The translations under genes were made by a program, and so were the position numbers. The notes below the pieces were generated by a model, which was not told the DNA's origin, made no database searches, and worked only from the letters and a program-made list of their open reading frames with translations. Positions 1 to 34,209 of a DNA stretch of 34,209 bases are shown here, one piece after another (the stretch's first letter is position 1; each line of letters starts with the position of its first letter). Source of the DNA: a virus; the IMG/VR virus record IMGVR_UViG_3300012928_000021, positions 1 through 34,209 of that record, one strand, 5' to 3'.

Positions 1-1
1 C

Positions 2-3000
2 CGAAATTTTAGTAGACCTCTTGGTAAAATCACAGGGTCTATAAGCGAGTTTAATAAATCTTTAGAAGCTTCCAATGCTCGTGTTCTTGCTTTCGGTGCA
101 TCAGTTGGAATAATACAAGGTGTGCAGAGTGCATTTGCTTCACTTCTAAGAACAACAGTCGAAGTAGAGCAAAGGCTAACAGAAATAAACATAGTGATGG
201 GGCTAACGAATAAGCAATTAGAAAGCTTTTCCAAAAGTCTATTCGCTGTAGCAAAAAATACAGCACAATCATTTTCAACTGTAGCTACTGCCGCAACAGA
301 ATTAGCTAGGCAAGGTCTGTCAATGGAGGAGACTCTAAAAAGAACTAATGATGCCCTTATATTGACAAGGCTAACTGGTCTTGATGCCGCATCAGCAGTT
401 AGCGGTTTAACAGCGGCATTAAATACATTTAATAAAGCAGGATTAGATTCTACAAAAATATTAAGTAAAATGGCTGCTGTAGATGTTCAGTTTGCAGTAA
501 GCACAGAAGACTTAATAGATGGTGTATCACGTGCTGGTGCTGTTGCTCAAGATGCTGGAGTAAGTTTCGATCAACTCCTTGGTGCGGTAACAGCTGCACA
601 GCAACAAACTGCTAGAGGTGGTAAAGTTATTGGTAATAGTTTTAAAACTATTTTTACAAGAGTCCAAAGGTCTAGTACGATAAACAGGCTTGAAGAACTT
701 GGTATAGCAGTAAGAGATGTAGCTGGAAATACATTACCAGCGATTCAAGTATTAGAAAATTTATCAAGAACATATGAAACTCTAGCAGACACCACAAAAG
801 CTGCTGTAGCAGAACAAGTTGGTGGTGTTTTTCAAATCAATATATTAAAAGCGGCTATCAAGGATTTAGCTGAAGAAAATAGTATATTAGCTAGAGCTAC
901 TCAAATTTCAGCGAGCGCTACTGATGAAGCTTACAAGAAAAACGAAATATTAAATAGATCTATGGCTGCATTAGCCTCTCAAACAGCAACGAGTGTAAAA
1001 GAGCTGGCTAGTATAATAGGAGACTTAGGATTTTCTGATCAAATTACAAATTACCTTACCATATTAAAAGATCAAATATCTGGTATAGCTGACTTTTTGG
1101 GCCAAGATGAAGGCGAGTCTGCAGGATCTGATTTCGCAAAAGGATTAATAAAAGGTATAGGAAATGTAATAAGCGGTCCAGGTTTATTTGTAGGTTTGGC
1201 TATATTAGGAAAGTTATTTATTAAAACAGCTGGATTCTTAGCTGGAAGTGCAAAAGAACTACTTGGGGTTGTAAGCGCATCACAGAAACAAAAGCAAGTA
1301 CAAGAGTCTATAGTAGCCATACTAGCAGAAAACAGCGGATTACAAAAAAGAATTTTAGCTCAAGAAGGAAACAGAGCAGCGCAAGAAAAAACAATCCTAA
1401 CAATACTTCAAGCCCAATCAAGAGAACAACAAAAAATAGCTGCAGCTGCAAAAGCTATAGGTCCTGGTGTTTTGAGAGCAGGATTTAACACAAACTTAAC
1501 AAGAGGTAGAAGCGAAGGTCATGTACCAAACTATGTAAGTGCGGACGAAAGGATGCAAGAAAAAATTGGAGCAAAGTCTGGAGGATATACAGCTGGCTCA
1601 GTTAAATCAATGAACCTTCCAGGAGAAGGCAGGGTAGTTTATAATAGTGCTGAAAAAGTTAAAAAATTTCCAGGCATGCAACAGCCTGCAATAATGCCGC
1701 CTCAATCAAGTTCGGCTGGTAAAAAATACAGAAAATCATTTGAAAAAATCCATGGCTTTAATCCATATGCAAATAAAGGTTTAGTTCCAAATTATGCATT
1801 AGATAATACTCCTGTATTCGGATACAGGACAATGTTAGAAAATGCAAAAATTTCAGGATCAAATTTTGATTTAATAATTGACAAAATTCAAGAGGAATAC
1901 ATGTCTGCCCCTCAAAACCAAAAAGGGCAGTTAATGCCATTGAACAGATCAAATCCTACATTTAGGACTTATTATAATAAATTAGATTCAGTCGCTGAAG
2001 GTATTAAATTTTTAGATAATAAAGGATTAGATAGGTTAAGGGATCAACTTATCGCTGATGATAAATTTCAAGGAACATTTGACTTAAAAAAATCTGGAGT
2101 AGGAAAAGTTGATATGACTAATCCGTTACAAGTTTTAAAACAAACTTCTGGGCGGGATATTTTTAATTATTTATTAGGAAACACATCAAGGATTAAAACA
2201 AAAATTCCTAATCATTATCTTGAGTTTAGGGATAAAGATGAAGGAGCATACTCATTAATAGACAAAAGAGAAGGGCTAACCAAAGGAACTAAAAGCCGCA
2301 GATATTTAAATACAGATGATATATTACATGATATATCAAAAAGAGTAAAATATGAAGTAGACTTATTAAAAGATTCTAAGAACAGGCAAAGAGATGCTGT
2401 TCTTGAGCGGGCAAGCAGAGATCAGCTGGCTTTGGCTTTTGACCCAACCAGAGGAGAAGCTTATAGAAAACATCAAGAATTAATCAAACGTAGAAATGTT
2501 GGAGGTATGTTAGCCCAACTTTACAGATCTCCTGTAGCATCCGCATCTCCCTATAGTATGCCAGATGAGTATATAAAAAAGGGCGAGGGCATAAAAAAAT
2601 TCAGACAATTTGGAGACTTCTCTTTATTCAGAAATAGAGCGAAGCAAAAAGCTATAGAAAAGAAATTCGAAGCCCAGCAGTCCAGTATAAACTTCGGAGC
2701 TTCCGCAAAATATGGAGCATTAGATTTATTAAAAAGAAGCGAGGCGGGGCAGTTTTATATAAATAAACAAGTAGTACAAGACTTTGAAAACTTGGTTAAT
2801 GCACAAGATAAACCATTATCAATCAAAGATGCGGAAAAAGAAGTAAGTAGGAGAATTATAGTTAGTAAAGATATAGATGATTATTATTCAAAACTTGATA
2901 AAGATTTTGCAAAAGGCATAAGAGGAAGAAGAAGGTTTAGAGGCTCAGGTTCTATACCTAATTATGCCATGAGAATAGGCGCATCTAGCGTAAAAAGTAT

Positions 3001-6000
3001 TATACCGCCTATACAAAGTAGAGCGAAAATAATGCAATCAGGAGCCCATGATGAAACCATAGGGTTATCTAGGTTAGGTGAAATACTTAGAGGTAGATTA
3101 TTTACATCTATAAAGTATCAAAAAGGTTCAGGAATGCAAGACCTATATATATCTGGAGCCAGAGGAGGAGTTCACAAATATAAAAAAGGAGCACCGCCCC
3201 CCAAGGGATTTAGTTCTTGGCGCGAGTTTAATGATTCTCATGGTATAGCATCAGTACATGCAAACTCTGTAGGTGTTGGGGCAAAAGGTTACAGAAGATT
3301 AAAGTTAAATAAAATAGATAGCATCGTATCTCAAGGAAAATTATTAAAAGTAGATCCTAATCTTTTAAACCAAGGATTAATTCCTAATTTTATGCTTAAA
3401 AGGTTAAAGACGGTCAGTCAGGCTGTAAAAATGTACAAGCAAGACACAGGACAGTTTGGTTTATTAGGAAAATCTTTCTGGAGCAGAAGAACAAACGATA
3501 TAAAATTAAGAGAAAGTAATTATGATGATGTAAGGCAATTCTTAAATAGCAGTGCCTTTAGATCTCTGCCAGATGCAGAAAGAAATAAAATCATTAAAGA
3601 CTTAAGAAATCAATCAGAAACTCTCAACTTAAATGATGTAACAAGACCTTATTTTCAATATGGAAACCCTGATTACGAAGGAAGAGTTTTTTCGAGCAAA
3701 GGCTTGATACCTAATTTCACTAAACTCATGTCCTCATCTGCAGGGCAAATTTTATCAAAAAATCCTCAATATTCAGGAGCCGTGGGAGATGCAATAGCAA
3801 GAGAAGCTTCGTTTGGACTTACCCCTAAAGTAGTTTCAGCTCCATCATTAAAAAGCTCAAGAAATCCTGGACTAGCCGTTGTAAACAAAGAGCAAGAAGG
3901 TGGTCTTCTTTCAAATGCTAGAAAACTACATGGAGGTTTAAATCCAAATAAAAAAGATTCTGCAGTACCAAATTATGCAATCAATCCAGTAGGACTAAGT
4001 GAAGTTTTACAGCTTAGAAAAAGATCAATACAAACAATTGATTCTGCAGGGTTAAATTCTTTAAAAAAATCCTTTAAAAGAGCCGCTTCAGTAATTGATA
4101 AATTTAGTGCATCTGGAAAAGCATCAAAACAGTTTTTAGATAACCTAGGCAAACAATATGCACAAAGTTCTGTTTTAATAAAAGAAGCAAATTTAAGGAC
4201 CAAAGCCTCTCTTGGAACCTTAGGAGGAGAGAGCGCGGAAAGACAACAATTCATGAGGCAGCAATTCAGAAGAGATGCTTTAGAAGGACTAGGAAGTAGG
4301 GGAGGTACAATTGGAGAATTAGCGAAAAACCTTCAGCAATCTAAAAACTTTGAAAAAGACTTATTGTTTCAAATGGGTGTTGCTGCTAAATCTGGAGACA
4401 CTGAGACTTTAAAAGGTTTAGAAAAAATAAATAAAACTCTAAATAAAAGCGCTGATAGCGCCATGGATCAGCCCAAAACATTAGCGAGAGAGTTAGAGAA
4501 AAATTTACAAGCTCAATCTGATTTCTCAAGAAGAGAAGAGCGATTCATGGGCAACAAAGGTTATGATAGAAGAGAATTAAGAAAACATTTAGCTCAAGAC
4601 TTTTTGTCCTCAAGAAATATAAAAACAGAAAGCCCTGAACAAGCTTTAGCCACGATTGATAAAATGGGCAAAAGAGGGCGAGAAGACTTCACTCAATACG
4701 CAGCTAAAGAAAGGGGGGTAATGTCTTCAAATGCAGCTTTAGCAAGAGCTGGATTCGAAAGCGGAATGTTTAGACAGATGACAAAAGATTCCGTAACAAT
4801 GGGGGGACCAAACTCTAAAAAGTTTATAAGCACATTATCATCACTTCAAAAATCTTTAGATACTGGAGATGTAAGAGGTCGAAAAGAATTAACAAAAGAT
4901 TTAATGACCCAGGCGGCTAGAATAGCCAAAGACCCAGCAGAAGCATCAAAAATGCAATCCATGATTGCCGCAATGAATGCTGAGCAGAAGAACAAAGAAA
5001 GAGACAGGAAAAGAGAAAGAACACAAAGAACAGCTCAGAGACAAATCGCACAGGGAGGCTTTCTTAATAGAATTACTGGAGCTTTTAATGCGGGAAGATC
5101 TGGTGCAGAATTAAGAGGTGGAGGGAGCTTTCTTAGCAGAGGAGCTCAAAGTATCTCAAGGGGAGCTGGAAGGGTTGCAGGAGGGTTCAAACCTGCAATG
5201 CAAAAATTTGCAACACAAGGAATGGGAAGTTTTGGCGGTCAAGTAGGATTAGGTTTATCTTTTATAGCTCCAATGCTTGGAGGAATGGTTGCAAATAGAA
5301 CTGCAAGAGAAGATAGATCTTCACTAGTTGACGGTCAATATCGAGTAGGAGATAGAGGTGGAGATGTAGCATCAAGTACATTAACAGGCCTAGGAATGGG
5401 TGCTATATTCGGACTTCCTGGAGCCATAGTTGGAGCTGCATCTGGATTTATTATGTCCATGAAGAATGCAACTCTATCAATAGATGAGCAGATAAAAGTT
5501 CGAGAAAAAGAAATAAATTTAATTGGTCAAAATTTACAAGCAGCACAAAGTATCCAGAATCTTTCGAACGAAAGAGCTGTAGCATTTAGCCAAGGAGACT
5601 TTGATAAAGTAAATCAAATTGATGCAGCGACCAACAGAGCATTAGCAGGAATTAATGATGCGCAAATTTTAAGAAAATTAGCTACTTCAGGAGGTGACCC
5701 AAAAGCAATAAGTGATGTACAAAAACAGCTTCAAGACGATATGTCAAATGCTGTAAGTATTCAAAATTTCGGAGTAGCTTTAAAGAACAGCGACCAAAGA
5801 AAAGCTGCAAAAAATGCAGGGGTAGCAATGGGCTCTATAATAGCTCAATCCATAAGAAATGAAGATGCTGATGAATTTAAAGTTATAGAAGCTTTACAAA
5901 AAATACAAACATCTTCAGCGGTAGGACAGAGAAAGCTTACAGAGCTTGGCATAGACGGAACAGGAGGATTAAATGCAATAAGAAAAAGAGCCGCAGGACA

Positions 6001-9000
6001 ACAAGGTCTATTAAGCGGTGGGTTTGAAAGAACTGGAGCAGTTGCGGGAGGATTAGCGGGAGCAGGTCTTGGTTTAAAAGCAGGAGGACTTTTGGCTGCT
6101 GCTGGGCTTACAGTTGGCACAGGAGGATTAGCCCTTCCTCTTTTATTGGCGGCGGGTCTTGGAACCGCAGGAGCATTTGCTGGAAGAGGGATTGATTCAT
6201 CAATAGCTGAGAGCGACTTAAAAGAAGCTAGATCCTTAGGTGCGGATGAAATAGGCGAACTATCAGCTCTTGTAGAAGCAGGAGCGATGACAGAAACACA
6301 AATGCAAGCATTAACAGCTGCTTTTAGAGAAGGAGAAATTAGTATTGGTGATATTGCAAAAGAAGCAGAAGATGCTGTAGTGCAATTTCAAAAAATCAAA
6401 AAATCAGCAGACAGAGCAAGCGCAGCCCTGTTTGATATAGAAAAATCCTTTAATAAGACCATAAGTAAAATGGCTATTGATCTTGAGGTTGATAAAATAA
6501 GACAAGGAGCAACAGCTAGAGCTGATTCATCTAATGCACAATTTGCATCTCAATTTTTATCTCCAATAAATGCTTCTGACTTTTTAGCAAGAGAGCAGAG
6601 CAGAATACTAGGCATTCAAGCTCAATCAAATATAAGCAACTTCGAAAGAGAATCTGATATAAATTTCCTAAGACAAGTAAAGCAAAACAGTAAAAACTTA
6701 AGCCTCACAGCCCCCCAAATGGATTTTATTAGAAGTACTGTCGAGAGTCGAGGTGCCGCCCCGATAGAAACAATGATAAGACAAAGGCAAATGGGCGGGA
6801 CGATGAAAATGAATTTAGGAACTGGAGAACTAAATGATATATTTAAATCGGTAGGGTTTGATGGCGTTGGCGATTTTGAAAGAGCTCAAAGAGCAGGCGG
6901 AACAGCGGTATCAGATAGATTCAAAATGCCAACCGAAAAAAATGCAAGAAGCAATTTGATGCAAATTTTTGGAACTACGCAAGATCAAAAGGGAATAGAT
7001 GAAGAAGAAAGAATAGTAAAAGAAATAATTCAAAATCTTGGTTCAATTAGAGAGACAGGGATTTTTACAACACAATTTTCTAAAGCATTAGATAGCAAAG
7101 GGGCTGAAAATTTAACTGAAATACTTGATGCACAAAGAGAAAGACTTAGAGTAATTCAAGAACAAATTCTTGCACAAAGAAAAGCTTTAAGTGTTCAAAT
7201 TGCTCAAAACAAAATACAAGCCAAGATACAAACTGAACTTGAAGTACTACAACAAGATTTGCAAAACAGGGATATTGATGCCCAAACTAATATGATGCGC
7301 AACAGAGGAGTTGCTGAAACGAGAAAATCTTTCTTTGGATTTCAAGCAAGCAACCCTGATTTGTTCAGAGGAATAAGTTCTGATGAAACTGAAAACCAAA
7401 GACAGGCAGGCTTAAGAAAACAAATGTTTCAGGAAGATCTTAGAATAAAAAAACAAGAAGCATTAAATACTTTCAAGAGGGAAGCTGCTAGATTATTATC
7501 CGAAAAGGCGCTTGTAGATGCTTTAAATGGTTTAAAATCAGCAATTGATAATCAATTAAATATAGCGTCTGAAGAAGGAAATCAACAAATAGGTCCTGTT
7601 GCAGTTACACCACCAGGCAAAGGAACTGTGATAGGACCTGCAACTAAAACTAGTCCAGGAGGAGGAACTGCCATTTCAAGAGGAGGAACAGTTTTATCTC
7701 CTGCAGCCAAAAAGGATATAACAGAGAAATCTAAAGATATCGAATTTCAGAGACAAGAAATAAAGGAAAGACAAAAAGAACTAGATATTAATAGAAGTAC
7801 CCTAAACAGGCTAGCAGGGGGAAAGGATTTAAAAGGAGGCCAAATAGAAGAGCTTGAACAGCTTGCGAAAGATATAAGGGCAGCCGATAAATTGAGCAAC
7901 GAGCTGCCAACATTCCTTGGGATTTCGACAGGTGATTCGCCAAGAAAGAAGGCGATGGATAAAATAAGAAGCAGAATTAGAGATGATTTTAAAGGGATTA
8001 AAACTAAAAATGTTAGAATGGTTGACCCGCCTCAATTTGTCCCCTCAACAGGAGGACACGTCAACATACCGACTACTAAATATGCAGTAAAGACTCCAAA
8101 AACTGGAAATCAGCTATTAAGTCAAATCGGCCCTCAGATTGCTACAATGTCTCAGAATGCAATGAGCATTAAAGGTCAAATAAAGGAAGGTGAAGATGCA
8201 ATCGAAAATGCTAAAAAAATAATAGAAGAAAGGCAGAAAGAAATATCAAGAATAGAAGAAGAAGCAGCAGAATCAGTAGTTAGATTATCAAACACTTTAT
8301 CTGGAGAAAATTTAGATTTATCTAATATAAATTTTGAAAATACAAAGAATGCAATAAATCAGGTTTTAGCTACAGGAGATATAGATAAAGCATATGAAAT
8401 GTTTAATCAAAATGTTGAATCTTTGTTAGCTGATGATCCTTCTGGTCTTATTGCAGAAAAAGTAAATAGTCTTGGAAGTATTTTAAAGAGTTTGAAGGGA
8501 GGTCTTAATGAGTTTGAAAGACAATTTGATGTTAACGAAGCTTTAAATTCAGTGCAAGAATTTAATCAAAGTCTAAAGTTTTCAACTTATTCTAGTGGAG
8601 GAAGACAGCGAATAAACGAAAACAGAAATATACGAACAAGAGCGGCTGCTGGATCTAGGGCGGTTGATGCTGTTGCCGATCAAATAGGAAGGCAAAGAGA
8701 GTTTCAAATTGCCATGCAAGATCCAACCGCAACCAGTGCCGATAGAGCTAGAGCTAGAATAGCATTTGAAAGTAGTAGTATAGGAACTAAAGACCAAAGA
8801 GATAGGCTGATGTCTATGCAAAATGATTTTGCAAATCAAAATAATGCTTTGGTTTCAGCTCAAATGTCTAAACAATTATTCGAAGCTCAACTTAAACAAA
8901 ACGAAAACGATCCAGCTGCAAAAGATGGGCTTGCATCTGCAAATAAACAGATCCAAGACTTAGAGCAAGCCATGAAAACATTAGATAAGAGCATGAATGA

Positions 9001-10405
9001 TTTAGCTCTTTTGATGGACAGAGAAACTCCTAGAGATAAAGGTTTCTTATCTGAATTTGGTCAAAACATGAGCTCTGGACTAGCTCTCGGTTTCGGAGAG
9101 ATAGAAGAGTCGTCCGAAAGGATTTATACACAACTAGGTAGAGATCTTCCACTCGTCTTTAGAGATGGCTTGGTGGATGCAATGCAGGCAGCTTTAGATG
9201 GAACGCAAAGTATAGGGGATTCTTTCAGGCAAATTGGAATAGATCTACTTAAAACAATGCAAAGAGCATTCCTTACTAGTGCCGCTAACAGAATGACATC
9301 AATGGTTGGAGATGTTTTCAACTTAGAAATGAATAGGGGTGGGTATGTAAACGGAGGAAGCGGAGTTAGAGATGATGTTCCTGCCATGCTCATGGGAGGA
9401 GAGTATGTAATAAAGAAAAGCGCTGTAGACAAATACGGAGTAAACTTTTTAGAAAATTTAAATAGAGGTACGTTGCAAGGATATGCAGATGGCGGGGCAG
9501 TTTCATTAAGGGTCGGAGCTCCAATGGTTGCAGAAAGAGAAAAATATGTAGATAAAAATAAATACGGAAACGTAACAAGATATAAGACCAAACAAGCTGG
9601 CATAGGAATAAGTAGCCAACTTTCTGGATATGCAATATCTAATGATCGAGCAATCCAAAAATATTTCAGAGACCAAGAAACTCAATTCCAAGAAGATCTT
9701 GCAACAAAAAAGCAAGAAGAAATGAGGCAAAAGAATAAAGACTACCAGAAAAAAGTTATGAAAAATAGCATCTGGAACGCAATTATAGGAATTGCAGGGG
9801 GAGCACTTTTATCAAAAGGATTAAGCTGGGCTCAAGGAAAATATAGATCAACAGATTTTGCAAAAAATAGAGCTGCAAAAAGAAGAGCAAACAAACTTGA
9901 ATCACAAGGCTACTTTAAGGTAAAAGGTCAAAGTATAGAAAAATCATTTCCAAAACCTTCAGACCAAGCTTTATTTAGATCAGAAGCTCAAAAAGTATTT
10001 AACACTAAAGGTCCAGAGGCTGCTGGAAGATTTTTATATGATAATAATGTAAAAGCTGTTGTAGACAAAGAAGCGATGCAGTTCAATAAAGGAGGAGCCG
10101 TTCCTTCTGTGCTAACTGGCGGAGAGTATGTAATGAGCCCAAGCGCCGTAAAAACTTACGGCTCAACATTAATGAATAGCATAAATTCTGGATCTTTGCA
10201 AACATCGCCGTCAGGAGGCTCGCAAAACTCATCCGTAAGCAATGTATCACATGGAGATGTAAATGTAACAATAAATGTATCGAGCTCTGGAGGCACAGCC
10301 ACTTCTGGAACTGATATAAACTCGAATGAATTTGCAACAAAAGTAAAAAGTGCAGTTATGTCGGTAATAGCAAACGAAAAGAGGGTAGGTGGATCATTAA
10401 GATAA
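2..10405 (+). CDS. Tail tape measure protein, 5'-truncated by window edge
   Basis: Sets tail length and is normally expelled from the tube when DNA is delivered. The frame is open from base 2 to the TAA at 10403-10405 (3467 codons), so the GTG at 122 is internal and the true start lies upstream. Residues are numbered here from base 2. About residues 1-390 match the TP901/PhageMin_Tail N-terminal region (conserved stretch SISEFNKSLEASNARVLAFG near residue 14). A long, helical, Lys/Glu/Gln-rich body follows, interrupted by six [VI]PN[YF] motifs between bases 1517 and 3976. Gly/Ala-rich hydrophobic segments lie near bases 1165-1260, 5230-5460, 6037-6200 and 9765-9830. A Pro/Gly linker sits near 7600-7710. 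Two GGEYV boxes lie near the C-terminus, and the end (EKRVGGSLR) resembles other tape measure C-termini. At 1.5 Å per helical residue this implies a tail of roughly 0.5 µm. The next gene starts one base after the stop. Confidence 0.93.
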   Translation, partial: RNFSRPLGKITGSISEFNKSLEASNARVLAFGASVGIIQGVQSAFASLLRTTVEVEQRLTEINIVMGLTNKQLESFSKSLFAVAKNTAQSFSTVATAATELARQGLSMEETLKRTNDALILTRLTGLDAASAVSGLTAALNTFNKAGLDSTKILSKMAAVDVQFAVSTEDLIDGVSRAGAVAQDAGVSFDQLLGAVTAAQQQTARGGKVIGNSFKTIFTRVQRSSTINRLEELGIAVRDVAGNTLPAIQVLENLSRTYETLADTTKAAVAEQVGGVFQINILKAAIKDLAEENSILARATQISASATDEAYKKNEILNRSMAALASQTATSVKELASIIGDLGFSDQITNYLTILKDQISGIADFLGQDEGESAGSDFAKGLIKGIGNVISGPGLFVGLAILGKLFIKTAGFLAGSAKELLGVVSASQKQKQVQESIVAILAENSGLQKRILAQEGNRAAQEKTILTILQAQSREQQKIAAAAKAIGPGVLRAGFNTNLTRGRSEGHVPNYVSADERMQEKIGAKSGGYTAGSVKSMNLPGEGRVVYNSAEKVKKFPGMQQPAIMPPQSSSAGKKYRKSFEKIHGFNPYANKGLVPNYALDNTPVFGYRTMLENAKISGSNFDLIIDKIQEEYMSAPQNQKGQLMPLNRSNPTFRTYYNKLDSVAEGIKFLDNKGLDRLRDQLIADDKFQGTFDLKKSGVGKVDMTNPLQVLKQTSGRDIFNYLLGNTSRIKTKIPNHYLEFRDKDEGAYSLIDKREGLTKGTKSRRYLNTDDILHDISKRVKYEVDLLKDSKNRQRDAVLERASRDQLALAFDPTRGEAYRKHQELIKRRNVGGMLAQLYRSPVASASPYSMPDEYIKKGEGIKKFRQFGDFSLFRNRAKQKAIEKKFEAQQSSINFGASAKYGALDLLKRSEAGQFYINKQVVQDFENLVNAQDKPLSIKDAEKEVSRRIIVSKDIDDYYSKLDKDFAKGIRGRRRFRGSGSIPNYAMRIGASSVKSIIPPIQSRAKIMQSGAHDETIGLSRLGEILRGRLFTSIKYQKGSGMQDLYISGARGGVHKYKKGAPPPKGFSSWREFNDSHGIASVHANSVGVGAKGYRRLKLNKIDSIVSQGKLLKVDPNLLNQGLIPNFMLKRLKTVSQAVKMYKQDTGQFGLLGKSFWSRRTNDIKLRESNYDDVRQFLNSSAFRSLPDAERNKIIKDLRNQSETLNLNDVTRPYFQYGNPDYEGRVFSSKGLIPNFTKLMSSSAGQILSKNPQYSGAVGDAIAREASFGLTPKVVSAPSLKSSRNPGLAVVNKEQEGGLLSNARKLHGGLNPNKKDSAVPNYAINPVGLSEVLQLRKRSIQTIDSAGLNSLKKSFKRAASVIDKFSASGKASKQFLDNLGKQYAQSSVLIKEANLRTKASLGTLGGESAERQQFMRQQFRRDALEGLGSRGGTIGELAKNLQQSKNFEKDLLFQMGVAAKSGDTETLKGLEKINKTLNKSADSAMDQPKTLARELEKNLQAQSDFSRREERFMGNKGYDRRELRKHLAQDFLSSRNIKTESPEQALATIDKMGKRGREDFTQYAAKERGVMSSNAALARAGFESGMFRQMTKDSVTMGGPNSKKFISTLSSLQKSLDTGDVRGRKELTKDLMTQAARIAKDPAEASKMQSMIAAMNAEQKNKERDRKRERTQRTAQRQIAQGGFLNRITGAFNAGRSGAELRGGGSFLSRGAQSISRGAGRVAGGFKPAMQKFATQGMGSFGGQVGLGLSFIAPMLGGMVANRTAREDRSSLVDGQYRVGDRGGDVASSTLTGLGMGAIFGLPGAIVGAASGFIMSMKNATLSIDEQIKVREKEINLIGQNLQAAQSIQNLSNERAVAFSQGDFDKVNQIDAATNRALAGINDAQILRKLATSGGDPKAISDVQKQLQDDMSNAVSIQNFGVALKNSDQRKAAKNAGVAMGSIIAQSIRNEDADEFKVIEALQKIQTSSAVGQRKLTELGIDGTGGLNAIRKRAAGQQGLLSGGFERTGAVAGGLAGAGLGLKAGGLLAAAGLTVGTGGLALPLLLAAGLGTAGAFAGRGIDSSIAESDLKEARSLGADEIGELSALVEAGAMTETQMQALTAAFREGEISIGDIAKEAEDAVVQFQKIKKSADRASAALFDIEKSFNKTISKMAIDLEVDKIRQGATARADSSNAQFASQFLSPINASDFLAREQSRILGIQAQSNISNFERESDINFLRQVKQNSKNLSLTAPQMDFIRSTVESRGAAPIETMIRQRQMGGTMKMNLGTGELNDIFKSVGFDGVGDFERAQRAGGTAVSDRFKMPTEKNARSNLMQIFGTTQDQKGIDEEERIVKEIIQNLGSIRETGIFTTQFSKALDSKGAENLTEILDAQRERLRVIQEQILAQRKALSVQIAQNKIQAKIQTELEVLQQDLQNRDIDAQTNMMRNRGVAETRKSFFGFQASNPDLFRGISSDETENQRQAGLRKQMFQEDLRIKKQEALNTFKREAARLLSEKALVDALNGLKSAIDNQLNIASEEGNQQIGPVAVTPPGKGTVIGPATKTSPGGGTAISRGGTVLSPAAKKDITEKSKDIEFQRQEIKERQKELDINRSTLNRLAGGKDLKGGQIEELEQLAKDIRAADKLSNELPTFLGISTGDSPRKKAMDKIRSRIRDDFKGIKTKNVRMVDPPQFVPSTGGHVNIPTTKYAVKTPKTGNQLLSQIGPQIATMSQNAMSIKGQIKEGEDAIENAKKIIEERQKEISRIEEEAAESVVRLSNTLSGENLDLSNINFENTKNAINQVLATGDIDKAYEMFNQNVESLLADDPSGLIAEKVNSLGSILKSLKGGLNEFERQFDVNEALNSVQEFNQSLKFSTYSSGGRQRINENRNIRTRAAAGSRAVDAVADQIGRQREFQIAMQDPTATSADRARARIAFESSSIGTKDQRDRLMSMQNDFANQNNALVSAQMSKQLFEAQLKQNENDPAAKDGLASANKQIQDLEQAMKTLDKSMNDLALLMDRETPRDKGFLSEFGQNMSSGLALGFGEIEESSERIYTQLGRDLPLVFRDGLVDAMQAALDGTQSIGDSFRQIGIDLLKTMQRAFLTSAANRMTSMVGDVFNLEMNRGGYVNGGSGVRDDVPAMLMGGEYVIKKSAVDKYGVNFLENLNRGTLQGYADGGAVSLRVGAPMVAEREKYVDKNKYGNVTRYKTKQAGIGISSQLSGYAISNDRAIQKYFRDQETQFQEDLATKKQEEMRQKNKDYQKKVMKNSIWNAIIGIAGGALLSKGLSWAQGKYRSTDFAKNRAAKRRANKLESQGYFKVKGQSIEKSFPKPSDQALFRSEAQKVFNTKGPEAAGRFLYDNNVKAVVDKEAMQFNKGGAVPSVLTGGEYVMSPSAVKTYGSTLMNSINSGSLQTSPSGGSQNSSVSNVSHGDVNVTINVSSSGGTATSGTDINSNEFATKVKSAVMSVIANEKRVGGSLR
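1517..3976 (+). repeat. Six recurring [VI]PN[YF] motifs in the tape measure protein
   Basis: Six short motifs of the form G/S-x-[VI]-P-N-[YF] occur in the N-terminal third of the protein: GHVPNY (1517-1534), GLVPNY (1778-1795), GSIPNY (2948-2965), GLIPNF (3374-3391), GLIPNF (3701-3718) and SAVPNY (3959-3976). Several are preceded by Asn-Lys-Gly or Ser-Lys-Gly. The spacers are about 87, 390, 142, 109 and 86 residues long and do not resemble each other. The same hexamer is not seen in the rest of the protein. I recall similar GxVPNF-type motifs in other large phage virion proteins, but know of no established function. Confidence 0.75.
9332..10204 (+). repeat. Two GGEYV boxes at the tape measure C-terminus
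   Basis: Two copies of a motif run N-[RK]-G-G-x-V ... VPxxLxGGEYVxxxSAVxxYG, followed by an Asn-x-Gly-x-Leu segment. The first begins at 9332 (VPAMLMGGEYVIKKSAV) and the second at 10085 (VPSVLTGGEYVMSPSAV). They are about 250 residues apart and separated by a charged helix and a hydrophobic segment (IWNAIIGIAGGALL, near base 9770). Boxes with this GGxVPxxLxxGEYV pattern are common at tape measure C-termini. Their role is not known to me; binding to the tail tip is a guess. Confidence 0.7.
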
Positions 10406-10406
10406 A

Positions 10407-11237
10407 ATGAAAGGATATGTACACAATTCAGATCAATCTTTTCATTTAAACGGACTAGCAATATCAGGAGTTCAATCTTTAAATGCAAACTATCAAATAC
10501 CTACAGAAGATAATAATTTTCTTGGCTATGTAGGTCCAGCAGATCTAATTCAAAATGCTCCTGGTGTGGCTAGGTTTTCTCTTGATAGGGTTATGATAAC
10601 ATCAGACGAACCGATCACAGAACTTATAGCGGCAGAGACTGGGTTTGATGGCGGTATAGAGTATAATTCTCAATATATTAATTTTCAAAGTGGTTTTATA
10701 GACTCCTACCAATGTTCTTTTGCTGTAGACAGTCTGGCTGAATCAAATATATCAATATCGGCATACGGAGAAGTTGGGCCAAATGTAATAATAAAAAGAA
10801 ATACTCAAAAACAAAACGAATTATTCATTCCATCAAGCAGTGGAATATCCATAGATTTTGATGGTAGAGAAACTAATCGAGTTGTAAGTTTTGCTTTTGA
10901 AATGAATGCAGAACATAAACCAGTATACAAGATTGGCTCTATTTTCCCTTGTGAAGTTGTACTAGGCACTCCTATAAAACAAAAGTTTTCAATAGAGATG
11001 GAAGTTGATGATTATAAATCAAAAAATGTATATGATTACATGAGAACAGGAACGCACTTTGAAACCATTAGGGTAACTTTAAAAAATCAATGCGGAAGCC
11101 AAGAACAAGTACAATATGTATTCAGGGATGCCCATTTACTTTCTCAAGATTTTTCAACAAACTCTGAAAATGATACAAGTATAAATTTAAGTTACTCTAC
11201 AGTGTCCAGAGATAAACCTGAGATATTATATATATGA
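10407..11237 (+). CDS. Two-domain tail-tube-fold-like protein (paralogue 1)
   Basis: A 276-aa β-rich protein directly behind the tape measure gene, starting one base after its stop and overlapping the next gene by ATGA. It aligns by eye with the products at 11234-11995 and 30566-31738. The first half has ARFSLDRVMITSDEP followed by FQSGFIDSY. The second half has IGSIFPCEVVLG, KQKFSIEMEV and FRDAHLLSQDFSTNSE. The two halves repeat one scheme: a β-strand with an acidic turn, then an [SG]-[GA]-hydrophobic-x-S-[YQ] strand. This suggests a duplicated tail-tube or distal-tail β-sandwich fold, as in the rings between tube and tip of lambda-type tails. The exact role (hub ring, tube terminator or distal tail protein) is inference from position. 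No signal peptide or membrane segment is visible. Confidence 0.6.
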   Translation: MKGYVHNSDQSFHLNGLAISGVQSLNANYQIPTEDNNFLGYVGPADLIQNAPGVARFSLDRVMITSDEPITELIAAETGFDGGIEYNSQYINFQSGFIDSYQCSFAVDSLAESNISISAYGEVGPNVIIKRNTQKQNELFIPSSSGISIDFDGRETNRVVSFAFEMNAEHKPVYKIGSIFPCEVVLGTPIKQKFSIEMEVDDYKSKNVYDYMRTGTHFETIRVTLKNQCGSQEQVQYVFRDAHLLSQDFSTNSENDTSINLSYSTVSRDKPEILYI

Positions 11238-11995
11238 GGTACATAAGACATCAAGAATGCGAAATAGAAATTAATAGTAATAAATTTTTCGCAAAAAGGG
11301 CTACTCTTTCAGCTGGATCATCTGTACAAGACAACAGAGTTTACGGAGGAGGATTAAGATCTTATTCTTCAACGTCTGCTTTAGAAGCTTCTGTAGAATT
11401 TTCTTACTATATAACTGGAGATAATGACCCATTAATAGCATTAACAGGGACTCATTCTTGTACAGGGAAATTTTGTGGAATAGAGTTCTCAGGAGCATAC
11501 TTAACAAGTTATAATGTAAATATAGCTCCTTATAGACTTGTAGAATTTTCGGCAGCTTTTTCGATATACAGCGGTTTTAGAAATGAAACTCAAACAGGGT
11601 CTTTTAAAACCGATCCAATGAAATTGGCAAATGGAGCATATACAGAACTGCTAAATTTTAACAAAAATAATATAGGAATTGATTTTCCAAATGATATTAA
11701 TTATAGAGTGAGTTGCGAAAGAACCCCAAACTATGTAATTGGTCATGAATATCCTCAAGATGTCAGACTTGGAAAAGTCGAAAAATCAATTTCAGTCGTA
11801 GGAGAAAATGTAGGTTCTATAATAAACTTTTCAGGAAAAGATTTTGCAAAAATATCAATATCTCCAAAAAACATAGATTATGCAGCAAGAGGTCAAACTA
11901 TAGAATGCGAAGGAATGATATCGTCTCAAAATCTTGACATTTCATCTAACGGATTAATGAACGGATCTATAGAAATAATAGAAAGCGCAAGATGA
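11234..11995 (+). CDS. Two-domain tail-tube-fold-like protein (paralogue 2)
   Basis: A 253-aa protein translationally coupled at both ends: its ATG overlaps the previous TGA, and its own TGA overlaps the next ATG. Matching segments with its neighbour and with the product at 30566-31738 are VEFSYYITGDNDPLIAL (against FSFSYFLSDMDNEKLF), FSGAYLTSYNVNI (against FTGAFLSSYSMEI), IGHEYPQDVRLGKVEKSISV (against IGSIFPCEVVLG...KFSI) and MISSQNLDISSNG (against LLSQDFSTNSE). Two related β domains are therefore likely. Three cysteines (HSCTGKFC and a later CER) are present, but no metal-site pattern is recognised. Position between tape measure and gpM-like genes points to a ring at the distal end of the tail tube. 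Confidence 0.6.
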   Translation: MRYIRHQECEIEINSNKFFAKRATLSAGSSVQDNRVYGGGLRSYSSTSALEASVEFSYYITGDNDPLIALTGTHSCTGKFCGIEFSGAYLTSYNVNIAPYRLVEFSAAFSIYSGFRNETQTGSFKTDPMKLANGAYTELLNFNKNNIGIDFPNDINYRVSCERTPNYVIGHEYPQDVRLGKVEKSISVVGENVGSIINFSGKDFAKISISPKNIDYAARGQTIECEGMISSQNLDISSNGLMNGSIEIIESAR

Positions 11996-12966
11996 CCCTA
12001 GATTTAAAAAATTTTTGGAATCTCGATGAGAGGGATTTTTATCAAAACTCTAATAATCAAGGTGCAGATTATTACAATTCTTATTCTTCTTTTGTAAAAA
12101 ACTCGAAAACAGATCAAACACTTAAGAACTTTAAATACTCAAACCCTTTTTCTTTTATACCTTCTTATGGGTCTACTGTAAATATAGCATTTGTTAGCGA
12201 TGTAAATAAGTACGGAAATTCATATTTCTTAATGGAGCCAAGAGGATTAAATCGATTAATATTTTCATTAGATTTAAATTTTGAAAATAGAAGTGATGAC
12301 GAATCTGATTTAATAATAAAATATATAAACGAAAGAGAAGGAGCTCTTCATTTTCCTTTTCAAACGTTAGAAAGAGTCGGACTAAGCCAACAAGATGCAT
12401 ACAAGTCTTTATATTCAATGAAACCTTATATGGTACAAGATTTCACTTGCTCTAAAATATCTTCTTCAAATAATTATGTAAATAACAATTCCATAAATTT
12501 ACAATTTGACAATACATTATATAGTCAGCTTAATTCAAAACAGATAATCTATTCAGAATCATTGCCGTCTGAATCAAAAAATATAATTGAAGAATACTGG
12601 AATAAGGGAGAATTAGACATCCAACCATCTTACTCCTTAGATAGAGAAGAAATATATGCATTAAAAAATATTCAACTCGGATCATCTAGAACCTTCAAAG
12701 AAAAAAATGGAATTAACAACAAATTAGTATCGATAGATTTAAAATTTAATGCAATAAAGGATGATGTACTACTCAAGCTTCTTGCTTTTTTTATTTCAAA
12801 ACAAGGGTTTGAAACTTTTCAATTTCAACTGGAAAAACCAGAAAAAAGAAAATTAAATTTTTATTGCAGTGAAATAAATCATACTTTTTTATATATGGAT
12901 TCTCATGATTTAAATGTAAGAATAAATGAAGTTCCAGTTAGAAGAAGATTTTTTCATAAACCTTAG
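11992..12966 (+). CDS. Lambda gpM-like minor tail protein, tandem two-domain
   Basis: A 324-aa protein. Residues about 221-316 follow the lambda gpM layout: a strand with a polar turn (LKNIQLGSSRTFKEKNGIN), then LVSIDLKFNAIKDDVLLKLL, a helix, then ISKQGFETFQFQ and a final strand pair. gpM has the same order, with ATVLESFLEEHGGWKSFLW in the matching place. Residues about 60-185 show a second, looser copy (FSLDLNFENRSDDESDLI, INEREGALHFPFQ). Lambda gpM is about 110 aa with one such domain, so this looks like a duplicated and fused form. It would form part of the tip complex below the tube. The ATG overlaps the preceding stop (ATGA). A 35-base gap to the next gene is one of the few non-coding breaks on this strand. 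Confidence 0.65.
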   Translation: MTLDLKNFWNLDERDFYQNSNNQGADYYNSYSSFVKNSKTDQTLKNFKYSNPFSFIPSYGSTVNIAFVSDVNKYGNSYFLMEPRGLNRLIFSLDLNFENRSDDESDLIIKYINEREGALHFPFQTLERVGLSQQDAYKSLYSMKPYMVQDFTCSKISSSNNYVNNNSINLQFDNTLYSQLNSKQIIYSESLPSESKNIIEEYWNKGELDIQPSYSLDREEIYALKNIQLGSSRTFKEKNGINNKLVSIDLKFNAIKDDVLLKLLAFFISKQGFETFQFQLEKPEKRKLNFYCSEINHTFLYMDSHDLNVRINEVPVRRRFFHKP

Positions 12967-13001
12967 TCGAAAAAACTTAATTTAAAAATATAATAATAGT
13001 T
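12967..13001 (+). promoter_or_regulatory. Short AT-rich gap with TATAAT box before the gpL-like gene
   Basis: These 35 bases are almost all A/T and contain TATAAT at 12989-12994, only 7 bases before the ATG at 13002. No convincing -35 element is seen. The box is so close that a transcript from it would be nearly leaderless. It may be chance in AT-rich DNA or an A-rich translation enhancer. There is no Shine-Dalgarno sequence. Confidence 0.2.
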
Positions 13002-13907
13002 ATGGCATATCTAAAAAAAGAATCTGTAAATGCTGAAATATTTAACCACAGTAAAAATGCTATAATAGAACTGATGGAGATATCAGAAATAGCAAACTCT
13101 GTAGATACTATAAGATTTCATGGGGGAGTAAATGCAACTAATGAATCTATAATCTTTGGAGGTAAGGAATATTTTTATATACCATATGAGGGAAGTGATT
13201 TTTCTACTAGATCAGACGGTCAGATATCAAGACCCACATTAAAAATAATTAATTATAGTGGGTTTTTATCAAAATATATATTAGGAAAAGATGATTTAAT
13301 AAAAGCAAAAGTTAAAAGAATAAGAACTTTTACTAGATTTTTAGACCAAGTAAATTTTGCAAACTATAATGCTGACAAAACCTTCTGGGACAGTTTAGGA
13401 GTAGCTCCAGATCCTGGTGCCACCTTAAGGCCAGACATATGGTATGTTAATCAAAAAATAGAAGAAAATAAATTTTATGTAGAATTTGAGCTATCTAATG
13501 CTCTAGATCTAGAAGGGAACACCCTACCAAGAAGGCAGATAATTAACAATTACTGCACATGGAAGTATAGGGGAAAAGGCTGTAGATATAACGGAGGTGC
13601 TGTAGCAGATTATAATGATACTAATTTTGATACACCTGGATTAAACCCAAGAGGAGAATGGAAAACTTCACAAAATTATGTAGCTGGAGATGTGGTTTTT
13701 TTAGTAACAAAAGAAGTTACAGAAAATAGAAATGTTGTTTATGTATGCACAGACCCTCATACATCAACCGAAGAAACGAGACCATCGATAGACAAAGATC
13801 ACTGGGCGGCAGATGCATGCTCTAAAACACTATACGGTTGCAGGTTAAGATTTGGAGAAGGTAACCCTTTGCCTTTTGGAGGTTTTCCTTCGAGTAGATT
13901 ATATTAA
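13002..13907 (+). CDS. L: Lambda gpL-like minor tail protein with Fe-S cysteine signature
   Basis: A 301-aa tail-tip protein. The C-terminal half carries four cysteines in the gpL arrangement: C185-x8-C194 (NYCTWKYRGKGCRYNG) and C273-x6-C280 (ACSKTLYGCRLRFG), ending in LPFGGFPSSRLY, which is characteristic of the family. Lambda gpL coordinates an iron-sulfur cluster with such cysteines. The N-terminal half is β-rich (ESIIFGGKEYFYIPYEGSDF; PTLKIINYSGFLS). Between the cysteine pairs lie 78 residues, several times longer than I recall for lambda. The extra part (220-268) looks like a small carbohydrate-binding module and is listed separately. The gene lies between gpM-like and gpK-like genes, exactly as in lambda. 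The start follows a 35-base AT-rich gap and has no Shine-Dalgarno sequence. Confidence 0.9.
   Translation: MAYLKKESVNAEIFNHSKNAIIELMEISEIANSVDTIRFHGGVNATNESIIFGGKEYFYIPYEGSDFSTRSDGQISRPTLKIINYSGFLSKYILGKDDLIKAKVKRIRTFTRFLDQVNFANYNADKTFWDSLGVAPDPGATLRPDIWYVNQKIEENKFYVEFELSNALDLEGNTLPRRQIINNYCTWKYRGKGCRYNGGAVADYNDTNFDTPGLNPRGEWKTSQNYVAGDVVFLVTKEVTENRNVVYVCTDPHTSTEETRPSIDKDHWAADACSKTLYGCRLRFGEGNPLPFGGFPSSRLY
13659..13805 (+). other. CBM5/12-like insertion inside the gpL-like protein
   Basis: Residues 220-268 show the pattern W-x5-Y-x2-G-D-V-V ... Y-V-C-x3-H ... P-x6-W: WKTSQNYVAGDVVF, then VVYVCTDPH, then RPSIDKDHW. This matches the aromatic/Gly-Asp skeleton of family 5/12 chitin-binding modules and of related small modules in phage tail proteins. 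It lies exactly between the two cysteine pairs of gpL, so both flanking halves of the cluster-binding core are kept. A sugar-binding role is inference from the pattern only. Confidence 0.5.
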
Positions 13908-13909
13908 TC

Positions 13910-14299
13910 ATGGAAGAATTTTTAAAAGAAATAAAAAAAATATCAAAATCTAAAAGCGAAATTGAAATTTGTGGTTTTTTGCTAAAAAAAAATAAAAAAA
14001 TACTAATTAAAGATTGCGAAAATATTGCCATAGATAAAACTTGCAACTTTCAAATATCCTCAAAAGACTATATAGATGCATGGGAACAAGCTGAAATAAT
14101 AGCTATTTATCATTCTCATCCTAAAAGTTCTGAAAAATTAAGTGAAATTGATATTTCGATAGCTGATGAAATGATGATACCAATAATAGTATACTCTAAT
14201 AAAAATAATAAATTTAACATTTTTACACCAGAAGGTATTAATAAAAATAAAACTCTAAAAGATCTAGAAAAAAGTGTAGTATTAGGTGTAAAGGGCTAA
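13910..14299 (+). CDS. JAB/JAMM metallopeptidase, gpK N-terminal-domain-like tail assembly protein
   Basis: A 129-aa protein with a complete JAMM zinc site: E19 in EICGFLL, then H68-S-H70-P followed by S78-x2-D81, which fits H-x-H-x7-S-x2-D exactly. Lambda gpK joins this domain to an NlpC/P60 peptidoglycan hydrolase. Here the protein ends at about 129 residues and carries only the peptidase half. It sits immediately before the ubiquitin-like gpI gene, the pairing of JAB peptidase and β-grasp partner known from phage tail operons. The probable role is proteolytic processing or another step of tip assembly, with gpI the most obvious partner. The start lies two bases after the previous stop and has no Shine-Dalgarno sequence. 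Confidence 0.88.
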   Translation: MEEFLKEIKKISKSKSEIEICGFLLKKNKKILIKDCENIAIDKTCNFQISSKDYIDAWEQAEIIAIYHSHPKSSEKLSEIDISIADEMMIPIIVYSNKNNKFNIFTPEGINKNKTLKDLEKSVVLGVKG

Positions 14300-14304
14300 G
14301 GTTT
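14290..14304 (+). promoter_or_regulatory. Shine-Dalgarno-like site of the gpI-like gene
   Basis: AAAGGG at 14290-14295 lies nine bases before the ATG at 14305, overlapping the end of the JAB gene. It is the only clear Shine-Dalgarno-like match seen before a gene in this window. A second AAGG at 14298-14301 is too close to the start to be useful. Confidence 0.4.
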
Positions 14305-15006
14305 ATGAAAATACATTTACATGGAAAAATAGGTAATGAGTTTGGTAAAACTTGGGATTTAAATGTATCTAGCCCAAACGAAGGATTAAGAGCTATAGAT
14401 GCAAATACAAATGGTTTTTTTAAATACCTTAATGAAAGACAAGATGATAACATATTTTTTAAAGTATATGTTAATAAAAAATTAGTACGCAATCATAAAG
14501 AATTAGATATTGATTCAGAAAACATAAAAGAAGTTCATTTCTTTCCTTTCGTAAAAGGCGCAAATGAAATGGGAAGAGAGTATCTTAAGTGGGGAGGCAT
14601 AGGACTAGGAGTTTCATTTGGTTTAGATTACTTAGGTAGCTCGATAGGCGGGTCAATTGGAGGTTTTATAGGAGCAATTGCTGATATAGGATATGAAATA
14701 AGTTTATCTCTCTTAATGCAGGGAGCCATATCTTTTTTACAAAAAGAACCTCCTCCCCCTCCAAGCGAAGACGTGGCTCCATCTCAAAAAAATACATCAT
14801 CTTTTACTTTTTCAAGACCACTAAACAATACTACTCAAGGAGCTCCAGTTCCTGTTGGTTATGGAAGGTTGAGAATCGGAAGTCATGTAATTTCTTCTTC
14901 AATAATGAATACAAGATTAGTTGCATTTAACCAAGTCAGGGATTCTGTAGTAGATCAAAATGGAGACTTAGTTGGAGCAGTTAATGTAGATCACTATACC
15001 ACATAA
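14305..15006 (+). CDS. I: Lambda gpI-like tail assembly protein (ubiquitin-like N-terminus)
   Basis: A 233-aa protein. Residues 1-85 look like the β-grasp (ubiquitin-like) domain of gpI: MKIHLHGKIGNEFGKTWDL, a helix (NEGLRAIDANTNGFFKYL), then FFKVYVNKKLV and EVHFFPFVKGA. A Gly-rich hydrophobic stretch follows (GGIGLGVSFG ... GGSIGGFIGAIADIG, about 93-140), then a Pro run (PPPPPSE). The C-terminal motif PLNNTTQGAPVPVGYGRLR is typical of gpI. In lambda, gpI is needed for tip assembly but is absent from the finished virion. The JAB peptidase just upstream is its expected partner, possibly cutting between the β-grasp part and the rest; this is inference. The next gene starts one base after the stop. 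Confidence 0.88.
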   Translation: MKIHLHGKIGNEFGKTWDLNVSSPNEGLRAIDANTNGFFKYLNERQDDNIFFKVYVNKKLVRNHKELDIDSENIKEVHFFPFVKGANEMGREYLKWGGIGLGVSFGLDYLGSSIGGSIGGFIGAIADIGYEISLSLLMQGAISFLQKEPPPPPSEDVAPSQKNTSSFTFSRPLNNTTQGAPVPVGYGRLRIGSHVISSSIMNTRLVAFNQVRDSVVDQNGDLVGAVNVDHYTT

Positions 15007-15007
15007 A

Positions 15008-18000
15008 ATGCCCTTTAAATTATATTGCCATGCAGAACATACGGACCCCAGAATATTCAAAAGGGAGGTCTTAGGCAATTATACACCATCAAAAGAAGAT
15101 AAGGAAAAACTACAATCAACAGCTTTTGTAAAATCTTTAGATTTACTTTGCGAAGGGCCTATAGAAGGAATTGTAGATGCAACTGGCAAATTAGTAGAAG
15201 GAAGCGATATACTAAAAGGTGTTTATTTAAATGAAGTCCCTATTCAAGTAACAAAAAAAGGATCTCCTTTATATAATTTTAGAAATGTATCATTAGCATA
15301 TAAAAAAGGTACAGAAACACAGGCTCCATTTTGGCCTAATCAAAATAATAATTTTAAGTGGTTAGAAGATTTTTCATATACATCTAAAACTGTAGGGCTA
15401 AATATCAATTTAGATAATCAAACTGTCTTAGAGGCAGACAGTCAACCGAAAAAATTAAATGCTCAAGCATCTTATTCTGTAATAGATCAAGATGTAGATT
15501 TCCTAGGTTTAACTTTATCTATAGATCAATGCTATAACACTGATGAACAAGGTGTTCATCAAAAAAATGATGGAGGATTTCATATTTATGGAGATATTAC
15601 TGGAATAGTTCACAGAAGCCTACCAGCAGGAGAAGTGCAAGCAATAGATGATGATGGAGTTAATGAACATAATGTGCATGTTTTCGTAAATGGATTGGCT
15701 TTAACTCCATATAAAGAAGATATATTTTTAAAATTAAAAGATGTAAAAGATATTGGAAATACAAGACCTAGGCATGTACATATTAAAAATACCACAGCCC
15801 AATCTTTAAATTTTAGATCTAAATTTGCTGCAAGTTTAGACTCTGTTACTGAAATTGTTGATGCAAATTTAAGCATTCCTCATTCGGCAACAGTAGCATC
15901 TTTAGTAAGTGCTGAAAACTTTAGTGGACCGCCAACTAGATCTTTCGATGTAAAATTAAAAAAAGTAAAAGTTCCTTCTAATTATGTAGAAAAAATAATC
16001 GGACCTGATGGGCCAACAAAGAAAAGAGCTTATTCATCTAGCTACGGAGCAGAAGGCTCAGAGCATAGCAGCGAAGAAAGGCATGAAGGAGTTTGGGACG
16101 GAAATTTTAAAGCAGAATTAGAGTGGACAGATAACCCAGCTTGGATTTTATATGATTTAATTACTAATGATAGGTATGGGCTTGGAGAATATATAACAAA
16201 CACTAATTTAGATAAATGGGAGCTATTTAAGATAGCTAAATATTGTGATGGCCTAGTTCCTACATCAATGGGTAACGCTTCTAATGATGGATTTATTCAA
16301 GAAAGAAGATTTTCCTGTAATATATTACTTCAAAATGCAGCTGATGCATTCCAAACGATTAATGAAATAGCTTCTATTTTTAGAGGAATAGCTTATTTTA
16401 ATAATTTAGATATTTTTGTAGCAATTAACAGCTTGAAAGAGTCTGTAATGAGCTTTACAAATGATAATGTTCTTGATGGAGTATTTCGTTATTCAGGAAC
16501 TCCAGAACATACAAAATTTACAGCCGTAAAAGTTGCATACAAAGATAAAGAAGATTCTTTCTTGCCTAAATATGCATACATAGAAGATCCAGAAGGGATA
16601 ATAAGATACGGCATAAGAATGAAAGAAATAACAGCCGTTGGTTGTACTTCTAGAGATCAAGCACTAAGGTTAGGCAGGTGGACTTTACTTACAGCTAGCC
16701 TAGAAGAAGAAACAGTTCAATTTGCCACAGATAGATCTGCCGAATATATAACCCCAGGTCAAGTATTTACAGTTAGGGATGAGCTCAGGAAAACTCAAAG
16801 AACTGCAGGGCGAGTAAAAGGAATAGTAAGGCATAAAGATCCAGCTAACCAAAATTTTATATTACTAGATCAACAATTAGATACTGGAAACTACAATTAT
16901 ACTTCCATATCTTTTCTAATACCTGGCGAAGATTTTGAAGAATCTTCTGATACAAAACAATTTAAAGAATTTGTACATAGAAACGGTTACCAAATAGGAG
17001 CTCAAGATAATGGGGACAGAAACCCTCCTCATTTTCCTGCGATACCTTTACATTCCGACCCTATTAGTTTAGGTGGAGTATCTCAAAACACTAGTCTGCA
17101 CAATTATATAGAAAATACCCCATCAGGAGCTAAAATTCTTACAGACGAAGATGAGGATTTAATTCTTAAAAAACCTATATCAGGATCCTTCATATCAAAT
17201 AGTGCAAAGTATAAAACGCTGAATGATTATTTACTTGAAAGCGAACTTTTAAATACTTTTAGAAATGGAAATGACAGATCTCAGGTAACAGATAAAATAA
17301 GAGAAGGAGCTTTATACATGCTCCATGGAGAAAGAAAGGATGGAGTAAAAGACGACTTTCAAGGAAAAGACTATCAATTATTATCTACTTCGGATAATGG
17401 CGATGGAACTTATTCTATGGTTGGTTTAGAATATGACTCTGGAAAATTTAATAAAACAGATTCTTTATCAACTATATATACTGATACAGATTACGATTAT
17501 TCTCCAGGACCAGGTCAGCCAGGAGGTCCAGGTCCAAATCCGCCTCCTACTCAACCTCCAGTTGCCCCTCCAGTTGTTCAAATATCAAATCCTGGATATC
17601 CTGAAATTAATACAGTAGATTTAATAGTAAAAGCAAGTGGTGTTGTAAATTCACAAGGAGAAACAATCTCAAGAGTTCAATATTACTTTCATAATACTCA
17701 AGAAAATGATTTATATTATAAAAATTCATTATCTAATGCTTATTATGGAATGCGTATTGCAAAAATAACAGACTCCTACTATGGAAAATTATTAACAGCT
17801 ACTGATAATAGTGAGAAAATCATGCAAGAAGGACAATGGATAATACCAGATGTCCAGAGTTGCGGAGATTATAAAGTCGTATATGATAATACTAAACCAG
17901 CTGAATTAAATCACTTAACTCCTAGCGGCAAAGCTGTAATTGGCGGGCATGAAAATAAAACAGTAGCATTATCGACATTTCAAGCTAGTAATTTTAATCC

Positions 18001-21000
18001 ATTTCTTGATGTACAAAGACCAAGGAATCCTCAAGAATATGGAGATCTAGAAGTAGAAGGTTGTACTGTCTTTGGACATGATTACGGAACTAGCGGCCCT
18101 TTTAATACTGGATATGTACTTTCTGGCGAATTTGAACTGCCTGACCCAAATCAATATTATGAATTAAGGTGGTATGAAGCTAATAGTTTCGGAAGAAGTC
18201 CTGAAAAAATAATGATATTTAAAGGGGCTAGAGACTTAAAGCCTCCTGCTGTTCCCACAAATTTTAATGTGAGAATAAATGATTTATTTCCAAATTTATT
18301 AAATTTCTCATGGGACCATCAGGACGGCAAAGATTCAGACTTAATAGGGTTTAGGATATATACTGGACATGAAGATGCAACTGATCCTGCAATAAATTTC
18401 ACGGATTATGATAATGAAACAAATCCTTTTAATACATACCCTACTCCCAAAACAGATAGTTCTTTCGCAGAAGTAGTAGGTAAAAATGCAAGATATTTTA
18501 CATACGAAGCTGACACATCAGATGGAAGTTTAAGAAATAATAAAGGAGAGCAAATAGGCTTTGGAGATACTGCAGCTTTCCACATAAGATCCTTTGATTA
18601 TTCTGAAAATTTAAGTGATGGAAGCAATAGTAATATATTAACCCTCACGGACATATCAGCCGCACCAGATATATTCTTATCTGGAGAAATAAGAGAAGAA
18701 GGTTTCGGCACAGATAGTTATGGATTTCATCCAATACTTCATGTTTTTTATTCTGGATCTTATCATGAATTTAAAAACTTCCGTGAATATAATGTAAAAA
18801 TTACTGATGAAACTTATGGGTTTGGAAACCCAGTAATGCATAAAGTCCCAAAAGGAGATGTAGTTATTTCTCCTAGTCAGTATGGAGCTGGAAACTCTGG
18901 TCATTTTGAAGTCAGAGAGGTTCTGCCTGAAGCTTGTTATTTCGGTGAAATATATGCCGTAATGAGCGACGGAAGAAATAGTAAAGAAGGAAATGATAGA
19001 GGTTGCATACCTAAAGATCTTTTCCCTCCAGCAAAACTAAACAATTTTAGGGTCTCAAAACAATTTTCTAATTTTAGATTTTCTTGGGATGCTCCTGCGG
19101 AAAGAGATGTGGAGAAAATATTACTTTACACTGGAAGCGGGCATGTAAATTGGGGAGTTAATATAGCGGATGAAGCTACAACAACAAACTTGACAAATGC
19201 AAATTTTCTACCAGATGTAGAGCATTTTTCTGTATCAGATCCAAGTGATTTCCCGCTCTATCCAATTAACAAATTTAGAGAACCAGGGCAAGAAGCTTTT
19301 GATAAAACAGAATTTCCTTTTCATGCGATCCCTGTTGATACATCAAATAATACAGGAATGTATTCTAATTTTACATACAAATATGTAAATTTAGCTGGTC
19401 CAGAGGTTCATACAAGCGGAGAAGCTTCGCCAGACGGAAGATCTTTAATACATGTATTTTATTCTGGAATTGGTCAAAATGATGAGTCTTTTAAATATTA
19501 CGAAACTGAATATCAAGACGTAACAACATCAGAATTATCTTTAATAAATTCATTTCAAGATTCTAATAAAGCTAGTTTAGATTATTCAAAACTAGGTAAC
19601 GGTTCAGGTCATTTTACTTTTGATGCTTTAGGTAATCATTATTATGAGGTAAGAACTAGAGTTATTTTTGATGTTCTTGAATCTAATTTTTCAGAAGATC
19701 TAAGATTAAGTAATTATGAATATGGCATAACTTCTGACTATATATATGCTCCACCAGATAAAATTCCACCTGGAAGGCCACAATGGGTTGCTTCATTAAA
19801 AAACGGACCTAATGCTTTTCTTTCTTGGGAAAATCCTCCAGACAGAGATTTGTCATCAATAATACTGTATACTGGATTTCAAAATTTTACTGGAGAGGAT
19901 GAAGGCACTAAACCATATCAAAAAGCATTAACAAATGCATCATTAATTGCGTTAAAGAATTTTAGAAAAAATTCAGATGATGATTTATATTTCTGGCTTA
20001 GAGCTGTAGACTCATCAAATAATACAGGAGATTGGAGTATAGGTAATACAGCATTTCCTGCAGATCAAAAAGATAGCTTTGGCAAGCCTTATAATAGTGG
20101 ACAAAAAATAACAATAGGAAAGCCTGAACCATTACACAGGAAAGATATTATCGCTTTTACTGGAATTGAAAATGATGAAAGAGGAGATGGATCAGCCAAA
20201 CCTTTTATATCTTTTCAAATAACTGGAGCTTTAGATTATCAAAGGGCTTATTTCAAAGTAGATTTATCAAGAAAAGCTAATTACTCAATATTAAAAGGCA
20301 CTCAAACAATTGATATTGAGCATGGCCCTTTGACTAATACCATGACTGGCAGTGGTATTTTCACTGACCTTATCTGTGACGAAGATTATTATTTAAGAGC
20401 TAGGTATCAGGAGTTTGACGGCAGAGTTCCAGATTATACTGATTGTTATCAAAACCCAATAAGAACTCCAAAAGATAGCACTCCACCAAAGAATCCAACA
20501 AATTTTGTTATAGTATCAGGTCCGAAACAAAATATAATTAATTGGAAATGGGAAGGTGGAGTATCCAAAGATTTAGCATCGCTATTAGTTTATAAAACAG
20601 GTATACCTACAGGAAGAATAAACGAAGAATCTTCTATAAATAAGTATTGCTGGTCATCAGCTGATATTAGTGGATATTTTGATCAAAACCCAGAAGAATA
20701 CGAATATCAATTAGCTCCATCAACATCCTTCATAGATAATAATGTTGTAACTGGTTTGAATAGCGGATGGGGAGCAGAGCCAACTGCAGAGAAATACGCA
20801 AGACCTCTTCACAATGTTTATTACCACTATTTCATAAAAACAATTGATAGATCTGGCAATACTGGAATAGGTTTTGTTTCAGGAGTATCGCAAGATCCTC
20901 ACAATTCTTATCCTGTAAATTTATCAAAAACAGTATCTTCGACCTATGCAAATGAAAGATATGCTCCAGTTCCACACAACCAAGGTTATGTAACTGGGGG

Positions 21001-23668
21001 TGCTATAAGTGCAAATTACATATCTAATGTTTATGCTGGAGATATAATATCTTCTAAAATAACTTCTACAGATTTTATATTAGCACATCCCAGTGGAAGA
21101 GTATTAAGTGATTCTATACATACATTAGGCCCAGCATATGGACCCAATCCCGCTCCAGGTTCGCATGACTATGATTATTTAGCTGGGCCTGGGTTATATA
21201 TGGATCATAAAATGTTTAGAATTGGTGATCCAGAAGGTAATGGAGTATTTTGGACAGGTGAAAAGTTAGCTGATGGAAGCTTTAAACAACCTACTTTTAC
21301 TCATGATGCCGATGGCTGGCACTCGATAGATGTAGAACCTAATACCCTTGAGATAAAAGGCAACTTAACAGCTGGAACAATTCGCATTGGAGCAAGCGAC
21401 GAAGCAGCTCTTGATGTTGATAGTTTTGGAAATCTCACAATAGGCGATCAAAGAAAAAATATATCAGGATACTTTACAGGCGTATTGGGGTATAGCGGAT
21501 TAATGAGAGATGAATTTGGGGAATCAGAACCAGAGTCTCCAATTCCTCCTGTTGCAGCTGACGCTGGGAAAGTATATGTTCAACTAAATTTAGACGAGTA
21601 TTCAAATGCAGAGCTATCCGATCTAGCAGGAGGAGGAATGTTTATAGAGATGCACTGGATAAGAGAAGGCGGAGCTTATTATGGCATAGAAAATAGGCAG
21701 ATAGAAGACATAACTCTTAATACTAGCCCGCCAAGAGATTACACCCAAGGATTCGGAAGAGCAAGACTAGGAATACCATTTGATCAAAACATGGGTGTTA
21801 ATTTAGCTTCACTATACGGAAATACATACAATTTAAAAGGATTAGTTACTACAGGAGCAACTACAACATATACAGATCAAGATTCGCATTTATATGGACA
21901 GCCAGTTTTGAGAGATTGGTTTAGAGTTCATAACTCTAAATTTAAAGTTTTAAACGATGGAACTTTATTTGCCGCTGATGCTCAAATAATGGGAACAGTT
22001 AAAGCCTCTACTTTTCAAGCTGGTAGTGCTATTACTCTAGGGGATGAATTAAACACTCATAATACTCTTATTGCAAGCTATGGTTTTGTCGATAATCTTC
22101 CATGTAATGACCCTAGCATAGACGGAAGAGGCTGGGGTATAAGAGGTGATGGTCATGCTGTTTTCAAAAGTATTGATATTAGATCTGGAGCAATAAGTGG
22201 AGTTACATTATCTGCAGGAGATTGTGATAGTAGAAATCATTTCAGGGTAAGTAGTAGAGGTGACATCTCAGTTGGAGGAGGGGCATATTATGCAGACAGA
22301 AAAAACAAATTTTATGTAACAAGAGACGGAAATCTTAGAGCTAGAGATGCTTATTTCTCAGGAGATGTTACTATTACTGGAACTTTAGACGTTGGAGAGG
22401 GGTTACAATTAGCTACTCAAATTACAAGAGATCCATCAGATCCATCTTTATTTGATGAAAAAGGAGCTAAAGGCATTCTTTTAACAAGGACTGATATAAG
22501 AACTACTAACTTTGATGATAGTGCAATTGATTTACCTAGTTTAGTTGGTCATGGAAGACCTCAGAATAGAGGTTGGAAAATATCAAACGATGGTAGAGCG
22601 GTATTTTTTGGAGCTTACATAACTGGAGGTTTCTTAAGTGGAAATTCTTTTATAGCAGGTAACGGAACAAAAGATGAACCTTGGTTTAAAATAAGTGCTG
22701 ACGGAGAAATGCAAATAGGGCAATGGGGAAATACTAAAACTCCTGCAACTGCACCTGATTCTGGACAAGGATTTTTTGTAAATAGACATGGAAAAATGTA
22801 TGCACAAGATGCTTACATCAGAGGAAATATTACTGGAGATGCGGGAAAAATAGGATCACTTTATTTAAATCCAGATTATTTAGCTACTTACGATTACAAA
22901 AGCATTGGAAGGAATACAAGAACTGCCAACACTTGGGAGCCTGGAAGAACTGGATTATACCTTGGAAAAAACGGAGAGTTTTCTATATCAAATAACCAAG
23001 GATTAATTTTCTGCTATGATCCTGATGTAAACTCAGACTATGTAACTATTACTGGATTAGCATCATCTAGCAATAGAACCCAAGGAAGCGGGCCAACAAA
23101 CCAAACCAATCAATCCCCTTGGAAAGGAGATGGAAAAGGATTTGGATTTAAATTCGATGCGTTTAAAGAAAGTTGGTTAGCAAACTTTGCTACTGATCCA
23201 TATAGTGCCTCTGGTATAGCTTCGCAAGTAGAAACTCAAATTAATGGAGATATACAAAATCCAGAACAAGATCGAAGATATACAATAATGGCAGCTTCAC
23301 CAATTGGATATGATGTTCTTGGAATATATATGGAAACAGATAAAGGTACATGCACTGTGCAGTGGCATAAAAACCAACCAGAAAAGAGTAATAGAAGCAC
23401 TTTAGGACTAATAAAATCTAGTCAATATGTTAATATGTCAGTAAGTACAGATGGATCATACCATGACTTAGTGGGATTAAGATATAAACATGGAACTTCT
23501 AATTATGTAGCCGCAGATTCAGCTAATAAAAAAATAAATCCAACAAGCAAAGATTGCTATATAGTTTGTACTCCAACATCAGTTGGCACCACAACATCTT
23601 TACGATTCAGAATAGACTTAAAAAGAAATAGAAGTATGGACGATAAAACTCTCATTAATCACTTTTAG
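15008..23668 (+). CDS. J: Lambda gpJ-like central tail tip / host-specificity protein
   Basis: A 2886-aa protein, about 2.5 times lambda gpJ (1132 aa). The N-terminal 800 residues carry gpJ core signatures: FVKSLDLLCEGPIEGIVD (about 40), ILKGVYLNEVPI, WTDNPAWILYDLITNDRYGL (about 378) and ALRLGRWTLLTASLEEETVQF followed by ITPGQVFTV (about 550-585). A Pro/Gly linker (about 831-856) leads to four alternating two-part β repeats containing fibronectin-III-like domains (about 860-1975). The C-terminal 900 residues repeat the scheme F-[RKY]-[VI]-x2-DG-x5-DA-x-[IF]-x-G seen in tip fibres, for example FKVLNDGTLFAADAQIMG and FYVTRDGNLRARDAYFSG. The end (about 2700-2886) is a likely receptor-binding or trimerisation tip. 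J trimers form the central fibre and decide host range. It follows gpI with a one-base gap. Confidence 0.92.
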   Translation: MPFKLYCHAEHTDPRIFKREVLGNYTPSKEDKEKLQSTAFVKSLDLLCEGPIEGIVDATGKLVEGSDILKGVYLNEVPIQVTKKGSPLYNFRNVSLAYKKGTETQAPFWPNQNNNFKWLEDFSYTSKTVGLNINLDNQTVLEADSQPKKLNAQASYSVIDQDVDFLGLTLSIDQCYNTDEQGVHQKNDGGFHIYGDITGIVHRSLPAGEVQAIDDDGVNEHNVHVFVNGLALTPYKEDIFLKLKDVKDIGNTRPRHVHIKNTTAQSLNFRSKFAASLDSVTEIVDANLSIPHSATVASLVSAENFSGPPTRSFDVKLKKVKVPSNYVEKIIGPDGPTKKRAYSSSYGAEGSEHSSEERHEGVWDGNFKAELEWTDNPAWILYDLITNDRYGLGEYITNTNLDKWELFKIAKYCDGLVPTSMGNASNDGFIQERRFSCNILLQNAADAFQTINEIASIFRGIAYFNNLDIFVAINSLKESVMSFTNDNVLDGVFRYSGTPEHTKFTAVKVAYKDKEDSFLPKYAYIEDPEGIIRYGIRMKEITAVGCTSRDQALRLGRWTLLTASLEEETVQFATDRSAEYITPGQVFTVRDELRKTQRTAGRVKGIVRHKDPANQNFILLDQQLDTGNYNYTSISFLIPGEDFEESSDTKQFKEFVHRNGYQIGAQDNGDRNPPHFPAIPLHSDPISLGGVSQNTSLHNYIENTPSGAKILTDEDEDLILKKPISGSFISNSAKYKTLNDYLLESELLNTFRNGNDRSQVTDKIREGALYMLHGERKDGVKDDFQGKDYQLLSTSDNGDGTYSMVGLEYDSGKFNKTDSLSTIYTDTDYDYSPGPGQPGGPGPNPPPTQPPVAPPVVQISNPGYPEINTVDLIVKASGVVNSQGETISRVQYYFHNTQENDLYYKNSLSNAYYGMRIAKITDSYYGKLLTATDNSEKIMQEGQWIIPDVQSCGDYKVVYDNTKPAELNHLTPSGKAVIGGHENKTVALSTFQASNFNPFLDVQRPRNPQEYGDLEVEGCTVFGHDYGTSGPFNTGYVLSGEFELPDPNQYYELRWYEANSFGRSPEKIMIFKGARDLKPPAVPTNFNVRINDLFPNLLNFSWDHQDGKDSDLIGFRIYTGHEDATDPAINFTDYDNETNPFNTYPTPKTDSSFAEVVGKNARYFTYEADTSDGSLRNNKGEQIGFGDTAAFHIRSFDYSENLSDGSNSNILTLTDISAAPDIFLSGEIREEGFGTDSYGFHPILHVFYSGSYHEFKNFREYNVKITDETYGFGNPVMHKVPKGDVVISPSQYGAGNSGHFEVREVLPEACYFGEIYAVMSDGRNSKEGNDRGCIPKDLFPPAKLNNFRVSKQFSNFRFSWDAPAERDVEKILLYTGSGHVNWGVNIADEATTTNLTNANFLPDVEHFSVSDPSDFPLYPINKFREPGQEAFDKTEFPFHAIPVDTSNNTGMYSNFTYKYVNLAGPEVHTSGEASPDGRSLIHVFYSGIGQNDESFKYYETEYQDVTTSELSLINSFQDSNKASLDYSKLGNGSGHFTFDALGNHYYEVRTRVIFDVLESNFSEDLRLSNYEYGITSDYIYAPPDKIPPGRPQWVASLKNGPNAFLSWENPPDRDLSSIILYTGFQNFTGEDEGTKPYQKALTNASLIALKNFRKNSDDDLYFWLRAVDSSNNTGDWSIGNTAFPADQKDSFGKPYNSGQKITIGKPEPLHRKDIIAFTGIENDERGDGSAKPFISFQITGALDYQRAYFKVDLSRKANYSILKGTQTIDIEHGPLTNTMTGSGIFTDLICDEDYYLRARYQEFDGRVPDYTDCYQNPIRTPKDSTPPKNPTNFVIVSGPKQNIINWKWEGGVSKDLASLLVYKTGIPTGRINEESSINKYCWSSADISGYFDQNPEEYEYQLAPSTSFIDNNVVTGLNSGWGAEPTAEKYARPLHNVYYHYFIKTIDRSGNTGIGFVSGVSQDPHNSYPVNLSKTVSSTYANERYAPVPHNQGYVTGGAISANYISNVYAGDIISSKITSTDFILAHPSGRVLSDSIHTLGPAYGPNPAPGSHDYDYLAGPGLYMDHKMFRIGDPEGNGVFWTGEKLADGSFKQPTFTHDADGWHSIDVEPNTLEIKGNLTAGTIRIGASDEAALDVDSFGNLTIGDQRKNISGYFTGVLGYSGLMRDEFGESEPESPIPPVAADAGKVYVQLNLDEYSNAELSDLAGGGMFIEMHWIREGGAYYGIENRQIEDITLNTSPPRDYTQGFGRARLGIPFDQNMGVNLASLYGNTYNLKGLVTTGATTTYTDQDSHLYGQPVLRDWFRVHNSKFKVLNDGTLFAADAQIMGTVKASTFQAGSAITLGDELNTHNTLIASYGFVDNLPCNDPSIDGRGWGIRGDGHAVFKSIDIRSGAISGVTLSAGDCDSRNHFRVSSRGDISVGGGAYYADRKNKFYVTRDGNLRARDAYFSGDVTITGTLDVGEGLQLATQITRDPSDPSLFDEKGAKGILLTRTDIRTTNFDDSAIDLPSLVGHGRPQNRGWKISNDGRAVFFGAYITGGFLSGNSFIAGNGTKDEPWFKISADGEMQIGQWGNTKTPATAPDSGQGFFVNRHGKMYAQDAYIRGNITGDAGKIGSLYLNPDYLATYDYKSIGRNTRTANTWEPGRTGLYLGKNGEFSISNNQGLIFCYDPDVNSDYVTITGLASSSNRTQGSGPTNQTNQSPWKGDGKGFGFKFDAFKESWLANFATDPYSASGIASQVETQINGDIQNPEQDRRYTIMAASPIGYDVLGIYMETDKGTCTVQWHKNQPEKSNRSTLGLIKSSQYVNMSVSTDGSYHDLVGLRYKHGTSNYVAADSANKKINPTSKDCYIVCTPTSVGTTTSLRFRIDLKRNRSMDDKTLINHF
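17500..17580 (+). other. Proline/glycine-rich linker in the gpJ-like protein
   Basis: About 27 residues beginning SPGPGQPGGPGPNPPPTQ and continuing PPVAPPVVQ separate the gpJ core from the repeat stalk. It is probably a flexible or extended hinge. Confidence 0.7.
17587..20930 (+). repeat. Four alternating FN3-like two-domain repeats in gpJ-like protein
   Basis: Type A modules begin near residues 1075, 1336, 1583 and 1822 with D-x2-PP-x2-P (KPPAVPTNF, FPPAKLNNF, IPPGRPQW, TPPKNPTNF). They continue with a Trp (FSWD, FSWDAP, LSWENP, WKWEGG), then D-[LV]-x2-[IL]-[LI]-x-[IVL]-Y-[TK]-[GT], and close with D-[TSR]-S-x-N-T-G in three of four. Type B modules begin near 860, 1217, 1463 and 1704 (APDIFLSGEI, GPEVHTSGEA, KPEPLHRKDI) and share FYSG-type strands. 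The period is about 240-260 residues. Type A resembles fibronectin III; type B is a related β module I cannot name. Confidence 0.7.
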
Positions 23669-23707
23669 AAACCTTGATTTAAGATAGCATAAAGATTAAT
23701 ATAATAT

Positions 23708-23872
23708 ATGAATATTAGAGAATTAGATGAACTAAACATAAAAGCAATGTTATGTGACGTTTTGTTAGAAAAAGAACAAATAGAAAATCATATACAAATA
23801 TTAAAACAAGAACTCGAAAGAAGAGAAGCTGAAAAAAGACAAAGAATACAAAACAATAAAAAAAATGATTAG
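23708..23872 (+). CDS. Small helical protein between gpJ-like and 1217-aa genes
   Basis: A 54-aa reading frame that fits exactly between two large genes: ATG at 23708, TAG at 23870-23872, with the next ATG at 23875. The product starts MNIRELDELNIKAMLCDVLL and continues with Glu/Lys/Gln/Arg-rich helix (EKEQIENHIQILKQELERRE), ending in KKND. A single amphipathic or coiled-coil helix is likely. No family is recognised. The tight fit and the acidic/basic heptad-like pattern support a real gene. It may be a small chaperone or adaptor for one of its large neighbours, but that is inference. A TATAAT (23700-23705) sits two bases before the start, and no Shine-Dalgarno sequence is visible. Confidence 0.7.
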   Translation: MNIRELDELNIKAMLCDVLLEKEQIENHIQILKQELERREAEKRQRIQNNKKND

Positions 23873-23874
23873 TC

Positions 23875-26800
23875 ATGCCGTTCGATCAAATTTATTGGAA
23901 TCATTATGGGCAGGGATCTTATGCTGAAAGAGGAACTTACGAAGAGAGCGATTCTCATGATGTAAGATTTGGAGTAACTAAAACCGCCGATAGTCATAGT
24001 AAATTTTCTTTTTACGGAAAAAGAAGAAAAATGATGGCAGGTTACTGGAATCTGCTATATAAAGATCCTGATTTTCCGTATAACACTTTTAATATAAATG
24101 TATATGGTGCTGGAGGATTTTGGGAAAGTGATATCGAACCTCCGCTTGGTGTGCCAGGAGATGGAGATGAAGCAGATAATTGCGATGAAGATAAAGGGTG
24201 GATAAATAGTGAAAATTCAGCTAATACATGTAAGCTAATTAGAGAGCATGCTTTTGACACTAATGATCCTATTGTTTATAGCTGGCCTACTGCCGACACT
24301 TACTCAGATTGGAATGTAGATGACATGAAGAAAACTGGAAACGGAGGTAATAATATTGCTTCCGTTTTCAATCCAGCAAGTGATGAAGATTTATTTCAAT
24401 GCCAAAATAGAGAAAGTTGCCACAATGTATCAAATACTTTAAAAGCAAAAGATGCTAGTAATATATTTATAGGTATACACAAGGATTATCCATTAACCCT
24501 TACAACACTTAACAGTTATAAAGGGTATTATTTAGTATTAAAAAGAAGCAGATTTAGTTATAATGAAATAAAAACAAAACACCATAAATCATATGGCACA
24601 AGTAGTGCCGATCCACATTGGCAAGAAGGTGGATTTATGAGGTTGTGCCATGAAACAACTCAAGAAAGTAATTTTCAAGAATATAACAGGGCTACCGCAA
24701 GCTGGGAAACAGACATTTCTGCTGACCCAGAAAGCGACAATATAGTAGGAGTTAGATCTTCTCCAAGAACAGCTCCATTATCAACAACAAGAGATGATGT
24801 AACTTTTTTTGCTAATCCATATGAATTGTGGCAGCCATTATCAAGTACAATACCAGAGCAAGGGTATAACATTAGAATGATTGGAGATGGGCCTAATTCA
24901 ACAAAAGTTGATATAGAAGGATTATTTAGAGATCGAGTTCCGTTTAAAGGACTGCTATGTTTACCTTTAGATACTTTGGATAATAGTTTGCAAACTTGGT
25001 ATCAAGATTGGCAAGCATCCATACAAACTGCAATAGATGAAGAGGCTACTTTGAATGGCCTAATTAACGATCAAAATGAAGCTCAGTCGGCTGCACTTAA
25101 ATATTTGGCAGCAGGTATGACAGGGTTCGCATATGCAGTAGTTGGAGGTATTGCTTTTGACTCAGCTAATACTGGATCAGTAGGAAACAATTTAAGGATT
25201 TCAATATTAGAGAATCAAGGAGGAGGAGCATTAGCATACGCTGTTAATGGTAATAATTTAACAATTAGCATTCCTGGCGCGGCAAATACTTTTACTCGTG
25301 ATGATATAATTGCTGGAGCTCCTGCTAATTTTACAAACGTTGCAACATTATCTAGATATGTTAATCTGCAAGAATATGGAGATGCTCCAGCAAGTGCAGG
25401 TGCAAATGTAGCTTTTACAGGAGGAAGAGACACAACATCATCACAAGGAGAAGTTGTCCAAGAGCCAGCATTCCAAGTTCTTTTTGCGGCATTTACGGCA
25501 CTTCAAGCCCAAGTCGGCGCACAAACAACTGTCAGAGATAATGCCAATGCCGCCAGAAATTTGTACCCAAATAATATTACAAATGCCAATAGGGATAAAT
25601 TAAAAAATCCCGACTATTATACTAAAGAAAGATTAAGCTGGAGACTTCCTAAAATTAGAGCTGGAGGAACTGAATTTAGAGAGCCAGATCCTTTAGGGGC
25701 TGATCACGATGGAAGTATTGAGGTTATAAATGCTGTAATAGATCCAGATTTTGTACCAAGAGAAAGAGATGAAACTGGATCAGTTTATATAAAAAATATA
25801 ACTATTAAAAAAAATACCAACACTGTCATGCATGCAAAGTATGATGTCCATGGAGAATTTATAGAAGTAAAAAGTAGTGAAATATATACAGATCAAAGTT
25901 CTAATATATCAGCAACAGCTAGTAAAGATTCGAAAACAGTTACAATAAGTAATATGTATGGCGGAAGAACAAATATTGCACATAGATATTTTTCTACAGA
26001 TTTTGAAATAGAATTTGTTGGAGTTAGTGGATTTAAAACAAAAATAAGTGCAGTCAGTTCAACAGGAAATACAATTACATTAACAGATGCAATAACATCA
26101 GCTATAACAGATGCAGAGTTCACATTACATATTCCAAGAGGGTCTCCAGATACAAGTTATACATGGGGGCAATACGACTTAACTGAGTTTGATGATGACG
26201 CATATTCTACTTCTAACATAAAAGATGTAGATTCTGGGTCTGGAGAAATTCACCAAAGATATAACAGTACATCAAGCTCAATGGAGGCTGTACCAGATGC
26301 AGCTTATACCAACACAGGGGATAAACTAAAGGCTCAAAAACATGTTTTGAATGATAGTGGATTAATAACAGTTCGAGATTTGCTAAAACAAACAAAAGCA
26401 GATCCAGCACAAAATACACTGGCGACAATATGGAATAATAATAGTTTTGTAGGCAATAATGGTCATACAGGTAAAGCGGTAAGACATCCTTATTTCTCGA
26501 ACGAGTTATCTGAAAGCTTGCACATTAGAAATGATTTTTTCCAATGGGTATATTATGAATATTTATATTATGGAGCTCCCGCTGGACAGGGCGGACACAT
26601 ATCCTCAAAGGTAAAAGGTAATGTATCATGGGATAAATATAAATTTATTAATTATTGGGAATATGGAAGGACTAGTTTTCATTTAGCAACTGAGGCGACT
26701 AATGAATTTGGAGACAGTGGATTCACTAACTTAACAGAATGTGAATTTGCTGGTTTTGAAAATTATAAAGATCAAAATACTGGACAAGATATTAATACAA

Positions 26801-27528
26801 ATGCAAAGCAATTTCTTTATGGAGGTGTTGATAAAGCATCTTCTGCAATATGGCCTTGTTATGAAAATAACATACCATCATTAAATGACGATTTTAATCA
26901 AAATTTTGTAACACATGCATCAGATTGGGGATCCGAATACACAGAAGCATATACAAATTACACACATAGTTTGACAGAAAAAAATGGATTTAATGTTTCT
27001 GTAGGCAATACTCCTAACACATATAGAGTATTAGACAGACCTTGGTTTACTTACTGTGCATTTAAACAAAATCCAGGAATAAGAGCAAATATAGAAAACA
27101 GTTTAAATTATACAAGAGAACAAGTTCTTATGGAACTTATGTTATTCAAAAGAAGTGTTAATTCAGCAAGTAATACTGAAAGAATATCTTTTTATACGCA
27201 TTTTCAAGAAACTTTATATGAAAAAATGCTTAAACATAAATCCGTATTAGCCCAGTACGGTTTTTCTGGAGATATGTTTGGATATTTAACAGAAGAAGCT
27301 GGGTTTATGAACGATGATTGGATGGATCATTACTTTACTATATATGAAAGCAATGAGATTATTCCAGTTGGGACGAAGTTTGAAGTTGCACTACATCAAG
27401 TAGGAACTGAATTTAACGATGACACAAGAGATGATCTTCAATCCATAATAGTTGATGACAACTTATTGGGAGACGGAAGAAGCAATATAAAGGTTGATAA
27501 TTACACTCTTTATATTATAGCAAAATAA
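23875..27528 (+). CDS. Large protein of unknown function, probable virion component
   Basis: A 1217-aa protein with no overall family that I recognise. It is soluble, β-rich and full of Trp, Tyr, Asn and Asp (start MPFDQIYWNHYGQGSYAERG). Residues about 368-413 form a predicted helix (TWYQDWQASIQTAIDEEATL). It is followed by a β domain at about 417-520 that resembles a module found in phage fibres and tail sheaths (SVGNNLRISI, VNGNNLTISI, VAFTGGRDT), then a second helix at about 528-563. The module thus looks inserted at the tip of a helical hairpin. The C-terminal 350 residues are rich in aromatic acidic segments (WVYYEYLYYGAPAG, DDWMDHYFTIYESN). Its place between gpJ and the fibre genes suggests a tail-tip or baseplate accessory, perhaps an adhesin. 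It ends one base from a converging minus-strand gene. Confidence 0.7.
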   Translation: MPFDQIYWNHYGQGSYAERGTYEESDSHDVRFGVTKTADSHSKFSFYGKRRKMMAGYWNLLYKDPDFPYNTFNINVYGAGGFWESDIEPPLGVPGDGDEADNCDEDKGWINSENSANTCKLIREHAFDTNDPIVYSWPTADTYSDWNVDDMKKTGNGGNNIASVFNPASDEDLFQCQNRESCHNVSNTLKAKDASNIFIGIHKDYPLTLTTLNSYKGYYLVLKRSRFSYNEIKTKHHKSYGTSSADPHWQEGGFMRLCHETTQESNFQEYNRATASWETDISADPESDNIVGVRSSPRTAPLSTTRDDVTFFANPYELWQPLSSTIPEQGYNIRMIGDGPNSTKVDIEGLFRDRVPFKGLLCLPLDTLDNSLQTWYQDWQASIQTAIDEEATLNGLINDQNEAQSAALKYLAAGMTGFAYAVVGGIAFDSANTGSVGNNLRISILENQGGGALAYAVNGNNLTISIPGAANTFTRDDIIAGAPANFTNVATLSRYVNLQEYGDAPASAGANVAFTGGRDTTSSQGEVVQEPAFQVLFAAFTALQAQVGAQTTVRDNANAARNLYPNNITNANRDKLKNPDYYTKERLSWRLPKIRAGGTEFREPDPLGADHDGSIEVINAVIDPDFVPRERDETGSVYIKNITIKKNTNTVMHAKYDVHGEFIEVKSSEIYTDQSSNISATASKDSKTVTISNMYGGRTNIAHRYFSTDFEIEFVGVSGFKTKISAVSSTGNTITLTDAITSAITDAEFTLHIPRGSPDTSYTWGQYDLTEFDDDAYSTSNIKDVDSGSGEIHQRYNSTSSSMEAVPDAAYTNTGDKLKAQKHVLNDSGLITVRDLLKQTKADPAQNTLATIWNNNSFVGNNGHTGKAVRHPYFSNELSESLHIRNDFFQWVYYEYLYYGAPAGQGGHISSKVKGNVSWDKYKFINYWEYGRTSFHLATEATNEFGDSGFTNLTECEFAGFENYKDQNTGQDINTNAKQFLYGGVDKASSAIWPCYENNIPSLNDDFNQNFVTHASDWGSEYTEAYTNYTHSLTEKNGFNVSVGNTPNTYRVLDRPWFTYCAFKQNPGIRANIENSLNYTREQVLMELMLFKRSVNSASNTERISFYTHFQETLYEKMLKHKSVLAQYGFSGDMFGYLTEEAGFMNDDWMDHYFTIYESNEIIPVGTKFEVALHQVGTEFNDDTRDDLQSIIVDDNLLGDGRSNIKVDNYTLYIIAK
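25120..25440 (+). other. Fibre/sheath-type β domain inserted in the 1217-aa protein
   Basis: Residues about 417-522 follow the scheme A-x-TGS-V-GNN-[LI]-x-I-x-I, G-G-x-x-x-A-V-x-G-N-x-[LI]-T-[IV]-x-[IL], then a helix and a closing [FL]-x-GG-x-D. This scheme recurs in phage tail sheath and fibre proteins as a mobile domain. The flanking segments are both long helices, which suggests insertion at a coiled-coil tip. The local codon use includes more GC-rich triplets (GGC, GCG, GCC) than the rest of the gene. Confidence 0.5.
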
Positions 27529-27529
27529 A

Positions 27530-28573
27530 TTAACATGATTGCTCCGAACAGAATCCTTGACTAAATGTCGTGTTACTTGCGCAAGTGTTATTATTACTAG
27601 AAGCAGGATATCCTTGGCAGCCGCCTGTAGTTGTATTATTATTTGAACATCCTTGATTAGCAGTATTAGCCACATGACCACTTCTTCCAGGGAAAAAGAC
27701 TCTAGCTTTTCCTTTTGTAAGATAAGGATTAAGCATAGGATTTATAAAAGAATTAAAACCAGGATGTTGAGACTTTCTCTTAGTCTCATATGCTTTAATT
27801 ACATGTATTTTTTCTGGCTTTACTTCTGATTTTGTATATATAAAATTTCTAGGATTTTGAAAATTTAAAGTATCTATGGAATCATTATCTAACGATCTGC
27901 CATGAGCATAAAAAGCCAACTCATCTTTAACAAAAGCAAAATTAACTTTTTCAAATTTGACCTCCTGCCCATTTAATTGTTTCTTTTGGGATTTAGAATT
28001 AGCTAATGGTGATAAATCTTTTTCTAGATCTAAGCCTTCTAAATATGCCAAATGTTCTCCTATAGTTTCTTTGGACCCTTGAACTGTTTCAGATATAGCT
28101 GGAAATACTTTTTTAGAATCAAAGTTAGCAGTTAACATTTGCATTTCTATAGCTGCATCATATACAGTTTCCATATTTAATTTTCCATTCTTTGGATAGA
28201 AAATATTAAATGGAGAATTTACTGGATCCCCTCTATAGGCAGTAATATTGCATGCTTTCGATAGAGTATCTTGTCCATCAGAAGCCTCAAGATGTAATTG
28301 AACAAAAACAACTTCACCTTCCTGAAGTCTTCGAATTTTCAAAAGTGGATTTTTAATATTCGATGGTCCTATAAATTTTGTATTTACATAAGATTTGTAA
28401 AATGTAGAATTTTTAAAATTAGAATTTACATTTAAAACAGTCCATTGAAATGTATTTGGTTTGAATGAATCACTATAACTAGCAAAGGGAAAAACATTGA
28501 CAAAAGATTCGTTCGAACCATCTTGCTTTGGTCTTGTTTTATATATAGAGCTAGATAAATTAAAATATTTCAT
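27530..28573 (-). CDS. Protein with Cys/Asn-rich C-terminal tail (unknown function)
   Basis: A 347-aa protein, second gene of the minus-strand pair. Its ATG overlaps the TGA of the LRR gene (ATGA), so the two are translationally coupled. Residues 1-300 are β-rich with no recognised family (FQWTVLNVNSNFKNSTFYKS; EGEVVFVQLHLEASDGQDTL). The last 40 residues are unlike the rest: five cysteines at 309, 319, 331, 342 and 347 in a background of Asn, Thr, Ser and Gly, with Cys as the final residue. Only one other cysteine (SKACNITA) precedes them. This suggests a small disulfide- or metal-stabilised knob at an exposed fibre end, which is inference. The stop lies one base from the converging stop of the 1217-aa gene. 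Confidence 0.7.
   Translation of the reverse strand: MKYFNLSSSIYKTRPKQDGSNESFVNVFPFASYSDSFKPNTFQWTVLNVNSNFKNSTFYKSYVNTKFIGPSNIKNPLLKIRRLQEGEVVFVQLHLEASDGQDTLSKACNITAYRGDPVNSPFNIFYPKNGKLNMETVYDAAIEMQMLTANFDSKKVFPAISETVQGSKETIGEHLAYLEGLDLEKDLSPLANSKSQKKQLNGQEVKFEKVNFAFVKDELAFYAHGRSLDNDSIDTLNFQNPRNFIYTKSEVKPEKIHVIKAYETKRKSQHPGFNSFINPMLNPYLTKGKARVFFPGRSGHVANTANQGCSNNNTTTGGCQGYPASSNNNTCASNTTFSQGFCSEQSC
27533..27649 (-). other. Cysteine/asparagine-rich C-terminal segment
   Basis: Residues 309-347 hold five Cys (spacings 10, 12, 11 and 5), several Asn triplets encoded mainly by AAT/AAC, and little hydrophobic core apart from TFSQGFC. Its composition differs sharply from the preceding 300 residues. 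It may be a short terminal cap or an attachment tag. Confidence 0.6.
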
Positions 28574-30507
28574 TTTCCGTATTTATATTTATGACCAATA
28601 CCTAAATCGACTTCTGCACCATGCCCATCATAGATAACAGTCCAACCTTTATTTCTCAGAATAGTTATACCAGTTAAGACTAAATTATTTATATCTTGCA
28701 GAACTTGATCATGCTTTCCAATTTTGACTCCTCCGTATGCATCAGCTCTTTCTCCATTGAAAACAGCATTTTGAGGTCCAGATCTAGTTGTTTGATCGCT
28801 AACATTTAAGTAACCATCTTCTAATTGCCTAGCTACGCAGTTTGCGACTAAAGCAAAAACACCAGTTTGATTTAAATTATTTCCAGCAAAATTCAAATGC
28901 TTACATTTAAAATTTGATATAGGACCATAAACACAACCTTTAGGTTGAAGTCTGTCTTTTTCGGTGTCAGTTTCAAATCCATTGTAAAAAGAGTATCTAG
29001 CATAATCAGGAACATCTTGAGTTATACCCTCTATGCTCAATGCGCCACTAGGATTAATTTTTGGATTTTCTTGGTTTAACTTTACAAATTTAAGATTTTC
29101 ATATTGATCTTCATGGTACTTATGATAATTATCAAAGTTTATATTGCATCCAGAAAAATCTAATTTTTGAAGTACTGGAGTTAAGTTTGGATGAATCCAG
29201 AAATAATCTAAGTTTGCACAATCTGTAACCTCTATGCTTTTAAGAGTTTTAAATGCACAATTTTCATTTGCTATGGGTATTCTAAAAGCTTTTAGCTCAG
29301 GATTGTTTTTAATTCTTATAGATTTAAAGCTATCGTATTTATGACCAAAAAAGCCACTAGGAGCACCATATTGAAAATATTTTTCTGAAGTATAATCATT
29401 TGGGCCTGCATAAAAGTGTTGAGGAATTTTATTTCCTGGATATATATTGGCAGTTTGAGCTTTTTGATAATTAAAATGAGGTCTAGCTCCAGTAGCATGT
29501 ATAATTTTGTCAGTATCTTCTGGATCTAAGCTTGTATCAAAGTCTACATTGATGTCATGAGTTACATGAACTTTATAGGCTTTATTAGGAATCATTATAC
29601 AATTAGGGGAATCATAAAAAGATCCTGTTATACGATGAAAAAAATCGTTCTCCCTTAAGCCGTTCCAACCAGAAACAAATTGAACTGGCTGTGCTCTGTT
29701 TATATAAGTACCAACATTAAAATCGAATATACCTACAGTAATTCCAGCATTAACAAAAACATCTTTTCTAGGTTCAAAAAAGGTGATATCTGATTGAATC
29801 AGCCCACTTCCTGTTTTATAATGCCTAAGTATATGAGAGGAGTAATCATTAATATCACCATTATAACCCTCTATGCTTCCGCTAATAAATTCTGGATCAG
29901 TTTGAGTTCCTGGTTTGATGTAAATACCGCTGTATTCTCCAGTACTTCTAGCCTCTATTAAATAAGGACCCCATTGTGGAAATTGAATATTACCAGCACT
30001 GGAAACATCATAACCACTAACTCCACTAACTAAATCGTTTTCTATAATATATTGAATTTCTTCGCATGTATGATAATATTTTACTGGCCTTGAAATTCTT
30101 TCTTGTTGTGCATGAGGGTCAAAATAAGCCAATTTATATTCATTATCAATAAAATTATCATAATATGAAGGGTTTAAGATAGATCCTGTCAATTCACCCT
30201 TTAATCTTGTCCTTTCTCTCCATTTAGAAATATCTACTTTTGGCTTTGTTTCATTAGGATTTTTAACTTCTTTAGGGTTTATGATATGCAAACCTTTATC
30301 TTTTCTAGCTTCGTAAGTATTATAGGAAACATTAAATGCTTTTGCGAATTTACCAAGATAGTAATCTGGCCTATCTACTAAATCCGTGTAAGTAAACCCA
30401 TCTCCTGTTTCCGACCAAGTTTTGTTTTGATTCTGTAAGATGGAATGACCGATCTTAATTTTAGAACCTTTACCTAATTTAATATTTGGAACGCGTGGCT
30501 TACCCAT
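28570..30507 (-). CDS. Leucine-rich-repeat tail protein (putative receptor-binding)
   Basis: A 645-aa protein, first gene of the minus-strand pair. The N-terminal 380 residues are β-rich and unassigned (MGKPRVPNIKLGKGSKIKIG at the start; GEYSGIYIKPGTQTDPEF in the middle). From about 390 to 500 lie irregular leucine-rich repeats: FKSIRIKNNPELKAFRI, LKSIEVTDCANLDYFWI, LQKLDFSGCNINF and LKFVKLNQENPKI. A further unit, LNFAGNNLNQTGVFALVANC (about 535), and the closing LRNKGWTVIYD (about 617-627) match a C-terminal cap common in phage and bacterial LRR proteins, where a last helix ends in GWTV. LRR proteins in this position usually bind a surface receptor. The opposite orientation to all other genes suggests a separately acquired or separately controlled unit. 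The start has no Shine-Dalgarno sequence. Confidence 0.78.
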   Translation of the reverse strand: MGKPRVPNIKLGKGSKIKIGHSILQNQNKTWSETGDGFTYTDLVDRPDYYLGKFAKAFNVSYNTYEARKDKGLHIINPKEVKNPNETKPKVDISKWRERTRLKGELTGSILNPSYYDNFIDNEYKLAYFDPHAQQERISRPVKYYHTCEEIQYIIENDLVSGVSGYDVSSAGNIQFPQWGPYLIEARSTGEYSGIYIKPGTQTDPEFISGSIEGYNGDINDYSSHILRHYKTGSGLIQSDITFFEPRKDVFVNAGITVGIFDFNVGTYINRAQPVQFVSGWNGLRENDFFHRITGSFYDSPNCIMIPNKAYKVHVTHDINVDFDTSLDPEDTDKIIHATGARPHFNYQKAQTANIYPGNKIPQHFYAGPNDYTSEKYFQYGAPSGFFGHKYDSFKSIRIKNNPELKAFRIPIANENCAFKTLKSIEVTDCANLDYFWIHPNLTPVLQKLDFSGCNINFDNYHKYHEDQYENLKFVKLNQENPKINPSGALSIEGITQDVPDYARYSFYNGFETDTEKDRLQPKGCVYGPISNFKCKHLNFAGNNLNQTGVFALVANCVARQLEDGYLNVSDQTTRSGPQNAVFNGERADAYGGVKIGKHDQVLQDINNLVLTGITILRNKGWTVIYDGHGAEVDLGIGHKYKYGK

Positions 30508-30565
30508 GATAAATATATATACACGTGAGACGGTAAAAAATCACATTTAATGTGTAATAAATATT
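30508..30565. promoter_or_regulatory. Divergent intergenic region with 5-3-5 palindrome
   Basis: This 58-base gap lies between the divergent starts at 30507 (minus) and 30566 (plus), the only divergent junction in the window. It contains a perfect inverted repeat, CACAT-TTA-ATGTG (30542-30554), a CACGTG (30522-30527) and runs of alternating A/T. Both transcription units could be driven from here, with the palindrome as an operator. I see no convincing sigma-70 -35/-10 pair on either strand. The GATAAATA at 30508-30515 is one base off a T4-type late box, but it could be chance. Confidence 0.45.
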
Positions 30566-31738
30566 ATGGGAGAAAATGCTATATTAAGGTATAATTCGGC
30601 TAGGTTATTTGCTCAATCAAGAACCGCACCAGAAACAATAAACCCCATATCGTTAGTTACTAACTTTGAATTTGGGTTTAACATATCAAGAGAAACCGTA
30701 AAATCAGTGGGATATAGTGAAATTTTAAGACCTATAGTGTCCAATCAAAGACCTTATTTTTCTTTTTCTTATTTTCTTTCCGATATGGATAATGAAAAAC
30801 TTTTTAGAATGCCTGTCACATCAGAACAAGCATTGCAAGACTTTATTCCAATTTTTACAGGACTAGAAACAATGGATTTCTTTTTTCTATCAGCGGAAAA
30901 CGGCAGTGACATGCCACACAATGCAGATGATGCATATTTAAGATCTAACGAACTATCCGCATGTGTTTTTACAGGAGCTTTTCTCTCTTCTTATTCAATG
31001 GAGATACTTGGATCTGGCTTAATAAAAATTAATACATCATGGGATGCGGAAAATGTAGCATTTAAGAATTTTTTAGATATTTCTGACGATGGATACAAGT
31101 TTGTAGATTATGACAGAGAAGATCTGGAGCCAACTGATAGGCAAATATTTCAATTAAATGACGGAGTAGAAGATATAAATTTAGGAGTAGGAGGTTTTGA
31201 AACACAAGGAAGAATGCAAAATTTTAATTTTTCAGCAAATATTCCAACAAAAACACTTTATGATTTTGGTCAATACTCCCATAAAAAAGATATAAAATTT
31301 CCAATAGAGTCTTCAATTAGTATAACAGCTTTTGTAAGCAAACAAATGAGAGGCAGTCTTGACAATATAATATGTTCTGATAAGGGTGTTGATTTTCTAT
31401 TTTCAAATTTTAGAGGAAGATCTTGCGAAGACGACTTAGTAAGAGATGATAAGTCAGGCTTTTTATTTAAAGATGCAAAAATAAGATCGCAAAGATATTC
31501 TTTGAACACAGAAAGAGGAAATTATTTTACAGCAGATTTAGAGTTTACCATTTATATAACAAAAGAAAAAGGGGTATATTTCTCGCAACATAAAACAAAA
31601 GAGGGAGCCACTATAGCTCCCGAAGATACGCAAATGGTGAACAAGATTTTGCTCGAAAGCCCTGAAGCTGGAGGCATACTTGAAGAGGTAGCTATAGAAA
31701 TGATAAGAAATTTAAGAAAACTAAGAGACCAGGTGTAA
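30566..31738 (+). CDS. Two-domain tail-tube-fold-like protein (paralogue 3)
   Basis: A 390-aa protein, the first plus-strand gene after the inverted cassette. It aligns by eye with the proteins encoded 18-20 kb upstream at 10407-11237 and 11234-11995. FSFSYFLSDMDNEKLF matches VEFSYYITGDNDPLI. VFTGAFLSSYSMEI matches FSGAYLTSYNVNI. NFNFSANIPTKTLYDFGQ matches the SFAFEMNAEHKPVYKIGS region. FKDAKIRSQRYSLNTE matches FRDAHLLSQDFSTNSE. It is longer because of insertions in both domains. A ring or collar protein sharing the tube fold is likely, perhaps an adaptor that docks side fibres to the tail end, given that the fibre gene follows nine bases later. No Shine-Dalgarno sequence is present. Confidence 0.6.
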   Translation: MGENAILRYNSARLFAQSRTAPETINPISLVTNFEFGFNISRETVKSVGYSEILRPIVSNQRPYFSFSYFLSDMDNEKLFRMPVTSEQALQDFIPIFTGLETMDFFFLSAENGSDMPHNADDAYLRSNELSACVFTGAFLSSYSMEILGSGLIKINTSWDAENVAFKNFLDISDDGYKFVDYDREDLEPTDRQIFQLNDGVEDINLGVGGFETQGRMQNFNFSANIPTKTLYDFGQYSHKKDIKFPIESSISITAFVSKQMRGSLDNIICSDKGVDFLFSNFRGRSCEDDLVRDDKSGFLFKDAKIRSQRYSLNTERGNYFTADLEFTIYITKEKGVYFSQHKTKEGATIAPEDTQMVNKILLESPEAGGILEEVAIEMIRNLRKLRDQV

Positions 31739-31747
31739 TTTATCGTA

Positions 31748-34209
31748 ATGGCTATAGATAGAAAAATCTCTGACCTGGACAATTTACCAGGATTGTACAT
31801 AACTCCTCCAGTAAATGGAGATTATTTTCTAATAGCTAGAGAAGATGTAAACAACTACAAGCTAAGCTATGGCAGATTATATAGCACTTTAAGAGAAAAT
31901 GTAGTTTTTACAACTGGAAATCAATTTATAGACGGAGTTAAAACATTTAGAGAGCCATTAATTGCCGAAGGAGGGATACGAGGTAATGTTACTGGAAATT
32001 TAAGCGGTTTTGCTAGATATGTGGTGGATGGAGTTTACATCACAGGCGATCAAATAATAGATGGAGCGAAACATTTTCTCAAACCTATAACAGGAAATCT
32101 TAGTGGATTTTCTAGATATGTAGTAGATGGGGTATATACTACAGGCGATCAAACAATAGATGGCGTTAAAACTTTTGAGCAGTTTGTTATTGGCAATGTT
32201 AGTGGAAACCTATCTGGAATAGCAAGGCATGTAGTTCATGGAGTTTATGTTACAGGTGATCAAGTAATAAGCGGTGTTAAAACTTTTGACGAGTTTATTT
32301 CAGGAAATGTAAGTGGTAATTTATCTGGAACAGCTAGGTATGTAGTTGACGGTGTTTATGTAACAGGAGATCAAACTATATATGGAGAAAAGAGTTTCGA
32401 GTCTTTTGTAAATGCAAATGTAAGTGGAAATTTATCTGGAATAGCTAGATTCGTAAGAGATGGAGTATACACAACAGGGAATCAAACTGGAGTAGACCTT
32501 GGCATTTATGGAATAAAAGATTTTCGAAATGATGTATATATTAGCGGAAAGCCAGTATCAGAACATATCGATAATGCCGTAAGCGATGTAAGAGATAATG
32601 CTGTATATATTACTGGCGAGCAGACTATAGATGGAGGTAAAAAATTCCTAGAACCGATCACTGGAAATATATCTGGGATAGCTAGATACGTTCAGGAAGG
32701 TGTTTATACTACAGGAAATCAAACTGGAAGTATTTATGGAATCAGTGGATTAAAAGATTTCAGAGATGATGTCTATATTAGCGGAAAACCAATCTCTTCG
32801 CATATTGAAGATGCCGTATCAAATGTAAGAGACACTGCTGTATATATTACTGGCGAACAAACAATAATAGGCGGAAAAAAATTCTTAGAGCCTATTACAG
32901 GAGATATATCTGGGATAGCAAGGTATGTCCAAGAAGGTGTTTATGTCACTGGGGATCAAATTATTAGCGGAGTTAAAACTTTTGATTCTTTTATTAGCGG
33001 TAATGTAAGCGGAAATCTTTCAGGGACAGCATTGTATGTACAAAGTGGAGTATATACAAGCGGAGATCAACAAATCACAGGAGCAAAAGATTTTATAGGA
33101 GATTTGCTTGTTAGCGGAAAGCCTTTTTCTTCATATCTAGGTGCAGGAGGAGGGATTGATGAAAATGCCGCTTTAGTAATTACTGGCCTAGATCAAACAG
33201 TAACTGGTAATAAAATATTTTATAATCAATTAATACCGTCTGGAGGAATTTCTACAACTGGAGATTTTCAAAAATTAAAAATAACAGATGATCAAAATAA
33301 ACAAATAGATCAACTTGGAAAATCTTTAGCAATATCTTTTGAAAGTGGTGCATGGCTAAAGGATAATACAGATTTATATATAGACAAAGGAACTATATAT
33401 GGAGATAAAATAGTTACTTGGCCCGCCTATCCTGCGTATCCAGGTCAGATGAGAATTACCGACGGCAGGGAGCCAGATTTATTTGAAGGTCCAGAAAAAT
33501 CATTATCCCTAGCGTTTGAAAGTGGAGTATACATCACTGGCGGTGGTGATCTCCATGTAGAGGGCAAACTTTATGTTGACGAGATCGAGGCTGTCGATTC
33601 CATAGTTGGTGAATCTGGAGCAATGGTACTTACAGATGGTAGGGATCCTGCGCTTTTCGAAGGTCCAGACGAAAGCCTATCTTTAGCATTCGATAGCGGA
33701 GTATACATCACTGGCGGTGGCGATCTTCATATAGAAGGCAAACTTTATGTTGACGAAATCGATGCTGTCGATTCCATAGTTGGTGAATCTGGGGCAATGG
33801 TACTTACCGATGGTAGGGATCCTGCACTTTTCGAAGGTCCAGACGAAAGCCTATCTTTAGCATTCGATAGCGGGGTATACATCACTGGCGGTGGTGATCT
33901 CCATATAGAAGGCAAACTTTATGTTGACGAGATCGATGCTGTCGATTCTATAGTTGGTGAGTCTGGATCAATGGTACTTACCGATGGTAGGGATCCTGCG
34001 CTTTTCGAAGGTCCAGACGAAAGCCTATCTTTGGCATTCGATAGCGGGGTATACATCACTGGCGGTGGTGATCTCCATATAGAAGGCAAACTTTATGTTG
34101 ACGAGATCGATGCTGTCGATTCTATAGTTGGTGAATCTGGGGCAATGGTACTTACCGATGGTAGGGATCCTGCGCTTTTCGAAGGTCCAGACGAAAGTCT
34201 ATCTTTAGC
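31748..34209 (+). CDS. Repeat-built tail fibre protein, 3'-truncated by window edge
   Basis: The frame opens at the ATG at 31748 and stays open to the window end (820 codons seen). The N-terminus (MAIDRKISDLDNL ... DYFLIAREDVNNYKLSYGRL) resembles the attachment segment at the start of many phage fibre proteins. From 31901 to about 33110 the protein is built from repeats of the scheme GVY-[ITV]-TG-[DN]-Q-x-I-x-G-x-K-x-F, with SGN-[VL]-SGNLSGxARYV between them, typically 36-37 residues long. Two 79-residue compound repeats are included (32474-32947). A unique stretch (about 33110-33440) leads into 58-residue repeats that continue past the end. A β-helical or triple-stranded fibre shaft is expected. 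Receptor-binding parts would lie downstream, outside the window. Confidence 0.88.
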   Translation, partial: MAIDRKISDLDNLPGLYITPPVNGDYFLIAREDVNNYKLSYGRLYSTLRENVVFTTGNQFIDGVKTFREPLIAEGGIRGNVTGNLSGFARYVVDGVYITGDQIIDGAKHFLKPITGNLSGFSRYVVDGVYTTGDQTIDGVKTFEQFVIGNVSGNLSGIARHVVHGVYVTGDQVISGVKTFDEFISGNVSGNLSGTARYVVDGVYVTGDQTIYGEKSFESFVNANVSGNLSGIARFVRDGVYTTGNQTGVDLGIYGIKDFRNDVYISGKPVSEHIDNAVSDVRDNAVYITGEQTIDGGKKFLEPITGNISGIARYVQEGVYTTGNQTGSIYGISGLKDFRDDVYISGKPISSHIEDAVSNVRDTAVYITGEQTIIGGKKFLEPITGDISGIARYVQEGVYVTGDQIISGVKTFDSFISGNVSGNLSGTALYVQSGVYTSGDQQITGAKDFIGDLLVSGKPFSSYLGAGGGIDENAALVITGLDQTVTGNKIFYNQLIPSGGISTTGDFQKLKITDDQNKQIDQLGKSLAISFESGAWLKDNTDLYIDKGTIYGDKIVTWPAYPAYPGQMRITDGREPDLFEGPEKSLSLAFESGVYITGGGDLHVEGKLYVDEIEAVDSIVGESGAMVLTDGRDPALFEGPDESLSLAFDSGVYITGGGDLHIEGKLYVDEIDAVDSIVGESGAMVLTDGRDPALFEGPDESLSLAFDSGVYITGGGDLHIEGKLYVDEIDAVDSIVGESGSMVLTDGRDPALFEGPDESLSLAFDSGVYITGGGDLHIEGKLYVDEIDAVDSIVGESGAMVLTDGRDPALFEGPDESLSL
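31901..33110 (+). repeat. Degenerate TGDQxIxGxKxF fibre-shaft repeats
   Basis: Anchor triplets for the TG(D/N/E)Q element start at about 31913, 32042, 32141, 32252, 32363, 32474, 32711, 32948 and 33056. Successive units 32141-32252-32363-32474 are spaced exactly 111 bases (37 aa). Two compound units (32474-32710 and 32711-32947) are exactly 237 bases each and include the extra block KDFR[ND]DVYISGKP and DNAVYITGEQ-like elements. Conservation is mainly at protein level, with many silent differences, so the array is old. Confidence 0.85.
33437..34209 (+). repeat. 174-bp near-identical tandem repeats in the fibre gene
   Basis: The period is exactly 174 bases (58 codons): the GAATCT/GAGTCT word recurs at 33611, 33785, 33959 and 34133. 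Unit 1 (about 33437-33610) is diverged, units 2-4 are nearly identical at DNA level, and unit 5 is cut by the window end. Each unit encodes LTDGRDPALFEGPDESLSLA followed by FDSGVYITGGGDLHIEGKL and YVDEIDAVDSIVGESG. A hand count of unit 3 (33785-33958) gives 81 G+C of 174 (about 47%), well above the 27% and 35% of two other coding lines counted. Confidence 0.9.

Follow-up and report, generated by a model that had tools for sequence, protein, structure and literature searches.

A predicted CBM5/12-fold module inserted between the iron-sulfur cysteine pairs of a gpL-type tail-tip protein in an uncultured tailed phage

The gpL gene and its tail-tip neighbourhood

The window, that is, the whole stretch of 34,209 nucleotides that was analysed, belongs to an uncultured tailed phage and carries a group of tail-tip genes in the order L-K-I-J. 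The ORF at 13002..13907 (+) encodes a 301-aa tail-tip hub protein of the gpL family, as identified by Pfam, PHROG, phmmer and Foldseek. It matches PF05100 (Phage_tail_L) at E=3.9e-48, with 163.9 bits against a cut-off of 25, and the minor tail protein family PHROG 18 at 2.4e-70. phmmer connects it to the F2-pyocin hub (2.4e-26) and to lambda gpL (2.6e-22), and when its full-length model is submitted to Foldseek, lambda gpL is ranked first (2.1e-12), with the T1, RcGTA and R4C hubs below it. The gene is adjoined by that of a gpK-like JAB protein (13910..14299, +; Prok-JAB 1.9e-8; PHROG 30, tail), which is followed by that of a gpI-like tail assembly protein (14305..15006, +; PHROG 32, 8.8e-34), and a 2886-aa ORF at 15008 occupies the position of gpJ. 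The gpL gene of lambda likewise adjoins gpK, gpI and gpJ.

Several features of the neighbouring genes can be recorded here. In the window clade, gpK consists of the JAB half only (about 126-129 aa; window 13910-14299, locus L001 4909-5289, locus L057 3906-4289), and the peptidoglycan-hydrolase half is missing at the gpK position, while the distant relatives L016 and L017 retain both the JAB and the NlpC/P60 peptidase halves. Towards its end, the gpI-like ORF of L017 (2282-3460) shows a weak likeness to Hint/intein domains that stays below threshold (Hom_end_hint 7.1e-5, Hint 1.9e-4, Vint 2.6e-4). In the window itself, positions 11992-12966 encode a 324-aa minor tail protein in which the gpM-like PF05939 is matched at residues 214-313 only, with no match in the first 200 residues, and positions 2-10405 are occupied by a 5'-open, tape-measure-like ORF of 3467 aa with recurring motifs of the 'VPNYA/LIPNF' type.

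The gpL protein begins with an HDI-type N-terminal domain (residues 1-184; 13002..13553, +), delimited by alignment to the lambda and F-pyocin hub proteins. Its cysteines stand at residues 185, 194, 249, 273 and 280. Four of them form the pairs C185-x8-C194 (13554..13583, +) and C273-x6-C280 (13818..13841, +), which align and are invariant across 15 gpL and are the predicted Fe-S ligands, so that the intact four-cysteine signature described in the sequence-only reading is borne out. The fifth, C249, is the cysteine of a 'VYVC' run within the loop between the pairs. Lambda gpL (PF05100; PDB 8iyk chain L) has the same HDI domain and the same C-x8-C and C-x6-C spacings of the [4Fe-4S] motif, but where it has 22 residues between Cys182 and Cys205, the window gpL has 78 between C194 and C273, including a predicted folded module.

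The inserted module and its predicted fold

The first-to-third cysteine spacing of the window gpL is 88, and about 50-55 residues are additional between its cysteine pairs. By comparison of gpL proteins, profile matches in the PDB, AlphaFold and Foldseek, the inserted CBM5/12-fold module covers residues ~215-272 (13644..13817, +). Its core pattern, W220-Y226-GD-V-Y247-V-C249-H253-P261-W268 (13659..13805, +), runs exactly over the interval in which the sequence-only reading had placed a CBM5/12-like module; the pattern is thus present, but the limits of the module are slightly different. Y226, C249, P261 and W268 are invariant in the 11 gpL that carry a single module. The window contains the W/Y/GD/V/YVC/P/W pattern a single time, against 0.002 times per window in residue-shuffled ORFs, and a tighter version was found in 0 of 200,000 shuffles of gpL, both patterns having been composed after the sequence was seen.

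We examined the relationship to CBM5/12 at the level of profiles. The window segment scores 18.6 bits (E=0.0019) against Pfam CBM_5_12, and the best of the related inserts, a module of the L050 type, scores 23.0, with neither value reaching the gathering cut-off of 26.2. The alignment of all gpL is too diverse for scanning, and a profile of the 11 closest inserts, which is too narrow for this kind of search, gives no PDB match better than 0.05. A profile built from 18 inserts has as its top PDB matches two chitin-oligosaccharide deacetylases, 4ny2 (4.5e-5) and 3wx7 (9.6e-5), and matches the chitin-binding domain of ChiA1 (1ed7) at 2e-4. The same profile recovers L050-clade members that had been left out of it, and detects the module in a protein of Acinetobacter phage TRS1 encoded downstream of the tail-tip gene (2e-5). 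A weak match at 0.026, All3316 of the Anabaena contractile injection system, was rejected as a candidate; it is Cis13 in the corresponding paper, which describes a predicted transmembrane domain and makes no mention of carbohydrate.

Structure prediction points in the same direction as the 18-insert profile. Modelled alone, the segment is predicted by AlphaFold as a small beta module with a pLDDT of 92.3 and a pTM of 0.72, with the small antiparallel sheet and perpendicular loop of the CBM5/12 fold. A Foldseek search of the PDB with this model returns at ranks 1-16 nothing other than CBM5/12-bearing deacetylases or 1ed7, with TM scores of 0.63-0.75 in 15 of the 16 and E-values of ~0.06-0.5, which are expected for so small a domain; the match to CBM5/12 has a TM of 0.64 by query length and 0.79 by target length. 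The full-length gpL model (15 sequences) has a mean pLDDT of 62. In it, the HDI-type domain is mostly the better-predicted portion, the insert is moderate to good, with blocks up to 89, and the Fe-S segments, modelled with the cofactor absent, are disordered. We therefore make no claim on the orientation of the module, the Fe-S region being of low confidence. With this full-length model, Foldseek also aligns a CBM5/12-bearing deacetylase over 53 columns with a probability of 1.00. Profile search, AlphaFold and Foldseek thus agree with the sequence-only reading that a CBM5/12-type module lies between the Fe-S cysteine pairs, and we consider the inserted segment to be a module of predicted CBM5/12 fold rather than an established chitin binder.

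The residues of the module were compared with those known from chitin binders. Two core aromatics are common to CBM5 and CBM12, namely Y265 and W299 of CjCBM5 (PMC8449059), and the window module has both, as Y226 and W268. A consecutive pair of surface aromatics, Y-W or W-W, is important for chitin binding by CBM5 (PMC8449059); this pair is absent from the window module, in which a by-eye alignment on the conserved Y-x-A/C places D251-P252. The window run C-TDPHTSTEETRPS equals C-LQPHTSLAGWEPS of the ChiA1 sequence (1ed7) in length and aligns with it without a gap, and a C-x2-P-H-T-S...P-S run is common to both. The Trp of the ChiA1 'AGWEPS', which we take to be the binding Trp of CBM12, is absent from the window module, where T259 stands at the aligned position of 1ed7. 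Since both the CBM5 aromatic pair and this Trp are missing, it is unlikely that the module binds chitin in the known manner, though it may use different residues to bind some other glycan. The contact with sugar or peptidoglycan that the sequence-only reading had put forward would be a plausible role for the module. Besides lacking the chitin-contact aromatics and scoring below the Pfam cut-off, the window module differs from CBM5/12 domains in not being attached to an enzyme, and from the ChiA1 example in having about 8 more residues in the turn that leads into the Y-V-C strand.

Distribution of the insert and precedents in other hubs

The insert is missing from every cultured-phage gpL that was sampled. 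In those examined residue by residue (L020-L029 and L072-L076), as well as in the gpL of viral contig L055, the first-to-third cysteine spacing is ~32-38, with no insert. A broader tblastn sample, of 60 records spread over 1,224 matching phage records, gave the same picture, as all the matches extending past residue 295 lack the insert and are 48-72 residues shorter than the query. That the same loop might be present in most gpL, which the sequence-only reading had raised against the module, is rejected on these two grounds.

At least 4 divergent metagenomic gpL lineages carry the module at this position, and marine relatives of the window gpL are among the carriers. The window clade (L001-L007, L057) has a first-to-third cysteine spacing of 88, and the clade of L016, L031, L033 and L037, with ~35% identity to the window gpL, one of 86-88. 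The spacing is longer in the two other clades, at 115-121 for that of L050 and 168-176 for that of L017. In L017 (~1135-1380) and related loci, a weak, partial second CBM5/12-like copy precedes the main module (i-Evalues 2.8-6.2), and tandem modules are possible in this clade. With the sole exception of L057, every carrier of the insert that was found is a virus contig from a metagenome, in a sampling that is biased because the loci were fetched with insert-bearing queries. L057 (JAQXAG010000048.1), a contig of 61.5 kb assigned to a Candidatus Neomarinimicrobiota MAG, is the only cellular-genome match; its binning could be a hint at the host, or the contig could be a misbinned phage. In a tree of the HDI domain, all the insert-free rows fall on one side of one branch (91/80), setting aside L045, whose contig ends inside the loop and which is not counted as insert-free. 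This tree is therefore compatible with the insert having been gained once, or lost once, within the PF05100 family.

The arrangement was presented in the sequence-only reading as unfamiliar from lambda. This is true of lambda, but in two other hubs cryo-EM has already revealed that this site is taken by another kind of domain (PMC7296036, PMC10276861). In g13, the hub of RcGTA, the ion-binding domain (143-167 and 250-263) is split by an oligosaccharide-binding domain at 168-249 (PMC7296036), and in the hub of roseophage R4C, the ion-binding segments 142-161 and 244-266 are split by an oligosaccharide-binding domain at 162-243, for which the authors propose a horizontal acquisition (PMC10276861). 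In the R4C hub sequence, the insert is flanked by C-x9-C and C-x6-C. These hubs (PF09931/PF09356) resemble the window gpL in that an additional domain divides their Fe-S domain into two halves, and a sugar-binding-type domain between Fe-S cysteine pairs is already described from them. Their inserted domain, however, belongs to another Pfam family (PF09356) than the window module. We rejected the identity of the two, as hhalign of the module alignment with the R4C hub gives a probability of 0.1, with no profile similarity; neither the RcGTA nor the R4C hub appears among the best 50 PDB fold matches of the module. As the two domains differ, the RcGTA/R4C insertion is probably a second event, and what is new here is a different domain, of CBM5/12 fold, at a site with a known precedent for insertion.

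Domains of this fold, annotated as 'ChiA1-BD', are known from many phage tail and adhesion proteins. The named viral Foldseek matches of the module are mostly tail fibres, minor tail proteins and receptor-binding proteins, several of them annotated with ChiA1-type binding domains. The phage proteins among these matches are fibres, other tail proteins or proteins with no name, and none of them was identified in this analysis as a gpL Fe-S hub.

Candidate functions of the module at the tail tip

Lambda gpL is a trimer with its iron-binding domain at the outer surface (PMC10721106), and the C-terminal region of gpL is hypervariable and presumably near the cell wall (PMC13243795). Since published tails place the Fe-S domain of the trimeric gpL on the outer surface, the three copies at the tip would carry three modules pointing outwards. 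These modules may contact polysaccharides of the host weakly and multivalently, be it LPS, capsule or another glycan, and not necessarily chitin or peptidoglycan, and such a contact would keep the tip at the cell surface as the actual receptor-binding protein takes hold. We regard this outward, weak and multivalent contact with surface glycans as the best explanation and as somewhat probable. This analysis provides the homology, the site of insertion, the fold prediction and the occurrence in several divergent lineages, and published structures provide the trimer, the outer-surface position of the Fe-S domain and the same-site insertion in RcGTA and R4C, while sugar binding and its role are what we infer.

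The main rival is a module of CBM5/12 fold that no longer binds sugar. Small beta modules of phage tails can act as spacers or as protein-protein contacts, and the window module might accordingly stabilise the tip as a structural spacer or by binding to gpJ, gpM or a fibre. Such a function would agree with the strict placement and size of the module within clades and with the loss of the chitin-contact aromatics while Y226 and W268 of the fold core are retained (residue roles from PMC8449059). Against it stand the RcGTA and R4C domains, which occupy the same site, belong to another family and are also presumed to bind sugar, and the fact that other CBM families make use of different surface residues. 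Moreover, the insert is varied and elaborated between lineages, as one would expect of a part that touches a surface more than of a fixed interface. We thus hold the loss of sugar binding to be a possible reading, yet a clearly less likely one than the contact with glycans.

It is improbable that the module recognises a protein receptor or a pilus of the host instead of a glycan: small surface domains at phage tips can recognise proteins, and the canonical sugar site is absent here, but no positive evidence supports such a target, and the convincing solved relatives of the fold that were found are all chitin-related proteins. More improbable still, and very much so, is that a gpL loop of the usual kind has been lengthened here and resembles CBM5/12 by chance. 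The single-sequence Pfam score under the cut-off and the profile of the closest 11 inserts, without a significant PDB match, would be in line with chance, whereas the 18-sequence profile, the confident predicted fold and Foldseek all point to CBM5/12 and the cultured gpL have no such loop; on the 18-insert profile, the predicted fold and the shuffles, we rejected a chance motif.

The inserts bear on the Fe-S cluster of gpL, the function of which is still described as uncharacterised (PMC10721106). Two apparently unrelated types of module are found in the loop that the cluster closes, and the cluster may therefore pin a variable surface module at its base, a testable idea that these inserts suggest. 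More generally, and as a tentative proposal that we hold possible rather than likely, the inter-pair Fe-S loop of gpL-type hubs could be a general docking site, in which exchangeable glycan-recognition modules of unrelated folds were gained independently in several phage and GTA lineages, with the cluster as the clamp of a variable, outward-facing adhesin. If this is true, the long-unexplained Fe-S cluster gains a role. The module also makes the conserved hub, besides the fibres, a likely place of contact with the host surface in uncultured phages.
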